Shown here: positions 1-64,000 of the stretch, piece after piece
How positions within the stretch are numbered: the stretch's first letter is position 1
Layout: every line of letters starts with the position of its first letter
Assembly (NCBI RefSeq): GCF_000327485.1
Contig: NC_019943.1
Coordinates: 2,666,001 to 2,730,000 of the forward strand
DNA from: Methanoregula formicica SMSP
GTDB taxonomy: Archaea > Halobacteriota > Methanomicrobia > Methanomicrobiales > Methanospirillaceae
Direction: 5' to 3'
Length of the DNA stretch: 64,000 nt
Position numbers and translations under genes: made by a program
The notes under the pieces: generated by a model
What the model saw: the letters and a program-made list of their open reading frames with translations, nothing else
Database searches by the model: none
Told to the model about the DNA's origin: nothing

Positions 1-280
1 AATGCATGCGTGGTAAGCCCATCAAAAATGATATTGGATAAGCCGCGCTCAATCTCGTCCGGTGTAAGCTCGGGAGACGGGCGGAGCGACAGCATGCGAC
101 ATTCAGTCCCGTGGGATGGTATTCCAGAACTGCCGGGACCTCCCTCCGGCAGATGCAACTGGAAATTTGTTCACGGTCTATCAATATATGTGGATCGGAA
201 CGAGAAGAGAATGTTGATATAGATTTATCCAATATTTCTTGATCATCGTCCTCGTATGGATGACACCATTAGGCGAGTGA
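1..280. other. Leading region without a supported gene
   Basis: I see no convincing coding region here. A short rightward open frame exists but has no recognisable domain and an arginine/serine-rich composition typical of chance frames. The AT-rich stretch at about 205-245 is a plausible promoter region for the UPF0316 gene that starts at 281. Confidence 0.5.
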
Positions 281-883
281 ATGGCACTTTTCATAATCAG
301 CCCTGAATTGTATGCATGGGTGATTCTGCCCCTGCTGATCTTTCTGGCCCGCGTCTGTGATGTTACGATGGAGACGGTACGCATCGTTTTCATTTCAAAA
401 GGGATCCGTCTCCTTGCCACAGTGATCGCGTTCTTCGAGATCGTGATCTGGCTGCTGGCGGCCGGGGTTGTGATGAACGATCTTGCCAATATCGCAAACT
501 TCCTCGCGTTCGCGCTGGGGTTTGCGATGGGGACCTACGTCGGGCTCGTTGTTGAAGAACGGTTATCCCTCGGCATGGTTATCCTCCGGATTGTCACAGC
601 CGATGAATCCCGCGATGCAATCGTATCCTCTCTCCAGTCTGAGAACCATGGAGTGACCTGTATCGAAGCCGAGGGCTCCCGGGGATCCGTGACGATGATC
701 CTCTCGCTCGTCCAGCGGTCGGAGATCTCCCGTATCACGGGCCGCATCGACCGGATCAATCCGAAGGCGTTCTTCTCTATCGAGGATGTGCGGTACGTGA
801 ACGAAGGGGTGTTCCGGCCCCGGGACTTTCGGTCCTTTTTGGGAATGGTGCACACCCTTGCCGGCCAGGGCCGGAAGAAATAA
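281..883 (+). CDS. UPF0316-family membrane protein (DUF5698 + DUF2179 type), paralog 1
   Basis: This 200-residue protein has a hydrophobic N-terminal half with about three membrane segments (roughly residues 10-30, 45-68 and 72-92) and a soluble C-terminal half of about 95 residues resembling DUF2179. The strip ARVCDVTMETVRIVFISKG after the first segment matches the equivalent strip of the paralog at 3781-4335 almost residue for residue, and both proteins share the tail motif FSIEDV/FTIEDV. That domain order is the UPF0316 family. The molecular role is unknown; in other proteins DUF2179 modules are thought to act as small-ligand or nucleotide sensors. The ATG at 281 follows a purine-rich stretch with only a weak ribosome site. 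The gene stands alone. Confidence 0.85.
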   Translation: MALFIISPELYAWVILPLLIFLARVCDVTMETVRIVFISKGIRLLATVIAFFEIVIWLLAAGVVMNDLANIANFLAFALGFAMGTYVGLVVEERLSLGMVILRIVTADESRDAIVSSLQSENHGVTCIEAEGSRGSVTMILSLVQRSEISRITGRIDRINPKAFFSIEDVRYVNEGVFRPRDFRSFLGMVHTLAGQGRKK

Positions 884-1143
884 TAACGGACGTGCAATTG
901 ACTAAAGAAGGCCGGGCATATCGCGATCTGCAGCCATAAAACTGATGGTATGATCTCATACCAGCCGGTTTTCAGGCCGCTTTAAAAAAACAGTTCCGGG
1001 TATACGGATGCAAAAAACCATCAGGAAAACGCCTGCGATGCCAGGTTCGCAGGAAAGACCGGGACACCGGAGGATGAGACCGCCATAACCGGCATTCCGG
1101 GTGAAAAGTGTACCGGGAGAAAGGGGAGATTATTCCAATCACG
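884..1143. other. Intergenic region, nothing identified
   Basis: Between the UPF0316 stop and the end of the leftward Cys-containing gene I see no ORF with coding character, no repeat and no clear terminator beyond short A/T runs at about 980-990. Confidence 0.4.
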
Positions 1144-1368
1144 TTACCCGATGCGGGATGAACGTGCGTTCCGCCTTTGCAGCAGCTGTACGAACTGCGG
1201 GTTTCGCGGACATTCGTACGGGTTGATCCCATGCGCCGGGTCCCATTTCCCCTCCATCGGGTTGAACCGGGCCGGGCACGGTATTTCCTCAACGTGCGGC
1301 GAATGGATTCCCGGGACCATCCGTCTTAAGATGTGTTCACAACCCGTGCAGAATACATGAATACTCAT
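1144..1368 (-). CDS. Small cysteine-containing protein of unknown function
   Basis: This is a 74-residue reading frame read leftward. It carries FCTGCEH near the N terminus and two later Cys-Pro pairs (EIPCPARFNP and NPYECPRNP), giving four cysteines that could bind one zinc ion. I chose the ATG at 1368 because an AGGT sits about eight bases upstream; the same frame extends to 1473 but that extension looks less protein-like. I do not recognise the family. The opposite strand also has an open frame here, but its composition looks like a shadow. Coding status is likely rather than certain. Confidence 0.5.
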   Translation of the reverse strand: MSIHVFCTGCEHILRRMVPGIHSPHVEEIPCPARFNPMEGKWDPAHGINPYECPRNPQFVQLLQRRNARSSRIG

Positions 1369-2014
1369 CGTCATGACCTGTAGTGCATGTTCGTCGGGCA
1401 TTACCTGGCAGCGTATCCGGGCAATGGTTATGGAAGCTGAATACTGCCCTTTGCCAGAAGACCGTATTACCAAAAAAGAGGAGGAGGGTTTATGGAATAG
1501 CTGAAAATGTAAACGGGACTTGCATTATTTCGATGATGGACTGGAGATCGTTTGAAGTGTAATTATCTTTCAGATTGATCCGGTTTGAGCCATTACACAA
1601 TAGTATACCCGAACTCATCGCATCACTCCGGATTCGGAGTGGGGCAGACAACAATAAGTAGTTTCGGGGGGGGCGCAGGGGTGCGGTGGTGATGTGGTGC
1701 CTGCCGGGACATCCCTCTCAGGCTTTTGAAGGGGCATGGTTCGTGCAGCAGGGCCTGAAACGTCGGTAGGTTTATATGATGGGGGAGACATGTATGTATT
1801 ATAATAGATTTAAACACCGTACGCTCTGCCAGAGCCGGTGAGATGTTCCCCCTTCGTGGGTGACCGGCCGGCCCCGGAAACCGGATCGCGGGGAGTCACA
1901 CCTTACAGGGACGGATACACCCGGTATGAACAGCGCAGGATCGATTGCCGGCAGCCTGATGAGAAGCGCGGGCCTACAGCGGCCTGGTACAGGTATACAG
2001 AAAGGAGGGGCCCC
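1369..2014. other. Intergenic stretch without a convincing gene
   Basis: No open frame here has recognisable protein character. AT-rich stretches at about 1555-1610 and 1790-1815 could hold promoters; the second lies about 200 bp ahead of the small membrane protein at 2015. The G-run-rich part around 1660-1760 is unremarkable. Confidence 0.4.
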
Positions 2015-2209
2015 ATGGAATCTTCACACAAAAACCCGGATCTGGAACGGGATCCGGAGCAGCCCCGGCAAAGACCGGCTTTTTCGGAAGTGAAACGGCC
2101 GGTCCCGGGGAGGGATTATTATACCGTGAACCAGGTTTTCTGGGGGCTCGTGATGCTCCTGATCCTCTGGTGCGTTGTCGTATGGATACTGGGATTGCCA
2201 TCTGAATAA
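2015..2209 (+). CDS. Small single-span membrane protein
   Basis: The protein has 64 residues, with a polar, charged and proline-rich N-terminal half followed by one membrane helix of about 22 residues (VFWGLVMLLILWCVVVWILG) and a very short tail. The ATG at 2015 is preceded by AAAGGAGGGGCCCC, a strong ribosome site, which decides the start; the frame is open back to 1838 but the extra part has no protein character. The topology suggests the N terminus stays in the cytoplasm. I do not recognise a family. Confidence 0.6.
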   Translation: MESSHKNPDLERDPEQPRQRPAFSEVKRPVPGRDYYTVNQVFWGLVMLLILWCVVVWILGLPSE

Positions 2210-2300
2210 CGGTACCGGTTCACATTGTTGCGGCCCTCCCGGAATTACGGGATTGAACGGGAATACCAGGCTCCTGAAATGAACGCAGGAGGAGGATACT

Positions 2301-2642
2301 ATGAGTAATCAGAAAATGGAGAAGATCTACATCGCCATTCAGGACATCCGGACGCTTGCACTCCGGACCCGGCCGAGTTGCGACGATGCCCGCGATTGTT
2401 CCCGGTGTCCGGCAATCGTTGCCCTGCCGGACAGGCCGGGCATCGCCTGCCTTTTCGACATCGTCCAGCGCAAGGGGGAGATTGTGAAACGATCCGTGAG
2501 GAAGATCCCCTGCGGTGTCTGCCGGAAGCCGATGTTCCCGATTGCGTCAGGACAAAGCGGGGAAGAACGCTGGGGATGCCGGACGCCGGGGTGTTCAATC
2601 CATGAATATGCACGCGGAAAATTTCATTATCTATTGCAATAG
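2301..2642 (+). CDS. Cys-rich protein of unknown function, likely zinc-binding
   Basis: This 113-residue protein starts at an ATG preceded by GGAGGAGG. It contains two cysteine clusters: SCDDARDCSRCPA at about residues 26-38, and CGVC followed about 20 residues later by CRTPGC near residues 70-96. The second cluster has the form of a zinc ribbon. The first could bind another metal or an iron-sulfur cluster. It lies 12 bp ahead of a helix-turn-helix gene, so the two are probably co-transcribed. No named family is recognised. Confidence 0.65.
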   Translation: MSNQKMEKIYIAIQDIRTLALRTRPSCDDARDCSRCPAIVALPDRPGIACLFDIVQRKGEIVKRSVRKIPCGVCRKPMFPIASGQSGEERWGCRTPGCSIHEYARGKFHYLLQ

Positions 2643-2654
2643 ATACAAAAAAGC

Positions 2655-3029
2655 ATGAAACGTACACCTGATGAGATGGAGGAAGAGATTATCACACTAT
2701 ACCGGGGGGGAATGAGCCCTTACCAGATTGAGCGGTATTTCGAAGGGAAGATCACTCATGGCGGTGCGAGGAACGTCATTCTCCGTGCAGGCATCCCGAC
2801 CCGGAACCGGTCGGACGTGAAAAAGCGGTACGATCTCGATATGAAAAAAATTGTCCATCTCTATCTTGATGACCAGTGGAGTACCTATCGCATCGGACAG
2901 GAGTTCGATGTCCCTCCCTCGGTTATCTGGCACAGGCTGAACCAGGCGGGCATCAGGACCCGGGATATCCGCAATGCAAAAGCAGGTAATACTGATGAAG
3001 AAAACAATGCCCATGAGATGGATACGTAA
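2655..3029 (+). CDS. Tandem helix-turn-helix DNA-binding protein
   Basis: The 124 residues hold two copies of a resolvase-like helix-turn-helix. The first is at about 8-50 (EEEIITLYRGGMSPYQIERYF) -shaped, the second at about 62-105 (KKIVHLYLDDQWSTYRIGQEF). Each is followed by a recognition-helix segment ending in a basic AGIPTRNR/AGIRTRDIR motif. The double arrangement is typical of small archaeal DNA-binding proteins related to Hin-type recombinase HTH domains, but no catalytic domain is present. It follows the Cys-rich gene by 12 bp, and its 3' end overlaps the zinc-finger-like gene at 2995. Its targets are not visible. Confidence 0.7.
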   Translation: MKRTPDEMEEEIITLYRGGMSPYQIERYFEGKITHGGARNVILRAGIPTRNRSDVKKRYDLDMKKIVHLYLDDQWSTYRIGQEFDVPPSVIWHRLNQAGIRTRDIRNAKAGNTDEENNAHEMDT

Positions 3030-3186
3030 GCCATGCAACCGGTGCGGTCAGCTGCTGCTCATTCACGATGACACCGTCTGGAAGGATAACAAAACCTACC
3101 ACTATCACTGCTGGATAAAGGAGAACGAGAGTAATTCACGGAAAAAAACAGGAATTCCCGGAATGCGGGGCAGCCCCGGCCGGTAG
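2995..3186 (+). CDS. Small zinc-finger-like protein
   Basis: This 63-residue protein overlaps the end of the HTH gene in another frame. It holds KPCNRCGQLLL, then about 20 residues later YHYHCW, giving a CxxC...HxHC arrangement like a minimal LIM or treble-clef zinc site. The ATG at 2995 (MKKTMPMRW) is the most likely start; an upstream ATG at 2974 is possible. The overlap suggests translation coupled to the HTH protein, so the three genes at 2301-3186 probably form one unit. Confidence 0.55.
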   Translation: MKKTMPMRWIRKPCNRCGQLLLIHDDTVWKDNKTYHYHCWIKENESNSRKKTGIPGMRGSPGR

Positions 3187-3780
3187 CCGGTATTCTTGTG
3201 GTCCGCATATTTTTGATCCTGCCGGCAGACACCAGAACCGGGGGATACCTGATATCCCAAAAGAAGGACCGGCTGCCCCGCCGGCCCTTTTATTATTCCG
3301 GGCGGCCCGGCTCCATAATCCATCCGGAAGAAGACTGGGGACAGCACTCCGGTGCCAAAAGAGGCCTGTCCATAAACGGAGGTACCTTGCGTGTGGAAAA
3401 GACTGGTTTTTCTCATAAAGAAGGTCTTCTATCGCTTGCTATTCCGCGATAAACCGGCATTCGATCTGCTCCATGACGACCTGTAACTCTTCACCGGCGC
3501 ATTGCCGGTTTGCCGGAATGCCCCTTTTGGGGCTCACGTCTGGATCCGCTCACGGTATGAGGGGGGCACAATACCGGAGGGCAGGGTCGCAAAGGACTGC
3601 CGGCACAATGCCCCAAAAAATTTCCAAACCCGTTAGCCAGACAGGATCGTGCGGCCCGGGAAATACAGCGCGGGAGGCTCCTGCACGCAGGGACAACAGG
3701 CCGGTACTCCACAAAACACACATACTCACGGACGGATACGCTACCGTACGTGAGTTGCGGTCACAGGTTATGGATGCATA
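3187..3780. other. Intergenic stretch without a convincing gene
   Basis: Several short open frames cross this stretch but none has recognisable character. No repeat, terminator or RNA gene was found. The last 60 bases presumably carry the promoter of the UPF0316 gene at 3781. Confidence 0.35.
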
Positions 3781-4335
3781 ATGGACCTTGTCTTACCCTT
3801 AATCATCCTTGTTGCCCGGATTGTCGAGACAACCATGGAGACGATCCGGCTCGTGTACGTAACGAAAGGCCACAAGTATCTCGCGTCGGGAATCGGGACG
3901 CTGAAGATCGGCATATGGGTGCTCTCCACCGGGCTTGTCCTGACGAACCTTGACAATATTCCCGGTATTGTCGCCTACATGCTGGGATATGGTGTCGGGA
4001 CACTCCTTGGCATGACCATCGAATCGTGGATCGGCCTTGGCACGGTCATCATCAGGATCTTCTGCACAAAAGATCCGGAACCGCTCATCCGGCATCTGGG
4101 GGATCTCGGGTACGGGACTACCCGCATTAATGGCGCCGGCCAGTTCGTCTCGTCCGTCGCGGTCCTGCTGAGTATGGTGCCAAGAAAAGAGACGGGACGC
4201 CTGCTTGAAGTCTTAAAGACGAAGTATCCCGATGCGCATTTCACCATCGAGGATGTCTCAACGATGAGTGAGCGGGAGATCTATTTCGGCACGCGGAACC
4301 GCAGGGGCATTCTGGGTTTCACCGGATACAGTTGA
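3781..4335 (+). CDS. UPF0316-family membrane protein, paralog 2
   Basis: This 184-residue paralog of the protein at 281-883 starts closer to its first membrane helix and lacks the first 10-15 residues of paralog 1. It keeps ARIVETTMETIRLVYVTKG, then hydrophobic segments at about 35-55 and 60-80, and a soluble DUF2179-like half ending in HFTIEDVSTM. Presence of two divergent copies within 4 kb suggests an old duplication with separate roles rather than recent copying. The ATG at 3781 is chosen because it places the conserved strip at the usual distance from the N terminus. Confidence 0.85.
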   Translation: MDLVLPLIILVARIVETTMETIRLVYVTKGHKYLASGIGTLKIGIWVLSTGLVLTNLDNIPGIVAYMLGYGVGTLLGMTIESWIGLGTVIIRIFCTKDPEPLIRHLGDLGYGTTRINGAGQFVSSVAVLLSMVPRKETGRLLEVLKTKYPDAHFTIEDVSTMSEREIYFGTRNRRGILGFTGYS

Positions 4336-4366
4336 CGAATCACTTACAACCGGGATGATCCGGTGC

Positions 4367-4588
4367 TCAGGAACCATCAATGGTAATAATCTGCACCGGG
4401 CAGAGATCCGCAGCATCCTGTGCGCATGCTTCAAGATCTGACAGGGGCGTCCCTGTCCCGGGATTCCCGCCCAAACGGTATTTTTCAACAACCTGGCTGA
4501 ACGTGTCATCCGGGTTCTGTTCAAAGAAGCCCGGGCAGGCATCCCGGCAGGAATCGCAGCTGACACTGGTTGAACGATAGATGCTCAC
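4367..4588 (-). CDS. Degenerate [4Fe-4S] ferredoxin, first Cys ligand replaced by Ser
   Basis: This 73-residue protein aligns over its whole length with the ferredoxin at 21509-21733, sharing QNPDDTFSQV, DLEAC, QDAADLCPVQII and the acidic tail. In the intact copy the N-terminal motif is C-x2-C-x2-C-x3-CP. Here the first position is Ser, giving S-x2-C-x2-C-x3-CP, so one of the four expected cluster ligands is missing; the remote Cys of LCP is kept. Serine can occasionally ligate a cluster, so function cannot be excluded. It lies 28 bp downstream of a broken DUF6448 gene, the same order as the intact pair near 22 kb. It may be a decaying or repurposed duplicate. Confidence 0.7.
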   Translation of the reverse strand: MSIYRSTSVSCDSCRDACPGFFEQNPDDTFSQVVEKYRLGGNPGTGTPLSDLEACAQDAADLCPVQIITIDGS

Positions 4589-4616
4589 TCTGATGAAACG
4601 GACTCCCCAAAAAGGA

Positions 4617-4920
4617 TTAGTGGTGCCCGCACCCGGCTTTTTCGCTGTGCTGCTCCCCGTGGCCTGCGGTGCTTGTCACATTCACGTACAGGTGATGGGA
4701 ATACACGACCCAGCCGATGAAGGCTTCTATTGAACTCCCTGCCGGCAGCAACATCGTTCACGTCATACTACTCCTTTTCCATGACATGATGGAAGCGGTG
4801 GGTAAGATCGTCCTCAACGGTTTTCAGGATAAAATCGATCGTTTCTTTGGGAGCGCCGGTCTCGATTGCTTTCTCAGCTCTTGGCACGACCGGGCCCTCG
4901 CTCAGGCCGGCAGGTTTCAT
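4617..4920 (-). pseudogene. DUF6448 gene remnant (5'-truncated, nonsense codon, frameshift)
   Basis: Read leftward from 4920 the frame gives MKPAGLSEGPVVPRAEKAIE and continues as RFHHVMEKE before a TAG at 4768-4770. This matches the intact DUF6448 protein at 21759-22319 from its residue 84 onward. After the stop the same frame continues YDVNDVAAGRE, then a frameshift restores IEAFIGWVVYSHHLY and a His-rich tail ending at 4617. About 83 N-terminal residues are missing, because the sequence changes at about 4925 into another gene remnant. The gene cannot make the full protein. Confidence 0.8.
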
Positions 4921-4927
4921 CCCGGCG

Positions 4928-5283
4928 GTCGGTGAACGGTTCAGGGACAGGACGTTCCCGGCGAAGATCAAGATCGGGTCTCGGGCTGCCCCCGCTGCTG
5001 CGGCGAGAGCCATACCCGGGACATCGGCATCATGGGGACGAACAAGAGATGGACGATCCTCTTCGGGGGCAATGCCGGGACGCGGCCACGGTTCGCAGAC
5101 ATCATCGCCCGCAACCTGTCGGCAGCGGATGCGCTTGACTGCGCTGAGAGGCTTGCCGAATTTTACCGGATCCATGCAAAATCCCATGAGAGGACCGCCC
5201 GGTTCATGGAGCGTGTCGGAATGGAAACGATCCGATCCGCGCTCTTATCGCTCCTGCCGTATGTACCAGTTAAACAGATATAA
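4928..5283 (+). pseudogene. Siroheme nitrite/sulfite reductase C-terminal remnant
   Basis: Read rightward, one frame gives VGERFRDRTFPAKIKIG and, after a one-base deletion near 4977, the adjacent frame gives VSGCPRCCGESHTRDIGIMG, then WTILFGGNAGTRPRFADIIA and a helical tail to the stop at 5281-5283. The C-P-R-C-C block is the second cluster/siroheme Cys motif (CxxxC) of the sulfite and nitrite reductase family, and GGNAGxxPR is the usual following motif. The whole N-terminal half, including the first Cys motif, is absent. It resembles the small archaeal dissimilatory-type sulfite reductase-like proteins of methanogens. It ends 4 bp before the cupin start, so its old transcript probably included that gene. 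Confidence 0.75.
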
Positions 5284-5287
5284 TGAG

Positions 5288-5632
5288 ATGAAAATTACTG
5301 AAGTAGCACAATTGGAATCAGTGAAAAATCCGCACAATGTCGATGTACGGAAAGTATTCGAAGCCCCTGATACCTCAGCCGTGGTCATCACGCTGAAGCC
5401 CGGTGAATCGCTCAAGAAGCACGTCACACCGGTCGCTGTCTTTTTCTACGTGCTTGAGGGAACGGGTGTCGTTGAAACCGGTGAGGAGCGGCAGAGCGTT
5501 GGCAGGGACTCTGTTGTGGAGAGTCCCGCGATGATTGCACACACCTGGAAGAACGAGAGTAATGCTGTGGTTCGTATCCTCGTCGTGAAGATCCTTACCA
5601 CAGGAAAAGGAAAAGACACCAGACTCCGGTAA
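5288..5632 (+). CDS. Small cupin-domain protein
   Basis: The 114 residues form a single beta-barrel cupin. The core is LKPGESLKKHVTPVAVFFYV followed by LEGTGVVETG and, about 35 residues later, ESPAMIAHTWKNES. His residues in the first and second motifs (KH, AHTW) could bind a metal. Single-domain cupins of this size act as metal-dependent enzymes or small-molecule binders; substrate cannot be told. The ATG at 5288 lies just after the stop of the sulfite reductase remnant, which suggests they once formed an operon. A T-run terminator follows. Confidence 0.8.
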   Translation: MKITEVAQLESVKNPHNVDVRKVFEAPDTSAVVITLKPGESLKKHVTPVAVFFYVLEGTGVVETGEERQSVGRDSVVESPAMIAHTWKNESNAVVRILVVKILTTGKGKDTRLR

Positions 5633-5633
5633 C

Positions 5634-5640
5634 TTTTTTT
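5634..5640 (+). terminator. T-run terminator after the cupin gene
   Basis: Seven consecutive T residues begin immediately after the cupin stop codon, the usual form of an archaeal intrinsic terminator. Confidence 0.6.
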
Positions 5641-5806
5641 AGGCGAGGCGGTCGCGGAGCAATGCTTTGCACGGTGCAGTTGTTCTTTACGGAATGTACG
5701 AGGAAATGCCGGTCCTCCTGTCCAGTCCATGCCCGGGTTGGTAAACCTGCGCGAAAGAGAGTGCCACGGATTGTAAAAAAAGGAATTAGGCCGGGATTCA
5801 GGCCAT

Positions 5807-6178
5807 TCACGCAAAATTCCTGACCTTCCCGATCATCTCTATTCGTGCCTTCAGCTCGCCCTGCTTCTCCCTGCTGATGGCGTCAAGGATATTCTTGAAA
5901 GGCACTTTCAGGGTCCAGATCTTTATCGGGCGCCCCTTATTGGGGGTAACGGATTCCCGGTTCTCGATCCAGCCTTTCCTTTCAAGGTACTTCACCGCAA
6001 CACTCACTTCGGGCTGGCGGAGGTCTGCCCCGTGTTCGATGTCATAGCTTGTGGCCGTCTTCAGTCTTGCAAAAAGCACGAGCGTCTTTGCGATGGTCTG
6101 CTTTGTTCCGATCCTGACAAGGAGGTTGATGAATTCCTCCTCCTTGTCCGTAAACAGGTGGATTGTTTTTTCGATCAT
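5807..6178 (-). CDS. Winged-helix transcriptional regulator (ArsR/MarR-like)
   Basis: This 123-residue protein has a central winged helix: KTLVLFARLKTATSYDIEHG, recognition part RQPEVSVAVKYLERKGWIE and a wing around NKGRPIKIWTL. N-terminal residues 1-30 and the C-terminal 30 residues are helical and likely mediate dimerisation. Related archaeal proteins are annotated as predicted transcriptional regulators. It is convergent with the cupin gene and has its own AT-rich upstream region (6195-6240). No ligand-binding domain is visible, so it may sense through its dimer interface. Confidence 0.75.
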   Translation of the reverse strand: MIEKTIHLFTDKEEEFINLLVRIGTKQTIAKTLVLFARLKTATSYDIEHGADLRQPEVSVAVKYLERKGWIENRESVTPNKGRPIKIWTLKVPFKNILDAISREKQGELKARIEMIGKVRNFA

Positions 6179-6657
6179 GATTCATTTCCTTTTGGATTGA
6201 TTCATCCTGTTATTATTATACCATTAAATGCATTTTGGTTAGGGGGGCGAATGAGTCCCGAATTCAGGACGGAAAACTATTCGTAATGAAAAATATATTC
6301 CGGCAAGCCGGGCGCATTTCGCTTCGTAACGGCATGAAGCATGTAACCCGGAAGATAGATCAACAAACCAATCCTATCGTCCGAATATTTAATAAAAAAT
6401 ATCGAAGAATTTTGCAATCACGTGCATAACCGCGCCCCCTCCGGGGTGCGTGTGTGCAGTGAGAGGGCAGCCGGAAATGATAGAGGTGACAGAAGGAATG
6501 CCATCTCCCGGATGATTCCATGCTCGTTCCCGTCTGGGAACGGCCGGATACTCCCGGATTGTAGGGTTAACGGGAGTATTTCGGAATCATCTCACGGGGA
6601 TTGTGTGACTTCGCGGTAACGAACGAAGAACAGCAACCACACCTGTGAGGTGATAGG
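6179..6657. other. Intergenic region with AT-rich promoter stretches
   Basis: No supported gene. AT-rich segments at about 6215-6240 (leftward regulator) and 6385-6420 (TTTAATAAAAAATATCG) are likely promoters. The remainder shows no repeat or RNA structure that I can support. Confidence 0.4.
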
Positions 6658-7011
6658 ATGGTATCGAAAAATTACAAACCCTGTACAGATCCTGCAAAGA
6701 CTACTCCGTATCTCGTGGAGCGCCGTACCGGCCTCCGCGGTCAGCACATCGGGGCAGCCCCCGCTCCCCGGGGGTCGATGCGGAGACAGACCCTGGCTCT
6801 TTTAAACGAACGCGATCCCGAGATCCCGTACGTGAAATTCGAGAATGCCTTACGGGACCTTGTCTGTTCCTTCATGGAACGGCAGGACCGGATGAACGGG
6901 GAACTCCTGCGGAGGATGATCGATCTCCAGTACCGCATGGAAGATATCGAAGCGGATCTTCCCGTGGTGAACCGGAAAGAACACGCCAATGACGCGGGGG
7001 CCCCGCAATGA
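6658..7011 (+). CDS. Hypothetical protein, first gene of a three-gene unknown operon
   Basis: This 117-residue protein is rich in charged residues with a helical, possibly coiled-coil segment at about 60-105 (ERQDRMNGELLRRMIDLQYR). The ATG follows GTGAGGTGATAGG, a fair ribosome site. No domain is recognised. Its stop is followed after about 145 bp by two overlapping unknown genes on the same strand, and a hairpin terminator ends the group at 7895. The cluster has the look of a small accessory or integrated-element module, but carries no integrase or replication gene. Confidence 0.55.
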   Translation: MVSKNYKPCTDPAKTTPYLVERRTGLRGQHIGAAPAPRGSMRRQTLALLNERDPEIPYVKFENALRDLVCSFMERQDRMNGELLRRMIDLQYRMEDIEADLPVVNRKEHANDAGAPQ

Positions 7012-7156
7012 CCGGATCCGTGGGGGAACTGCCACATCCCGGTGTCCATCTCGTACATGACGACAGATGGTCCGGAGAGATACCCGGCCGGCTCCGGAAC
7101 AAGCTGGCCGGCTTCGAGCGGACAATCGGAAAATTCCGGCAGCGGCGGTGGGCGTG

Positions 7157-7414
7157 ATGGCCCGCATACGCTTAAACGAAGAGACCGGGATCCCGCTCTT
7201 CCTCATTCCCGATAAAATAAAAGGGAAGATCAAAAAGATGGGCGACCGGATCTACCGGATCAGCGTGAAGCGGACGGAGCACCACCACTACAGCGTCTCG
7301 ATCCGGACAAAGACCCTGCCCCGCGAGCTGATGCCCGCTCTTGGGATGCCGGCCCGGGTGCAGAATTCCAGAAACCCGGACAAAAGAGTGGTTACAGGAG
7401 GGGCGTTCCCGTGA
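7157..7414 (+). CDS. Small basic protein of unknown function
   Basis: The 85 residues are strongly basic (for example LIPDKIKGKIKKMGDRIYRI, then KRTEHHHYSVSIRTK), as expected of a nucleic-acid-binding protein, with alternating patterns suggesting beta strands. I start it at the ATG at 7157; the frame is open to 7067 but the extra 30 residues are unconvincing. The last four bases overlap the GTG start of the next gene (GTGA), so the two are probably translationally coupled. Confidence 0.55.
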   Translation: MARIRLNEETGIPLFLIPDKIKGKIKKMGDRIYRISVKRTEHHHYSVSIRTKTLPRELMPALGMPARVQNSRNPDKRVVTGGAFP

Positions 7415-7878
7415 CACGCGGCCCTCCACCGGGAAAAGGATTGAAGGAGGCAAAGCAGATCGCCAGCCGTCTTGGGGAAACCTGCGAGAACTCGAAAGGC
7501 CGCGGTACGCTCTATGACTTTTCTATCCACCTGAGTTCGTTCACGATCGCCGTCCGCGTGAGGGGGACAAAGCTGATCGCCATCACGGCAGAGGACCTCG
7601 TTGCGGCCTACCCGCGGGACATTGCCCGGATCCGCCGGGTCCCGGCAACGCCGGTCTTCATCCGTGAGATCTGGGTCCGGACTTCTGCGGGAACATGGCA
7701 GTATTTCCTGATCCTGCGCGACCGGATCGTGGAGATCCCATCCGAACTGCCTCCTCCGGAACCAGGGAAAAGCCGCCTCCGGGGCAATGCGCCCGGGCCG
7801 GATCCGAAGGCACTCCCCGGCATTGTTCCGGCAGCAGAGCACACGTACACCTGCCCGTTCCTGGGACCGCCAAAATAA
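7411..7878 (+). CDS. Hypothetical protein coupled to the preceding gene
   Basis: This 155-residue protein starts at GTG 7411, overlapping the preceding stop by four bases. The order helix (EAKQIASRLGETCENSKGRG), strand (TLYDFSIHL), strand (FTIAVRVRGTKLIAITAEDL), then a strand-rich WVRTSAGTWQYFLILRDRIVE loosely recalls the alpha-beta layout of restriction-endonuclease-like folds, but no clear PD-(D/E)XK set can be assigned. The C-terminal 40 residues are proline-rich and probably disordered. Function unknown. Confidence 0.55.
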   Translation: MTRGPPPGKGLKEAKQIASRLGETCENSKGRGTLYDFSIHLSSFTIAVRVRGTKLIAITAEDLVAAYPRDIARIRRVPATPVFIREIWVRTSAGTWQYFLILRDRIVEIPSELPPPEPGKSRLRGNAPGPDPKALPGIVPAAEHTYTCPFLGPPK

Positions 7879-7895
7879 CCCTCTTTTTTTGAGGG
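7879..7895 (+). terminator. Short hairpin with T-run after the unknown operon
   Basis: Directly after the stop, CCCTC (7879-7883) and GAGGG (7891-7895) flank seven T residues. It can act as a terminator for the operon at 6658-7878. Confidence 0.55.
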
Positions 7896-8098
7896 TCGCA
7901 AGACCCAAGCAATGAGATAATTCGCCAGAATCATCGAGTTGGTGAAGGTCGAAAACCTGAACCAGCGATTGTTTACAAAAGGAATCTCCACCAGCGGTCG
8001 ACAGGCTGGCGTTTTGGTTCCCCGAATATCCCCATTGTCGGAGAGCGTCGTAGTTGAGGCTGTTATTCGGGTCGGACCCCAGAAATCTGAAATCCTCG
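7896..8098. other. Possible gene remnant upstream of repeat copy 1
   Basis: Read leftward this segment gives an open stretch including VEIPFVNNRWFRFSTFTNSM and ILANYLIAWVLRP, which looks more protein-like than chance. The open frame begins inside the interspersed repeat, has no proper start and ends at 7608 within the antisense of a better gene. I treat it as a possible fragment of a lost gene, family not recognised. Confidence 0.25.
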
Positions 8099-8324
8099 TA
8101 AATCGCCCCGTTTTCGAATCAGAGGCTATTTTGGAAAACCGGTTTCCGGAGGATCGCACTTTTTGGCGAATTAACGTACAGTTATTTTGAACAGAGCGAT
8201 TTTCGGGGGGATTTACCCCTACAGGGACGGATAATGCCCGGGAAAAATGCCAGTATAGGAACTCCCGGTTTGAGGATCTGATTACGATCCATGGACTGGA
8301 GTGTGCGAGAGACCGGGTGGGGAC
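8099..8324 (+). repeat. Interspersed repeat, copy 1 of 3 (about 225 bp)
   Basis: This block is recognisably the same sequence as 12658-12880 and 17416-17641. Shared landmarks in order are GTTTTCGAATCAGAG, TCGCACTTTTTGGCGAATTA, CCCCTACAGGGACGG (this copy), TGCCAGTATAGGAACTCCCG and GACCGGGT. All three copies lie in the same orientation, in intergenic space. No frame stays open in all three, so the unit looks non-coding. No terminal inverted repeat is obvious. Confidence 0.85.
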
Positions 8325-8337
8325 CCCCCTTGTGCAT

Positions 8338-8666
8338 TCAACGGGGATCTTGGAGCCAAATCTGTGTTTGGACTTGGTTGCCGTGATCCGGAGAGTATCC
8401 CGGCTTTTTTCGTTTCACCAGGTACTGATATTTCGGTGGATCGGAAGGATTCCGTCGTTCCATCAACTCAATGCGGAGAACGATACACGGGCACTGGCCA
8501 AACGGCCCGTCATGGATCCGGCGCAAAAATCCCGAAACGGTGTTGCACTGATACCGTGTCAGGCCATAGCGGTCGCGCGTTCCTGCACCGTCACCCACCG
8601 CTCGTCAGAGCCGTCTGCCTGCATGAACTGCTCCAGCAGTTCCGGGATGCCGTTGTATTTTCTCAT
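8338..8666 (-). pseudogene. Frameshifted paralog of the small protein at 11978-12289
   Basis: Leftward from the ATG at 8666, which has AGGAG upstream, the frame reads MRKYNGIPELLEQFMQADGS and continues DERWVTVQER; a frameshift near 8585 is then needed to continue as TVSGFLRRIHDGPFGQCP and PPKYQYLVKRK. The protein at 11978-12289 has the same blocks uninterrupted (VPELLEQYMEA, WVTVREF, AISGFLQRIHHGPFHAC, PPYRIIKKYLV). The gene is therefore broken unless the shift is a sequence error. The interspersed repeat lies immediately downstream of its 3' end. Confidence 0.7.
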
Positions 8667-8696
8667 GGCTCCTGAAAATAGAATGGCAGGCCGGGC

Positions 8697-9590
8697 CTAT
8701 GCCTTCGGTGCATCGATCTCCCGGACCAGCCGTTCCATCACGGCATCCACGGCCTTCCACGTGAGGGAGTCCGCGTGCCGCAGGATGTAGGGGCGCCCGT
8801 CGTCGCCGGCTTTCACCATCTCGGGGTCCAGCGGGATTGCCCCGAGGAACGGGACGCCGAGGTCCTCTGCTGCCTTCTTCCCGCCACCGGTACTGAACAG
8901 GTCGACAACCCCGCCGCAGTGGGGGCAGACCATCCCGCTCATGTTCTCGATGACACCGAGTACCGGCAGGTCCAGTTTCTCGATGAACTTCGCCGCCCGC
9001 ATGGCATCCATGACCGCGACTTCCTGCGGGGTTGTCACGATCACGGCGCCGCGGACATTGGGGGCGAGCTGCGCGATCGTAAGCGCCTCGTCGCCCGTAC
9101 CGGGCGGTAGGTCGACCACGAGATAGTCAAGCGCCCCCCAGTGCACTTCCGCAAGGAACTGCTGGATCGCGGTCATCTTCATCGGGCCGCGCCAGACAAC
9201 TGGCGTGCTCGTGTCCGGCAGCAGGAACGCCATCGAGAGGGCCGAGAGGTTGCCGGTCACGTGGACGGGTTCAATCGTATTGGCGGTGACCGCAGGCCGC
9301 TGGTCCTCGATGCCCAGCATCTTGGGGATGTTGGGCCCGTGGAAGTCAAGGTCGAGGATGCCGGTCTTCTTCCCGTGGTTTGCGAGCGCGAACGCGAGGT
9401 TGACGGAGACGGTGGACTTGCCCACCCCGCCTTTCCCGCTCAGCACGAGGATGACGTGCTTTACGTCGATCTTTGCTTTCGGGGGCAGTCCCTTGGGTGC
9501 GCCGGCAGTCTTCTTTGACGGGCAGGTATCGCAGTTATCGGTGCAGTTCTCATCGCAGGTATCGGGATTTTTTCGTGTCTCTTGTGTCAT
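8697..9590 (-). CDS. Mrp/NBP35-family Fe-S cluster carrier ATPase
   Basis: This 297-residue P-loop protein is of the ParA/MinD superfamily. The N-terminal extension carries four closely spaced cysteines (CDENCTDNCDTC, residues 12-23). Next come the deviant Walker A GKGGVGKST (about 52-60), the switch region DLDFHGPNIPKMLG, VVDLPPGTGDEAL, and the C-terminal CPHCGG that holds a bridging cluster in the dimer. It is expected to assemble or deliver [4Fe-4S] clusters to apo-proteins in the cytoplasm, which fits a methanogen with many Fe-S enzymes. A T-run lies between it and the upstream AtwA gene, yet both are read leftward and may be partly co-transcribed. Confidence 0.93.
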   Translation of the reverse strand: MTQETRKNPDTCDENCTDNCDTCPSKKTAGAPKGLPPKAKIDVKHVILVLSGKGGVGKSTVSVNLAFALANHGKKTGILDLDFHGPNIPKMLGIEDQRPAVTANTIEPVHVTGNLSALSMAFLLPDTSTPVVWRGPMKMTAIQQFLAEVHWGALDYLVVDLPPGTGDEALTIAQLAPNVRGAVIVTTPQEVAVMDAMRAAKFIEKLDLPVLGVIENMSGMVCPHCGGVVDLFSTGGGKKAAEDLGVPFLGAIPLDPEMVKAGDDGRPYILRHADSLTWKAVDAVMERLVREIDAPKA

Positions 9591-9613
9591 AGTCTCATCT
9601 CAGGGAAAATTTC

Positions 9614-9620
9614 AAAAAAA
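9614..9620 (-). terminator. T-run between AtwA and the Mrp gene
   Basis: On the leftward strand seven T residues lie about 20 bp after the AtwA stop and 23 bp before the Mrp start. It may terminate part of the AtwA transcript. Confidence 0.4.
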
Positions 9621-9638
9621 CAGGGGGGTTATTCGTGA

Positions 9639-11234
9639 TCAGTCTGCCTTCTCTTCGTCAGTCACCTGGGCCAGGACCTGCTCCGTGGGGCCGATGGAGA
9701 GGATCTTCCCGCCCCGCATCAGGGCAAGCCGGTCGCAGATGTCGCGGACAAAGTCCATGTCGTGCGAGACCACGATGAAGGTCTCGTCCATCTCGTCGCG
9801 GGCATGCAGGATCGAGTGCTTCACGTCCTGCTTCGTGATCGGATCCATGGTCCCGGTCGGCTCGTCGAGGATCACGAGCCGGGGCTCGCGGATCAGCACC
9901 TGGGCGAGCGCCACCCGGTGCCGCTCCCCGTCCGAGAGTTCGCCGGGCATCCGGTTCAGGATGGCCTTTGCCTTCTCTTCGGTGAAACCTGCCATCCGGA
10001 GCGTGACAACGGCCTTCCTCGCCGCCAGTTCCTTGGGGATCTCGAGGCCGATGGAGTCGGTGAGGTTGTCGAGCACGCTCCGGTGGGGGAAGAGGTCGTA
10101 TTCCTGGTGGAGGAGGCCGATGTACTCCTTGGCCCTGCCCCGCTGGTCGATACCTGGCTTGGTCATGTCCACCCAGTCGTCTCCTATCAGGACGTTCATC
10201 TCGCCTCCCGTGGGCTCGATCACGCCGGAGATGATCCGGGAAAGCGTGGTCTTGCCCGCCCCGCTCTTACCGATGATGCCGAAGATCTCTTTTCTGGCAA
10301 CATCGAACGTGACACTGTTGACCGCTTTCACCACGCCACGGTCCACGGAGATGTAACGCTTGGTCACGTCCCGGGCCGCAAGGATCTTCTCCCCGACCTC
10401 TGCAACGCTGGTCTCTTCGAGTTCATGGTACCCCTTTGCAAAGGATTTGATGACGGAGTCCGGTGACCCGATGGCCGCGATCTCGCCATCGGCGAGCAGG
10501 ATCGCCCGGTTGGCCATGTCCTCGATCACCTGCGAAAAGTGCGAGGTGACGACCATCCCCATCCGGTTCTTTTTTGCAGCATCGATGAGCATGGAATGGA
10601 CAAGCTTCGCCGTCTCGGGGTCGAGAGTCCCCGTGGGTTCATCGGCAAAGAGCATGGCCGGGTTCTTGGCCAGCTGCCGGGCAAGGACCACCCGCTGCTT
10701 CTCCCCGCCCGAGAGGTCGCGGGCGATGTGCATCATCCGGTGCGAGAGCTTCACCTGGTCGATCAGGTCGGCGGCGCGGTTCACTGCATGCTCCTGCGGG
10801 TAACGGATATCGTCGAGCGCGTGGAGCACGTTCTCGATGACCCGGTCGTCGCCGTACAGGGCGAACGTACGCTGGAACATGATGGCGGTCCGGTTCATGA
10901 CCCGGGACTTCATCCCGTCGCTTTTCTCGTCCCAGAGGTCGACGTCAACCGCGACGAGCTCCCCACCGCACTCGGGACATTTCCCGCCTGCCTGGCTCTG
11001 CACGTCCATGAATGCACAGCGGTTGCAGGCTGCCATGTGGTAGACAACCGACCCTTTCGTCGGGGGCTGTTCCACGCCCCGGAGGAGGTGCATCAGCACG
11101 CTCTTCCCGGCGCCGCTCCTGCCGATGACCCCGAGGACCTCGCCTTCCGGGATCTCAAAGGAGATGTTGTTCAAGACCCGGGTCTCGTCAAACTCCATGC
11201 AGAGATCAGACACGCTGATAAACGGTTGTGGCAT
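9639..11234 (-). CDS. atwA: Methyl-coenzyme M reductase system component A2 (AtwA)
   Basis: This 531-residue protein has two ABC-type ATPase domains. Domain 1 (about 5-265) has Walker A GRSGAGKS and signature LSGGEKQR. An inserted zinc-ribbon CNRCAF...CPECGG sits between its Walker A and Q-loop, and is typical of component A2. Domain 2 (about 288-525) has GKSGAGKTTLS, LSDGERHR and ILDEPTG. Component A2 is the ATP-binding factor needed for reductive activation of the nickel cofactor F430 of methyl-coenzyme M reductase, the last enzyme of methanogenesis. It is read into DUF5320 upstream (10 bp gap) and Mrp downstream; an Fe-S carrier next to an MCR-activation ATPase fits a shared maturation role. 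Confidence 0.93.
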   Translation of the reverse strand: MPQPFISVSDLCMEFDETRVLNNISFEIPEGEVLGVIGRSGAGKSVLMHLLRGVEQPPTKGSVVYHMAACNRCAFMDVQSQAGGKCPECGGELVAVDVDLWDEKSDGMKSRVMNRTAIMFQRTFALYGDDRVIENVLHALDDIRYPQEHAVNRAADLIDQVKLSHRMMHIARDLSGGEKQRVVLARQLAKNPAMLFADEPTGTLDPETAKLVHSMLIDAAKKNRMGMVVTSHFSQVIEDMANRAILLADGEIAAIGSPDSVIKSFAKGYHELEETSVAEVGEKILAARDVTKRYISVDRGVVKAVNSVTFDVARKEIFGIIGKSGAGKTTLSRIISGVIEPTGGEMNVLIGDDWVDMTKPGIDQRGRAKEYIGLLHQEYDLFPHRSVLDNLTDSIGLEIPKELAARKAVVTLRMAGFTEEKAKAILNRMPGELSDGERHRVALAQVLIREPRLVILDEPTGTMDPITKQDVKHSILHARDEMDETFIVVSHDMDFVRDICDRLALMRGGKILSIGPTEQVLAQVTDEEKAD

Positions 11235-11243
11235 GGTCGGTTC

Positions 11244-11402
11244 TCACTCCCAATGAGGTTCCACAGGTTTCTTTTGCCGGGATACCTGTTCCGGCAGGTC
11301 TTCGTTGTGCAGGCATTCCCCGGGATGGGCATGGCAGGGTCCCATCCCCCTCCCGATAACCCGCCCCCGTTTCAGCGGCCCGGTCCCGTCATAGTTCGGC
11401 AT
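11244..11402 (-). CDS. DUF5320-family small protein
   Basis: The 52-residue protein starts with MPNYDGTGPLKRGRVIGRGM, the signature of DUF5320 (Gly-rich MPxxDGTGPxxRG...GRG). His and Cys residues (GPCHAHPGECLHNED) suggest metal or Fe-S binding. Family members are often found beside Mrp-type carriers and DUF134 regulators, as here. I start it at the ATG at 11402, not the upstream ATG at 11432, because the family signature begins there. It is the first gene of the leftward DUF5320-atwA-mrp unit. Confidence 0.8.
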   Translation of the reverse strand: MPNYDGTGPLKRGRVIGRGMGPCHAHPGECLHNEDLPEQVSRQKKPVEPHWE

Positions 11403-11411
11403 GATACTTCC

Positions 11412-11447
11412 TCGTACGGAATTATTACACATATGAGCATAAAGATT
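11412..11447 (-). promoter_or_regulatory. Promoter/operator of the DUF5320-atwA-mrp unit
   Basis: On the + strand this reads TCGTACG (11412-11418), then ATTATTACA, then CATATGAGCATAAA (11430-11443). A near copy lies at 12574-12603 before the other leftward unit. Read leftward, the TTTATGCTC stretch is a plausible TATA box, with the palindromes CATATG and CGTACG lying between it and the start codon. Their conservation suggests one regulator controls both units. Confidence 0.6.
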
Positions 11448-11552
11448 TAAGGATTGGGATCAAAGAGGAGTCTTGCGGAACGGGCGCCGGCGTGCATCTC
11501 CCGGCTGCCTCACGGGCAGCCGGCATGCCGGGCATTCCCGCCCGCCTGGTTG

Positions 11553-11560
11553 AAAAAAAA
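11553..11560 (-). terminator. T-run terminator after DUF134
   Basis: Eight consecutive T residues on the leftward strand follow the DUF134 stop directly. Confidence 0.55.
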
Positions 11561-11561
11561 G

Positions 11562-11933
11562 TTATTCCGGTGAATTATCCCGCGGACACTTCGGGCACCG
11601 GCCCTCGGCAGCTTTTGTGCAGCCGGCCATCTGGATTCCTTTGCCGTTCACGAGTGCATCGGCGATCTTCCGGCGCGCCTCGTGAAGGTCGCGCCACGCA
11701 GTCTTCCTTGAGACGCCCAGCTTCTCGGCAGCTTCTTCCTGTTCGAGGCCTTCGAGGTCGATGAGCCGGATCAGCTCGATCTCCTCGGGCTGGAGGGTGA
11801 TGCCTTCCCCCTCCCCCTCGCAGCAACAGGGCTTGTAGCAACGGGACTCGGAGATACCCGCAATCGTCCGCCGGACGCGGGGCCGCCCGCGCCGGGGGCA
11901 CTCGTTCATTACAGGATTCTCTTCTGCTGCCAT
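11562..11933 (-). CDS. DUF134-family DNA-binding protein
   Basis: This 123-residue protein has the DUF134 layout: CPRRGRPR near the start, a CYKPCCC cysteine block, a sigma-70-region-4-like helix-turn-helix (IELIRLIDLEGLEQEEAAEK then LGVSRKTAWRDLHEARRKIA), and a C-terminal CPKCP. It is expected to bind DNA and to be redox- or metal-sensitive through its cysteines. The start at 11933 (MAAEEN) has AGGA seven bases upstream; the alternative at 11908 lacks a ribosome site. DUF134 genes often neighbour DUF5320 and Mrp genes, so it is a good candidate regulator of this neighbourhood. Confidence 0.85.
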   Translation of the reverse strand: MAAEENPVMNECPRRGRPRVRRTIAGISESRCYKPCCCEGEGEGITLQPEEIELIRLIDLEGLEQEEAAEKLGVSRKTAWRDLHEARRKIADALVNGKGIQMAGCTKAAEGRCPKCPRDNSPE

Positions 11934-11977
11934 ACGCTGTTCCTGAATAATACTGGAGCCTGAATAGTATAACAGGT

Positions 11978-12289
11978 TTACCGGTTTTTTTCTCTCCCTG
12001 CAGCACTGCGGGATGACCGGGGGGCAGGCCGGGCCTGCACGAGATACTTTTTGATAATCCGGTAGGGCGGTGCAGTGTCGCGGAACTTCTCCATGCGGGT
12101 GACGCGGTACCGGCATGCGTGGAACGGCCCGTGGTGGATCCGCTGGAGGAATCCCGAGATGGCGGGGCCTGCCGATTCGTCCATCCGGAAAAAGGAACGA
12201 AATTCCCGGACCGTTACCCAGCACTCTGCTGTTCTGGATGCTTCCATGTACTGCTCCAGCAGCTCAGGGACTTCCGGATGGCGGTGCAT
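11978..12289 (-). CDS. Small protein of unknown family, intact paralog of 8338-8666
   Basis: This is a 103-residue basic protein with the conserved blocks VPELLEQYMEA, WVTVREFRSFF, AISGFLQRIHHGPFHAC and PPYRIIKKYLV, then a basic Ser/Arg-rich tail. The arrangement (helix, short strand, helix with GFLxRI, basic strand) resembles a winged-helix DNA-binding protein. A frameshifted copy sits at 8338-8666, which supports coding status because the blocks are conserved while the flanks are not. It lies between the Cys/His-rich gene and DUF134 on the same strand. Confidence 0.65.
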   Translation of the reverse strand: MHRHPEVPELLEQYMEASRTAECWVTVREFRSFFRMDESAGPAISGFLQRIHHGPFHACRYRVTRMEKFRDTAPPYRIIKKYLVQARPAPRSSRSAAGREKNR

Positions 12290-12326
12290 GACTGAAAAAC
12301 TCCAAAAAATCGGGTGAGAGAAGATC

Positions 12327-12551
12327 TCACTGGCACCGTGGCCCGTGGCCGCAGCGGTGCTGGTTTCCCGAGCCGGCGTTCGGCCCGCAGCAACAGGAGT
12401 CGCCGAATTTTTTCTCGGACGTGCATTCATCACGGTGGCTCCGGCTGCCGCCCGGGCGGTGCCGGTGCTGTTCTCCACATGCACAGGTATGCAGGGGGAG
12501 GTTGTCATCGTCGTTTTGCCGGGGTGTGGTATGTGTGGTCTCTTCTGGCAT
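12327..12551 (-). CDS. Cys/His-rich small protein
   Basis: The 74 residues include eight Cys and many His (HTCACGEQHRHRPG, DECTSEKKFGDSCCCG, QHRCGHGPRCQ). The C-terminal CGHGP resembles the tails of the small proteins found with Mrp/DUF5320 clusters. The ATG at 12551 lies just below a promoter region shared with the DUF5320 gene. It probably binds a metal or Fe-S cluster. The composition could also mark a metal-storage role. It is the first gene of the leftward unit ending in DUF134. Confidence 0.6.
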   Translation of the reverse strand: MPEETTHTTPRQNDDDNLPLHTCACGEQHRHRPGGSRSHRDECTSEKKFGDSCCCGPNAGSGNQHRCGHGPRCQ

Positions 12552-12563
12552 GTGTTCACCAAC

Positions 12564-12607
12564 CGTACGCTTGTCGTACGATAATTACTCATATGCGCAT
12601 AAATGGT
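12564..12607 (-). promoter_or_regulatory. Promoter/operator of the Cys/His-rich unit, CGTACG in tandem
   Basis: CGTACG occurs twice (12564-12569 and 12575-12580), followed by ATAATTACT and CATATGCGCATAAA (12590-12603). The last 30 bases match 11412-11443 with few changes. The leftward TATA box is probably TTTATGCGC. This copy has one extra CGTACG compared with the other promoter. Confidence 0.6.
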
Positions 12608-12657
12608 TAAAAGCTTGGCATTGTTACAGGAATCCTGAGAAAAAAAAGAGGGGGCCG

Positions 12658-12880
12658 TAAATCGGTTTATTTTCGAATCGGATGCTGTTTTGGATTGCCT
12701 GTTTCTGGCAGGTCGCACTTTTTGGCGAATTAGAGTACAATGAATTGAAAAGGAAAGATTATTGGAGACATTTTCCCCTACAGAGGCAGGAATAGCCCCG
12801 GAAAAATGTCAGTATAGGACCTCCCGGTTCAACGATCGGACTGCAAGCCGGAGATCGGTGAACAGGGAAGACCGGGGAGG
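12658..12880 (+). repeat. Interspersed repeat, copy 2 of 3
   Basis: This copy keeps TTTTCGAATC, GGCAGGTCGCACTTTTTGGC, TTCCCCTACAGAGGCAGG and AAAATGTCAGTATAGGACCT, in the same order and orientation as the other two. It lies between the leftward Cys/His-rich unit's promoter and the 3' end of the FeoC-like gene. Confidence 0.85.
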
Positions 12881-12902
12881 CGTCTTTCCGGCACCCCACC
12901 CA

Positions 12903-13202
12903 TCACCCGCTCCCCTCACCACCCACAAGGCGTTCTCCTTTCGGGGTCAGGATGAAGATGACCGGGGCCGGCAGGTCCCGGATCCTCCTGCAACCGGAAC
13001 AGTAGTGCCCGCAGCTGCACGCGTTCCCGCCCGGTGCCGCATCCTCGTTCCTGCGGGCGAGATATCCCTGCCGTTCCATGAGCCGGAGCCGGTTCTCCAG
13101 CTGTTCCCGGGAAAGCCCGAGTCGCTCCGCACACTCCGCAAGCGTTGCGTTCCCGCTGCCCACCATCCGGGCGATTGTCGCGGTGACACCGGCCATGATC
13201 AT
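12903..13202 (-). CDS. FeoC-like winged-helix protein with Cys cluster
   Basis: This 99-residue protein is a small winged helix (NATLAECAERLGLSREQLEN, RLRLMERQGYLARR) followed by CSCGHYCSGC, a four-to-five Cys cluster placed as the Fe-S or zinc site of FeoC proteins, then FILTPKGERLV. FeoC proteins modulate FeoB or its expression. The ATG at 13202 overlaps the previous stop by four bases (ATGA), giving coupled translation with the membrane protein. It is the last gene of the leftward feo operon. Confidence 0.8.
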   Translation of the reverse strand: MIMAGVTATIARMVGSGNATLAECAERLGLSREQLENRLRLMERQGYLARRNEDAAPGGNACSCGHYCSGCRRIRDLPAPVIFILTPKGERLVGGEGSG

Positions 13203-13636
13203 GCCCCCACCAGGTCATGCATGAATACCCGGCCCCAGGTGAAGAGCGCAAGGGATGGCACAAGGGCGAGCCAGAACATCGGGACAAGGAGCCCGGCCGG
13301 GCTCCAGGGCTCCCCGTCACCGAAGACAAGCATCTCAATCCCCCGGGCCAGGCCGGCGACCAGTGCCACGATACCGAAAAGCGCGGCAAGGGCCATTCCC
13401 ATGCACAGGAACGCGTACCCGTCCCCCGAGGCCGCTGCCAGTTTCTGCCAGGCAAAGAGAAAGACGGTACCAACAATGCAGAGGACGAACCCGCCGGCCG
13501 GGTCGGTCGGGATCATCCACGGTAACGTAATCTCAGCAGCCCCGGGCAGGAGCGCCGATAGTATCATCGTGAGGCCGAACGCGGTGTACAGGATGCCAAA
13601 GAGCCCGGCAAACAGGAGTTTTGAAAACGTGGTCAT
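13199..13636 (-). CDS. Four-helix membrane protein of the feo operon
   Basis: This 145-residue protein has four predicted membrane helices (about 7-30, 48-66, 73-98 and 113-135). No family is recognised. It lies between FeoB (1 bp upstream) and the FeoC-like gene (4-bp overlap), so it is almost certainly co-translated with the ferrous iron transporter and may be an accessory subunit. No conserved metal-binding motif is obvious. Confidence 0.7.
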   Translation of the reverse strand: MTTFSKLLFAGLFGILYTAFGLTMILSALLPGAAEITLPWMIPTDPAGGFVLCIVGTVFLFAWQKLAAASGDGYAFLCMGMALAALFGIVALVAGLARGIEMLVFGDGEPWSPAGLLVPMFWLALVPSLALFTWGRVFMHDLVGA

Positions 13637-13637
13637 G

Positions 13638-15632
13638 TCAGATCCCCCCGGCGATAACCGTGCCGGCCCGGGTTATGAGGAATGCAACGAGATAGGCAAC
13701 AACAAGCCCATAGATGACCGAGAAGCCCGTCCACTTCCAGGATCCGGTCTCCTTTTTTATCACCGCAAGCGCGGCAAGGCAGGGCAGGTAGATGAGGACG
13801 AACGCCATGAGGGCGAATGCCGTGACCGGTGAGAGCGCGGGGTCGGCGAGCAGGGCCGCCGGGAGCGATCCCTCTCCCGCGCCGTACAGGACGCCGAGGG
13901 ACCCGACAACGACTTCTTTAGCCACGAAGCCGAAGAGGAGCGCCACAGCAATTTTCCAGTCAAACCCGAGCGGGGCAACGAGCGGTTGGAGCAGGTGCCC
14001 CAGCATCCCGGCGTAACTCTCCGCGCTGCCGTATTCGGCACCGGCCGGGAAGGAGGCAAGGGACCAGACGACCAGTGCACCGATCAGGATTACACCGGTT
14101 GCCTTGCGGAGGTACATCTGCCCCCGGTCCCACATGTGACGGAGGGACACCCGTGCGGTCGGGATTCGGTAGGGGGGCATCTCCATCAGGAACGCTGCGG
14201 GTTTCCCGGGGAGGATACTTCTCCTCATGAGCCAGGCCGAGCCGATGGCAAGCGCGATCCCGAGCACGTACAGGGCAAAGACCACGGTGCCCGCGTTCTG
14301 CGGAAAGAAGATCCCGGCAAAGAGGACATAGACCGGCAGGCGTGCCCCGCAGGACATGAAAGGGGTGATCAGGATCGTGATCAGCCGGTCGTTGCTGTCC
14401 TCGATGGTCCGGGTCGCCATGATGGCCGGGACATTGCAGCCAAACCCGATCAGCATCGGGATGAAGGACTTCCCCGGCAGGCCGATGGCATACATCAGCC
14501 GGTCCATGACGAACGCGGCCCGGGCAAGATACCCGCTGTCCTCCAGGAGCGAGAGGAGGAGGAGGAGGATAAAGATGTTCGGGATGAAGATGAGGACGGC
14601 CCCAAGGCCCCCGATGATACCGTCTCCCAGGAGCAAACCGAGCCATGCGGGCTGCACCCCCGAGCTTACGGCCGCAGCCGCATACGCTACTCCCGCATCG
14701 ATGGCAGCGGCGAACGGCGATGCCGCAGCAAAGGTCAGCTCGAATGCTCCCCACATCAGGGCAAGGAAGATCGGGATGCCGAGCCAGCGGTTCGTGACCA
14801 CGCGGTCGATGTGGTCTGACGCGTTCAGCGTCCGGACGCAGGTGGTGCATACCTGCGGCAGGAGGGCCGCGATGACCTCGTAGCGGCGGTCGGCCATGGC
14901 AGCCTCGGTCTCTTCCGCGCCGGTCTTTGCAAGTTCAGAAGCGATCGCATCGCGGACCGGGCTCTCCGCAACCCGGGCACGGGCGTTCTCATCGCCTTCG
15001 AGGAGGCGGATGGCAAGCCAGCGGGGCGGGTACCGCGAGGCAAGGGCCGCATCGCGGCTGATCGCCGGGACCAGGAGGGCAATCTTTTCCTCGATCTCAT
15101 CCCCGTATCCGATGGCGTGCTCATGGTGGGGCGAAGTCGCTGCCTCGCTGACCGCAGCACGGAGGAGTTCGTCGAGGCCTTCCCCGCTGCTGCCGATGGT
15201 CCGCACCGCAGGGATCTCGAAGTATTTTTTGATCAGGGTGCGGTTGATGGCAACCCCGTTCTTCTCCGCTTCATCGGACATGTTGAGAGCGATGACGAGC
15301 GGTACGTTAAGTTCCATGAGCTGGGTGGTGAGGTACAGGTTCCGTTCGAAATTGGTGGCATCGATCACCTGGATGACCGCATCGGGTTTTTCGTCGATGA
15401 TATAGTCCCGGGCAACCACCTCGTCCACCGAATATGCCGTGAGGCTGTACGTGCCCGGCAGGTCGACAACCTCGATTTCATCTGCTCCAAGGCGGGCAAC
15501 GCCGCTCTTCTTCTCAACGGTAACACCCGGCCAGTTGCCGATATGCTGGTTCGACCCGGTCAGGGCGTTGAAGATCGTGCTCTTGCCAACGTTCGGGTTG
15601 CCGGCAAGGGCGATCCGGAGGCGGTCTTTCAT
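13638..15632 (-). CDS. feoB: Ferrous iron transport protein B (FeoB)
   Basis: This 664-residue protein couples an N-terminal G domain (G1 GNPNVGKST, G3 DLPGTYSL, NMSD) and a helical regulator region to a polytopic domain with two Gate motifs (GCNVPAIMATRTI and CGARLPVYVLF). It imports Fe2+ across the cytoplasmic membrane. Length is near the lower end for the family. The ATG at 15632 overlaps the FeoA stop by four bases. Transcription is probably repressed by the divergent DtxR-family protein at 16327 when iron is sufficient. Confidence 0.95.
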   Translation of the reverse strand: MKDRLRIALAGNPNVGKSTIFNALTGSNQHIGNWPGVTVEKKSGVARLGADEIEVVDLPGTYSLTAYSVDEVVARDYIIDEKPDAVIQVIDATNFERNLYLTTQLMELNVPLVIALNMSDEAEKNGVAINRTLIKKYFEIPAVRTIGSSGEGLDELLRAAVSEAATSPHHEHAIGYGDEIEEKIALLVPAISRDAALASRYPPRWLAIRLLEGDENARARVAESPVRDAIASELAKTGAEETEAAMADRRYEVIAALLPQVCTTCVRTLNASDHIDRVVTNRWLGIPIFLALMWGAFELTFAAASPFAAAIDAGVAYAAAAVSSGVQPAWLGLLLGDGIIGGLGAVLIFIPNIFILLLLLSLLEDSGYLARAAFVMDRLMYAIGLPGKSFIPMLIGFGCNVPAIMATRTIEDSNDRLITILITPFMSCGARLPVYVLFAGIFFPQNAGTVVFALYVLGIALAIGSAWLMRRSILPGKPAAFLMEMPPYRIPTARVSLRHMWDRGQMYLRKATGVILIGALVVWSLASFPAGAEYGSAESYAGMLGHLLQPLVAPLGFDWKIAVALLFGFVAKEVVVGSLGVLYGAGEGSLPAALLADPALSPVTAFALMAFVLIYLPCLAALAVIKKETGSWKWTGFSVIYGLVVAYLVAFLITRAGTVIAGGI

Positions 15633-15874
15633 GCCGCACCTCCCGGGGCGCTGATGCCGACATGGATCTTCATTGCCATCCCTTTCGAGAGAGCGTAACG
15701 CGAGCCAGCGACCGATACGATCAGGGATCCCCGGTCTGCACAGACTACCGTAATGCGGCTTTTCGGGCAGATGCCCATGGCAGAGAGCCGGTTAAGCATG
15801 CCGTGTCCTGCCCGGACATCCGTGACAACCGCTTCTGTTCCCGGAGTCAGGAACGAGAGTGGCATGCGCTGCAT
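15629..15874 (-). CDS. feoA: FeoA-family protein
   Basis: This 81-residue SH3-like protein has the FeoA pattern: LTPGTEAVVTDVRAG, MLNRLSAMGICPKSRITVV, and SRYALSKGMAMKIHV at the end. FeoA supports FeoB activity in the cytoplasm. It lies 2 bp after the longer FeoA-like gene and overlaps feoB by four bases. The start may be 15874 or the ATG at 15865. Confidence 0.9.
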   Translation of the reverse strand: MQRMPLSFLTPGTEAVVTDVRAGHGMLNRLSAMGICPKSRITVVCADRGSLIVSVAGSRYALSKGMAMKIHVGISAPGGAA

Positions 15875-15876
15875 CG

Positions 15877-16158
15877 TCAGGTTCCCTCATATGAAACTGT
15901 GATCAGCCGGGCGTCTTCCTTCCGGAGCGAGATGCAGTATCCCTTGATCCGGTACTCGACCGGGTCGCCCAGCGGTGCGGCACGGACGGACTCGATCGGT
16001 GCGCCGGGAACGAACCCGAGCGCAAACAGCCTCCTCCGGACCGGCCCGCCTGCCAATACCGCTACGACCCGACAGGTCCCGGGAGGAAGGACCTGGTCGA
16101 GCGTGGTCAGGTATTCCCCGGAACGCGGGACAGTACGTGAATTTTGTGAACAATCCAT
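15877..16158 (-). CDS. Second FeoA-like protein
   Basis: This is another FeoA-type SH3-like domain: LPPGTCRVVAVLAGGPVRRR, LFALGFVPGAPIESVRAAPL, YRIKGYCISLRKEDARLITV. The frame is open up to 16236; I choose ATG 16158 (MDCSQNSRT), though 16173 is possible, since neither has a strong ribosome site. It is the first gene of the leftward feo operon, downstream of two TTAGG/CCTAA inverted repeats. Two FeoA-like proteins with one FeoB is a common archaeal arrangement. Confidence 0.85.
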   Translation of the reverse strand: MDCSQNSRTVPRSGEYLTTLDQVLPPGTCRVVAVLAGGPVRRRLFALGFVPGAPIESVRAAPLGDPVEYRIKGYCISLRKEDARLITVSYEGT

Positions 16159-16235
16159 GGGAACAAAGAGCATGTTTGGTCGTGATAACAGGCGGCCGAA
16201 CCCTGTTCGGCTTGCCTTACGAGCGCCGAAAAACA

Positions 16236-16259
16236 TTAGGATTATTCTGTTTTTCCTAA
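16236..16259. promoter_or_regulatory. Inverted repeat TTAGGA...TCCTAA, probable iron-regulator operator
   Basis: TTAGGA (16236-16241) and TCCTAA (16254-16259) form an inverted repeat with a 12-base T-rich spacer, in the feo-to-regulator intergenic region on the feo side. The half-site matches the TTAGG/CCTAA core known for DtxR/IdeR-family operators. Confidence 0.6.
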
Positions 16260-16279
16260 AACGGTCATGGATAATTGAA

Positions 16280-16295
16280 TTTAGGAACTCCTAAA
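16280..16295. promoter_or_regulatory. Palindrome TTTAGGAACTCCTAAA, DtxR-type operator
   Basis: A nearly perfect 16-base palindrome (TTTAGGA-AC-TCCTAAA) lies just upstream of the TATA-like TTTTTATAT that serves the DtxR-family gene at 16327. Position and half-site agree with autoregulation and with repression of the divergent feo operon. Confidence 0.8.
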
Positions 16296-16304
16296 TTTTT
16301 ATAT
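16296..16304 (+). promoter_or_regulatory. TATA box of the DtxR-family gene
   Basis: TTTTTATAT lies about 23-31 bases ahead of the ATG at 16327, so transcription would start very close to the start codon (leaderless or nearly so). Confidence 0.6.
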
Positions 16305-16326
16305 CCCCGGACAGCCAAGATCGATC

Positions 16327-16782
16327 ATGCATGCGCTCAGCAGGAAAGCGGAAGACTACCTGGAAGCCATTCTCAATGTCTCCTTTGAGAAGGGCTATGC
16401 CCGCACCAAGGACATTGCCCGCGAGCTCTGCATCCAGCCGCCCACGGTCGTGGAGATGGTCCAGAAACTCGACCGGATGGGGATGATCACGTACCGGAAG
16501 TACGATGGCGTGACGCTCACACCGGAAGGGAGGAAGATTGCAGAGGTCATAAGGGACCGCCACGTGACGCTCAAGAGTTTCCTCGACCTCTTCCTTGTTC
16601 CGGATTCGATCGCAACAAAGGATGCCTGTATGATGGAGCACGAGCTCTCACCCGAGACCCTTGCGCAGATCCGGATGTTCCTTTCCTATCTCAAAGACGA
16701 TCCCCGGGCAGCGGATGCCATGAAAACATTTGCAGGTTTCATGGCTGTGAAGAAGGCAAAGCCCGCATCATTGAATTCTTAA
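16327..16782 (+). CDS. DtxR-family iron/manganese-dependent transcriptional repressor
   Basis: This 151-residue protein has an N-terminal winged helix (SRKAEDYLEAILNVSFEKGY, TKDIARELCIQPPTVVEMVQ, GVTLTPEGRKIAEVI) and a helical metal-binding dimerisation domain (ADxC-like site DACMMEHELSPETLAQI). The C-terminal SH3-like domain of full DtxR is absent, as in MntR-type members. It should bind DNA when loaded with Fe2+ or Mn2+. It is divergent from the feo operon, with two TTAGG/CCTAA operators between them. Confidence 0.9.
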   Translation: MHALSRKAEDYLEAILNVSFEKGYARTKDIARELCIQPPTVVEMVQKLDRMGMITYRKYDGVTLTPEGRKIAEVIRDRHVTLKSFLDLFLVPDSIATKDACMMEHELSPETLAQIRMFLSYLKDDPRAADAMKTFAGFMAVKKAKPASLNS

Positions 16783-17415
16783 CACTACCCGTTTCTTCAT
16801 GTGGTTACCGCCACCGCAATTGCCCTCCTGCGCTTGTGGGTACGGCACCCATGCAGGGGAAACCCTGTGATGAACGGGATTGCCCGTTTTTCTAAAAAAA
16901 AGGAACAAGGTGTTTTTGTCGAAAGTCTGCCGGCAGGAACGCCTGTCATCGGCTGCCGGGGGAGATGAGTGGATCGCGTGTGCGAAATGCCGGTGTGTGG
17001 TCCGGGGCGTATGGAGTGGTGAGTTTGTGCGTGACATTCTTCACTGGCATGGCAGGGGATTTCCCGGCTCACCTCCCGTGCGGCTCGTTCCTCTGTTGTA
17101 TGATTCATACCATCCGGTGCTGCCCGGTGCAGTGCGGTTGTTGGGTGCAGCGGACGCCAGGTTCCGGATCGAACTGATCGACCCGAAGGGCTCGTTTGCA
17201 AGTATATCCATGGTGTTTCTCCTGTGCAGATCGCATTCCCTGTGGCTGGAAGCGTCTGCCAAACAATAATCTCCTGTTAGGTCGTGATCAAGAGATGCCG
17301 AAGGATGTGAGGATCGGGTGACGGAACCAAATATGCCATATCCATTCCCGGGACCGCTGAAATTACCACCTTTTTTGCTTCCGGACAGACCAGCCCGGAG
17401 AATATGAAAATCGTT
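16783..17415. other. Long intergenic stretch without a supported gene
   Basis: Open frames exist on both strands but none has convincing protein character; the leftward one begins inside the interspersed repeat. A short A-run at about 16896 could terminate leftward transcription. I found no RNA gene. Confidence 0.4.
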
Positions 17416-17641
17416 TAATCGCTCTGTTTTCGAATCAGAGCCCATTTTGGAGAACCGGTTTTCGGCAGGTCGCACTTTTTGGCGAATCAGAGTACAGCGA
17501 ATTGAAACGGAATAATTATTGGAGATATTTCCCCCTACAGGATTAGAGACTGCCCCGGAAAACTGTCAGTATAGGACCTCCCGGTTTGAGGATCGGTCTG
17601 CGATCCAGGGATCGGAGTATGCATTGAACCGGGTAGAGGGG
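17416..17641 (+). repeat. Interspersed repeat, copy 3 of 3
   Basis: This copy keeps GTTTTCGAATCAGAGCCC, CGGCAGGTCGCACTTTTTGG, TATTTCCCCCTACAGG, CTGTCAGTATAGGACCTCCC and TTTGAGGATCGG. It is the closest to copy 1 in its central part and to copy 2 around the middle. It ends about 20 bp before the stop of the isochorismatase gene. Confidence 0.85.
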
Positions 17642-17661
17642 GTGGATCCGAAGATCCATCC

Positions 17662-18273
17662 TCACTGCAGCCCGATCATGTACCCGTAGTGCGAGTACAC
17701 GTCCCTGACCAGCTCCATCGCCTTCGGGTTGCCCCAGTCGTGCATCCACTCCGAGACCAGCGATTCGGTCGTGATGGGGATGACGCCGGCCTGGAGCATC
17801 CGCTTGATCCCGCACTTGTGCGCATCGGGCGTTGAATCGCCTCCCGCATCCATCAGGCCGTACACCTCGTACCCGTCGCGGACAGCGTGGAGCGCAGTGT
17901 AACAGAAGCACATGCTGGTCCAGAGCCCGGAGACCACGACTTTCTTCCGGCCGGTCTTCTTGAACGCAGCATAGGTCTTCTCGTCCTCGAACGCGTCGAA
18001 GCTCGGCACTTTCCTTGCGATCGCTTCCTCTTTGGGGAAGAGCTTCTGGATATCGCTGATGAACTTCCCGTTGTGGTCCGGGTTGATGGTCGAGAGCACG
18101 ACCGGGACCCCGAGGATGCTTGCGGCCTTCGCGGAGCAGTACGCGGCGTTCCGGATGATCGTCTTGTCGCCCGAACCGACCCCCGAGAACATCGTGGGCT
18201 GGTAGTCCACGAGCACGAGCGCACTGTTCTTGTCCGTGAGCAGTTCCAGGTTTCCGTCTTTTGCAGCTGGCAT
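17662..18273 (-). CDS. Isochorismatase-like cysteine hydrolase
   Basis: This 203-residue protein has the isochorismatase-hydrolase fold with a plausible catalytic triad: Asp23 in ALVLVDYQPT, Lys88 in IARKVPSFDAF and Cys122 in SGLWTSMCFCY. Family members hydrolyse amide or enol-ether bonds of small molecules. The exact substrate is unknown; the TSLVSEWMHDWGNP tail resembles the YcaC-like subgroup. A fragment of a second copy (C-terminal 40 residues) occurs at about 35568-35688. It lies downstream of aquaporin on the same strand but with its own upstream region. Confidence 0.85.
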   Translation of the reverse strand: MPAAKDGNLELLTDKNSALVLVDYQPTMFSGVGSGDKTIIRNAAYCSAKAASILGVPVVLSTINPDHNGKFISDIQKLFPKEEAIARKVPSFDAFEDEKTYAAFKKTGRKKVVVSGLWTSMCFCYTALHAVRDGYEVYGLMDAGGDSTPDAHKCGIKRMLQAGVIPITTESLVSEWMHDWGNPKAMELVRDVYSHYGYMIGLQ

Positions 18274-18410
18274 GGTCTTTCACCTTCGTACAGATACACG
18301 GCATATCCCCGGCTGCTTCAATAACCGTTTGGATAGTGCCAATGGTTACATCGGAGAAAGATACCGCCGGATCGTGCCGGTACGCGGGCGAAAAAGGAGA
18401 GAAGGGAATT

Positions 18411-19151
18411 TTATTCTGCCGTGATCCGGTCGTAGAAGAACGCAGCGAGCAGGGCACCGGCAACCGGGCCGATGATGTAGATCGGGAAGAAACCCCAGAG
18501 GTTCGAGCCGCCGAGCAGGAAGTCCATGAGGTACGGCCCGAAGGTCCGGGCCGGGTTGAGCGAGGCTCCGGCAATGTTGCCGGTCGAGGTGATCATCGCG
18601 GTCACGGACAGGCCGATGACGAGTCCGGCAAACCCCGCCGGGGCCTTCTTGTCCACGGCCGTGCCCATGATCGCAAGCATCAGGACAAAGGTCGCGATTG
18701 CCTCGACCAAGATCGCCTGCCCGTACCCGATGCCGGGGAAGGGAGCGGTAGCCCCGAGGCCGCCGATGGTGACTGCGTCCATCCCCACGGTCAGGAAGAA
18801 GAGAAGGCTTCCCACAGCAGCGCCGATGAGCTGGGCGATGATATAGGCAACGGCATCCCCGGCCGGGAAGCGCTTCGTTGCCCAGAGGGCGATGGTCACC
18901 GCAGGGTTGATGTGGGCCCCGGAGACCCGGCCGAGGGCGTAGATGACCACGGCGATCACGATACCGAACGTCAGGCCGATCGCAAACCAGTCGCCGAGCC
19001 CCCCGAGCTGCCCGATCCCGATATTGAACGGGGTTGCGGGTTTCGTCCCGTTTGCGATCATCAGCGTGATCGCAGCGGCACCGGCACCGAAATAGACGAG
19101 GAGCGCCGTCCCGACTGCCTCAGCGATACTGCGGTTGGTAAGCGTTGCCAC
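18411..19151 (-). CDS. Aquaporin / MIP-family channel
   Basis: This 246-residue, six-helix channel carries the two half-helix signatures HINPAVTIALW (about residue 75-85) and GASLNPARTFGPYL (about 190-203). The protein resembles the archaeal AqpM type, which passes water and sometimes glycerol or other small neutral solutes such as hydrogen peroxide or H2S. It ends the DUF2193-DUF2180-aquaporin run: the start lies 4 bp after the DUF2180 stop. Association with redox genes hints at peroxide or sulfide passage, but this is inference. Confidence 0.92.
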   Translation of the reverse strand: MATLTNRSIAEAVGTALLVYFGAGAAAITLMIANGTKPATPFNIGIGQLGGLGDWFAIGLTFGIVIAVVIYALGRVSGAHINPAVTIALWATKRFPAGDAVAYIIAQLIGAAVGSLLFFLTVGMDAVTIGGLGATAPFPGIGYGQAILVEAIATFVLMLAIMGTAVDKKAPAGFAGLVIGLSVTAMITSTGNIAGASLNPARTFGPYLMDFLLGGSNLWGFFPIYIIGPVAGALLAAFFYDRITAE

Positions 19152-19154
19152 CGC

Positions 19155-19277
19155 TTATCCCTCCTTCAAGGCCGCACTGCGGTTCGTATGTTTCATGCAG
19201 GTCCCCATACCGCAGGCAACGCAGACTGCGACCGCGTCGCTCTCCTTGCCCTCTTTTGCACAGACGTAGCACTTCAT
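19155..19277 (-). CDS. DUF2180-family small zinc-binding protein
   Basis: This 40-residue ORF, MKCYVCAKEGKESDAVAVCV then ACGMGTCMKHTNRS, has the Cys pattern and MKCYVCAKEG start of DUF2180, a small archaeal family with CxxC pairs. It is shorter than the family's usual length of about 70, ending soon after the CMKH motif. The ATG at 19277 is preceded by a GGAGAGGTG stretch. It sits between DUF2193 and aquaporin on the same strand, so all three are probably one operon. Confidence 0.8.
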   Translation of the reverse strand: MKCYVCAKEGKESDAVAVCVACGMGTCMKHTNRSAALKEG

Positions 19278-19299
19278 GACACACCTCTCCCGGCACGGA

Positions 19300-20802
19300 T
19301 CAGACTGCATCCTTCCACTGGCACGAGCAGTGCCGGAAATCCATCAGGGCCGCAGATGCGCAGTCCTTGCAGATCCGTGCAGGAGCCGCTGCAGCCTCTT
19401 TGTGAAGTGCGATGATGTTCGTCATTAAGGTTGCTGTCACCGGCTCGCTCGTTAAGAGGCACGGGTAATCGGCAAGCCGCATCATTGCCGAGAACCGGAC
19501 CGTCATCGCACAGGCCGGGTACGCGTACCGCTGCGGGTTTGCCAGCACCTCGTTCTTCGTGATGGGCGAAAGGTCGACATCGAACCCGCCGGCCTTCGGA
19601 ACCACCGGGCCGGCATCGGCTGCCTGCATCCTCCGGGCCTTGTCCACCATCTTCCAGCCCCGGTAGATCATGTCCATGAAATCGCAGTTGTGGAGCTCGA
19701 TGGCCGCTCCCCGCTTCGGGTAGAGCTGGACGTAGTTGTGGTAGCGCTTGGTCAGCATGTCCACGACCATGATAGCGTTGAACCCGTCGAGTTCGAGGAT
19801 ATACTCCGCGGCGCTGGCCGAGGCGCCGGTGGCGACCGAGAGCACCTCGTGCTCGGTCTTCATCTTCGGCGCCGCTTTCGAAAGCGTCCTGTCCATGACC
19901 TCGGTCACGGACTCGATGACCGCCATGATCACGTCGTCCTTGCACATGTTGTACGTGGACTGCGAGATGTGGTGGGCGATATCGCCAACGCAGTAGGCCG
20001 GGACCGTCACGATGTTGCCGTAGTGGACGCCCTCGTCGAGCGATGCCTTCACCGCACCCTCCATCTTCTTCCGGTACTCCTTCATGTACTTCCGGCAGTC
20101 GAATGAGGACTGGCCCACGCCGTCCATCAGCTTCGCCTGCGCATCGACCGGCGTGTCGTAGATGGACTGGACCATTGCTACCTCCTGCTTCACCGCATCG
20201 GCAAGGGTCGCCCCGCCTTCAAGGGCATGGGCAAAGACATCGCCAATGCCGTACGAGGTGTTCATGGCCCACGATTTCGCGGCGAGGATCGTCTGCTTGT
20301 GGGCAACGGGGATGTCCACGGTCTTTAAGATCTGGTTGACGATGTTGCTGCTGCTGCCCGGAATCAGGGCGAAGTCCACGACGCAGGTCGGGCCGTAGAA
20401 CCCGGCATAGCGCCGGGCCGACTCCTTCCCGATCAGGGCCTCGGCCTTCCCGACCGCTTTGATGAATGCGTCCACGCTCCTTCGGAACTTCGGATCCGCA
20501 TCGTAGAGCATCTCCATGATGACCGGGGTCTGGTAATGTTCGACGAACGGGTCGTCCTCGGGCCGGATGGTGGTGGTCAGGCCCTTTAAGATCGCGTAGT
20601 GGGCGTTGACCGAGTCGGTATGCAGCGCAAAGACCGCCTTGCACTGGCTCCCGGCGGCTTTCATGCCCTTGACGGCATCGACATAGGCTTTCGTGTCGTC
20701 GATGACGAACTTCTGCCCGCGCTTCTTCTTGACCTGGTTCACGTCGGCGTGCTGGGCAGCCATTGCCTCCTTGATCATTTTTCTGATGATTTCCTGTTCC
20801 AT
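19300..20802 (-). CDS. DUF2193-family protein
   Basis: This is a 500-residue soluble protein of the archaeal DUF2193 family, whose function is not established. Visible features are a helix-rich N terminus (EQEIIRKMIKEAMAAQHADV), conserved blocks GFYGPTCVVDFALIPGSSSN, GIGDVFAHALEGGATLADAV and TVPAYCVGDIAHHISQSTYN, and a C-terminal half with Cys residues (AYPACAM, CKDCASAALMDFRHCSC). The terminal cysteines could bind a metal or cluster. The start at 20802 has CAGGAGGTCATT upstream. It leads the DUF2193-DUF2180-aquaporin unit beside oxidative-stress genes, which is the only hint to its role. Confidence 0.85.
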   Translation of the reverse strand: MEQEIIRKMIKEAMAAQHADVNQVKKKRGQKFVIDDTKAYVDAVKGMKAAGSQCKAVFALHTDSVNAHYAILKGLTTTIRPEDDPFVEHYQTPVIMEMLYDADPKFRRSVDAFIKAVGKAEALIGKESARRYAGFYGPTCVVDFALIPGSSSNIVNQILKTVDIPVAHKQTILAAKSWAMNTSYGIGDVFAHALEGGATLADAVKQEVAMVQSIYDTPVDAQAKLMDGVGQSSFDCRKYMKEYRKKMEGAVKASLDEGVHYGNIVTVPAYCVGDIAHHISQSTYNMCKDDVIMAVIESVTEVMDRTLSKAAPKMKTEHEVLSVATGASASAAEYILELDGFNAIMVVDMLTKRYHNYVQLYPKRGAAIELHNCDFMDMIYRGWKMVDKARRMQAADAGPVVPKAGGFDVDLSPITKNEVLANPQRYAYPACAMTVRFSAMMRLADYPCLLTSEPVTATLMTNIIALHKEAAAAPARICKDCASAALMDFRHCSCQWKDAV

Positions 20803-21068
20803 AATGACCTCCTGGTAACTCCGTATACCGGACTACTGCGTGGTATCGCCGATAGCAGGGATAAAGTATCGTTCACCTTTCAAATTTTGTAAGAACGCCA
20901 AAAGGGGCATTCTCCGGCGCCAGGAACGGTCGTTTCCCGGGCATGACCGCCCCGGAACAAGGCCACCCCTTCCCTTCAGGATTTGCATCAAAAAATGAGA
21001 ACCGGCCCCGGGTTTTTCTCCCGTGCCGGCCATCTTCCGGCATTCATGAGAGGAAGGTGAACGAGACC
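20803..21068. other. Divergent promoter region between DUF2193 and the MTH865-like gene
   Basis: This 266-bp gap separates a leftward and a rightward gene. An AT-rich stretch at about 20865-20900 (CTTTCAAATTTTGTAAG) may hold the DUF2193 promoter. No operator palindrome is evident. Confidence 0.35.
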
Positions 21069-21314
21069 ATGACAAAGTCGGTGAAGAGACAGGTCCGTGA
21101 ACAGATTGTCGGTGCACTCAAGGGCGCGAAATTCCCGGTCAAAACCCCGGAGGATCTCATCGCCGCGTTCCCGGACGGGGAGAACACAACCTGCCGGGTC
21201 GGCGACCTGAAGATGACGGCCGGGGAAGCGGCACTGCTGCTGAAGGCCTCGGACTTCCCGTTCACAAGCGCAAAGGCCGTTGCCGATCTCGTTGTTGAGC
21301 GGGCCGGTATCTGA
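21069..21314 (+). CDS. MTH865-like family protein
   Basis: This 81-residue helical protein has the MTH865-like pattern: VREQIVGALKGAKFPVKTPE, DLIAAFPDGENTTCRVGDLK, and MTAGEAALLLKASDFPF with SAKAVADLVVERAGI. The family has a known small helical structure but no established function. The ATG at 21069 follows AGGAAGGTGAACGAGACC. It stands alone and is followed by a T-run. Confidence 0.8.
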   Translation: MTKSVKRQVREQIVGALKGAKFPVKTPEDLIAAFPDGENTTCRVGDLKMTAGEAALLLKASDFPFTSAKAVADLVVERAGI

Positions 21315-21323
21315 GCATCTCCC

Positions 21324-21330
21324 TTTTTTT
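21324..21330 (+). terminator. T-run terminator after the MTH865-like gene
   Basis: Seven T residues follow about 10 bp after the stop codon. Confidence 0.5.
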
Positions 21331-21334
21331 ACCC

Positions 21335-21485
21335 GTGCAGTCCTGACGGGTCGGGCTTCACCCGGGCATACCGGAACCGGGCCAGAGCAGGTCGGGAAAC
21401 TCACGCCGAACAGGACGACGAGGGGCGGGACTGTCGGGAAGAGCGCGATGAGGAGGTAGGCAACCGCAAAGTGCCCGATGAACAT
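21335..21485 (-). pseudogene. Remnant of a membrane metal-dependent hydrolase-like (YdjM-type) gene
   Basis: From ATG 21485 the leftward frame reads MFIGHFAVAYLLIALFPTVP then PLVVLFGVSFP, the typical N terminus of YdjM-like integral membrane proteins. The expected next block DLLWP appears in the neighbouring frame just after, and KPDPSGLHG in the third, so at least two frameshifts are needed. Nothing of the remaining protein follows. The fragment sits directly after the ferredoxin gene on the same strand. Confidence 0.5.
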
Positions 21486-21508
21486 ATCCTGGATCGCCTT
21501 TCTCCTTT

Positions 21509-21733
21509 TTAGTCCGCTATGCTGATGATCTGCACGGGGCAGAGGTCTGCGGCATCCCGCACGCAGGCTTCCAGGTCATCCGGCGAGATGCCCTCGGCAA
21601 TGGCCCCCGCGGACCGGAATTTTTCCCGGACCTGGCTGAAGTGATCGTCCGGATTCTCTTCAAAGAAGTCCGGACAGGTCTCCCAGCAGGTCCCGCAGCT
21701 GGTGCAGGCATCACGTTGGATACTGACGTTCAT
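21509..21733 (-). CDS. Monocluster [4Fe-4S] ferredoxin
   Basis: This 74-residue protein has C-x2-C-x2-C-x3-CP (CTSCGTCWETCPDFFEENPD) and a remote LCP cysteine, matching archaeal monocluster ferredoxins of the Pyrococcus type: three N-terminal ligands plus the remote Cys, with the remaining two cysteines (C20 and EAC) placed for a disulfide. It carries single electrons in the cytoplasm. The gene follows the DUF6448 gene by 25 bp. A duplicate with the first ligand lost is at 4367-4588. Confidence 0.9.
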   Translation of the reverse strand: MNVSIQRDACTSCGTCWETCPDFFEENPDDHFSQVREKFRSAGAIAEGISPDDLEACVRDAADLCPVQIISIAD

Positions 21734-21758
21734 GTGTTTCCCTCACCTCAAGGGCAGG

Positions 21759-22319
21759 TCAATCGTGTCCGCCACTGCATGCACATCTCTTTTCGCCATG
21801 GTGTTTCCCATGTCCGCCTGCTTCAATGATCGACATATAGAGGTGGTGGGAATGTACCACCCAGCCGATGAACGCTTCAATGTACTCCCGGCCGGAGGCC
21901 ACGTCATTGACATCGAACTTTTTCTTTTCCATCACGTGGTGGAAGCGGCGCATGAGGTCTTCCTCAACCGTCTTCTGGATGAACGCGATGGTCTCCCCGG
22001 GATCGCCGGTCTCGATCGCTTTTTCCGCCAGCGGCACAACCGGGCCCTCGGAAAGCCCTGCCGGTTTCATGCCGGTATACGGTGCACCTTCCCCGGCCCG
22101 GTGGAGCCGGATAGCGTTCTCAAAGAACCAGTCATCGGCAACTTCCTGTGCATAAGGCCCGGCCTTTCTCGCTTTTTGGGTCCGGTCAAAGATCATCTTC
22201 AGTTCTTTCTCGGATTCCCGGGGGATCCAGATCAGGACATGGTTGATATTTCCTGTCTTCAGCGCTTTCTGTGCAGCCCTGACAACAGGCCCGTCCCGCG
22301 TATCACAATGGGGTGGCAT
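21759..22319 (-). CDS. DUF6448-family protein (intact copy)
   Basis: This 186-residue protein begins MPPHCDTRDGPVVRAAQKAL, with CHD-type metal-binding look, and holds two similar halves (DGPVVRAAQKALKTG and EGPVVPLAEKAIETG), indicating an internal duplication. RLHRAGEGAPYTGMKPAGLS, RRFHHVMEKK and VVHSHHLYMSI add many His residues that could bind heme or metal. The tail is His/Cys-rich (GGHGKHHGEKRCACSGGHD). Function unknown. It precedes ferredoxin, and this pair is duplicated in decayed form at 4367-4920. Confidence 0.8.
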   Translation of the reverse strand: MPPHCDTRDGPVVRAAQKALKTGNINHVLIWIPRESEKELKMIFDRTQKARKAGPYAQEVADDWFFENAIRLHRAGEGAPYTGMKPAGLSEGPVVPLAEKAIETGDPGETIAFIQKTVEEDLMRRFHHVMEKKKFDVNDVASGREYIEAFIGWVVHSHHLYMSIIEAGGHGKHHGEKRCACSGGHD

Positions 22320-22395
22320 ATGGTATCACGCTCGTTGTGGTCTTCTTCCCGCCACAGGCATTTCCCTGGCGTTCCCGGCAACAGGGCCGGTTCCC

Positions 22396-22647
22396 TCAGC
22401 TGCCCGACACGCTGCCGGCCATAGGGCTTTTCTGCAGCGGGATACTCCTGCTCAGGTACAGGATCTGGCGCATGTCCCGCATGTTCATCTTCTCGATGAT
22501 CAATTCGTGCTCCTTGAGCCGTTTTAAGGCAAACCGCACGGTCCTCGGAGAGCAGTGAGTCTTGTTCACGATATCCTTGTGGGTCATCGCGCCCCCCCGG
22601 CCGAGGATCCTGAGCACGATCTTTGATGATGGTGGTAACGGTTTCAT
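22396..22647 (-). CDS. Winged-helix (MarR-like) DNA-binding protein
   Basis: The 83-residue protein is one winged helix: SSKIVLRILGRGGAMTHKDI, recognition SPRTVRFALKRLKEHELI, wing IEKMNMRDMRQILYLS. It follows GGGAGGAGA, and either of two adjacent ATGs (22650, 22647) could start it; 22647 has the better spacing. It lies between an unknown gene upstream and DUF6448 downstream on the leftward strand, so it may regulate the encapsulin group. Confidence 0.75.
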   Translation of the reverse strand: MKPLPPSSKIVLRILGRGGAMTHKDIVNKTHCSPRTVRFALKRLKEHELIIEKMNMRDMRQILYLSRSIPLQKSPMAGSVSGS

Positions 22648-22667
22648 CATTCTCCTCCCGGGGCGGT

Positions 22668-23018
22668 TCAGGCACAACCGGTCCCGCACCCTCCCGCCGG
22701 CATGCCCGCCATCGTCTCCTTTTCTTCGAGGATCCGGGCGAGCCCTTTCTCCACGAAATCGTCGATCGTCTCCATCTTCCCCCAGTCCTCCACGCTGTAT
22801 GAGTCCGAGATGAACGGATCCCGCAGGACGAGGACGTTGCCATCCTGCCCCGGCCCGGACACGTACTTGAGCCCGTGGTGGAAGTGGCGGGTTTCGGGAT
22901 CGCTCTCCCGTGTCACCCGGGCATAGAGGATCCAGTAGGTCAGCGCCTCGGTGGCACTGACATAGATCTCGTAGTCTCTCTCGAACTGTTTCAGGAGTTC
23001 TTTCGTTGTTTCCTTCAT
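22668..23018 (-). CDS. Encapsulin-operon protein of unknown function with a Cys-rich tail
   Basis: This 116-residue protein is helical at the start (TKELLKQFERDYEIYVSATE) and ends in an unusual AGMPAGGCGTGCA. HFHHGLKYVSGPGQDGNV offers three nearby His. No family is recognised, though its place 29 bp after the encapsulin gene suggests a role in the compartment. The C terminus does not look like the cargo peptide seen in the ferritin gene. The start at 23018 is chosen by GGTGA five bases upstream. Confidence 0.65.
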   Translation of the reverse strand: MKETTKELLKQFERDYEIYVSATEALTYWILYARVTRESDPETRHFHHGLKYVSGPGQDGNVLVLRDPFISDSYSVEDWGKMETIDDFVEKGLARILEEKETMAGMPAGGCGTGCA

Positions 23019-23046
23019 GGCAATCACCGCCTCAGGTATCCCTGCA

Positions 23047-23844
23047 TCACGTCAGGACGCAGATCGCCTCCGGCGCCCGGATGAAGAGCGCCAGGCTCTC
23101 GGAGATGGAAAATTCGTACGCATCCCCGGCCGGACCGACAAAGCCGATGCTCATGTCCTGGCCGATCACGATCGAGCAGTACTGCTTCCCGGAGGCCAGC
23201 AGGACCCCGCCGGTCTTCAGGGCAGGGGCCTTGACAACGTCGCCGCCGATGATGGAGCGGATGTGGTCGAGCTCGGTGCCGTCGCCCTGCGGGTACCGGC
23301 GCAGGAGCAGGTTGTACCGCGACGGGGCGAGGCCGAGGCAGTACGGGCCGTGGAAACCGGCGTCGTCCATCTTTGTCACGGCACTGATGATCTGGTCGGC
23401 AGCAGTCCCGACCTTGTCCCACGTGGTGAGGGCGAGCGACCCCGAGCCTTCCGCCCCAAGGAGGCCGGGAGTGTCCCCGATCCCGGAGAATATGATCCCG
23501 TCTTCCTTTGCGGCACACGACATCGCTGCGCAGGCAACAGGGTCAAGGTCCAGCATCAGGTTGTCCCGCTCGGCTGCGGCAATGTCCCGCTTGTTCAGGA
23601 AAAATGTGGTGGTCACGAGGTTCACCGGCAGGAACGGGCTTGCGGTGATCCCTTCGGCAACTTCGCAGTCGCTTAAGGGGACGGCCTTGAGCCCGAACCC
23701 GAACGGTCCTTCGATACTGAGCAGCCGGCGCCCCGCAAGCTGGCTCTTTGCCGCCTCGATCATCGTTGCATCGAGCAGTTTCCAGGTCCCGGCACTGAGG
23801 GGGGCGTCTTCGCGCCCGAGATATGATGTCTCCATGTCATTCAT
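23047..23844 (-). CDS. Encapsulin shell protein, family 1 (linocin M18-like)
   Basis: This 265-residue protein matches the HK97-fold encapsulin family: YLGREDAPLSAGTWKLLDAT, ARRLLSIEGPFGFGLK-like block (GRRLLSIEGPFGFGLKAVPL), DDAGFHGPYCLGLAPSRYNL, and SIGFVGPAGDAYEFSISESL near the end. The shell assembles into a hollow protein nanocompartment. The gene lies 3 bp after the ferritin-like cargo gene on the same strand, the classical order cargo then shell. Length is normal for the family. Confidence 0.93.
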   Translation of the reverse strand: MNDMETSYLGREDAPLSAGTWKLLDATMIEAAKSQLAGRRLLSIEGPFGFGLKAVPLSDCEVAEGITASPFLPVNLVTTTFFLNKRDIAAAERDNLMLDLDPVACAAMSCAAKEDGIIFSGIGDTPGLLGAEGSGSLALTTWDKVGTAADQIISAVTKMDDAGFHGPYCLGLAPSRYNLLLRRYPQGDGTELDHIRSIIGGDVVKAPALKTGGVLLASGKQYCSIVIGQDMSIGFVGPAGDAYEFSISESLALFIRAPEAICVLT

Positions 23845-23847
23845 CTC

Positions 23848-24213
23848 CTAACTGGATTTCAACGATCCAATCGTGGTCTCATCCGCTCCCTGCGGGGACT
23901 TCAGTTCCGGGGGCGCAAGCGATGCAACCATCGCGTCCACTTCGGCAGCCCCTTCCGCCAGGTGCTTCTCCTCGTCACCGGTCAGGATAGCGATGAGGCG
24001 GGAAAATTCCCCCGCATGGACGCGTTCCTCGTTGGCGATATCGATGAGGACCGCCTTTGCCAGGGGGTTGTCGGTGGCATTGGCGTGGGCCATGTAGGTG
24101 TGGACGGCCTCGTGCTCGGAGGCAAGGTCCAGGCGCAGGGCACGGACCAGCTCGTCCAGCGTCATCTCCCGTCCCGGGACCATCCCGGAGAACGGGTTTA
24201 CAAATTCCGGCAT
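23848..24213 (-). CDS. Encapsulated ferritin-like cargo protein (EncFtn)
   Basis: This 121-residue helical protein carries Glu33 with Glu35 (LASEHEAVHTY) and Glu62/His66 (IANEERVHAGEF), positioned like the E32, E62 and H65 iron-binding set of bacterial EncFtn. The C terminus ends DETTIGSLKSS after a flexible Pro/Gly linker (about 100-112), the form of the encapsulin cargo-loading peptide. It should oxidise Fe2+ at a dimer interface so iron can be stored inside the shell. It is translated together with the shell gene, whose start lies 3 bp downstream. Confidence 0.92.
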   Translation of the reverse strand: MPEFVNPFSGMVPGREMTLDELVRALRLDLASEHEAVHTYMAHANATDNPLAKAVLIDIANEERVHAGEFSRLIAILTGDEEKHLAEGAAEVDAMVASLAPPELKSPQGADETTIGSLKSS

Positions 24214-24258
24214 TTCCTTCTCACTCCTGGGGTTGTTCTGCTCCGGGACCTGCCCGGA

Positions 24259-24873
24259 TCATTTCCTTGCGGCCTCGAACCGCTGTGCAACCACATCCCA
24301 GTTCACGATCGTCCAGAACGCGTCAACGAACTTCGCCCGGTCGTTTTTGTAGTCAAGGTAGTAGGCGTGCTCCCAGACATCGAGTACCATGAGGATGGAA
24401 AAGCCGGGGTAGACGTTCGTGTTGTGCTTCTCGATCTGCATGACGAGCGGCCGCTTCGTCTTATGACAGAACGTCAGGGCAGCCCAGCCGGAGCCTTCGG
24501 CGCTCACCGCGGCCTGCGTGAACTCGGTTTTGAACCGGTCGAAGGTGCCGAACTCGCCGGTGATCGCTTTTGCGAGTTCTCCTTTCGGGGCGCCGCCGCC
24601 CTTTCCTGCCGGCGCAAGGTTCTCCCAGAACAGGTTGTGCAGCTTGAACCCCCCGATATGGAACGAGAGTTCTTTGAGCACCGCCTTCATATCGGCTGTG
24701 GCATTCTCCTTCCGTGCCTTGTCCAGTTTTTCATAAATGGCATTTGCACCGTTCACGTACGCCTGGTGGTGTTTCTGGTGGTGGAGTTTGAGCTGCTCCT
24801 CCGAAATTGCGGGCGAAAGAGCGTTGTACTCGTACGGCAGTTTTGGCAGTGAATAAAGCCTGCTGTTTTCCAT
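24259..24873 (-). CDS. sod: Superoxide dismutase, Fe/Mn family
   Basis: This 204-residue protein has the conserved metal ligands and motifs: [15 protein letters not shown] (first His), HNLFWENL (second His), and [13 protein letters not shown] (Asp and His ligands). It converts superoxide to oxygen and peroxide in the cytoplasm. Fe or Mn preference cannot be decided reliably. The start at 24873 has GAGGAGAGAATC upstream. The gene is just upstream of the ferritin-encapsulin pair, linking oxygen defence with iron sequestration. Confidence 0.93.
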
Positions 24874-25162
24874 GATTCTCTCCTCGTAAAACAAGGGGAC
24901 TGCCCACTCCGGCAGCCTCCCCGCCTGCATGGGAGTGCACCACTGAAGGGTATAGGCTCTTTCCCAGAAACCAAACCATGAAACAAAATTTGAAACATCG
25001 GGAGGGACCGGAAAAACCAGGAGAAGAACCAAGGTCGCACTGCATGGGGGATCCGCGAGATCGGCGTATGCCATGGACACAGGCCATTTTTCCGGACGTC
25101 TGTTTCCGGCAGGTCCCGCCATCGCCGCCCATTACGGAAGAGAGGGCACCAGGTCCCGGGCA

Positions 25163-25510
25163 TTACGGTTGTTTTTCCAGGACGCCTTTTAAGACCACGG
25201 CGCTGTTATGCTGTACATCGTGCGCGGAAAACAGGAGAGTGACCGGGATTGTGCGGCTCTTCCTGGTAAGGGAACTGACCAGATCGTGTTTTTCTGAAAG
25301 TTCCCCCTCATATCGTTTTTTGAACCCTTCCCATTTCACCGGATCGTGGGCAAACCATTTCCTGAGACTGGTGCTGGGTGCGATCTCCTTAAGCCAGAGG
25401 TCCAGATGGGCCATCTCCCGGGTCATCCCCCGGGGCCACAGCCGTTCGACAAGGACCCGGAATCCGTCCTCCGACTGCGGCGGATCATACACGCGTTTTA
25501 CCCGGATCAT
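25163..25510 (-). CDS. DUF488-family protein, copy 1
   Basis: This 115-residue protein has [20 protein letters not shown], then [20 protein letters not shown] and [19 protein letters not shown], the DUF488 pattern. The ATG at 25510 overlaps the rubredoxin stop by four bases (ATGA), so translation is coupled. The biochemical role is unknown. A second copy is at 28241-28615. Confidence 0.85.
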
Positions 25511-25683
25511 TCCTGCACCATCGCGAACTGGTCCTTTCCTGCCCCGCATTCGGGGCAGACCCAGTCTGCCGGCAGTTTTTCGAACGGGACGCCGGGGGGA
25601 ATGCCACTCTTTTCATCCCCCTTTTCCGGATCGTAGATATAGCCGCAGACAAGGCATACGTACATTTCCAAGATATCAGCCAT
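25507..25683 (-). CDS. Rubredoxin
   Basis: This 58-residue protein has [17 protein letters not shown] and later [15 protein letters not shown], giving the two CxxCG iron-binding knuckles of rubredoxin. It is a one-electron carrier, often for superoxide reductase, rubrerythrin and peroxide-reducing enzymes. An AGGAG lies eight bases before the ATG at 25683. The last four bases overlap the DUF488 start, which suggests a functional link between the two. Confidence 0.93.
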
Positions 25684-26032
25684 GCATTTACTCCTGTGCG
25701 GTGTTATCAGCAGGTCAATTCGGCAAGCCTGCTATTTAGGAATACTCCTGTTTTTCAAATTTTAGGACAACGGTATCGGAGAATAGTTGACAACAACCGC
25801 CATCGTACTACCGGAACAGCTGATCAGCCATGATGCAGATCCCTCTCCCGATTGCTCTTCCGGGCACCATGTATTCCCATATCCGGTTAAAAAAATTGAA
25901 AAAACGTACCTCGCACAGGGCAACAAGCCGGATCTTCGGGATCCGTGATGTGACAGAACTGTATTATCATACACGCAATGGTTGTCGGGATCCCGCGACA
26001 ACCATAAGAGAAAGAAACCCTGTGGAGCCGGG
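25684..26032. other. Intergenic region, promoter of rubredoxin-DUF488
   Basis: I see no gene here. AT-rich sequence (TTTTTCAAATTTTAGGACAA at about 25750) upstream of rubredoxin may be its promoter. No palindrome or repeat stands out. Confidence 0.4.
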
Positions 26033-26245
26033 TCACTCCCGTGATTCGAAATACCGCAGTGCTTTCGGGGCGTGCTTCTTGATCTCTTCAAAGAAGTACT
26101 TTCCGAGCTTCGCATCCGAGTCCGCGATCGAGCCGTTGAGAGTGGAGAGCAGCCAGTTCGGCAGCTCAGGGTTCTTGTCAAGGACATTCATGACAACGAC
26201 CACGGCCTCGTCAACGTCGACTTTCTTCTTCCATCGGTAGGGCAT
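26033..26245 (-). CDS. Small helical protein of unknown function
   Basis: The protein has 70 residues (VDVDEAVVVVMNVLDKNPEL, KLGKYFFEEIKKHAPKALRY). AGGAGGTGAGATGA directly before the ATG at 26245 makes it a very likely gene. It is probably co-transcribed with the ATP-cone gene 27 bp upstream. No family is recognised. Confidence 0.7.
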   Translation of the reverse strand: MPYRWKKKVDVDEAVVVVMNVLDKNPELPNWLLSTLNGSIADSDAKLGKYFFEEIKKHAPKALRYFESRE

Positions 26246-26272
26246 TCATCTCACCTCCTGCAATCCCGCAAT

Positions 26273-26527
26273 TCAACCTGTCCTCTTCTTGACCGCGCCA
26301 TCGTACACGAGCCAGTTGCGCTCCCAGTCAGGGTTTTTTTCCCTGAGTGCAGCAAGGGACCTTTTCCGGATCTCCCTTGTCGTGATGCTGTCAACAGCGT
26401 CTTTCGCGATATCCTGTGCGGTCTTCCGTGCATAATCGGCAGGTGCACCGGTCTTGACCATACTGACCACGATCTTCTCCGGCACGAACGGTTCCTTCCT
26501 GCCATCTCTTTTCGTTACCTGAACCAT
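26273..26527 (-). CDS. Stand-alone ATP-cone domain protein
   Basis: The 84 residues are essentially one ATP-cone: QVTKRDGRKEPFVPEKIVVS, ARKTAQDIAKDAVDSITTRE, and KRSLAALREKNPDWERNWL. ATP-cones sense nucleotides in ribonucleotide reductases and NrdR, but here no partner domain is fused. It lies between DUF2769 and a small unknown gene. The start at 26527 is chosen since the upstream extension is unlike the family. Confidence 0.75.
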   Translation of the reverse strand: MVQVTKRDGRKEPFVPEKIVVSMVKTGAPADYARKTAQDIAKDAVDSITTREIRKRSLAALREKNPDWERNWLVYDGAVKKRTG

Positions 26528-26565
26528 CGTTGATCGACTCCGGAATGCCGTCATTGTGCATCCAA

Positions 26566-26883
26566 TCAGATCATCTTCGTTCCCCAGAGCCCGTGCTCAT
26601 AGCGCTGCGTCTTCTCGTTTCCCCGCCGGCAGAAGAGCGTGTGCCGGAACCCGTACTCCGCAGTGACCGGGCAGGACGGGCAGAGGCAGCCCTTTTCCTC
26701 GGAGATGCAGAGGAAACTCTTCCCTTTCAGGCAGAACAGCAGTTCCCGGGCATCCTGTGCGCAGGCGGTATAGGTGGGGCAGGAGGGGCACGTGCACAGG
26801 GCTGCAAATTTCCCGTCGGATTCCTCCCTGTCTTTTGGGGTCATGCCCCACATCGATAGAATGGTCTCTTCGAATTTGTCCAT
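26566..26883 (-). CDS. DUF2769-family Cys-rich protein
   Basis: This 105-residue protein has CTCPSCPTYTACAQD and then CLCPSCPVTAEYGF, plus single cysteines; the repeated CPxCP motif is typical of DUF2769. The cysteines probably bind zinc or an Fe-S cluster. GAGGTGACCC precedes the ATG at 26883. It stands between an Hsp20 gene upstream and the ATP-cone gene. Confidence 0.8.
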   Translation of the reverse strand: MDKFEETILSMWGMTPKDREESDGKFAALCTCPSCPTYTACAQDARELLFCLKGKSFLCISEEKGCLCPSCPVTAEYGFRHTLFCRRGNEKTQRYEHGLWGTKMI

Positions 26884-27012
26884 GGGTCACCTCAGGAAAT
26901 GTGCTGCCCAATCAACGGAATACGAGCGCCGCCTCCACTCCCTGCTCTGTCCTGCAGCCGCCCCCGGGTTCAATCGTATGACGGCGGCCGGGTTTTTGCC
27001 GTTCGGGCATCG

Positions 27013-27495
27013 TTACTCAATGGCAATTTTTCCCCGGGCTGCCTTGGCTGTCTTTTTGAGGTGCACTTCGAGCACACCATTTTTGAACGTGGACGTTGCC
27101 CCGTTCTCGGTCACCGGTTTCGGGAGCGGGACCACCCGTGTCATCAAGCCGAACGACCGCTCGCGCATGTAGTACCCCTCTTTCTCTTCCTTCTTCTCGT
27201 CCTTCCGTTCGCAGGTGATCTCGAGCGCCTGCGGATTGATCAGATCGAGAGTGATGTCCTTTTTGGTCACCCCGGGGATCATGTCGGCGGTGACAATGAC
27301 TTCCTTCTCATCCTCGGTCACGTCCACGCGAAGATCTGCCGCCCGCGTTGCAGGAAGCATCCTTGTGCCGGGCTCCGCAGAACCGGGTAACAATGCAACA
27401 GGACTGGTATCGTACATCTGCTGCGATAGTGCTTCCATGTATTTTCGCATCTCCTCAAGCTCGTCAAAAACTGATCGGTAATACCATCGTACCAT
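27013..27495 (-). CDS. Hsp20/alpha-crystallin small heat-shock protein, copy 1
   Basis: This 160-residue protein has an N-terminal helical region (DELEEMRKYMEALSQQMYDT) and an alpha-crystallin domain from about residue 55 (DLRVDVTEDEKEVIVTADMI, GVLEVHLKK). It ends near residue 160 with GKIAIE, where a C-terminal IxI-like motif (IAI) lies. It should hold unfolding proteins as an ATP-independent chaperone. GGGAGGCACACT lies upstream of the ATG at 27495. Confidence 0.9.
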   Translation of the reverse strand: MVRWYYRSVFDELEEMRKYMEALSQQMYDTSPVALLPGSAEPGTRMLPATRAADLRVDVTEDEKEVIVTADMIPGVTKKDITLDLINPQALEITCERKDEKKEEKEGYYMRERSFGLMTRVVPLPKPVTENGATSTFKNGVLEVHLKKTAKAARGKIAIE

Positions 27496-27811
27496 AGTGT
27501 GCCTCCCAAATCCCGGGCGCAGTGACCCGCCCCCTTGGGAATTCTGATCGGGATGTGTTGCGGGGGGTCACTGTTTCACCGGGTTATCCGGCCCGGACCT
27601 GCTGGATCGGGCCGGCTGCATGACAAGGCGCACCCGTCTTACCTTTGGTACCCACGTCCGGCTGCCCCTTGCCGGTGGACTCATCTTTTTGTGATGGTAT
27701 CAAGCTATGGCGGAACCGCAGTTTTTGAGACATTTCCTGAAACCATCAGCAACACAATAATCAGAGAAGCTCCCATGAAACAGCAGGAACCGGGCACGGG
27801 GCCGGAAGGTC
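27496..27811. other. Intergenic region between divergent genes
   Basis: This 316-bp stretch separates the leftward Hsp20 gene from the rightward unknown gene at 27812. No further gene, repeat or RNA was found. Confidence 0.35.
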
Positions 27812-28222
27812 ATGACCCAGGAAGTGAGAGAAACCATCGGGGAAATGATATCCCTGCTGTGGGCGCGGTCTTTTGAGGATTACCTGTCGTCTTCAGCGTT
27901 TATCAGGTTCCTGCTGGACCATGAATTATGCGACGAATGGAGGAAATACCTTGAGCTGGGCCGGGACAATCCTGCTCTTTACGGGAGTTCGGTGTGGAAC
28001 TATGCGTTCACCCGCTTCCTGGAGCACCTGCACCACCATCTTCCCGAGCGGTTCCTCTTCCTGTTCTCCCGGCTCCTTGCGGATTTTTCCCGCGGGATCT
28101 CGTGCGATCTGCCTGTAGACGAGATCCGCTCGGCCCTTCTCAGGCTGGGATATCCTGCCCAGAAGATTGACACGGCACTCATCGTCCTGAAAAAAACGCA
28201 GGTTCCGGATCCTGGGCGGTAA
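27812..28222 (+). CDS. Unknown helical protein
   Basis: This 136-residue protein is highly helical with many Leu and aromatic residues (RSFEDYLSSSAFIRFLLDHE, AFTRFLEHLHHHLPERFLFL). GGAAGGTC sits directly ahead of the ATG. It is the only rightward gene in a long leftward run, and is convergent with the second DUF488 gene. No family is recognised. Confidence 0.65.
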   Translation: MTQEVRETIGEMISLLWARSFEDYLSSSAFIRFLLDHELCDEWRKYLELGRDNPALYGSSVWNYAFTRFLEHLHHHLPERFLFLFSRLLADFSRGISCDLPVDEIRSALLRLGYPAQKIDTALIVLKKTQVPDPGR

Positions 28223-28240
28223 AAGAACGGGATCCCGGTT

Positions 28241-28615
28241 TCATACAATCCGTGGATCCTTTGCCATCCGGTCTTCATCCTCAAGGATCATCTTCAGGGC
28301 GACTGCCGCGTTGTGATCGTCATCGGACGATGCGTGCAGCAGGGTGAGCCCGCCGTTGCGGTTGTGGTCCTGCAGGCCCGGGAAATATTCGCGGTTTTTC
28401 TCCAGCTCGACCGAGTACAGCAGGACGAAGTCGCCCCAGTTCAGCGTATTGTCCTGCAACCGGGCAAAGAGCTTCTGGCTCGGCGCAAGGTCCTTGAGCC
28501 ACATGTTAAGGGGGGCCCGTGTCCGGCCAACATCTTTTGGCCAGGCCGGCTCGATGAGAACCCGGAGCCCGTCGTCAGCGGAGACCGGATCCCCGATATG
28601 CTTTGCCTTGATCAT
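28241..28615 (-). CDS. DUF488-family protein, copy 2
   Basis: This 124-residue paralog of the protein at 25163-25510 keeps DGLRVLIEPAWP, APLNMWLKDLAPSQKLFARL and LTLLHASSDDDHNAAVALK. The basic LWPRG motif of copy 1 is AWPKD here and other positions differ, so the copies are diverged. It is downstream of the SRPBCC gene on the same strand. Confidence 0.82.
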   Translation of the reverse strand: MIKAKHIGDPVSADDGLRVLIEPAWPKDVGRTRAPLNMWLKDLAPSQKLFARLQDNTLNWGDFVLLYSVELEKNREYFPGLQDHNRNGGLTLLHASSDDDHNAAVALKMILEDEDRMAKDPRIV

Positions 28616-28639
28616 GGGATCATCTCACGGGCGGCCTTT

Positions 28640-29383
28640 TTAGGCCCTCCTTTCATTATCTGCCGCATGCACGGCACGCTTTCCCCGAAAGACATTCCGT
28701 GCAACAACGCCCGCAAACTTGTCCAGCGACTCGTTCCACCCCTCCCGTGCCAGGTCCCGGTCCCGTCCGTCAGGGAACCCGGCATGGCGCAGGGTGAGCT
28801 GGGTCCTGCCGGCCTGTTCCCCGAAGGTCACTGTTACGAGCAGTTCCATGGGGAAATCCGCACTCATCCCATAGTACGTTGCCGGTACCACCTTGCCGTT
28901 CTCATCGGAGAAACTGTCAGTGCAGACGATCCGCTCCGGTGCCCGGATCTCCCGGAATGTACCGGTGCTCCAGTAGTCCTTCCCATCGGGCGACCGCATG
29001 CAGTAGAGGTACGACCCGCCGACCCGGAAATCGCTTGTGCAGGACGGGGCGGTAAAGTCCTTTGGCCCCCACCACATCATGACGAGTTCAGGCGCCGTCC
29101 ATGCCCGCCAGACAAATTCCCGCGGGGCATCGAAAAAGCGGGTAATGACAATCTCGTCCTCGCAGGTCTTCGATGCAAAACTGCATCCTGAGGCTGCGGA
29201 CTCGATCCGGTGGCCCGGCACATTCACCAGGTAGAGCCGGGGATTGTTCAGGAGATCCAGCGCATTGATTCTCTGTTCAACAAGCTCATCGTACGAGAAG
29301 AAATCCTTCTTTTCGTTTCCTTCTTCGGTCCAGAAGACCATAATCCCGTTCTGGTACTTTTTACTGCCGGTAATCTGCTGCAT
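28640..29383 (-). CDS. SRPBCC/AHSA1-domain protein
   Basis: This 247-residue protein has an N-terminal segment of about 75 residues and then an AHSA1-type domain (IVITRFFDAPREFVWRAWTA, WWGPKDFTAPSCTSDFRVGG, YWSTGTFREIRAPERIVCTD, WNESLDKFAGVV). The domain forms a helix-grip cavity for a hydrophobic ligand or binds partner proteins as in Aha1. The start at 29383 has GGAGGGGATAAGAAT upstream. The N-terminal part is not assigned. Confidence 0.82.
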   Translation of the reverse strand: MQQITGSKKYQNGIMVFWTEEGNEKKDFFSYDELVEQRINALDLLNNPRLYLVNVPGHRIESAASGCSFASKTCEDEIVITRFFDAPREFVWRAWTAPELVMMWWGPKDFTAPSCTSDFRVGGSYLYCMRSPDGKDYWSTGTFREIRAPERIVCTDSFSDENGKVVPATYYGMSADFPMELLVTVTFGEQAGRTQLTLRHAGFPDGRDRDLAREGWNESLDKFAGVVARNVFRGKRAVHAADNERRA

Positions 29384-29438
29384 ATTCTTATCCCCTCCAT
29401 TGAACTTCCCTGCCCCATGACTCCTTACCCTGACACGA

Positions 29439-29765
29439 TCAGTCACACTGCGGGTGGTCCCAGTACCGGCGGATGAACACGGCATAGGAACACCCCGGTT
29501 CCGTACAGCCGTGACAACCCCGGGCAGGACAGATGACTCCGCGGTTCCGGAGGCCGGAACTCCCCCCGGCAATCCGGTTGCCATTCCAGCGGAAGAGATC
29601 CCGCCAGATCTGGTCCAGGTCCTCGCCCGCCATGAAAAGCGTGTCTGTGGTTTCGGGATGGGAAATACGTAACACCCGTTTCCGACATGGCGGCTGGGAG
29701 ATGATAGCCTCATCGGTACAAAACAGATTTTGAGACAAAAACCGGGATATCCTGACCGGCATCAC
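29439..29765 (-). CDS. Small Cys-rich protein, likely zinc-binding
   Basis: The C-terminal half has GVICPARGCHGCTEPGCSYA followed by HPQC, a compact Cys cluster. The frame begins at GTG 29765, overlapping the Hsp20 stop by four bases, or at later ATGs (29762, 29633). None has a good ribosome site. I prefer the coupled start but the shorter form MAGEDLDQIWRDLFRWNG is possible. Family not recognised. Confidence 0.5.
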   Translation of the reverse strand: MMPVRISRFLSQNLFCTDEAIISQPPCRKRVLRISHPETTDTLFMAGEDLDQIWRDLFRWNGNRIAGGSSGLRNRGVICPARGCHGCTEPGCSYAVFIRRYWDHPQCD

Positions 29766-30034
29766 GGCGCTGGTTTCTCGAGAATGATCTCCAGGATCCC
29801 GTCGTGGATCTTCTTTTTGAAAAACCGCGTCCCGCCGGGCACCCGAAGGGTCTTCTTTGTGACCTCCGAGTCACGCGTGACAGAAAGGGTCAGCGTTGTC
29901 TTCTCCAGGTCGAACCGGATCTGCTCTTCCGCGATACCGTCAAGGGGAACCGTGACGTGGATCGTCCTGCCTTCATCTCTTCGGTGGACGCTTGGGTTGA
30001 ACGCACTGCTCCTTTCTTGTCTCTCGTGTCTCAT
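29762..30034 (-). CDS. Minimal Hsp20-like alpha-crystallin protein, copy 2
   Basis: The 90 residues are almost only an alpha-crystallin domain (IHVTVPLDGIAEEQIRFDLE, LTLSVTRDSEVTKKTLRVPG, GILEIILEKP). The N-terminal oligomerisation arm of normal Hsp20 proteins is reduced to about 20 residues. GGAAGGTGATGACCG precedes the ATG at 30034. It may be a partner of copy 1 or a chaperone that does not form large oligomers. Confidence 0.75.
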   Translation of the reverse strand: MRHERQERSSAFNPSVHRRDEGRTIHVTVPLDGIAEEQIRFDLEKTTLTLSVTRDSEVTKKTLRVPGGTRFFKKKIHDGILEIILEKPAP

Positions 30035-30377
30035 CGGTCATCACCTTCCGGCACCGCCGGGGCGGAACATGGTTCCCGGGCAGCCTGCCCGTGCCCGGGA
30101 ATGGATGGATGTGATTCTGGAGGAATCAAACTCCCCTGATCGTTGTCCTTTGCGGACACCCGTGTGCATGGCGTTCTTGCATATCCTGTTTCCCGTGGCC
30201 GGGACGGCAGGTTGTTCCAGAGGTGATAGTGTCAACCCGCCATCACGGCATTTTCCCATTGTGTGGGTCCTTCTCGCCCACGCATCCTGCTTTTTTCCGG
30301 AAGTCAATATAGGTATCCGGGTATTGCAGGGATTGTTTCACGTTTTGTGAGATCGTGGTGCACTTTTATGATTCGTT
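30035..30377. other. Intergenic region without a supported gene
   Basis: No convincing gene here. The 3' end of the response-regulator gene and the 5' region of the small Hsp20 gene border it. An AT-rich stretch at about 30300-30330 has no visible element. Confidence 0.35.
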
Positions 30378-31727
30378 TTACTGCTTCCGGTCGGGCGGAC
30401 TTCCCGGTGCCAGACCCTCCCCCATGATATGGCGGAAGACGAACTTGAACTCGTTGAGCCGGTTGTGGATATACTTCTTCCCGGTCTCGGTCGGTGAGTA
30501 GAGTTTCGACTTGCCGGATGCCTTCATCATCAGGTACCCCTTCTGCTCCAGATCGTAGAGGTAGGTGTAGATCCGTGCCTGGGGGATGAGCACGTTGTAC
30601 CGGCTGTGGATCTCGTGGACGATGTCGTAGCCGGAGATGGGTTTGTCCAGCATCGAGAGCACGACGGGCTCAAGGGACTTCTTCACCACGTCGTCGATGG
30701 TTGCCTGCGGGACGACCGTAACGGCCTCCGAGGGGAACGACTGCCGGGCGAAGGAGAGGGTCGTCTCTTTCCCGGTGGAGATGATGATCTTGGCAATGCC
30801 GGCCGAGAGCTCGCGGATCTGGTTGTGGTCGATATCGGCCATGTTCACCGCGATGATGCCGGACAGGGGGACACCCTGGCTTTTCCTGGCAAGGACCAGG
30901 TCCTTCACCGCAAGGATGTCGGAAAACTCGTCTGTTTCCGAGAAATCGAAAAGCACCTGGAGCGTTCCCTGCGGCTGTTCCGGGGAGAGCGACCCGGTGC
31001 ATTTCTCCAGGATGCCCGGCAGGAGGTAAACCTCGCCTTTCTTCACCCTCCGCATATGGAGCGCCCCCTCCTGGATCTCTTTTAAGAAATATTTCTGGAG
31101 CACCGAGCGGTGGTAGGCAAAGAAGTTGCGCCCGCCCTTCTTCACGCCTTCCTCGATGGCGAACCTGAAAACCGGCTCCCTGAGCGCGGGGTCGACATAG
31201 AGGAAGAGGAGGATGTCGGAGACAATGTCTTTTAAGAGGAGCGTCTTGATCTCCGGCAGATCGATGTACTCTGCCCCTTCTCCCACTTCGCCGGCGGCCG
31301 GGCGGCCCCCTTTCATGGCAGCTGCCACGTCAGCTCTCCTGAGCTCCTGTTCGGCGGCCTTCCGGAACAGGACGACCTCGATCGCGGCCTTGATCTCCAG
31401 CTCGTTGAACGGTTTGACAATATACCCGTACGGCCCGACCTGCTTGGCCTTCTCGATGATCGCGTCATCGGCATAGGACGTGACGAAGACCACGGGGATC
31501 CCCATCTCCCCGGTGATAGTCTTTGCCGCCTCGATGCCGTTGAGCTTTCCCGGCATGACGATATCCATCAGTACCAGGTCGGGGGAAAGCCTCCGGGCCT
31601 TCTCGATGGCGTCCTCGCCCGACGCTGCCATCCCCGCAACGCTGTATCCCATAGCGGTCAGGCGTTCCTCCAGCTGCATGGTAATGATCGCTTCATCATC
31701 AACAACAAGAATTTTCGACATGATCAT
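30378..31727 (-). CDS. Response regulator with PadR-like winged-helix output
   Basis: This 449-residue protein has a receiver domain at about 4-125 ([10 protein letters not shown], phospho-acceptor Asp55 in [11 protein letters not shown], conserved Lys in GYIVKPFNE). The middle region (about 155-330) I cannot assign; it includes [20 protein letters not shown] and [20 protein letters not shown]. The C terminus (about 345-430) is a PadR-type winged helix ([36 protein letters not shown]). It overlaps the upstream histidine kinase by four bases (ATGA), so it is surely its partner. Its targets are unknown. Confidence 0.88.
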
Positions 31728-34189
31728 TTTCCCCTGTTATGGAGCGGGAACTCTACCGTTACCCGTGTACCTTTTTCACTGGCGATCTCCACGGACCCCC
31801 CGAGCTGCATCGCGAGGCTCCGGATAAGCTTGAGCCCGAGGCTCGTGGTCTGGTACACGTCGATGCTTCCGGAGATGCCAACACCATTATCCTGCACGAC
31901 GATGCGGACCCGGTCGCCGGTCTGCACTGCCGAGACGTGCAGCGTCCCGTGCCGTCTCCCCATAAAGGCGTGCTTGAAGGCATTGGAGAGGACCTCGTTC
32001 ACGATCAGGGCGCAGGGGATGGCCTGGTCGACCGGCAGGTAGATCTCCTGCGTATCGATCTCCGGTTCTATCTCGGCACCGGCACGGCCGTAGATAGTAG
32101 ACAGGTCCACAACCTGGTCCCGGATCTGGCTCCCCATGTTGATCCGGTCGAACTGCTTGCTCTCGTACAGCCGCGTATGGATCTGGGCCATGGTCTTGAT
32201 CTTCATCATCATGTCGGTAAGGATACCGTGGGTCGCACTGTCCGGCGTCCGCATCCGGGTCATGTCCAGAAGGCCCGAGATGATCTGGAGGTTGTTCTTC
32301 ACCCGGTGGTGGATCTCCCGGATCAGGGTCTCCTTTTCCTGGAGGGACTGGAGCAGTTTCTCCTCGGCATGCCTCCGGTCGGTGACGTCCCGGTAGCTCA
32401 GGACCCGGCCGATGATGGCAGAGTCCATTTTCTGGGGTTTGGAATACCGCTCGAAGATCCTCCCGTCAGCCAGTTCCAGCATATCGTAGACCTCGCGGTC
32501 CTTGTTCCGTGACGTCTCGTTATTGTAGTCCGCAAACAGCGTGGGGTTCCTGACCTGCGTTTTCAGGTACGCGGTGACCTTCCGGTCGTCTCCGCTCAGG
32601 AGTATATTCTCCGGGACCTTCCACATCGAGGCAAAATTCTGGTTGTACCGGCTGATCTTCCCGCTCCGGTCCACGGCATAGATCCCGTCGGCCGTGGATT
32701 CGAGGGCTGCGTGCAGTTCGGACACGGTCTTTTTGACAAGGGCTTCCGCCTCCCTGCGCTGGGTGACCTCGTCCTTTAAGTGGGCGTTGCTGATCGCAAG
32801 CTGCTCCGTGCGCTGCTTCACCCGTTCTTCGAGAAGGTCGTGCTCCTTTTGCAGGGATTCCTCGGCTTTCCTGAGCTTGGTGATGTCACGGGCCGCGGCA
32901 AAGACCCCGATGACATGCCCGGATGCATCCCGGTACACGCTCGCATTATAGAGCACCGGCGTCACGTGCCCATCCCGGTGCCGGATCTCCAGCGCATAAT
33001 CGGTCACCAAGCCGTCACGGAATACCTTCTCGTAACCGGCTTTTGCCTTGGCCGGCTCGGTGAAATAGTCGGAGAAATCGGTCCCCACCAGTTCATCCCG
33101 GGACAACCCGGTCACCCGGGTGGTGGCCTCGTTCACGTCGCTGATCGTCCCGTCCGGGCTGATGGTGACCAGCGGGTCAAGGCTCGCCTCGATCAGGCTC
33201 CGGTTGTACGCATTCGCCTTCACGATCGCTGCCCCGGCCATCTTCTGTTCCGTGATGTCGATCCCCATCTCGAGGACCATGCGCGAGCCGTTGGTATCGG
33301 TAAAGGGGAAATCGTAGATGTCGTAGTCCCTGCCGTTCGGGCCGGTCCAGAACCAGTGGTGCGGCTCGCGGGTCTTCATCACCATGAAGGTCTCGCAGTT
33401 CTCGCAGGGGGTGTCGCGGTTAAAGAGAAATTCATGGCACCGGCGCCCGGCCGGTTCGCAGAACATCTTACGGAAGGTCCTGTTTGTGAACGGCATGCGG
33501 TATTCCGCATCGATCAGGCAGACATAGGCCGGCAGGGTCTCCAGTACATCGTACAGCTGGTGCCGCTCGGTAGTCAGGGCGTCTATTGCCCGCTTCAGTT
33601 CCCCGGTGCGTTTCTGGATATGGATTTCCAGCTCATTACGGGCGTTCCGGAGAGTTTCCTCGGCCCTTTTACGTTCGGTGATGTCGATAACCACGTACGC
33701 GAACCGGGGAAATCCCCCGGCGGGTGTCCCGATGAACGTGACGGTGGCAAGAAACCAGATCAGGGTCTTTGCCCGCGGGTCTGCGTACTCGAATGTCACG
33801 GGCTTTCCCGTTTTCCGGCTCTCGGTATAATGGCCAATCCACATCCGCAGGATATCCCGGGGTTCTCCCAGTTCAGACCCGCGTTTGTCCTTCATGTCCC
33901 GGGGTGTCAGGCCAAGAAATGCTGCGGAGACGGTGTTGCTGGCGATATGCCTGATATCGTCTTCACTGATGACTTCCACGATGCCCCGCAGGACACCGGT
34001 TGAATCAAAAAAACTCCGTAGGATCGACTCGCTTTCCCGTAGTTTTTCCAGCTCCGGGTCCTGGTCGCAGGGCATGCTTGCGGAGTCCGGGGCTGAAGGG
34101 GAACTGTGCCTGCTCTCCGCAGCGGGTTGCACATGGCGAGACGATGCCGAAAGGCCGGCCCCTGGTTGTTGCCCGATCGCTTTTCTCAT
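31724..34189 (-). CDS. PAS-domain sensor histidine kinase (HisKA_2 type)
   Basis: This 821-residue soluble kinase has about four PAS segments (roughly 45-175, 215-335, 345-465 and 505-610), coiled coils between them, then HisKA_2 with the phospho-acceptor His in [11 protein letters not shown] (about residue 627), and a HATPase ([31 protein letters not shown]). One PAS has cysteines ([18 protein letters not shown]) that might bind heme or sense redox. There is no membrane helix, so it senses a cytoplasmic signal. GGTGATGGCAG precedes ATG 34189. It is coupled to the response regulator. Confidence 0.92.
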
Positions 34190-34339
34190 CTGCCATCACC
34201 GCTACCGGGATTTCCAGGAACACGGGTATGCCGGAACAATACCCACGGTCCCGTACCTGCACGCATCCGGTTATCGTACTGTAAACCTCGTGGCAGGTTT
34301 AAAAAAGGATATGGTTTTGTTGCAGATTTTGAAACGATA

Positions 34340-34450
34340 GGGAGGATGACTCTCACCACAGCGAAGAACGCTTCGCGTTCTTCTTATGGTTCGGGTCTTC
34401 GACCCTCACCACAGCGAAGCCCGACAGGTCGTCAGGGCTAACGGGTGAGA
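34340..34450. repeat. Hairpin island 1
   Basis: GAAGAACGC (34363-34371) and GCGTTCTTC (34375-34383) form a 9-bp perfect stem with loop TTC; GGGTC (34393-34397) and GACCC (34401-34405) form a second with the same loop. CTCACCACAGCGAAG occurs twice (34352-34366 and 34405-34419). The region is intergenic and belongs with the islands at 43.4 and 55.8 kb. Confidence 0.7.
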
Positions 34451-34683
34451 GAACTGCAGTTTTTTAAAGAACCTAACAGACGAAGGAGATCTTCTCCGGT
34501 CTCAGCCCCTGCGGGGTTCAACATCACCGGAGTCGTTAATCCGGAAAGAGGAGAGAGGTCACTACCCTTCCAGTGCTAAGGGGGGTTGGTAGGGGTTCCT
34601 CAGCGGGAGGGGGGCCCCGCGCCGGTTCCGGGCCGGGACAAAGGGTGGGGTGGGTACCTCTGCCCTGGCCGGATTCCCCGCAT

Positions 34684-34732
34684 ATGAGAATTATTGTTCC
34701 CAATATGAGAAATGTTTTTATCTAAATGAGAA
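34684..34732 (+). promoter_or_regulatory. Three ATGAGAA repeats at 21-bp spacing, operator array
   Basis: ATGAGAA lies at 34684-34690, 34705-34711 and 34726-34732, exactly 21 bp apart (two helical turns). A fourth, 34755-34761, lies at the start codon of DUF2178 itself, 29 bp further. A TATA-like TTTTTATCT at 34714-34722 lies between copies two and three. A regulator binding one face of the helix, such as the XRE protein downstream, is the likely reader. Confidence 0.65.
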
Positions 34733-34754
34733 ACATATGTTACATTGTGAAATC

Positions 34755-35318
34755 ATGAGAATGAAGACATATTATGCGGTGGTCGGCTGCGTCATCGCGG
34801 CCGAGATCCTGTGTCTCGGGATCGCGATAACCACGGGCAATCCGGTCATCCCGGCGTTGCTCATCCTCGCCGGAATTGCAGTCGTATGGTTCGCAAAACG
34901 GAAAGTAACGGACGTGATGAGCGATGACCTGTCCGACACGATCTACGGCAAGGCAGCCCTCAATGCCCTCATCGTGACCATCATTGTTGCCGCTATCCTG
35001 TACGCGGGGGCCATGACCTGGTACTTCAACTCCGGATATGGCGGGGGATTCCATACGTTCCCGAACGGCTCGGTGAGCGTCGGATTCGCAACGGAGGCGC
35101 CGTTCAGGCAGGGAGATACCTGGAATTACTACCTCATCCCCGACCCGGCGAACATGACCGGGGAGGATTTCTGGGGCCTCGACCTGCTCTTCAAGAACGG
35201 CCACCAGGCCCGTGAATTCCCCCTGGTATTCGGGATCGGCATGGGCTTCATTGTCCTCCTCCTCACCGCCCTCTATGCGGCATTTTCTTATTACTATACC
35301 CGGAAATATGAGGAATAG
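34755..35318 (+). CDS. DUF2178-family membrane protein
   Basis: This 187-residue protein has membrane helices at about 6-26 and 28-45, a soluble strip RKVTDVMSDDLSDTIYGKAA typical of DUF2178, a further helix at about 75-95, an outer loop with YLIPDPANMTGEDFWG, and a last helix at about 150-175. The frame is open from 34650 but the family begins at about 34755-34761. It lies 6 bp ahead of the XRE regulator; this pair is a known membrane-protein-plus-HTH arrangement. Confidence 0.78.
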   Translation: MRMKTYYAVVGCVIAAEILCLGIAITTGNPVIPALLILAGIAVVWFAKRKVTDVMSDDLSDTIYGKAALNALIVTIIVAAILYAGAMTWYFNSGYGGGFHTFPNGSVSVGFATEAPFRQGDTWNYYLIPDPANMTGEDFWGLDLLFKNGHQAREFPLVFGIGMGFIVLLLTALYAAFSYYYTRKYEE

Positions 35319-35324
35319 CGAGCG

Positions 35325-35525
35325 ATGAAGAACAAAATCAAGGTCTACCGGGCCATGCACGACATGACGCAGGAGGAGCTTGCCGAGCTCCTGCACGTCA
35401 CCCGCAGGACGATCAACTCCATCGAGCGGGAGAAGTACAACCCGTCCATTGAGGTCGCGTTCCGGATTGCCCGGCTCTTCAATGTCCCCGTCGAGGAGAT
35501 CTTCAGCCTCGACGAAGGGGAATAA
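35325..35525 (+). CDS. XRE-family helix-turn-helix regulator
   Basis: This 66-residue protein is a single HTH_3 domain: IKVYRAMHDMTQEELAELLH, then VTRRTINSIEREKYNPSIEV and a short helix FNVPVEEIFSLDEGE. This small form is typical of regulators paired with DUF2178-like membrane proteins. It probably binds the ATGAGAA array ahead of its own operon. Confidence 0.9.
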   Translation: MKNKIKVYRAMHDMTQEELAELLHVTRRTINSIEREKYNPSIEVAFRIARLFNVPVEEIFSLDEGE

Positions 35526-35567
35526 CGCCTTTTTCCCCGGGAGACTCCTTGCCTGCCCTCCTGCAGC

Positions 35568-35688
35568 CCGATCATGTACCCGTACTGCGAGTACACGTTC
35601 CGGACCAGCTCCATGGCCTTCGGGTTGCCCCAGTCCTGCATCCATTCCGAGACCAGCGATTCGGTCATGATGGGGATAACGCCGGCCC
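35568..35688 (-). pseudogene. 3' fragment of an isochorismatase-like gene
   Basis: The leftward frame reads AGVIPIMTESLVSEWMQDWG then NPKAMELVRNVYSQYGYMIG, matching the last 40 residues of the intact gene at 17662-18273 with few differences, and continues to an in-frame LQ end. The 5' 160 codons are missing. It lies 40 bp beyond the XRE gene, read against it, and 24 bp before the end of the histidine kinase. Confidence 0.8.
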
Positions 35689-35711
35689 ACCTTCAGGCAG
35701 GCCGGTCCCGG

Positions 35712-37853
35712 TTACAGGCCGGTCTTCCGCCACGCCCCGTCCGGTACCACAATCTCGAACCGCACGCCCTTCCCCGGCTCACCGTTCTCCACAATGGAGA
35801 TACCGGTGATCGCAAGGATCTCGCGGGAGAGGAAGAGCCCAAGGCCGGTGTGCTTCCCGAATCCTTTCCGGAAGAGTTTCTGCTTGTCGGCCTCGCTCAC
35901 GCCCACCCCATTGTCCCGGTAGATGATCACAAGCTCCTCACCGGTTTCCTCTGCGGAGAATTGCGCGGTGGTTACCCGCTCCCCGTGCCGGAGCGAGTTC
36001 TCCATGAGGTTGAAGAAGACCTTGACGATCAGCGGATCGGCGAATATCTCAATGCCATCTACCGCTACCTGCACATCGACGCCAGCAGGGCAGAGCTGGG
36101 TGAGCGCCTCGTTCATGACCGCGCCGGCATCCTGCCACCGGGGCTCATTGACCCCGATATCCTCGTAGTATTTCGTGAACTCGATCTGCCGCTGGATGGC
36201 CTCCGCCGCCTGGTCCTCTTTTGTGATAAACGCCTCGTACTTCGTGCCTTTGAGGTCCTCTTTCGAGAGTTCCAGGTATGCCCGGAGTCCCATGATCTGG
36301 TTGAGGATGTCATGGCGGGTGATGGAGGAGAGCATGTTCAGTTTTTTAAGGGCACTTTTTAAGGCCTCCTCCGCTTTCTTCCGTTTCGAGATGTCCCGGA
36401 TTATTCCCTCGGTCCCGGCATATCCCCCCACTTCGTCCGTCTGCAACCGGACCGTAAGGGATACCCAGAACGCCGAACCATCGGATTTTTTGAATTCCGC
36501 CTCCCAGTCCTGCACAGCACCGTTTCGCGCCTTCAATGCATCGAGGAGCTCTTCGCGTTTCTGCGGATCTTTCCACAGGGACGTTATTGGCAATCCGATC
36601 AGGTCCTGTACCGATCCGTACCCGAATACCTTCACTGCCGAGGGGCTTGCCATGACGATCGTATTCTCCCTGCTGACCCGGAAGAAGACGTCCTGGATAT
36701 TCTCGATCACGGTACGGTACCGTTCCTCGCTCTTGCGGAGCGCTGCTTCCATCTTTTTCCGCTCTGTGATATCATGGAGGATGTGGACACTCCCGGCAAC
36801 CGTACCGTCAGGATCGCGGATGGGTGAGACGGTCAGGAAGAAATCGCCATGGAGGTTCTCTTCATGGATATCGACCGAATGGCTATGGCCATCTGTGAGA
36901 AGGAGCCGGTGCGGGCAGAGCCCGTGGGGAACTGCGGTATGGTGGACTACATCATGGCACTGGAGCCCGACCGCCTCTGCCGTTGAAATGCCCAGACGAT
37001 CGGCCATTGCCCTGTTTACCCGGGCGATCCGGAACTGGTTGTCGATGATCGCTATCATATCCGGGACGGCATCGAACGTGCGTTCCCATTGCTCCTTCTC
37101 CATCAGGATCGCTTTCTGGAACCGCTGCCGCTCGGTAATATCATGGGCGATCTCCGAGATCCCGATGATCTCCCCCCGGTTGTTCCGGATCGGGGAAAGG
37201 GAGAGGGAGATCTGGATGTGCGTGCCGTCTTTTGTTATCCGTTCGGTCTCGAAGCGCTCAACAACATCTCCCTGCCGGATCCTCTCCATCAGGTGGCGCT
37301 TTTCCTCCTGCCGATCCGGGGGAATGATCCTGAATAATGAATGCCCTGCAATCTCCTCCGCGGTGTACCCGTAGAGCATTTCAGCGCCCCGGTTCCAGTC
37401 CGTAACGATACCGTCGAACGTCTCACTGATGATTGCATCTCCGGAAGACCGCACCACCGATACCAGGCGCCGGCACATCTGGGTGTCGTGGTGCATCCGG
37501 CCGCTGATATTCGAGACAACTGCGGCGATGATGACAAAGACCGCCGAGCGTGCAATCGCAGAAACCATTTCCGCGTTTGTCGGTGCGACGACCGTGAACG
37601 CCAGTGCGCAATAGCACAGGGACAGGCCAAGGGTAAAGAGAATCCCGCGCTTCGGGTAATAATAGGCGGTCAGGATGATGGGGAAGTACAACAGGTGGGG
37701 GAGAACGTACGAGATGCCATGGGTAAGCCCGAACACGTTCAGGAGAAGAAATGCTAGGGAACTGATGACGATCAGGGCGGGAACCAGGTAGGGCCTCTTC
37801 CCGAGATCATCAAAGAATAAAAAATCCATTCTCCGGCATCCCGCTTTTACCAT
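35712..37853 (-). CDS. Membrane PAS sensor histidine kinase
   Basis: This 713-residue protein starts with four predicted membrane helices (about 20-115, including PHLLYFPIILTAYYYPKRG), then three PAS domains (about 130-255, 265-375 and 385-495), and a kinase core with TRHDILNQIMG (phospho-His about residue 511), NLMENSLRHGE, DNGVGVSE and HTGLGLFLS. The frame is open to 37943, but ATG 37853 has AGGA eight bases upstream. One PAS has a Cys/His-rich stretch (CHDVVHHTAVPHGLCPH) that could bind heme or metal. No response regulator is adjacent. Confidence 0.9.
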   Translation of the reverse strand: MVKAGCRRMDFLFFDDLGKRPYLVPALIVISSLAFLLLNVFGLTHGISYVLPHLLYFPIILTAYYYPKRGILFTLGLSLCYCALAFTVVAPTNAEMVSAIARSAVFVIIAAVVSNISGRMHHDTQMCRRLVSVVRSSGDAIISETFDGIVTDWNRGAEMLYGYTAEEIAGHSLFRIIPPDRQEEKRHLMERIRQGDVVERFETERITKDGTHIQISLSLSPIRNNRGEIIGISEIAHDITERQRFQKAILMEKEQWERTFDAVPDMIAIIDNQFRIARVNRAMADRLGISTAEAVGLQCHDVVHHTAVPHGLCPHRLLLTDGHSHSVDIHEENLHGDFFLTVSPIRDPDGTVAGSVHILHDITERKKMEAALRKSEERYRTVIENIQDVFFRVSRENTIVMASPSAVKVFGYGSVQDLIGLPITSLWKDPQKREELLDALKARNGAVQDWEAEFKKSDGSAFWVSLTVRLQTDEVGGYAGTEGIIRDISKRKKAEEALKSALKKLNMLSSITRHDILNQIMGLRAYLELSKEDLKGTKYEAFITKEDQAAEAIQRQIEFTKYYEDIGVNEPRWQDAGAVMNEALTQLCPAGVDVQVAVDGIEIFADPLIVKVFFNLMENSLRHGERVTTAQFSAEETGEELVIIYRDNGVGVSEADKQKLFRKGFGKHTGLGLFLSREILAITGISIVENGEPGKGVRFEIVVPDGAWRKTGL

Positions 37854-38129
37854 CAGTAATTCCTGTAACAATTTAAAGATTGGCGCGGGAACTGAGGCGG
37901 GATGATCACCCTCGCGGAGGTTCCTCGAGAGCCGGATACTCATCAGGGGCCCTTACCTTTACTGATTGGGAGAGCTAAGGATGAGCCCCCCTCCCGGGCA
38001 GATGGAAAGGGGCGTTCTTTACCCATATCGATCGATCCATCACGAGAAAATAGTTAATAATACGTTACAAATCCAACTAAGCACTACGAGACCATCCTTC
38101 AATATATCCAGTATTTTTGGTGAGATGAT

Positions 38130-38804
38130 ATGAGCGACAATATGTACCTGGACCAGCAGCCGATGGCAGCGGTGACCTTTGCGGAGAACCCGGAACCCCG
38201 CTGCCCCTGCCTCCTGCTGCTCGACACGTCGGGATCGATGGCCGGCGAGGCAATAGCGGAACTCAATGCCGGTATCAAATCATTTTATGCCGAACTCCAG
38301 AGCGACTCCCTTGCGATAAAGCGGGTCGAAGTTGCCCTGATGACCTTTGGGCCTGTCCGGGTCATCAGCGAATTCAACACCGCGGAATGCGTCTTTGACC
38401 CGGAGCTCGTGGCCGAGGGAGATACCCCCATCGGCGAGGCGATCCGGAAGGGGATCGAGCTGATCCGTGCACGGAAAGAGCAGTACCGGGCAAACGGCAT
38501 CTCGTTCTACCGCCCGTGGATCTTCCTGATCACCGACGGCGCACCGACCGACGAGTGGCAGAGCGCCGCAGCCCTCGTCCGCGAGGGCGAGGCTAGTAAA
38601 AACTTTGCTTTCTTTACGATTGGCGTCAACAAGGCGGACATGAAAGTCTTAAAGCAGATCTCGGTCCGCGAGCCCGTGAAACTCCAGGGCCTCAAATTCC
38701 GCGAGTTCTTCCAGTGGCTCTCCAACTCCATGAAGTCCGCGTCCCGCTCCAACCCCGGGGACCGCATCCAGCTGGCTCCCCCGCTCGGCTGGAGCGAGAT
38801 ATGA
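38130..38804 (+). CDS. VWA-domain protein, TerY-like (triad gene 1)
   Basis: This 224-residue von Willebrand A domain has a full MIDAS: DTSGSMAGE (Asp32, Ser34, Ser36), the Thr site near GDTPIGEAI, and ITDGAPTDEW. That places it among TerY-like metal-dependent adhesion modules. The ATG at 38130 follows GGTGAGATGAT. It overlaps the PP2C gene by four bases and is followed by a kinase; this VWA-PP2C-kinase set is the TerY-P triad associated with ter-type stress response systems. Confidence 0.88.
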   Translation: MSDNMYLDQQPMAAVTFAENPEPRCPCLLLLDTSGSMAGEAIAELNAGIKSFYAELQSDSLAIKRVEVALMTFGPVRVISEFNTAECVFDPELVAEGDTPIGEAIRKGIELIRARKEQYRANGISFYRPWIFLITDGAPTDEWQSAAALVREGEASKNFAFFTIGVNKADMKVLKQISVREPVKLQGLKFREFFQWLSNSMKSASRSNPGDRIQLAPPLGWSEI

Positions 38805-39562
38805 GCTGGAAGGTTGCCGCATCGTCTGTCACGGGAAGTTCGCACGCAAACCGGGGGGAGAGCGGGCAGGACTTCTGCCGTGCAGGCTCCATCCGGATTG
38901 CCGACAGTGAGTACTTTATCGGCCTTGTTGCCGATGGCGCCGGGAGCACGACCGATGGCGGCAGGGGGGCGGAGATCGCCTGCGATACCCTGCACGCATC
39001 CATCCTCGACACTCTCCGTCAGGATGGCAGCATTGCCGCGATCACCGACGACATGATCCGCACATGGGTCACCGCTGCCCGGGAAGCGATTTCTGCAGAA
39101 GCACAGGGAAAGGGAAAGCGGATCCGTGACTATGCCTGCACGCTCCTCGGGGCAGCAGCAGGCGACAGCCATGCGCTCTTCTTCCAGATCGGCGATGGCG
39201 CCATCGTGATCCGCGTGGACAGCGCATACCAGACCGTCTTCTGGCCCGAACAGGGGGAGTACGCCAACACCACCTTCTTCCTCTCCGACGAGACCTACCG
39301 GGACACTCTCAGCATCCGGCACCGCGACGGTTCGCCGGATGAGATCGCTCTCTTCTCTGACGGCCTCCAGAACCTCGCCCTCTCCTTTGCGCAGAAGCAG
39401 GCCCATGCCGGGTTTTTCCAGCCGCTCTTTGCTGCCCTCCGGAACGATCCGGCATCAGGCTTCTCCGACTTTGCCGGGCAGCTTGAGCGCTTCCTCCTCC
39501 GGGACGATGTCTCGGCACGGAGCGACGACGACAAGACCCTTGTCCTTGCCGTGCAGGGATAA
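38801..39562 (+). CDS. PP2C-family protein phosphatase (triad gene 2)
   Basis: This 253-residue protein has VADGAGSTTDGGRGAEIACD (metal-binding Asp), GAAAGDSHALFFQIGDGAIV and ALFSDGLQNLA, then SDDDKTLVL near the end, the four metal-acid motifs of PP2C/PPM phosphatases. It probably dephosphorylates the targets of the neighbouring kinase. The ATG overlaps the VWA stop (ATGA). The gene is 3 bp from the kinase gene. Confidence 0.9.
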   Translation: MSWKVAASSVTGSSHANRGESGQDFCRAGSIRIADSEYFIGLVADGAGSTTDGGRGAEIACDTLHASILDTLRQDGSIAAITDDMIRTWVTAAREAISAEAQGKGKRIRDYACTLLGAAAGDSHALFFQIGDGAIVIRVDSAYQTVFWPEQGEYANTTFFLSDETYRDTLSIRHRDGSPDEIALFSDGLQNLALSFAQKQAHAGFFQPLFAALRNDPASGFSDFAGQLERFLLRDDVSARSDDDKTLVLAVQG

Positions 39563-39565
39563 TCC

Positions 39566-41584
39566 ATGACAACAACCGCTTCCCGATCCCCGTTCTATGA
39601 CAGCCGCGGCAGCCCGGTCCGCCTCGGCAGGCGCATCGGGAGCGGGGGCGAAGGGGACGTGTATGAACTGCTCTCCTCCCCCACTACGACGGTTGCCAAG
39701 ATCTACAAAAAGCCGCTCGAAGAGCACAAGCAGGAGAAACTCCGGCTGATGGCCCGGGGCTGTAACGACGAGCTGGAGGCGATCTCGGCCTGGCCCACCG
39801 ACGTGCTCTCCTCCCGGCCCGGCGGCCCGGTGGTCGGCTTCATCATGCCGAGGATCTCGGACGCGGAACCGGTCCACAAGGTGTACGGGCCCACCCACCG
39901 CAAGGAGACCTTCCCCCACGCCGACTGGCGCTTCCTGGTCCGGGCGGCAAAGAACCTTGCAGCCGCGTTCTGCGTCATCCACAAATACGGCTACGTTATC
40001 GGGGATGTCAACGAGGGGAACATTCTCGTCAACGACACGGCCTGTGTCCGGCTCATCGATTGCGACTCGTTCCAGGTGCGGTCAGGAGGCCGGACCTATT
40101 ACTGCGAGGTAGGCGTTGCGCACTTCACCCCGCCGGAGCTCCAGAAGACGGACACCTACCGGCTCGAACGGACCGCCAACCAGGACAACTTCGGGCTTGC
40201 CGTCCTGATCTTCCAGCTCCTCTTTTTGGGGAGGCACCCGTATGCCGGCGTCTATTCCGGGAAAGAGGACATGCCTATCGAAAAAGCCATCGCCGAGTTC
40301 CGGTTCCCGTACGGCAGGAATGCCCGGGCGCGCCTGATGGCTCCGCCGCCCAACTCCGTGGGGCTCGCGGTTGTCCCGGACACGATTGCCTCGCTCTTCG
40401 AGCAGGCCTTTGCCGATGGGGGGATGCGGGATGGCGGCCGGCCGACCGCGGAGGAGTGGTGGGACGCCCTCGACCCCTTCGAGAGCAGGCTCCGCCGGTG
40501 CGGCACGGACGGCGTCCATTACTATTATGCCGGCCTCTCGTCCTGCCCGTGGTGCCGGCTTGAAGCAGCATCCGGTGTCCTGCTCTTCCTCTCGGCAGAC
40601 AGCATAACGAAGATCGACCTCCGGCGCGAGATGCAGAAAATCGAGGCGATACCTTCACCGGGTGCGCTGCCGGCTGTTACGCCCGGCATGTATTACGTGC
40701 AGCCTGCGCCCCTCGCACCAGCGGTCCGCCAGTCGCTGCAGTTCCGCAAGTTCCGTCAGCTGACCGGCATTACCCTGGCGGTTGCCTGCCTCATCCTTGC
40801 CATCGGCGAACTGGTCACCGATCCGCTCGTGATCCTCCTGATCGGCCTTGTTGCCATCGCTCTCTTCTTTGTGCCCGGCAGAGAGGAGACGGAGCGGAAG
40901 AAGCGCTGGTCCCATCTCGAGACGGCGGAATACATGTGGCGGCTCTGGAGCAAAAAATGGACCGACGAGGCCGGCGACGCAGCATTTTCCGCGCAGCTTG
41001 CCCGGATCCGGGAACTCCGTCAGGCCTACGAACGGATCGACCGGGAGTTCCAGCGGGGCGTCATGGCACTCGAAAAGACCGTGCGCGACGAGCAGATCAG
41101 CGGATTTTTAGAGCGGTACGCGATCGCGTCGGGCAGCCTCACGCGGATCAGTCCCACCCAGATGGCGGCCCTGACTGCCGCGGGGATTGTGACTGCCGCT
41201 GACGTGACGCCCGGCAAACTCCGGCGCGTTCCGCTTCTCGATCCAAAGGTCTCCGGTGAGCTGATCTCCTGGCGGGAGCGGCTGGAGAAGGCATTCCTGT
41301 TCGATCCCGGAAAAGGCGGGAGCCGGTCCGGGATCCGGGCGCTCGTCCACAAGTACCAGCCGCAGATGCGGCCGGTCGAGGCGGAGCTGGTGCAGGGGGT
41401 CCACCGGCTTGCACGAATCCAGCAGGACGTATTCAAAAAACGGGTCAGCCTCCGGGCCCCGGTCGAGAAACGGGCTAAGGAGCTCGCCCAGGCACGGGCA
41501 GACTACCGCCCCTTCGAGAGCGACATCGAGGAGGCGATCCGCCGGGATATCGAGACGCTCATCCAGCGTATCGTTGCCCGGTAA
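39566..41584 (+). CDS. Protein kinase with C-terminal membrane and helix-hairpin-helix parts (triad gene 3)
   Basis: This 672-residue protein has a Ser/Thr kinase domain at about 18-300: glycine loop GSGGEGDVYEL, Lys45 in VAKIYKK, catalytic loop GDVNEGNILV (Asp147, Asn152) and LIDCDSF (Asp165 in place of the usual DFG). Then a CPWC pair at about 330, two membrane helices at about 395-435, a coiled coil, and an HhH-like segment (TQMAALTAAGIVTAADV). It is the kinase of the VWA-PP2C-kinase triad. The HRD Arg is missing, as in other kinases of these triads. Confidence 0.9.
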   Translation: MTTTASRSPFYDSRGSPVRLGRRIGSGGEGDVYELLSSPTTTVAKIYKKPLEEHKQEKLRLMARGCNDELEAISAWPTDVLSSRPGGPVVGFIMPRISDAEPVHKVYGPTHRKETFPHADWRFLVRAAKNLAAAFCVIHKYGYVIGDVNEGNILVNDTACVRLIDCDSFQVRSGGRTYYCEVGVAHFTPPELQKTDTYRLERTANQDNFGLAVLIFQLLFLGRHPYAGVYSGKEDMPIEKAIAEFRFPYGRNARARLMAPPPNSVGLAVVPDTIASLFEQAFADGGMRDGGRPTAEEWWDALDPFESRLRRCGTDGVHYYYAGLSSCPWCRLEAASGVLLFLSADSITKIDLRREMQKIEAIPSPGALPAVTPGMYYVQPAPLAPAVRQSLQFRKFRQLTGITLAVACLILAIGELVTDPLVILLIGLVAIALFFVPGREETERKKRWSHLETAEYMWRLWSKKWTDEAGDAAFSAQLARIRELRQAYERIDREFQRGVMALEKTVRDEQISGFLERYAIASGSLTRISPTQMAALTAAGIVTAADVTPGKLRRVPLLDPKVSGELISWRERLEKAFLFDPGKGGSRSGIRALVHKYQPQMRPVEAELVQGVHRLARIQQDVFKKRVSLRAPVEKRAKELAQARADYRPFESDIEEAIRRDIETLIQRIVAR

Positions 41585-41607
41585 CCGTCGGAGTCTGCAC
41601 CCCCTTA

Positions 41608-43101
41608 TCAGGCATTTCCGATAAACGCAAAGTCGATGTACCCTTTGTACGGGTCGGTCCCGAGCAGTTTCACCCGCACTTTCTGGCCCACGCGAAGGCC
41701 CCGCTCTTTCTCGATGACGCGGCCCTCCGCGGGGGGAGCAAGGAGCCGGACATAGGTCCCTTTCATGGACGCACCGGTCACGAGAGCGGGGAAAACCTCG
41801 CCGATCCGGTTGCGCAGGAGCACGGCGGCGGCAGCCTTGCGCATGAACCGCTCCGCCTTCTTGGACTGCTTCTCCTGGTCGGTCAGCCACTGGCAGATCT
41901 CCTCGAGTTCCCGAGGGGTGTACGGGACTTCCTGCCGGTCGATCACGGACTTGATGAGCCGCTGGATGACGAGATCGGCATAGCGCCGGTTGGGTGCCGT
42001 GCCGTGCGTGTAATCCATGACCGCAAGCGCGAAGTGACCAATCGGGGTGCTGTTGGGCAGGAGCATGGCATATTCCCCTGGCCCCATCAGTTTGACGACC
42101 GTCAGCGAAAGGTCCGGAAAGCGCTCCGGGTCCTTCTCCCGCTGCCGGTCTAAGAACCGGGCAAGGGCTTTGACATCGGGCTGGTCCGGCAGGTCTTCGC
42201 CAAGCGCTGCGGCGACAAGCACGATCCCGTCCCAGTGCTTGGGTACCCGGACGATCCGCTCGATCCGGGGGACCCCCGCTGCCGAGAGGAACGCCATCAT
42301 GGTCCGGTTTGCAGCAACCATGAACTCCTCGATGAGCGACCGGGCCGCGTTCTTCTCCACGAGGAGCAGGTCCCTGACCTCGCCCTTCTCGTACACCGCC
42401 TGCGCCTCGATCGTTTCAAGGTCAAGGGAGCCCTGCCCGGTCCGCTTCTGCCGCAGGCGCACCGCCGCCTCGTTCTGGAGCCGGATCTGGTCAGCGAGCC
42501 CGGGGATGATGCTGACATTGTCGGGCTCGGGAACGTTCCCCTCAAGCCAGGCACCGACCTGCTCGTACACCAGTTTTGCCTTGTTCTCGACCAGCGCACG
42601 GCCAACCGTGCCGTACCGGATGTTCCCGTCCGGGAGGACCCAGTAGTCCACGACCATCGCAAGACAGTCCTTCCCCGGCAGGAGGGAGGTGATCCCTGCC
42701 GAGAGTTTCAGGGGAAGCATGGGGAACGTTGCCACGTCGAGGTAAATCGAGGCGCCGTTGAGGGCGGCATGCCGGTCGGTCCGGGAGTTCTTCGGGACAC
42801 GGCTGTCGACATCGGCGATGGCGACCTGCACGTGGATCTCGCCGTTGGTCTCCTTCTCGCAGTACTCCAGCTGGTCAAGGTCCATGGAGTCGAAGTTGTC
42901 AATGGATGACCAGAGGAGGGCACGCAGGTCTTTTGTGGAATGCCGTGGCCATTTCTGGTCACCTTCCTCCATGTTGCCGACCTCCCGCATCACGGTATTG
43001 GAAAACTGTGGCCTAAAACCGTACTTCTTCATGGCATCCCAGGCAATCGCCTCCATGTCAACTGCCGGGGCACCGCGTCGTGTTCGTGGCTTTCTGGTCA
43101 T
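41608..43101 (-). CDS. RNase II/R-family exoribonuclease (RNB domain)
   Basis: This 497-residue protein has the RNB catalytic domain at about 65-385: SSIDNFDSMDLDQLEYCEKE with its Asp cluster, VQVAIADVDSRVPKNS, LPLKLSAGITSLLPGKDCLA and YTHGTAPNRRYADLVIQRLI. An S1/OB-like tail (TGASMKGTYVRLLAPPAEGR, GQKVRVKLLGTDPYKG) ends it. N-terminal cold-shock domains of RNase R are absent. It degrades RNA 3' to 5'. Such proteins are patchy in archaea, so gene transfer is possible. Confidence 0.9.
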   Translation of the reverse strand: MTRKPRTRRGAPAVDMEAIAWDAMKKYGFRPQFSNTVMREVGNMEEGDQKWPRHSTKDLRALLWSSIDNFDSMDLDQLEYCEKETNGEIHVQVAIADVDSRVPKNSRTDRHAALNGASIYLDVATFPMLPLKLSAGITSLLPGKDCLAMVVDYWVLPDGNIRYGTVGRALVENKAKLVYEQVGAWLEGNVPEPDNVSIIPGLADQIRLQNEAAVRLRQKRTGQGSLDLETIEAQAVYEKGEVRDLLLVEKNAARSLIEEFMVAANRTMMAFLSAAGVPRIERIVRVPKHWDGIVLVAAALGEDLPDQPDVKALARFLDRQREKDPERFPDLSLTVVKLMGPGEYAMLLPNSTPIGHFALAVMDYTHGTAPNRRYADLVIQRLIKSVIDRQEVPYTPRELEEICQWLTDQEKQSKKAERFMRKAAAAVLLRNRIGEVFPALVTGASMKGTYVRLLAPPAEGRVIEKERGLRVGQKVRVKLLGTDPYKGYIDFAFIGNA

Positions 43102-43879
43102 GGTTCGTGATCAAGACAGTGTGTCAGCTCTTCTCCCATATGTCCTGATCGGACCGGGCAAGGGGATCCAAGGGCTGGGTGGAATGCCGGTTTTTCGTGT
43201 TGTTTCTTCCAATGAACTGCCGGCAGGTTTACGGATGATTGGGTTGGGGCCAGCAAATCTGAAAGTAAATTTTTTAAACATTTTCTCCGTTGAAATCCTT
43301 TGAAGTAATGATGGGGGCTGATGCCCCCATATCCCTATCAAGATGCTTGCCGCCGCCGATTCAAAGAACCTGATGGTTCTTCTCGACTTCGTGGTTCTGA
43401 TGAACCACTCAATCCCCAAAGGGCGAGTCGAAGTTATCACTTCTCCACAGCCAGCGGCTGTCCCCGTGGCGGCTTCAAATTCTTTTTTTTGAAAACAACC
43501 TTTGTCGGAGTATCCCTTTCAGGTAATACAGAGGCATCGCCTGCGCCCCCGCCCCCACGGGGATGTTGAGGGTCTTCAGACCCGAGACACGAGAAGAACC
43601 TGCAAGGTTCTTCGAGTCAGGGCTTTCGAAGAACGCATCCGCATTCTTCTCATCCTCCTGATTTTTCAAACCAGTCGGAGGCGCAAGGGGGGTAATCGAA
43701 GGAGGAAATAGGTATTCTTCAGAGCAAAAAACGGACGGCATCAACGGTTATTTGCCCGTCGGTGCACTTGGTATCTGTTCAGGAATAAAAGAGAGGGGCT
43801 GATTCATCCTCCAGTCGTGCGGCTCTGAAAATATCAGGAAAAACGGGATGAAAAAATCTCCGTTCTATCCCGCTCGGAC
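43102..43879. repeat. Long intergenic region containing hairpin island 2
   Basis: No supported gene in 778 bp. From about 43360 to 43660 it holds perfect stems: AAGAACC/GGTTCTT with loop TGAT (43364-43381), GTGGTTC/GAACCAC with loop TGAT (43391-43408), GGGTCT/AGACCC with loop TC (43570-43583), and AAGAACC/GGTTCTT with loop TGCAA (43594-43612), plus a looser GAAGAAC...ATTCTTC. It matches the style of islands 1 and 3. Confidence 0.7.
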
Positions 43880-44182
43880 TCACATCTTCGACTGGTCTCT
43901 CGGGAGTGCCGTGCCGCGGGCTGCCGGGCCTTTTGCACCAAGGCCGAGCATCGGGTCGCGTTTTTTCTTCTTCTGGCTGTCCCCCTCCGATGCCGAAACT
44001 TTAGAGAGATGACAGTCGACCGGGTCCTTGTTCCCGGGGCAGGTTTTTGCCGAGAACTCCGTACAGTCGCTGCAGGCCGGCACCTGGGTTGGCAGCAGCG
44101 AGGGGAAGTGGCTCTTCCAGAGGGTCGCGCCGATTTTGCCCTGTTCGAGGAATCGCTGGATATGCCGCGCCGTGTACTTCAT
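43880..44182 (-). CDS. Unknown protein with Cys motifs, downstream of RecQ
   Basis: This 100-residue frame begins MKYTARHIQRFLEQGKIGAT and has ACSDCTEFSAKTCPGNKDPV with three cysteines, then a basic tail (SQKKKKRDPMLGL). The ATG at 44182 comes 7 bp after the RecQ stop, so it is probably co-transcribed. The family is not recognised. A start at 44251 inside RecQ is possible. Confidence 0.6.
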   Translation of the reverse strand: MKYTARHIQRFLEQGKIGATLWKSHFPSLLPTQVPACSDCTEFSAKTCPGNKDPVDCHLSKVSASEGDSQKKKKRDPMLGLGAKGPAARGTALPRDQSKM

Positions 44183-44189
44183 GTGCAGA

Positions 44190-46025
44190 TCATTGGTCGT
44201 TGACGCAGATATTCCCTTCTTTCCCCCAGGAGTATGTGTCCTGGCGGGCAATCTCTCTGAGGAAGGCCATGCCGTACTTCTCCCGCTTCACCGCCCCGAT
44301 GCCAAAGATTGTCGAGAGGCCCGCCATGCCGGACGGCCGGCGGGAAGCGAGCTCCTGCAGGGTCCGGTCAGGAAAGATAACATACGGGGGCACGCGGTTT
44401 TCTTCGGCAATCTCCCGGCGCAGGGCTTTTAAGCGCTGGAAGAGGTCTTCGCTGCCATGCACCGGCACCACCGCCGGCGAAGCACGGCGCCGTACCGCGG
44501 CGTCTTCCGGCGCCGGAAGCATCACGCGGCAACGGTTCCTTACGATCTCATCGGTCCGGGTTGTGCACCCGATCACGGGATACTGCTCACCGGCGCGGGA
44601 AAGGAATCCCTGCCGTACCATCTCCTGGATCCAGGTGCGGTACTGCGCCTTACTGTACTTCTTCCCGGTCCCATACGCAGGGAGAGAGGTGAGATTGTAC
44701 TGCCGGGCCTTCTCGTTTTTAGAGCCCCTCAGGACATCGGCGATCAGGTCGATGCCGAAACTCCGGGGGAGTTGTTTTACGCAGCCTGCGATCAGCTTTG
44801 CCGCATCCGTGCAGTCCGTCATCTCGGGGGGGTGATCGCAGGTATCGCACGAGCCGCAGTTTTCCTCCGGGTAATCCTCGCCAAAGTAGGTGAGCAGGAA
44901 CTTCCGGCGGCAGCCTGTCGTCTCGCAGTACTCTTGCATGTCGCGGAGTTTTGCGAGGGAGACTTTCAGGTGCTGTCCGCCGGAATCGCCCTGTTCGAGC
45001 AGGGAGCGGATCCTCGCGTAATCGCCCCGGCTGTACAGGAGGACGCACTCGCTGTACTGGCCGTCACGGCCGGCCCTGCCCGTCTCCTGGTAATACCCTT
45101 CGAGAGTCTTTGGCAGGTCATAGTGAATGACGAACCGCACGTCCGGCTTGTCGATTCCCATGCCGAAAGCCACCGTGGCGCAGACCACCTGCACCCGGTC
45201 GCGGATAAAGGACTCCTGCACCCGCTCCCGCTCCTGCCGGGAAAGCCCGGCATGGTATGCGGCTGCAGAAAAGCCCCGCTGCTGAAGGTCCCCGGCAACG
45301 GTCTCGGTCTCGCTGCGCGACAGGCAGTACACGATCCCTGACTCCTCGCGGTGCTGCCCGAGGTAATCGGCAAGGAATACCAGTGGGTTCTTCTTGGGAA
45401 CAACGCGGTACCGGAGGTTCTTCCGGTTGAAACTGCCCGTGAATTCCCGGGCACATTCCATCTTCAGCTGCTGCCGTATGTCCCGTCGGACCCCGGGGAT
45501 TGCGGTTGCGGTCAGGGCAATGAGGGGGATGCCGGGGAATACCTCTTTGATCCGGGCAAGCTGCCGGTACTCGGGCCGGAAGTTGTGGCCCCATTCGGAG
45601 ATGCAGTGGGCCTCGTCGATCGCGATAAGCCGTACGCGGGCAGTGGCAAGCGACGAGAGGAAGCCCGGCTGCAGGCATTTCTCCGGTGAGATGAAGAGGA
45701 GCCGGAGGTTCGCGTCGGAGATCCCCCCTGTGATCCGGGCACGCTCCTTCTGGTCGAGGCTGCTGTTCCAGGCAGCTGCCGGAATCCCCCGGGCCTGCAG
45801 GTCGTCAACCTGGTCCTTCATCAGGGAGATGAGGGGGGAGATGACCAGCGTGAGGCCGCCCAGGTACAGGGCGGGAAGCTGGTAGCAAAGCGACTTTCCG
45901 CCGCCGGTCGCCAGGATCGCGAGCGTATCGTTGCCGGAAAGAACGGAGCCGATGATCTCTTCCTGGAGCGGCAAAAACGAGGGTGAGCCCCAGTATTGCC
46001 GGAGAAGGTCGTGTATCGTTGCCAT
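44190..46025 (-). CDS. recQ: RecQ-family ATP-dependent DNA helicase
   Basis: This 611-residue superfamily-2 helicase has Walker A ATGGGKSLCYQLPAL, DEAHCISEWGHNFRPEYRQL, motif TATAIPGVRRDI, and QETGRAGRDG, then a Zn-binding RQC part (CETTGCRR...CGSCDTC), an RQC winged helix and a C-terminal HRDC domain (FQRLKALRREIAEENRVPPY). It unwinds recombination and replication structures. It is full length. RNase II and an unknown gene flank it. Confidence 0.95.
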   Translation of the reverse strand: MATIHDLLRQYWGSPSFLPLQEEIIGSVLSGNDTLAILATGGGKSLCYQLPALYLGGLTLVISPLISLMKDQVDDLQARGIPAAAWNSSLDQKERARITGGISDANLRLLFISPEKCLQPGFLSSLATARVRLIAIDEAHCISEWGHNFRPEYRQLARIKEVFPGIPLIALTATAIPGVRRDIRQQLKMECAREFTGSFNRKNLRYRVVPKKNPLVFLADYLGQHREESGIVYCLSRSETETVAGDLQQRGFSAAAYHAGLSRQERERVQESFIRDRVQVVCATVAFGMGIDKPDVRFVIHYDLPKTLEGYYQETGRAGRDGQYSECVLLYSRGDYARIRSLLEQGDSGGQHLKVSLAKLRDMQEYCETTGCRRKFLLTYFGEDYPEENCGSCDTCDHPPEMTDCTDAAKLIAGCVKQLPRSFGIDLIADVLRGSKNEKARQYNLTSLPAYGTGKKYSKAQYRTWIQEMVRQGFLSRAGEQYPVIGCTTRTDEIVRNRCRVMLPAPEDAAVRRRASPAVVPVHGSEDLFQRLKALRREIAEENRVPPYVIFPDRTLQELASRRPSGMAGLSTIFGIGAVKREKYGMAFLREIARQDTYSWGKEGNICVNDQ

Positions 46026-46207
46026 GGGAACCTGGAAATCCCCGAACGGGTCAGGAGACGTTTTTTAGAGGTTTCGACCGGAATCAGGGAAAAACCTTTG
46101 GTGCGGGACGCGCAAGTGCACAGCCCGAAAAAGGGCTGGAGGCGGGACGGTTGCCGCTGGAACCACAGGTTTTATCCCGCTGCCCCGAAAATCCACTAAG
46201 GAGTATC

Positions 46208-46873
46208 ATGACCAGAAAATGCAGTTCCTGTGGTATCCCGGCACCTGACGGAGAATCACGGTTCTGTAACCGGTGCGGGGCCGCGATCGTGGATGAACCG
46301 GAACCGCAGTTCCCGGTCTGCGGGACCTGTGGCGCACAGGTGGCCGATCCCCTGGCGCAGTTCTGTGACAAGTGCGGGGGGCCGATGAAAAAATCCCTGG
46401 CCTGCCCGACATGCGGGAACCCGGCAATCGACGAAAACTCGAAGTTCTGCACCCGGTGCGGGACAACGTTTGCAAAGCCGGGGACCTGTGCGTCCTGCGG
46501 CTTTGTCAATCCTGAAAACGCCGGCTTCTGTAACCGGTGCGGGGCAGCACTGAAGACAGCCGCCGCCCCACCCGCAGCGGCACCGGCCTCGCCTGCCCCG
46601 TCCGTGGTCCTCACCCCGAAGCGCTCTCCCCTCCCAATAGTGGAGGAGCCCCCGGCGGCCGACTGGGACCCCTGGTCCGACAGCCCCGGCGAACAGGAAA
46701 CCCCGGCGCCCGCCCCGCAGATCCGGGTCCCGCAGAAGAAATACTCCCACCTCCCCCTGATAGCCGATGAACTGAAGGATTACAAGAAATCCGCTGCGGG
46801 TCTTGACGACTTCCCGGCACCTGCTGAACCGGCATCCCGCAGGAAGGGCGGCCTCAACTTCCTGAAAAAGTAG
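46208..46873 (+). CDS. Four-zinc-ribbon protein with low-complexity tail
   Basis: This 221-residue protein begins with four double-Cys zinc ribbons (CSSCG...CNRCG, CGTCG...CDKCG, CPTCG...CTRCG, CASCG...CNRCG, residues 5-115), followed by an Ala/Pro-rich linker and a basic end (RRKGGLNFLKK). AAGGAGTATC lies right before the ATG. Such tandem ribbons usually serve as protein or nucleic acid docking platforms. It is divergent from RecQ. Confidence 0.85.
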   Translation: MTRKCSSCGIPAPDGESRFCNRCGAAIVDEPEPQFPVCGTCGAQVADPLAQFCDKCGGPMKKSLACPTCGNPAIDENSKFCTRCGTTFAKPGTCASCGFVNPENAGFCNRCGAALKTAAAPPAAAPASPAPSVVLTPKRSPLPIVEEPPAADWDPWSDSPGEQETPAPAPQIRVPQKKYSHLPLIADELKDYKKSAAGLDDFPAPAEPASRRKGGLNFLKK

Positions 46874-46961
46874 GCGGGGCCGGTGAGGCCCCCCTCATCC
46901 AGACCCGAAAACGTATAACCGCTCAGGGTACACGAATTAGTATTCCCCGCGGTGATAGTGC

Positions 46962-47927
46962 ATGAAGTCTGCAATTCCCATTCTGATTCTGTTCCTTGCA
47001 GCGTCCTGCCTCGCATTTCCTGCCGCCGCTGAGGTCTACTACAGCGCCAGCACCCCCCAGATCATCACGAAGGGCGACACGTTTGTCGTCAGCGGCATCG
47101 GTGCGAAAAACAGCACGGTTGCCCTCTGGATCATCGGGAGGGAGTACTTCGATGTCAGGACCGTGACCCCTGACCGGTACGGCAACTTTTCCCTCGTGTA
47201 CAAACCGACCGACACCATGAAGTTCCAGAACGGGCAGTATGCCGTGGTGCTTCAGGACCCCGGGCAATCGCGTTCCTTTGAGATCGGGCCCGGCAGGGAT
47301 ACCGGGGGCAACCTGACGGTCATGAACCGGGGCAAGATCATCTTCCGCCTCGGCCGGATGGAAGACCTCCCGGGCAATGTCCAGCGGGAGGCTGAGGCAC
47401 TTGCATCCTCGGCCCGGCTGGAGGGGGTAGATGACATCTTCCTTGTCCGGTATTTCTCTGTCGAAAAACCATCCATCTACTTCGACGGGATCATCCCAGC
47501 CTCGGACTCGCGCCTTCCGGACACAACAACCGGCGAGAAGATCGTCATTTCCGGCACCACGAACCTGCGGGGCGATGATGCGATCCATGCTGTTATCTCC
47601 GATGCCGGGTCCGGTACGGCGATTACCACCAAAGACATTGCCATCCTCCCCGGCAGCAGCCTGAACAGGTGGTCGTACGTTCTGGAAGAGCCCGGCCTCG
47701 AACCGGGGAAGTATCGCATCACCCTGTCCAGCGCGGCAATGGGGGGCGAAAAGAGCGCCATGGCATACGTGACGGTCAAAAACGCGGACGGCAGGGCACC
47801 CACCCACCAGCCCCCGGTACCGCTGCCGCCCAGTGAGGCTTCCCTTCCGGACTGGCTCGACAAACTCCTGATTCTCGGTATCATCTTTGTCGGTGCCGTC
47901 ATTGTCTATACCCTTACAAAAGAGTGA
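46962..47927 (+). CDS. Exported envelope protein with C-terminal anchor (DUF3821-like)
   Basis: This 321-residue protein has a signal peptide (about 1-24, LILFLAASCLAFPAAAEVYY) and an outside region of about 270 residues with beta-rich blocks (QIITKGDTFVVSGIGAKNST, GKIIFRLGRMEDLPGN). A Pro-rich stalk is followed by one membrane helix near the end (LLILGIIFVGAVIVYTLTKE). It resembles the DUF3821 proteins common in Methanoregula-like methanogens, but I rate that as similarity by eye. Confidence 0.72.
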   Translation: MKSAIPILILFLAASCLAFPAAAEVYYSASTPQIITKGDTFVVSGIGAKNSTVALWIIGREYFDVRTVTPDRYGNFSLVYKPTDTMKFQNGQYAVVLQDPGQSRSFEIGPGRDTGGNLTVMNRGKIIFRLGRMEDLPGNVQREAEALASSARLEGVDDIFLVRYFSVEKPSIYFDGIIPASDSRLPDTTTGEKIVISGTTNLRGDDAIHAVISDAGSGTAITTKDIAILPGSSLNRWSYVLEEPGLEPGKYRITLSSAAMGGEKSAMAYVTVKNADGRAPTHQPPVPLPPSEASLPDWLDKLLILGIIFVGAVIVYTLTKE

Positions 47928-47970
47928 GGGGGCAAAGGAAGAGGGGCGGACCCTCATCAAAAAAACAGGA

Positions 47971-48837
47971 TTACGAGAAGTATTCCACGATATTTTTGAA
48001 GATCTGCATGTTGGGCGATTCTTTTGGCACCGGCCTTCCCTCGCGCCGGGCCTGCTCTTTTACCAGCGGCCAGTCGTAGAGGTTGTAAAACTCCATGGCC
48101 CGTTCGGGATGCGGCATCATGCCGAGCACTTTCCTGTCGGCTGAGGTGATGCCGGCAATATCCCCGAGCGCCCCGTTGGGATTGTACGGGTATTCACCGT
48201 TTGCCGGGCTCATGTCCTCGCGGCAGTAGGTGAACGCCACCATCTTCTTCTGTTTGATCTTTTTGAGTGTCTCTGCTGAACAGGAGAAGTTTCCCTCACC
48301 ATGGGAGACCGGGCACCAGATGCGCTCGATCCCCTTTGTCCAGTGGCTTTCGTGTTCCGGCTTCAGGGTGACGAACCGGCACTCAAGCCTTCCGCCGCGG
48401 TTTGGCATGAGGGCAATCTCGCGTCCATAACTCCGGTCAAACGCGGGAACCAGGCCGAGGTTTGCCAGGATCTGGAACCCGTTGCAGATGCCAAGCACCA
48501 GATTGTCGCCATCCAGGAACTCCTGGAGTTCGTCCCAGAGGTTGTTTCTCACCCGGTTTGCATAGGCATTGCCGGCACCGGTGTCGTCGCCATACGAGAA
48601 TCCGCCCGGGAAGACGAGAAGCCGGTAGTCAGAGAGCCGCTGCTCCCCCGCGATCAGGTCGTTAATGTGGACGATGTCGGAGGCCATGCCGGCCCGGGCC
48701 AGCGCCTCCTGCGTCTCCATCTCGGAGTTGATCCCGTACCCGCTCATGATAAGAGCCTTCTCGGGGATCATCTTGCGGGCTGCGGGCGCCTTCGCTGCCA
48801 CAACGGGCCTTTTGATGTTCCTCTTTGCTGCTGCCAT
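47971..48837 (-). CDS. purQ: Phosphoribosylformylglycinamidine synthase glutaminase subunit (PurQ)
   Basis: This 288-residue class I glutamine amidotransferase has nucleophile Cys118 in LGICNGFQIL, the oxyanion loop PGGFSYGDD and the His-Glu pair in MMPHPERAMEF. It supplies ammonia to PurL in purine synthesis. The N terminus has an extra 25 basic, Ala-rich residues (MAAAKRNIKRPVVAAKAPAA) not present in bacterial PurQ. It lies 2 bp after the PurL stop on the same strand. Confidence 0.95.
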   Translation of the reverse strand: MAAAKRNIKRPVVAAKAPAARKMIPEKALIMSGYGINSEMETQEALARAGMASDIVHINDLIAGEQRLSDYRLLVFPGGFSYGDDTGAGNAYANRVRNNLWDELQEFLDGDNLVLGICNGFQILANLGLVPAFDRSYGREIALMPNRGGRLECRFVTLKPEHESHWTKGIERIWCPVSHGEGNFSCSAETLKKIKQKKMVAFTYCREDMSPANGEYPYNPNGALGDIAGITSADRKVLGMMPHPERAMEFYNLYDWPLVKEQARREGRPVPKESPNMQIFKNIVEYFS

Positions 48838-48839
48838 TG

Positions 48840-51788
48840 TCAGTACCCCCCGAATGGTGCCTTGTAGGCCTTCTCCAGGTCATCGACGCCGACATCGAGC
48901 AGCAGGACGCGGCCGCTGATCCGCAGGCGGCTGCCGCCGGTCCGGCCGACCAGCACGGCATCCGCACCCAGCGCCTGCTCAAATGCCCGCTTGTGGTCGG
49001 GCGCAACCGTAACAACAAACCGGGAGAGCGATTCAGAGAAGAGGAAATAATCGGGCCGCATGCGATCCGGGACCGGGAGCGTGAGATCCATGCCAAGCTT
49101 TCCGGCAACCGCGACCTTTGCGAGCGCAACGCCAAGACCCCCGTGGCTGACCGGAAACGCCGAGGCCACGAGCTCGTGGGCAATCGCAGAGGCAAGGCGG
49201 GCGTAGCGTTCCTTTGCCGCACCTGCGTCCAGCACCGGCACGGTGTTGCCGGGGCTGCCAAGGTAGGCAAAGTACTCGGACCCGCCCAGCTCCTCCCTTG
49301 TTTGCCCCACGATATACACGAGGTCGCCTGCAATCTTTGCGTCCAGCGAGACCGCCTTTGCCGCATCCGGGTGGACGCCGATGGACGAGATGAGGAGCGT
49401 GGGCGGGACCGAGACCTTCACGGGATTGTTGTCCGCGTCGAACCCCGAGAAGTCGTTGAACATGGAATCCTTGCCGGAGATGAACGGTGTCGAAAATGCC
49501 TTCGCGAAGTCATAACAGCCCTTTGCCGCGAGTTTCAGCTGCCCGAGGCGCTCCGGATCGTCCGATGAACACCAACAGAAGTTGTCGAGGATCGCGATCG
49601 TATCCGGGGGAATGCCCATCGCGACAAGGCCGCGGATAGCGGTGTCGATACCGGCACCGGCCATCTGGTAGGGATCGATCTCGGAATACGAAGGGAAGAG
49701 GGCCTGCGAGAGCCCCACCGCCTTCTTCGAGTTCAGGACCACCTTTGTCAGGGTCGCGACTGACTGGACCCGGCCCTTCCCCTGGACCGGGCCGAGCACG
49801 TGGCCGCCCTGCACGGTATGGTCGTACTGGACGGTGATGAACTCCGTTGAGCAGATGTTCTTCTGCTTCATCATCAGGAGAAGGATTGCATCGAGCCGGC
49901 CGGGACAGGGGACGACCGGCTCCGGGTTCGCTTTCCTTTCAAAGCGTGTCGTTAACTGTTTCTTCGGGAGGCCGTCATGGAGGAAGTCAAGCCCGATGTC
50001 CATCACGGTCCTGCCCCCGCACTCCACCACGCACCGGCCGGAATCGGTGAATTCACCGATCACAGTTGCTTCCACGTCACGGCGGTCCATCAGGTCCATG
50101 AATGCCCCGAGGTTATCAGGGGGCACGGCAAGCGTCATTCTCTCCTGCGACTCGGAGATCCAGACCTCCCATGGCGCCATGCCGTGGTACTTCAGCGGGA
50201 CCCGGTCGAGGTGAACGTGGCAGCCGTTGCACTCCTTTGCCATCTCGGCAACCGAGCAGGAGAGCCCCCCGGCCCCGTTGTCCGTGATGCTCCGGTACAG
50301 CCCAAGGTCCCTGGCCTCCTTCACGATCACGTCAGAGAACTTCTTCTGGGTGATCGGGTCGCCGATCTGCACTGCGGTGACCGGGCTCTTCGAATCGAGC
50401 GCCTCCGAAGAGAACGTGGCCCCGTGGATCCCGTCCTTTCCGACGCGGCCGCCGACCATCACGATGAGGTCGCCCTTGTGCGCTGTCTTCTCGTGCAGCT
50501 TCCGCCCGCCCGTTTCCCGGGGCAGGATCCCGACGGTCCCGGCGAATACGAGCGGTTTTCCCGCGTACCGGTTGTCGAACCAGCAGAAGCCCTGCGGCGT
50601 CGGGATGCCCGAGCAGTTCCCCCCAACCCCCACGCCCCGCACAACCCCTTCGAGGATCTGCCGGGGAGAGAGGACCGGGTTTGATGCGTCCTTCCCGCGG
50701 AAGAGGGAGGGGCCGGTCTCCGGGTCGCCGACGCAGAAACCATAGATGTTGATGCAGGGCTTTGCCCCGAGGCCGAATCCGATGGTGTCGCGGTTCACTC
50801 CCACGATGCCGGTGAGGGCCCCGCCGAACGGGTCGAGGGCGGAGGGCGAGTTGTGGGTCTCGACCTTGTGCGTGACAATGAACTCGTCGTCGAAGACGAT
50901 CGCGCCGGAATTGTCGGAGAAGACCGAGACGCAGATGTCCTTCTCCCCCGCTGCCTCGCGGATCTCGTTCGTTGCTGCCTGGATGTAGGTTTTGTACAGC
51001 CCGCGGGGCACGTCATCGTCCATGGAGGACGCAAAGATCGTGTGCTTGCAGTGCTCGCTCCAGGTCTGGGCAAGCGACTCGAGTTCCACATCGGTCGGTT
51101 TTCTCCCAAGCGTGCGGAAATGATCGCGGATGGTATGGAGCTGCGCAAGGTCAAGGGCGAGCGGCCCCCGGCGCTGGCCGGTCTGCGGGTCTAAAATCCC
51201 TTCTTTTCCCAGTTTCATGAGTTCTGCGTCGCTGATCTCAAGATCTACCGGTTCGGCGGTGGAGAGTTCATGGAGCTCGACGGCGGGGACGACCCGGTCC
51301 ATTCCCTTCTGCCCGTACTCCTGCCGGGTGCGGATATAGACCCGGTTGACCAGCGGGTTTGCAAGCGTTGCGGCAAGCTTCTCAAGTGCCGGCCGCGGCA
51401 TCTGGCCCCGCACGAAATAGAGCTGCGAGGAGTACACCGCTTCCCCCTCAACAAATTTCATCGCGAGGAAGTCCTCGATGGTCTGCCGGGCGGTCGTGCC
51501 CACATTATCGGTAACGCCCGGGAGGAACCCGACCTCGATGGCATAATCGAAGAGCGGCAGGGTAGCTTCATCCACCGTATACTCCTGCACCACCGGGTTG
51601 ACCAGCTGCTGCGCAACCTGTACAAGCTCGTCCCGGGTGAAGTCGCGGGAACGGGTTACGATCGTATAGACATCGGCAAGGTGCAGCTCGTCGACCGGAA
51701 AACCGAGCGAACGGACACGGTCCGTCCGGGTCTTCAGCCGGGGGTCTTTGGTGAAGTGAACTTCTATGCGGTGGACAAAAGAAGCCAT
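48840..51788 (-). CDS. purL: PurS-like + PurL fusion, phosphoribosylformylglycinamidine synthase
   Basis: This 982-residue protein is longer than standard PurL (about 700-740). The first 180 residues contain two PurS-like segments (HRIEVHFTKDPRLKTRTDRV..., and FVEGEAVYSSQLYFVRGQMP...), then PurL with TWSEHCKHTIFASSMDD, VETHNSPSALDPFGGALTGI, GDLIVMVGGRVGKDGIHGAT and VSHGGLGVALAKVAV. It makes FGAM from FGAR using ATP and PurQ-derived ammonia. Fusion of PurS fits the absence of a separate purS here. Confidence 0.92.
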   Translation of the reverse strand: MASFVHRIEVHFTKDPRLKTRTDRVRSLGFPVDELHLADVYTIVTRSRDFTRDELVQVAQQLVNPVVQEYTVDEATLPLFDYAIEVGFLPGVTDNVGTTARQTIEDFLAMKFVEGEAVYSSQLYFVRGQMPRPALEKLAATLANPLVNRVYIRTRQEYGQKGMDRVVPAVELHELSTAEPVDLEISDAELMKLGKEGILDPQTGQRRGPLALDLAQLHTIRDHFRTLGRKPTDVELESLAQTWSEHCKHTIFASSMDDDVPRGLYKTYIQAATNEIREAAGEKDICVSVFSDNSGAIVFDDEFIVTHKVETHNSPSALDPFGGALTGIVGVNRDTIGFGLGAKPCINIYGFCVGDPETGPSLFRGKDASNPVLSPRQILEGVVRGVGVGGNCSGIPTPQGFCWFDNRYAGKPLVFAGTVGILPRETGGRKLHEKTAHKGDLIVMVGGRVGKDGIHGATFSSEALDSKSPVTAVQIGDPITQKKFSDVIVKEARDLGLYRSITDNGAGGLSCSVAEMAKECNGCHVHLDRVPLKYHGMAPWEVWISESQERMTLAVPPDNLGAFMDLMDRRDVEATVIGEFTDSGRCVVECGGRTVMDIGLDFLHDGLPKKQLTTRFERKANPEPVVPCPGRLDAILLLMMKQKNICSTEFITVQYDHTVQGGHVLGPVQGKGRVQSVATLTKVVLNSKKAVGLSQALFPSYSEIDPYQMAGAGIDTAIRGLVAMGIPPDTIAILDNFCWCSSDDPERLGQLKLAAKGCYDFAKAFSTPFISGKDSMFNDFSGFDADNNPVKVSVPPTLLISSIGVHPDAAKAVSLDAKIAGDLVYIVGQTREELGGSEYFAYLGSPGNTVPVLDAGAAKERYARLASAIAHELVASAFPVSHGGLGVALAKVAVAGKLGMDLTLPVPDRMRPDYFLFSESLSRFVVTVAPDHKRAFEQALGADAVLVGRTGGSRLRISGRVLLLDVGVDDLEKAYKAPFGGY

Positions 51789-51845
51789 GTATACAGGGTT
51801 TGCTGCACAAGGAGAAAATAGATATCGAAGGGGGCAGGAAGCCGT

Positions 51846-52217
51846 TCAGCGCGGGGGACGGCGCCCAAAGAAGAGATGGTAGATCCCGGCTGCCACGAGC
51901 GGGGAGAGGACGGCTCCGGCAAGGACAACAACGCTGCCCCAGGAATAATTGTGCCGGCCGATGATCTCGACAAGAACGATCATAACTGCGTAAATCGCCC
52001 CGAGAAGGAGCGCAAGGAACTTCCCCAGCGCCAGCGGGTCTTTCGGCCGGGCAAGGGGGAAATAGGCCAGCATGAGGAGGAAGAGGAAGAAGGCGTAGGT
52101 GAACGGGATGAGGGAGGGGGCGACAAAATACGGCTGGACCCGGCTGAATATCCCGCTCATCACGAAGACGAGCAGGAGGAGGACGGCATCTTTTCCTGAG
52201 AGCGGGTACCAGTGCAT
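51846..52217 (-). CDS. Four-helix membrane protein of unknown function
   Basis: This 123-residue protein has four predicted membrane helices (about 10-28, 30-52, 62-88 and 93-115) and a basic end (FFGRRPPR). No family is recognised. It lies 57 bp downstream of nothing related; the neighbours are PurL and TrmO, both leftward. Confidence 0.65.
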   Translation of the reverse strand: MHWYPLSGKDAVLLLLVFVMSGIFSRVQPYFVAPSLIPFTYAFFLFLLMLAYFPLARPKDPLALGKFLALLLGAIYAVMIVLVEIIGRHNYSWGSVVVLAGAVLSPLVAAGIYHLFFGRRPPR

Positions 52218-52267
52218 GGCGATCAGGGGGTTTGTTGGACCCGCATCATGATGAGGCTTTGCAGGAC

Positions 52268-52771
52268 CTACCGGAACCGGTCATCGGACCGGTGGGTCTC
52301 GGCATTGCAGGCAACGTTCTCGAACCACCCGCAGCGGGAGCCGGGGTACGCATCGAAGGCCGGGACGTACGGCTTGATGTCAAGCAGCGGCGTGCCGTCC
52401 AGCACATCGATATCTTCGACCGTCAGTGTCCCGCCCTTCACTTCGATGAGGCGGACGGTCGATAAGCCGATGGCATTCGGGCGCTTTGGCGACCGGGTGG
52501 CAAAGACGCCACGGGGCGTGGTGTCAAGGAAGGGCCTGACAACCAGCTGGTGCCCGTTACACTGGTGGAATGCATAGATCAGGATGATACGCTCAAACCC
52601 GTCGAGATCCCGGAGGCCCCCCGCAAAGGAGGGGAATACCTCGACAGTGCCCCGTGTGCCCCGGGCACCGTTCGGCTGGATGGGCATGCCCGCGATATCG
52701 GCGAACGGCGAGTGGATCGTTCCAACCGGGGTGAGCGTGATCGACGGGGCAGAATCGGGCGGGGATTGCAT
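52268..52771 (-). CDS. trmO: TrmO/TsaA-family tRNA methyltransferase
   Basis: This 167-residue protein has the TsaA-like beta-barrel: TPVGTIHSPFADIAGMPIQP, DLDGFERIILIYAFHQ, RPFLDTTPRGVFATRSPKRP, NAIGLSTVRL and DGTPLLDIKPYVPAFD. TrmO methylates N6 of threonylcarbamoyl adenosine at tRNA position 37 with SAM. All diagnostic motifs are intact. Confidence 0.92.
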   Translation of the reverse strand: MQSPPDSAPSITLTPVGTIHSPFADIAGMPIQPNGARGTRGTVEVFPSFAGGLRDLDGFERIILIYAFHQCNGHQLVVRPFLDTTPRGVFATRSPKRPNAIGLSTVRLIEVKGGTLTVEDIDVLDGTPLLDIKPYVPAFDAYPGSRCGWFENVACNAETHRSDDRFR

Positions 52772-52830
52772 GAAGAGATTTCAGGCGGTTCAGGGAAAAA
52801 CGTATGGATGCGGGAGGGGCACGGTGCCGG

Positions 52831-53628
52831 TCATTTCATGGCCATGATCGCATCGCGTTTCATCGCAATGGCAAGCGCAGCCCGGGTGTCGGCAACGGTC
52901 GAGCGGAACTCGCGGTTCAGGTCTTTTATCACGACATTGGTGGACTGGAGCGCCTCCGAAGACTTGTTCATGAGGGCCCCCTGGATGTTGGGGCGCTGTG
53001 CATCGATCTGCAGCGAGATGTTCCGGATGAGTGTCGTGTTGGCACCCTGTTTCCCCAGATCTGCGATGATCCGTTTCCGGTCTGTTGATTCCCGGTTGAA
53101 GAGCACGAGCCGCGAGGACTCGCTTTTGAGCCAGAGGGCGCCATCCGGGCTGTCGGCATTCCTGACTGCGCTTGCATTTGCCATGCTGCGGATACAGGCC
53201 TGCATCCGGGTCGCGCTCCCGTTGAAGAGCAGCATCTGCGCCTGCGTCTCATCGGAGAACTCCCGGGCAGAGGCGCCGAGACTGTCACGGGCCTTCCCGA
53301 TCTCGGCTGAGGTCTGCATCAGGGGGATGGTCGAGGCCGTGACCAGATAGTCGTCCCGGATCTGCCGGAGGCGATAGGCACCGGTGCCGTTGCTGATGAT
53401 CTCGATGTACCGGATGATGCCGTTCATGCGGGTGTCCTGGTCGCAGGCAACGTACGCGATATGGGTCTTTTCCAGAAGAATCGCTTCGGGCCGGTCAGCA
53501 TGGTCGGGGGCGGTACTTCTGGGGATCGTGTCCGGGTCAACTGCTGCTGACACGGACGGTGCGATGAGCATCAGGAGCACAACAACAATGCCTGCCCTGA
53601 ACGCCATCTTCGGAATTGAAAAAACCAC
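52831..53628 (-). CDS. Exported protein of unknown function
   Basis: This 265-residue protein has a signal peptide (FRAGIVVVLLMLIAPSVSAA) and a largely helical outside region with RLYRQIRDDYL-like and LFNRESTDRKRIIADLGKQG segments. No C-terminal anchor is seen. I use GTG 53628, which has AGGTGGAGAGAGC upstream; ATG 53607 is possible. No family recognised. Confidence 0.65.
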   Translation of the reverse strand: MVFSIPKMAFRAGIVVVLLMLIAPSVSAAVDPDTIPRSTAPDHADRPEAILLEKTHIAYVACDQDTRMNGIIRYIEIISNGTGAYRLRQIRDDYLVTASTIPLMQTSAEIGKARDSLGASAREFSDETQAQMLLFNGSATRMQACIRSMANASAVRNADSPDGALWLKSESSRLVLFNRESTDRKRIIADLGKQGANTTLIRNISLQIDAQRPNIQGALMNKSSEALQSTNVVIKDLNREFRSTVADTRAALAIAMKRDAIMAMK

Positions 53629-53848
53629 GCTCTCTCCACCTCAATAAAGAAACGAATGCTCTCTTCAGAAGTGGGGGAGGTGCTTAATAATATTGGCAGG
53701 ATGGCGGGGGTTATTCGTATAACCATGCGGTTCAATCGAATAGAAATACCCGGATAACTCCAGGATGTATCTGCCTCCCCCAAAGCAGGCCAAAAAAAGA
53801 GCGAAACGCTAAACCTCACGCTGACAAACCAGTAGTAAGGAGGGCATT

Positions 53849-54628
53849 GTGGCAGGAACTGTTTTTTTCCGTGATGACCGGTCCATGATCATCAACGAGG
53901 ACCTTTTTGCCACCCGGACAATCGCGAACGAGAGCATCGATCTCGTGGTAACATCGCCGCCCTACAACGTGGACATCCCGTACAACTCCCACGATGACCG
54001 GGGCACGTATGACGAGTATCTTTCCTTCTCGGCCCGATGGATGAAACGGTGCCACGGGTGGCTGAGACGCGACGGGCGCTTCTGCTTGAACATCCCGCTC
54101 GACAAGAACAAGGGAGGCCACCAGAGCGTGGGGGCAGATCTCACGGCCATTGCAAAGGAGGCCGGCTTCTCGTACCACTCCACCATCGTCTGGAATGAGG
54201 GGAACATCTCGCGCCGGACCGCGTGGGGGTCGTGGATGAGCGCTTCGGCCCCGCACGTGATCGCGCCGGTGGAACTGATCGTGGTATTCTACAAGGACAG
54301 CTGGAAGAAGACCAGCGGCTCGCGAAAATCCGATATCACGCGGGACGAGTTCATGGCCTGGACCAACGGCCTCTGGACATTCAACGGCGAGAGCAAGAAG
54401 AAGATCGGGCACCCGGCGCCGTTCCCGGTCGAGCTCCCGCTGCGATGCATGAAGCTCTTCACGTTTGTCGGGGATACCGTGCTCGACCCGTTCATGGGGA
54501 GCGGGAGCACGCTCGTTGCCGCGGCCCTCTGCGGGCGGAGAGGGATCGGTATCGAGATCGACAGGGGATACTGCGCCATCGCACAGAACCGCCTCGCGGG
54601 TGCAGGAACCCCGGCCCTGGAGGAGTGA
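53849..54628 (+). CDS. Beta-class DNA methyltransferase, apparently orphan
   Basis: This 259-residue SAM-dependent amino-methyltransferase carries motif IV TSPPYN near residue 34 and motif [11 protein letters not shown] near 209, the beta-class circular order. SPPY can mark N4-cytosine or N6-adenine enzymes. The GTG start has TAAGGAGGGCATT. No restriction endonuclease is adjacent; the next gene is a DnaQ-fold protein. It could be a regulatory or orphan methylase, or a remnant of a restriction system. Confidence 0.85.
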
Positions 54629-54655
54629 GCCATCCGGCCGACTGGTGAACAACGC

Positions 54656-55411
54656 ATGCCTGCCCCGTGGACCGCGTACATCGATATGGAATTTGCCGGC
54701 ATCCGCGGCACCCGGCAGGGGATGCAGATCCCTATCGAGATCGGGGTTGTCCTGCACGAGCCGGTCTCCGACAGCATCTCGTTTGCCGGCAGGGACTTCT
54801 GCCACGATGTCGAGGTCGAGCTCTGGAAAAATGTCACCAACCACATCGGGAAACGGGTGGACGGGTTCAGGCGGGTCTTCAACCTCAGCCGGCCCGGCGA
54901 GACGCTGCCGGAGGAAAAATACCGTCTTGACGCAGAGGGGACACGCCGTGCAAGAAAGGCCATTGCCGGCGCCCATGCCGATATCCGGGCCTTCATGCAG
55001 GCGCTGAATGCAAAAGATATCGACACCCTGGTCTTCTTTGCACGGCGCCGCGAGATGGAGACATTCCAGCGTGCCCGGGTCAATACCGGCGGGTTTGTCA
55101 TCCGGGACCTCCAGAGCGAGATCCGGCACCGGTATTCCTTGAAAGAGGATGTTTCCCTTGACCGCATGTCCCTTGTCATCGGGTTTGCCCTGAATGGCAG
55201 GACGCTTTCCTCACAGCATTTCTCCTACAAGATCCCGGACCGGTTCCGGTATATCATAAAACCCCACAAGGCTGTCGGGGATGCGGCCCGGATGCTGCTC
55301 GTGGCGCAGGAGTTCCGCCACTATCCTGACGCATTCGAGGCGGGAGTAAAAGATCACATCCAGGACTATGAAGCGCAGAAAAACCATGGGGATGACCTGC
55401 AAACCGGCTGA
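54656..55411 (+). CDS. DnaQ-like (DEDDh) 3'-5' exonuclease-fold protein
   Basis: This 251-residue protein has Asp10 and Glu12 in AYIDMEFAG, the strand IPIEIGVVLHEP, and near the C terminus HKAVGDAARML with His204 and Asp209, the order of the DEDDh RNase H-like exonucleases. The middle Asp motif is weak (VFFARRREMETF), so one catalytic residue may be lost. The start follows the methyltransferase stop by 27 bp. No N- or C-terminal partner domain is seen. Confidence 0.65.
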   Translation: MPAPWTAYIDMEFAGIRGTRQGMQIPIEIGVVLHEPVSDSISFAGRDFCHDVEVELWKNVTNHIGKRVDGFRRVFNLSRPGETLPEEKYRLDAEGTRRARKAIAGAHADIRAFMQALNAKDIDTLVFFARRREMETFQRARVNTGGFVIRDLQSEIRHRYSLKEDVSLDRMSLVIGFALNGRTLSSQHFSYKIPDRFRYIIKPHKAVGDAARMLLVAQEFRHYPDAFEAGVKDHIQDYEAQKNHGDDLQTG

Positions 55412-55470
55412 AAAACCCGTTTTTTGGCCATTCCGACCAGAAACTTTGTAAACAGTCCCCTCGATCTTAT

Positions 55471-55701
55471 ATGATCATGCACTACACCATCATCACGGAG
55501 TGCCACGAGAAGGGCGGGTTCACTGCCCGCTGCGTGGAGATTCCGTCTGCACGCGGGTATGGCAACACCCAAGGTGAAGCCATAGCAAACATCCGCGAAG
55601 CGATCGAAGTGGTGCGGGAAGCCCAGAATGCGGAGCTGGCAAAGACCATTGCCTCCGTCCATTCTGAGATCATCAAGATCGAAGTCGCTGACTCCGCATA
55701 A
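55471..55701 (+). CDS. HicB-like (antitoxin-family) protein, orphan
   Basis: This 76-residue protein has the HicB N-terminal layout: MHYTIITECHEKGGFTARCV, IPSARGYGNTQGEAIANIRE, AIEVV. HicB proteins neutralise HicA RNA-interferases, but I see no HicA (dsRBD-like small basic protein) upstream or downstream and no C-terminal DNA-binding domain. Solitary HicB-like proteins are common in methanogens. Confidence 0.78.
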   Translation: MIMHYTIITECHEKGGFTARCVEIPSARGYGNTQGEAIANIREAIEVVREAQNAELAKTIASVHSEIIKIEVADSA

Positions 55702-55744
55702 CGTTCCCGGGTGAACCGGGAAAACAAATTTCTCAATTTTTCAT

Positions 55745-55880
55745 CACTTCTTCGAGTTCCGAGACCTTCATCAGAAGGTCGAGGACGAGAAGAATTGCGA
55801 AGCTATTCTTCGAAGGTCGGCTGTGCCTCCCTTCTCATTGTCGAGGTTCTGATGAACCTCTCCAACTTCGAGTTCCGAGA
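55745..55880. repeat. Hairpin island 3
   Basis: Perfect stems: GACCTTC/GAAGGTC with loop ATCA (55763-55780), GAAGAAT/ATTCTTC with a 9-base loop (55789-55811), and GAGGTTC/GAACCTC with loop TGAT (55843-55860). TTCGAGTTCCGAGAC occurs twice (about 55751 and 55867). The region is intergenic. Confidence 0.7.
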
Positions 55881-55923
55881 CTGCGTATATGCTGACAAGT
55901 GCTCTGAAACTCCCAGATACCGA

Positions 55924-56133
55924 TCAGATCAGCGCAAGCGCAAGGTATTCAGGCTTTTTCAGGAGGATAAGCCCGATGGCTATCAGGAACAGGGAGACGT
56001 GCGGGAGAAAAGGTACTGTTCCCGGGAACGGCCAGCCGGTCAAGCTATACATAAGGACAACGAGCCCCAGCAGGATCAGGATCTTTGCGATATGCTTGAC
56101 AGCAGGTATCGCGGACCGTTGCGGAGTGTTCAT
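55924..56133 (-). CDS. Small two-helix membrane protein
   Basis: The 69 residues have membrane helices at about 15-33 (AKILILLGLVVLMYSLTGW) and 42-58 (PHVSLFLIAIGLILLKKP). It is read leftward between the hairpin island and the ABC permease. No family is recognised; the topology alone supports coding. Confidence 0.5.
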   Translation of the reverse strand: MNTPQRSAIPAVKHIAKILILLGLVVLMYSLTGWPFPGTVPFLPHVSLFLIAIGLILLKKPEYLALALI

Positions 56134-56203
56134 ACCGGATCCTTGCTTCGGGAATAGTTAAAAAGGGGGGACCTGACGGGGGTGCCGGAATGAGACGGAA
56201 TGA

Positions 56204-57610
56204 TCAGAACCCCGCCGGGTCCACTGCATCCCACCGCACTTTTGCTTTCTGAATAAACCACCATGCAGGGATAGCGAGGACCACAGAGGCAAGCGCATAA
56301 TACGGGTTCGCGAACGCTGCCGCGGTGAAGAGTACCAGCACGATCCCGGTGAGCACGAGATACCAGGCGAGCACTTTCACGTCATAAACCATGACACTCG
56401 GCGAGAGCCCGGCGAGCCATGCCATAACCGCGACTGCATAGAACGAGACCGAGAGGCCAAGCACAACCGCGGGGACAAGGACCGCTGCCTCTCCCGCGAG
56501 GATCGCCACGGCGGCGATGAACGCCGCGGGGATCAGCTGGAGGATCGCAAACGTTGTCAGCTTGCTTTCGATCAGCGTGCTGACCGCCACCGGCAGGCAG
56601 GCATACGGCCCGAACGTGTCGAACATCGTGACCCACGTGTACATGGTCGAAGCAATAACGCCGGCCGTGATCGCGAAGATCATGAGAAGGCCATGGGGCG
56701 GGAAGAACGGGCCGAGGAGGGAGAGGAAGAACCAGATCACGGCAAGGGGCAGGATGAAGGAGAAGATCGTCTGGCCGATCATGCTCCCGCTCCGGTACAG
56801 GTCGAGCGTGTCCTTTGCCGCAAGCGGGGGATTGGGCAGGAACGAGAGGCGCTTTGCCAGCGGACCAAACGAGTCACGATAGGTCTTCTCGGATCCCACG
56901 GATTCCGGCAGGAAGAGCCAGAGGGAGACGATGAAGAGGAATGCCGGCAGGAGGCAGGAGACAAGAAGGTGCTCCAGCGTGAACGCGCTGCCGAGCAGGA
57001 GGGGCGGGAAGAGGAGTGCCGGGTTTGCCCCGGTGACAAGCGAGATGGCTGCAAGGTCCGCAAGACACGCGAGAAGGAAGATCCAGAATGCAACCTTCGA
57101 CCGGGCATACACGGTCGAGAGGAAGAAGATCATAGAGAGGCCGTAGAGGAACGCGAGCGAGAGCGTGAGGAGCAGGAGCAGGGCTGATGTGAGCGGGACG
57201 CCGGTCCAGGGAGTGGCGAGGAGGTACCCGAGCCCGAACGGGAGGACCCAGAGGAAGAAGTAGTAGACCGTGTCCTTGACCACGAAGTTTGCAAAGATCA
57301 ACTTCTCGGAGAGCGGGAGGCTCCGGGCGGAGTAAGCAAGCAGGCTTGCCTGCCCGAAGCGCCGGTTCATGACTTCGTTCCCGAGAAGGCCGAACCCGCC
57401 GACCATGATCCCGAGCATCAGGTAACTCCCGTGGATCATGAAGGTGAGGCTTCCTGCAGGAACTGTTGTCTGCATCAGCGGGACAAGGAACGCACCCATG
57501 AACGCGATCCCGAAGATCATGAACGGGAAGAGCGCGAACGAGAGGCTGCCAAACATCGTGGAATGGACCCGCCACTCCTCCTTCATCATGGCATGGAAGA
57601 GCTCAAGCAT
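56204..57610 (-). CDS. ABC-2-type exporter permease
   Basis: This 468-residue protein has about ten predicted membrane helices and no ATP-binding site. The start at 57610 has AGGAT upstream and overlaps the ATPase stop by 8 bp. It is the membrane partner of the ATPase at 57603. The substrate is unknown. Confidence 0.85.
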   Translation of the reverse strand: MLELFHAMMKEEWRVHSTMFGSLSFALFPFMIFGIAFMGAFLVPLMQTTVPAGSLTFMIHGSYLMLGIMVGGFGLLGNEVMNRRFGQASLLAYSARSLPLSEKLIFANFVVKDTVYYFFLWVLPFGLGYLLATPWTGVPLTSALLLLLTLSLAFLYGLSMIFFLSTVYARSKVAFWIFLLACLADLAAISLVTGANPALLFPPLLLGSAFTLEHLLVSCLLPAFLFIVSLWLFLPESVGSEKTYRDSFGPLAKRLSFLPNPPLAAKDTLDLYRSGSMIGQTIFSFILPLAVIWFFLSLLGPFFPPHGLLMIFAITAGVIASTMYTWVTMFDTFGPYACLPVAVSTLIESKLTTFAILQLIPAAFIAAVAILAGEAAVLVPAVVLGLSVSFYAVAVMAWLAGLSPSVMVYDVKVLAWYLVLTGIVLVLFTAAAFANPYYALASVVLAIPAWWFIQKAKVRWDAVDPAGF

Positions 57611-58328
57611 GGCGATCCTTCCGGACAAGCGAGAGGAAGAAGGACGGCAGGTGGTCGCCCCCGCCGGTCAGTTCGGCAACGGTGCCGTTGTGGAGCAGCT
57701 TCCCCTTGTGGAGGATGGCAAACTCCGAGCAGATCTCCTCGGCCACCTCGAGGATATGCGTTGAGATGAAGATCGTCTTCCCCTTCTTCACGTAGCCTGC
57801 AAGGTACTCCTTGACCAGGTCCTGCATGATCGGGTCGAAGTTGATGAGCGGCTCATCAATCAGCGCGAGCGCCGGCTCGTGGATGAAAGCCTGGGTGAAC
57901 ATCAGCTTCTGCCGGGTGCCCCGGGAGAGATCCTTACAGAGCACGTTCTTCTTGTCGGCGAAATCGAGGAAGTCGAACCACCACTCCGCTTTTGTCTCGA
58001 TATCCGGGATCTTCCGAACCGCGGCAACGAACCGGAGGTACTCCATTGCGGAGAGGAAACTGGGCGGTGTCTCCTGCTCGGGGATGATCCCGACCCGGGC
58101 CCGGACCCCGACCGGGTCCGCGGTCACATCCACGCCGAGCACCTGCGCCGATCCCCCGCTCGGCCGGGTCTGCCCGGTCAGCATCTTGATCATCGTGGTC
58201 TTGCCGGAGCCGTTCGGGCCCAGCAGGCCGAAGAGCGCCCCCTCCTCAACCGAGAGCGTTACGTTGTCCACTGCCTGTACATCGCCATAGGCCTTCGAAA
58301 GGCCCCGCGCTTCCAGAACTGTTGTCAT
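57603..58328 (-). CDS. ABC transporter ATP-binding protein
   Basis: This 241-residue ATPase has GPNGSGKTTMIKML (Walker A), a Q-loop region IPEQETP, a degenerate signature LSRGTRQKL and Walker B ALALIDEPL. It drives the permease next to it. TetR, on the same strand upstream (12 bp), likely regulates the unit, giving a typical drug- or lipid-exporter arrangement. Confidence 0.93.
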   Translation of the reverse strand: MTTVLEARGLSKAYGDVQAVDNVTLSVEEGALFGLLGPNGSGKTTMIKMLTGQTRPSGGSAQVLGVDVTADPVGVRARVGIIPEQETPPSFLSAMEYLRFVAAVRKIPDIETKAEWWFDFLDFADKKNVLCKDLSRGTRQKLMFTQAFIHEPALALIDEPLINFDPIMQDLVKEYLAGYVKKGKTIFISTHILEVAEEICSEFAILHKGKLLHNGTVAELTGGGDHLPSFFLSLVRKDRHA

Positions 58329-58340
58329 ACTGTCATCTCC

Positions 58341-58916
58341 TCACGCTTTCATGCCGAACCAGATGAAATCCAAGCCGTCTTCGATGATCCGTTCCCGCTC
58401 TTTTCTGTCATCCGTGGAGAGCGCATGGGCGATCATGCCCGAGAGGGCCGATGCCATCAGGCAGAAAAGGCCGGACGGTTCGACATTTCGGATCTCGCCA
58501 TCCCGAATCCCCTGCCGGACAAGTTCCTCCAGAAAGAGAAAATGGCTCATCCCCTCTTCGTGGGCGCTCGTGGAGACAAACGGGGAGTGGGCGAACTGCT
58601 CCATGAACTTCAGTTTCGCGGGATTCCTGATCCCCCACCCGGCCGCATTCTTCCCGAGCCTGCAGAATTTGTCCTTTGCCGTTTTCTCCGCGTCAAGGCC
58701 GCGGCCCATCGCCTGCGCCGCCTCGCTCTTCACCCGACGGTAGAGCGTGTCGATGAGTTCCTCCTTTGTTTTGAAATAAAAAAAGAGCGTCCCCGTGGCA
58801 ACCCCGGCTTCTTTCGAAATGAGTGAGGTCGGCGTGCCGGCAAAGCCCCGCTCGGTGAAGAGCCGGAGCGCCGTCTCCAGGATCGCTTCCTGCTTGTCGG
58901 GCGAAGGTTCACGCAT
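58341..58916 (-). CDS. TetR/AcrR-family transcriptional regulator
   Basis: This 191-residue protein has the TetR N-terminal HTH (QEAILETALRLFTERGFAGT, SLISKEAGVATGTLFFYFKT) and a C-terminal helical ligand domain with LMASALSGMIAHALS. It starts at 58916; the open frame extends to 59093 without a better start. It lies 8 bp downstream of the aldo/keto reductase stop, so AKR, TetR, ATPase and permease form one leftward unit. A palindrome at 60165-60178 is its probable operator. Confidence 0.92.
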   Translation of the reverse strand: MREPSPDKQEAILETALRLFTERGFAGTPTSLISKEAGVATGTLFFYFKTKEELIDTLYRRVKSEAAQAMGRGLDAEKTAKDKFCRLGKNAAGWGIRNPAKLKFMEQFAHSPFVSTSAHEEGMSHFLFLEELVRQGIRDGEIRNVEPSGLFCLMASALSGMIAHALSTDDRKERERIIEDGLDFIWFGMKA

Positions 58917-58924
58917 GCGACTTC

Positions 58925-60148
58925 TCACCCCAAAAAGAACCGTTTGACCCGTTTTGCCCGGTTGATGCACCACAGTCCGCCCTTCATGACCGGGACAGCG
59001 ATGTCCATCATCCCTTCCATCTCGCGCGAGACCTCCTTCATCAGGGACGGGATCGGGAGGTGCTGCGGGCACGCCTTCGCGCACTTGCCGCACTGCCGGC
59101 AGAGCCCGGCCGCGGTCTTCTCCCCCATGAGCCCGCCATGCCGGCCGATGTACTGGAACTTCCCCGCCGGGTCATGCGGGAAGAGGGCGTGTGCATTGTA
59201 ACTCGAAAAGACGCCGGGGATGTCGACACCGGCGGGACAGGGCATGCAGTACCCGCAGCCCGTGCACCCGACTTTCATCAACCGGCGGTACTCGTCCCGC
59301 ACCCTGCCGATGAGCGCCTGTTCATCGGGCGTGAGCGATCCCGGCAACGCCTCGCCCGCGACCCGGATGTTCTCGTCGATGTGGGCCTCATCGTTCATAC
59401 CGGAGAGGACAACGGTAACCTCCGGGTGGTCCCAGACCCAGCGCAGGCCCCACTCGGCCGGCGACCGCTTCACAGGAGATTCGGCCCAGATCTTCTCCAC
59501 GCTCCCGGGAGTCCGGCCGGCAAGATTGCCGCCCCGCAGCGGCTCCATGATCATGACCGCGAGGCCTTTTGCCGCAGCGTACTTCAGGCCCTCGGTGCCT
59601 GCCTGGATCTTCTCGTCAAGGTAATTGTACTGGATCTGGCAGAAGTCCCAGTCATACGCGTCCACGATATTTTTGAAATCGTCAAGGATCCCGTGGAACG
59701 AGAAACCGGCATGGATGATCCGGCCATCCGTTTTTGCAGCGTCAAGGAATTCAAGGACACCGAGGTCTTTCATGATCCGGAAACTCTTCCCGGCAAGGCT
59801 GTGGAGGAGATAGTAATCGATGTGATCGGTCCGGAGGATCTCCAGCTGGCCATTGAGGATCCGGTCCATGTCTTCGCGTTCGAAGACCTCCCAGTGAGGG
59901 AGCTTGGTCGCGATCCGGATCTTTTCGCGGTACCCGCCTTCAAGCGCCTTTGCAAGTACCTGCTCGCTCTTGCCAAAATGGTAGACGGGCGCCGTGTCAA
60001 AGTAATTGACGCCGCTGTCGATCGCGTGGCGGATCTGGCGGATTGCCCGCTCTTCGTCAACACTCCGGCCCTTTGAAGGGAGGCGCATGCAGCCGAAGCC
60101 GAGCGCGGAGAGCCGGTCCCCTGATTTGGGAACAGTCCGGTACAACAT
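58925..60148 (-). CDS. Aldo/keto reductase with C-terminal ferredoxin domain
   Basis: This 407-residue protein has an AKR barrel (ALGFGCMRLPSKGR, NYFDTAPVYHFGKSE with Asp and Tyr of the catalytic set, YYLLHSLAGKSF) followed by two [4Fe-4S] motifs (CTGCGYCMPCPAG and CRQCGKCAKACPQ). The fusion fits a 2[4Fe-4S] oxidoreductase that may use ferredoxin as well as NAD(P)H. I start it at ATG 60148, which has GGTG six bases upstream; the frame also has an ATG at 60160. The operator lies right upstream. Confidence 0.9.
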   Translation of the reverse strand: MLYRTVPKSGDRLSALGFGCMRLPSKGRSVDEERAIRQIRHAIDSGVNYFDTAPVYHFGKSEQVLAKALEGGYREKIRIATKLPHWEVFEREDMDRILNGQLEILRTDHIDYYLLHSLAGKSFRIMKDLGVLEFLDAAKTDGRIIHAGFSFHGILDDFKNIVDAYDWDFCQIQYNYLDEKIQAGTEGLKYAAAKGLAVMIMEPLRGGNLAGRTPGSVEKIWAESPVKRSPAEWGLRWVWDHPEVTVVLSGMNDEAHIDENIRVAGEALPGSLTPDEQALIGRVRDEYRRLMKVGCTGCGYCMPCPAGVDIPGVFSSYNAHALFPHDPAGKFQYIGRHGGLMGEKTAAGLCRQCGKCAKACPQHLPIPSLMKEVSREMEGMMDIAVPVMKGGLWCINRAKRVKRFFLG

Positions 60149-60164
60149 CGGGAACACCATGTAA

Positions 60165-60178
60165 ACTGACTGGTCAGT
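60165..60178. promoter_or_regulatory. TetR-type operator palindrome ACTGAC-TG-GTCAGT
   Basis: The perfect 6+6 inverted repeat with a TG centre lies 5-18 bp upstream of the longer AKR start and 148 bp ahead of the divergent aminotransferase. TetR-family operators often have this GACnnGTC form, and a TetR gene is in the same operon. Confidence 0.75.
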
Positions 60179-60325
60179 CAATATGTCGGGCAAGGTAATA
60201 AAGGTGCGGAATCCGCAAGAGCCGGGCCGACCTTCCCCTTACCCCGTTTCCATACCTTTTTTTCTCCCGCAGTCCAATGCACCGGAACTATCCGGCCGCA
60301 AACGGGCGCGGCCACGGGTCTTACC

Positions 60326-61501
60326 ATGCAGTACCAGTTCGCCGACAGGGTCGCACGGGCGCCGAAATCTTTTCTCGAAGAGCTCTTCCGGGTATCGTCC
60401 GATTCCTCCATCATCTCCTTTGCCGGGGGGCTTCCCTCAGCGGACCTGATCGACACGGAAGGGATCGCACGGGCAGCCCGGGAAGTTTTTGAGGAGGAGC
60501 CTAAGATCGCTCTCCAGTATACCACCACGGACGGCTACCTTCCGCTGCGGGAGTACATCGCGGATCGCTACCGGCGCCGGCTCGGCATCCCGGCAACCGC
60601 AGAGGAGATCCAGATCGTCAACGGCTCGCAGCAGTGCCTCGACCTGTTCGCCAAGCTCTTCCTGAACGCGGGCGACCACGTAGGCATGGAACGGCCCGGT
60701 TACCTCGGGGCGATCGAGGCCTTCTCGCTCTACGAGCCGGTGATCGACACCGTCCCGCTCGAAGAGGACGGACCGGACACCAAGGCGTTCCGGGACCTGG
60801 TCACATCCAGGCGCCCGAAATTCTTCTACGGGATTCCCAATTCCCAGAATCCCTCGGGCCGGACCTACTCGCAGGAGAAGCGGAAAGCAATCGCGGAGAT
60901 CCTTTCCGGCAGCGACACGGTCTTCTACGAGGACGACGCGTTCGGGGAACTCTTCTTCGATGCAAAACCCCGGCTGCCGGTCAAACGCTATGCTCCCGAC
61001 CAGTGCGTCATCTCCGGTTCGTTCTCCAAGACCGTTGCGCCCGGCATGAGGATCGGGTGGATGTTTGCCCCGGCCGAAGTCCTGAAACAGTTCAATGTCG
61101 TCAAACAGGCAGCCGACCTCCACTCCAACTTCCTCTGCCAGAAGATCCTGTACCGGTACCTCGCGACCCACGACCTCGATGCCCATATCCGGACGGTCGT
61201 GGCCGTGTACGGCAGGAAGTGCCGGCTGATGTGCGAGCTCTTCGATGACCTCATGCCGCAGCTGGCCCACACCAGCCCGGAGGGGGGCATGTTCCTCCTT
61301 GCAACCCTTCCTCCGGGCCTCTCCTCCCGTGCGGTCTTCGACCGGGGGGTAAAGGACAAGGTCGCTGTGCTCCCCGGCCTCCCGTTCTATGTGGACGGGG
61401 GCGGCACGGACACGATCCGGCTGAACTTCTCCTCAGCATCCGAAGAGCAGATCACGGAGGGGATGCACCGGCTCGCACGTGTCGTTGCCTCGTTCCGGTA
61501 A
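60326..61501 (+). CDS. PLP-dependent aminotransferase (class I/II, 2-aminoadipate-like)
   Basis: This 391-residue fold-type I aminotransferase has the PLP Lys in SGSFSKTVAPGMRIGW, VNGSQQCLDLFAKLF near the N terminus, and IPNSQNPSGRTYS. It resembles LysN/aromatic aminotransferases that act on 2-oxo acids. The closest function (2-aminoadipate, aromatic or alanine) cannot be told. It is divergent from AKR. AT-rich sequence at about 60230 may be its promoter. Confidence 0.9.
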   Translation: MQYQFADRVARAPKSFLEELFRVSSDSSIISFAGGLPSADLIDTEGIARAAREVFEEEPKIALQYTTTDGYLPLREYIADRYRRRLGIPATAEEIQIVNGSQQCLDLFAKLFLNAGDHVGMERPGYLGAIEAFSLYEPVIDTVPLEEDGPDTKAFRDLVTSRRPKFFYGIPNSQNPSGRTYSQEKRKAIAEILSGSDTVFYEDDAFGELFFDAKPRLPVKRYAPDQCVISGSFSKTVAPGMRIGWMFAPAEVLKQFNVVKQAADLHSNFLCQKILYRYLATHDLDAHIRTVVAVYGRKCRLMCELFDDLMPQLAHTSPEGGMFLLATLPPGLSSRAVFDRGVKDKVAVLPGLPFYVDGGGTDTIRLNFSSASEEQITEGMHRLARVVASFR

Positions 61502-61562
61502 AAAATAACGGATCACATAAATAGCGCTTTTTCCTGATGTACCAGTACAGGAAGAGATACCT

Positions 61563-63128
61563 TTGAAGAATCCTTCTGTACTTCTCATCATCCTCGTTCT
61601 GTGCGCTTTCTGTATGGCAGTCGCCGTACCGGTTGCCGCCGACGGGGAGACCACTACTGCCACGACCGAGCCAACATTTACCCTGCAGCCGGTCACCGCA
61701 CCGACAACAGAACCAACCGCACTGCCTACCACGGAACCGACGTCGATTCCCACCACGATCCCCACAACGGAGCCCACACAACCACCGACAACCGAACCCA
61801 CGGTCACGATCCCGACGGTCGTGACAACGGAACCGACCATAACGATCGAGCCCACATCAGTCGGCGGGGGGAAGGGGTACATTGACGTGTACAGCAACGT
61901 GAACGGCGCCTCGGTGTACTTCAATGGCAATTACGAAGGCCAGATATCTGCCGGCGTTCTCTCGGTCGGGGTCTCGCCCACCGGGAGCCCGGTGACGACC
62001 ATCCTTGTCTCAAAATCCGGGTACACCTCCTGGACAGGTGCACCCTCCCACATGCCCGCGGACGGCGAGCATGTGACAGTCAATGCAAACCTCCAGCCGG
62101 TAACAACGCCCCCGACCACAACCCCGCCGGTGACCACCGGGACCATCTACGCCCAGTCAAGCCCGTCGGGCGCCGCGATCTACATGAACGGTAACTTCTA
62201 CGGGTATTCTCCCGTGACCATTCCCGGTCTTGCACCCGGTTCCTATTCCATGAAAGCCTCCCTGAGCGGGTACACTCCCGACACCCGGGTCGTCACGATA
62301 ACAGCCGGCCAGACCACCACCTATTACCCGACACTCCAGCCGTCACCGCCCCCGCCCCGCAGCACCGGGACGGTCTCGGTGTCTTCGAATCCCACGGGCG
62401 CCCTTGTCTATGCCGACAACAACTACCAGGGGAAGGCACCCGTGACCGTCACCCTGTACCCGGGAAGCCACACCTTCCGGCTCACCCTTTCCGGCTACAG
62501 CGACTATGTGACGACCGTATACGTCAATGCCGGCAGCAGCCAGAACATCAATGCCGTCATGCCGCCGGGATCCTTTGGCACCGTGAAGGTCCTCTCCCTC
62601 CCGGGCGCCATGGTATCGATGGACAGCGCCGGGCAGGGGACGATCCCCTCGTCCGGCACCCTGACCCTGAACAATGTCGGTGGCGGAAACCATCTCTTCA
62701 AGGTGACGGCATCCGGCTACAATGACTGGATGAACACCGTTTATGTCCAGCCGAACGTGGTCACCTCCATCAACGCGGCCCTGACACCGGTCGGCCCCTC
62801 CCCGACACCGGTCCCGGCAACCGGTTCGATCCAGGTCACCACGACCCCGGACGGGGCCGAGATCTATGTCGACAACCTCTTCAAGGGCTACAGCCCGGCA
62901 ACGCTCACCGGCATAACGGCAGGCCAGCACACGGTCCTGCTGAAATATACCGGGTACATAGATTCCACCCAGTCCGTCATCGTGGGATCCGGGCAGACCA
63001 CCCCGCTGACCGTGACGATGCAGCCGGCCCCGGCGCCGACCCCGGCGTCGCCGCTCTCACCTGCGGCAGTCCTTGGAGGGATCGCGCTTGCGGTTGTCGC
63101 GGGCGCCGCTCTCAGGAGGCGAACCTGA
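61563..63128 (+). CDS. PEGA-repeat cell-surface protein with Thr/Pro-rich stalk
   Basis: This 521-residue protein begins with a signal peptide (LLIILVLCAFCMAVAVPVAA). A Thr/Glu/Pro repeat tract (TTEPT units, about 29-95) precedes about five PEGA domains (YIDVYSNVNGASVYFNGNYE, GTIYAQSSPSGAAIYMNGNF, GTVSVSSNPTGALVYADNNY, GTVKVLSLPGAMVSMDSAGQ, GSIQVTTTPDGAEIYVDNLF), and it ends in a membrane helix plus RRRT, a C-terminal anchor signal. The start is TTG. It is probably glycosylated on the Thr-rich tract. Confidence 0.9.
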   Translation: MKNPSVLLIILVLCAFCMAVAVPVAADGETTTATTEPTFTLQPVTAPTTEPTALPTTEPTSIPTTIPTTEPTQPPTTEPTVTIPTVVTTEPTITIEPTSVGGGKGYIDVYSNVNGASVYFNGNYEGQISAGVLSVGVSPTGSPVTTILVSKSGYTSWTGAPSHMPADGEHVTVNANLQPVTTPPTTTPPVTTGTIYAQSSPSGAAIYMNGNFYGYSPVTIPGLAPGSYSMKASLSGYTPDTRVVTITAGQTTTYYPTLQPSPPPPRSTGTVSVSSNPTGALVYADNNYQGKAPVTVTLYPGSHTFRLTLSGYSDYVTTVYVNAGSSQNINAVMPPGSFGTVKVLSLPGAMVSMDSAGQGTIPSSGTLTLNNVGGGNHLFKVTASGYNDWMNTVYVQPNVVTSINAALTPVGPSPTPVPATGSIQVTTTPDGAEIYVDNLFKGYSPATLTGITAGQHTVLLKYTGYIDSTQSVIVGSGQTTPLTVTMQPAPAPTPASPLSPAAVLGGIALAVVAGAALRRRT

Positions 63129-63129
63129 A

Positions 63130-63807
63130 ATGAAGTGTTCATGCCAGAAATCCACTCACCAGTACCTTGCAGCGATCCTCGTGATCATTATCATCGGGGC
63201 GCTCACCCTGTATGCCTACAATGGCGAACAGGATGCGCTCAAGGGCGCGACCGACAGGGGAATGAAAGCGACCGCGGGCGTCATGGCCACGCAGGTCCAT
63301 GGATACGAACTTGCGAACATCACCCCGGGCAACGAGAACGCCCCGGAGTACCTGGCGCTCGTTGAGAGACTCAACACCATGCGGAGCATGGATGACCATA
63401 TCCTCAACGCCTATATCCTGAAGGTCTACCCGAACAAGACCGCAGTCTTCCTGGTGGACGACCTGATGGTACAGGACCCGCAGGGCTCGGCACGGATCGG
63501 CGAGGTGTCCACCGCGCCGGACCAGAACGTGATCTTCCTCGCACTCTCCGGCCCGACCGTCTCGAAGCAGCCGTACACCACAAAGTACGGTTCGTTCATC
63601 AGCGCGTACGCCCCCATCGATGATTCTGTGGCCGATTCAACCGGAAACACAGCTGCGGTCCTCGCGATCGATGTCTCGGCACAGGAGTATACGAAGTTTA
63701 CCTCGCAGGGGACGATCATCCTTGTCACGGGACTGGTGGCGATCGTCCTTGCACTCTGCGCCATCTCCTGGTTTGGCCGCAAGGATGATGAGACAAAGTC
63801 CGGATAA
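63130..63807 (+). CDS. Membrane sensor-like protein with extracellular domain
   Basis: This 225-residue protein has an N-terminal helix (LAAILVIIIIGALTLYAYNG), an outer region of about 150 residues (VHGYELANITPGNENAPEYL, AVFLVDDLMVQDPQ) and a C-terminal helix (IILVTGLVAIVLALCAISWF). The two-helix bracket with an outer fold resembles single Cache sensor modules, without a cytoplasmic output domain. It lies 2 bp after the PEGA gene stop and is probably co-transcribed. Confidence 0.7.
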   Translation: MKCSCQKSTHQYLAAILVIIIIGALTLYAYNGEQDALKGATDRGMKATAGVMATQVHGYELANITPGNENAPEYLALVERLNTMRSMDDHILNAYILKVYPNKTAVFLVDDLMVQDPQGSARIGEVSTAPDQNVIFLALSGPTVSKQPYTTKYGSFISAYAPIDDSVADSTGNTAAVLAIDVSAQEYTKFTSQGTIILVTGLVAIVLALCAISWFGRKDDETKSG

Positions 63808-63865
63808 TTCCTCCTGCACAGGAGGCCCAAAACTTCTTTTTTCCAAAACTTCCCACAGTACCGGG

Positions 63866-64000
63866 ATGTTATCGTTCAGAACGTTATCTGTCATCGGGCT
63901 CTTTCTGCTGGCCCTCGTCCTCTCAGCAGGATGCACGCAGTCCGCCCCCGTAGTGATCCCGGAGTCCACTCCTTCAGGTACCCCGGTACCGGTCGTGACA
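63866..64000 (+). CDS. Lipoprotein, truncated by the window edge
   Basis: From ATG 63866 the open frame gives a signal sequence with lipobox (FLLALVLSAGCTQS), then a Pro/Thr/Ser-rich stalk (PESTPSGTPVPVVT). The Cys after SAG would be lipidated. The rest lies beyond the window. Confidence 0.75.
   Translation, partial: MLSFRTLSVIGLFLLALVLSAGCTQSAPVVIPESTPSGTPVPVVT

Follow-up and report, generated by a model that had tools for sequence, protein, structure and literature searches.

A pseudogene junction between DUF6448 and siroheme sulfite reductase genes in Methanoregula formicica

The closest described counterparts of the reductase at this locus are the group I Dsr-like proteins, the small siroheme sulfite reductases (SiR) of methanogens (PMC3448663). 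Intact orthologues of our SiR are like them in being about 228 aa long, in combining NIR_SIR and NIR_SIR_ferr domains and in having no ferredoxin domain. The copy in the window (the whole 64,000-nucleotide stretch of Methanoregula formicica SMSP DNA analysed here) keeps the SGCPRCC motif, but it has no N-terminal half and is frameshifted. The best NCBIfam match of the intact orthologues is to NirB-type models (4.4e-51), and they are therefore only possible members of group I.

Its partner at the locus, DUF6448, is a Pfam family (PF20046) of which the literature searched held no mention; nor did that literature describe the gene's neighbourhood. The intact copy in the window (21762-22319) belongs to the family, scoring 189.8 bits against a gathering cut-off of 27 (3.3e-56). 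The damaged copy is the C-terminal half only and was assigned by alignment to the intact one, not by profile. The predicted structure of the intact protein is helical, and the model is a confident one (pLDDT 88). A Foldseek search of this model against the PDB gave no significant match (best E 2.6), and VIA-align returned only generic helical matches (best Z 5.7). In both archaea and bacteria, a number of its Asp, Arg, Glu and His positions, such as R51 and H73, vary little or not at all.

In kind, the locus does not differ from known deletion-fusion pseudogenes, in which one deletion across a divergent promoter leaves two remnants joined 5' to 5'. As in those cases, truncated genes stand head to head and have then acquired stops and frameshifts, and intact orthologues exist in sister species. 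Its genes, DUF6448 and the small SiR, are little studied. We conclude that the scar is an ordinary, recent pseudogenisation, well documented by comparison. Its value is as a clean and datable operon loss in an archaeon, for which sister species allow one locus to be compared intact, deleted in another way and half decayed.

Three damaged genes around one junction

As the original prediction held, the window contains a DUF6448-ferredoxin pair twice, in the same order and with close spacing. One cassette is intact (21509-22319, minus strand). The other belongs to a run of three damaged genes, ferredoxin, DUF6448 and SiR, lying between a DUF5698/DUF2179 gene (3781-4335, plus strand) and a small cupin gene (5288-5632, plus strand; Cupin_2, 1.4e-13). 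The two DUF6448 copies match at E = 7e-35 and the two ferredoxins at 2e-24, and over 564 bp the cassettes are 68% identical in DNA. About 29 bp separate the remnants, where 28 bp had been given.

The DUF6448 pseudogene (4618-4925, minus strand) begins, by alignment to the intact copy, at codon 84 (ATG at 4920-4918) and runs on to the stop, so that the first 83 or so codons are gone, as predicted. The stop and the frameshift that had been described with this loss are also there: an in-frame TAG (HVMEKE*YDV) and, between GREF and IEAF near 4731, one inserted nucleotide. Over 86 aligned residues the remnant is 90% identical in amino acids to the homologue on contig L079, from Methanoregula PtaU1.Bin051. 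Between these two dN is 0.042 and dS 0.63, and the low ratio (0.066) indicates strong constraint until recently, and hence recent decay.

Next to it on the same strand lies the ferredoxin (4367-4588), a 73-aa, GTG-started frame of the single-cluster Fer4_13/Fer4_15 type. Its first cluster cysteine, in the CxxCxxC motif, is replaced by serine; the residue is cysteine in 13/13 intact homologues aligned, which agrees with the ligand loss noted earlier. The closest homologue is again that of PtaU1.Bin051 (77% aa), and dN/dS to it is 0.21. Because this value is within the range of functional pairs, the case for loss is made by the absent ligand and by the missing start of the operon. From its sequence, the ferredoxin is probably non-functional, with its frame still open.

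On the other side of the junction, the SiR pseudogene (4926-5283, plus strand) retains the last ~118 of ~228 codons. Its Pfam match is to NIR_SIR (6.7e-17) and covers only positions 52-150 of the 158 in the profile. The full set of NIR_SIR and NIR_SIR_ferr domains was not found in this remnant; both are present in the intact orthologue of genome G019 (PF01077, 2.1e-27; PF03460, 1.8e-13). Its closest relatives are the SiR of Methanoregula sp. STB_131 (genome G052) and then that of PtaU1.Bin051, in a tree from which the out-of-frame G007 row was left out. Alignment to the intact STB_131 gene (~91% DNA, 88% aa identity) and the reading frames place a 1-nt deletion, a frameshift, near 4979. dN/dS against STB_131 is 0.33 (0.064/0.192), above the 0.05-0.19 that most intact pairs give in this region; the changes on both the window and the STB_131 branch look relaxed, over few sites.

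The switch between the two genes is as abrupt as predicted, at about 4925, from DUF6448 to the C-terminal half of an opposite-strand SiR. Aligned with the intact PtaU1.Bin051 gene, DUF6448 homology extends to TTTCATCCCGG, and the STB_131 SiR alignment begins at 4921. The junction is therefore confined to 4921-4926. A 5-bp CCCGG there matches the DUF6448 side (PtaU1.Bin051) exactly; on the SiR side (STB_131) it is exact or has one mismatch, depending on the alignment. The 2-5 bases shared there, CC(C)GG, may be a microhomology; they are too few to prove any mechanism. In a search of 39 genomes of the genus, only that of the window had the junction.

The cupin follows SiR directly, an order found in many relatives, and it has outlived its partner: against STB_131 it is still constrained (dN/dS 0.040/0.329). 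A 261-aa plus-strand ORF (4847-5632) spans the junction in frame with the cupin. Such a frame probably stays open by chance in GC-rich DNA; alternatively, it could extend the cupin at its N terminus.

Layouts in related genomes

Had DUF6448 once stood divergent from an intact SiR gene, as the original prediction supposed, relatives might keep that layout, and they do. In six Methanoregulaceae contigs (L068/G019, L071, L078, L079, L081/G005 and L127/G010), the DUF6448 and SiR genes are both intact and divergently oriented, about 2-5 kb of other genes lying between them. In a seventh contig, L075, the two are intact, divergent and only 90 bp apart. The two findings that would have told against the original prediction were both absent: none of the other genomes searched had this junction with intact genes, and homologues of the joined segments do occur near each other. 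The PtaU1.Bin051 contig holds the whole intact layout, its 4.6-kb gap filled with genes. In G019 (L051/L068), one strand carries ferredoxin, DUF6448, small Zn-finger and other proteins, a cupin, a NapH-like protein, a SnoaL-like protein and Hcp; the other carries an HxlR regulator, a ferredoxin-type protein, SiR, hemerythrin/rubredoxin and a cupin. We take the names SnoaL, HxlR, hemerythrin and rubredoxin from the sequences themselves rather than from profile hits. L071, L078, L079, L081 and L127 show variants of this arrangement. Comparison of the scar with these contigs thus indicates a conserved, uncharacterised DUF6448/SiR neighbourhood in Methanoregulaceae.

The flanks of the scar can be placed as well. 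Homologues of the DUF2179-type genes next to it (DUF2179a/b, the DUF5698/DUF2179 gene included) lie on the DUF6448 side of intact cassettes in L074, L076, L077 and L081. Hence, the remnant is at its ancestral place. On the SiR side, STB_131 matches window 4921-6279 with 90% DNA identity and has at the syntenic position an intact 228-aa SiR, then a cupin and then a TrmB-like gene, whose counterpart in the window (5807-6178, minus strand) is 88% identical in amino acids. With SiR still whole at this position in the sister species, truncation of the window copy postdates the species split. In STB_131 itself, a different deletion has taken DUF2179b, ferredoxin and DUF6448 from this locus, and a match to window 3388-3479 lies just upstream of its SiR. 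Because of that deletion, the layout of the immediate common ancestor is not directly observed. Some of the operon may have been lost before the junction arose.

How the junction arose

Very probably, one deletion after the split from STB_131 joined the divergent DUF6448 and SiR genes, and the stumps then decayed. The ancestral Methanoregula locus would have held two divergent operons. In one, cupin, small-protein, NapH-like or Hcp genes would have stood upstream of DUF6448-ferredoxin; the other would have been SiR-cupin, in many cases joined by a regulator or a ferredoxin gene. A single deletion from about DUF6448 codon 83 to about SiR codon 108, possibly at the CC(C)GG microhomology, would have taken away the intervening genes along with the promoters and the 5' halves on either side. 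Point lesions would have come later (the stop and frameshift in DUF6448, the frameshift in SiR and probably the ferredoxin ligand loss), while the downstream cupin gene survived. We infer the single event, its mechanism and its size. The deletion would have spanned about 0.7-5 kb, most likely 3-5 kb, the larger figure applying if the ancestor was like G005 or PtaU1.Bin051. A deletion as small as ~0.7 kb is possible because the L075 genes are only 90 bp apart.

Could the loss have taken two steps? The intervening genes might have gone before the STB_131 split, giving an L075-like layout, and a deletion of ~0.7 kb across the shared promoter region might have followed. The 90-bp spacer of L075 offers a model for the intermediate, and STB_131 too has no intervening genes near its SiR. 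Against this, the L075 SiR is distant from those of the window and STB_131, on a long branch, whereas the close PtaU1.Bin051 retains its 4.6-kb gap. We consider two steps possible, though a good deal less probable than one.

The original prediction had allowed for deletion or recombination, and the absence of the 5' halves narrows this to deletion. In the complete 2.82-Mb genome, searches for the missing 5' halves of SiR and DUF6448 found only clear paralogues elsewhere, which favours deletion over translocation or inversion. In favour of a move of the middle segment within the chromosome, there are homologues of Hcp, cupin and a 96-aa protein together at 1.20 Mb and of the NapH-like gene at 1.91 Mb. 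However, their identity to the G019 genes is only 59-78%, and no SiR or DUF6448 5' halves or fragments were found at their edges. NapH, the 96-aa protein, Hcp and full SiR, each searched against the same genome, gave paralogues only, and a translocated middle segment was rejected. We regard such a move as very unlikely.

Equally improbable is that the remnant arose by duplication of the 21.5-kb cassette in the window lineage and then decayed, which gene order, spacing and the 68% DNA identity might suggest. The remnant DUF6448 is 75% identical in amino acids to the intact window copy, against the 90% it shares with PtaU1.Bin051. In the protein tree the remnant groups with PtaU1.Bin051, among SiR-operon copies (support 86/86), and the intact copy groups with the encapsulin-locus copy of STB_131 (99/96). 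By both tree and identities, the two window copies are not each other's closest relatives, and the tree rules out a recent duplication. Judged on protein sequence, the remnant cassette is the one that has long belonged to the SiR operon; the intact cassette is not its parent but an older paralogue. The description "decayed duplicate" thus holds for a homologous, same-order and decayed cassette, but not for a recent copy. An assembly or sequencing artefact, which the presence of the junction in a single genome might raise, is the least credible explanation, given a single-contig genome that is 99.97% complete, independent lesions on both sides of the junction (a stop, two frameshifts and a lost cysteine) and flanks syntenic with STB_131.

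A second truncated SiR tail (codons 163-228) lies in this genome at 2.03 Mb (G000:C1:2033906-2034106; L161:4910-5107), directly behind a PhoU-like gene and directly before an intact cupin. STB_131 shares it, as part of a region in which the genomes are 98% identical, and hence it is older than the window scar. Tentatively, the lost module (DUF6448-ferredoxin-small proteins-cupin-NapH-like-SnoaL-Hcp against SiR-cupin) may be an undescribed methanogen stress system, perhaps for nitrogen oxides, sulfite or oxygen. This lineage would have taken it apart repeatedly and kept the SiR-linked cupin, as at the scar and the 2.03-Mb tail.

The intact cassette and its surroundings

Beside the intact cassette, window 22396-24873 encodes a winged-helix regulator, a family 1 encapsulin shell protein (NF041155, 2.4e-69), an EncB-type ferritin-like cargo (NF058679, 2.6e-36) and a superoxide-dismutase-like protein. 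Homologous genes repeat this order in the relatives G047 and G048. We predict that these genes form a methanogen encapsulin cluster for iron or oxygen stress, with DUF6448 as a regular neighbour.

At 19300-20802 the window encodes a 500-aa DUF2193 protein (Pfam, 4.6e-271) that adjoins a MIP-type channel; assignment as MtaB was rejected, the Pfam match being DUF2193. The DUF2193 protein travels with DUF6448 cassettes in several Methanoregula genomes. Elsewhere in the window, 8111-8316, 12670-12900 and 17427-17622 all match one ~200-bp stretch of the sister contig L145 at 74-83% identity, which suggests a dispersed intergenic repeat in Methanoregula.
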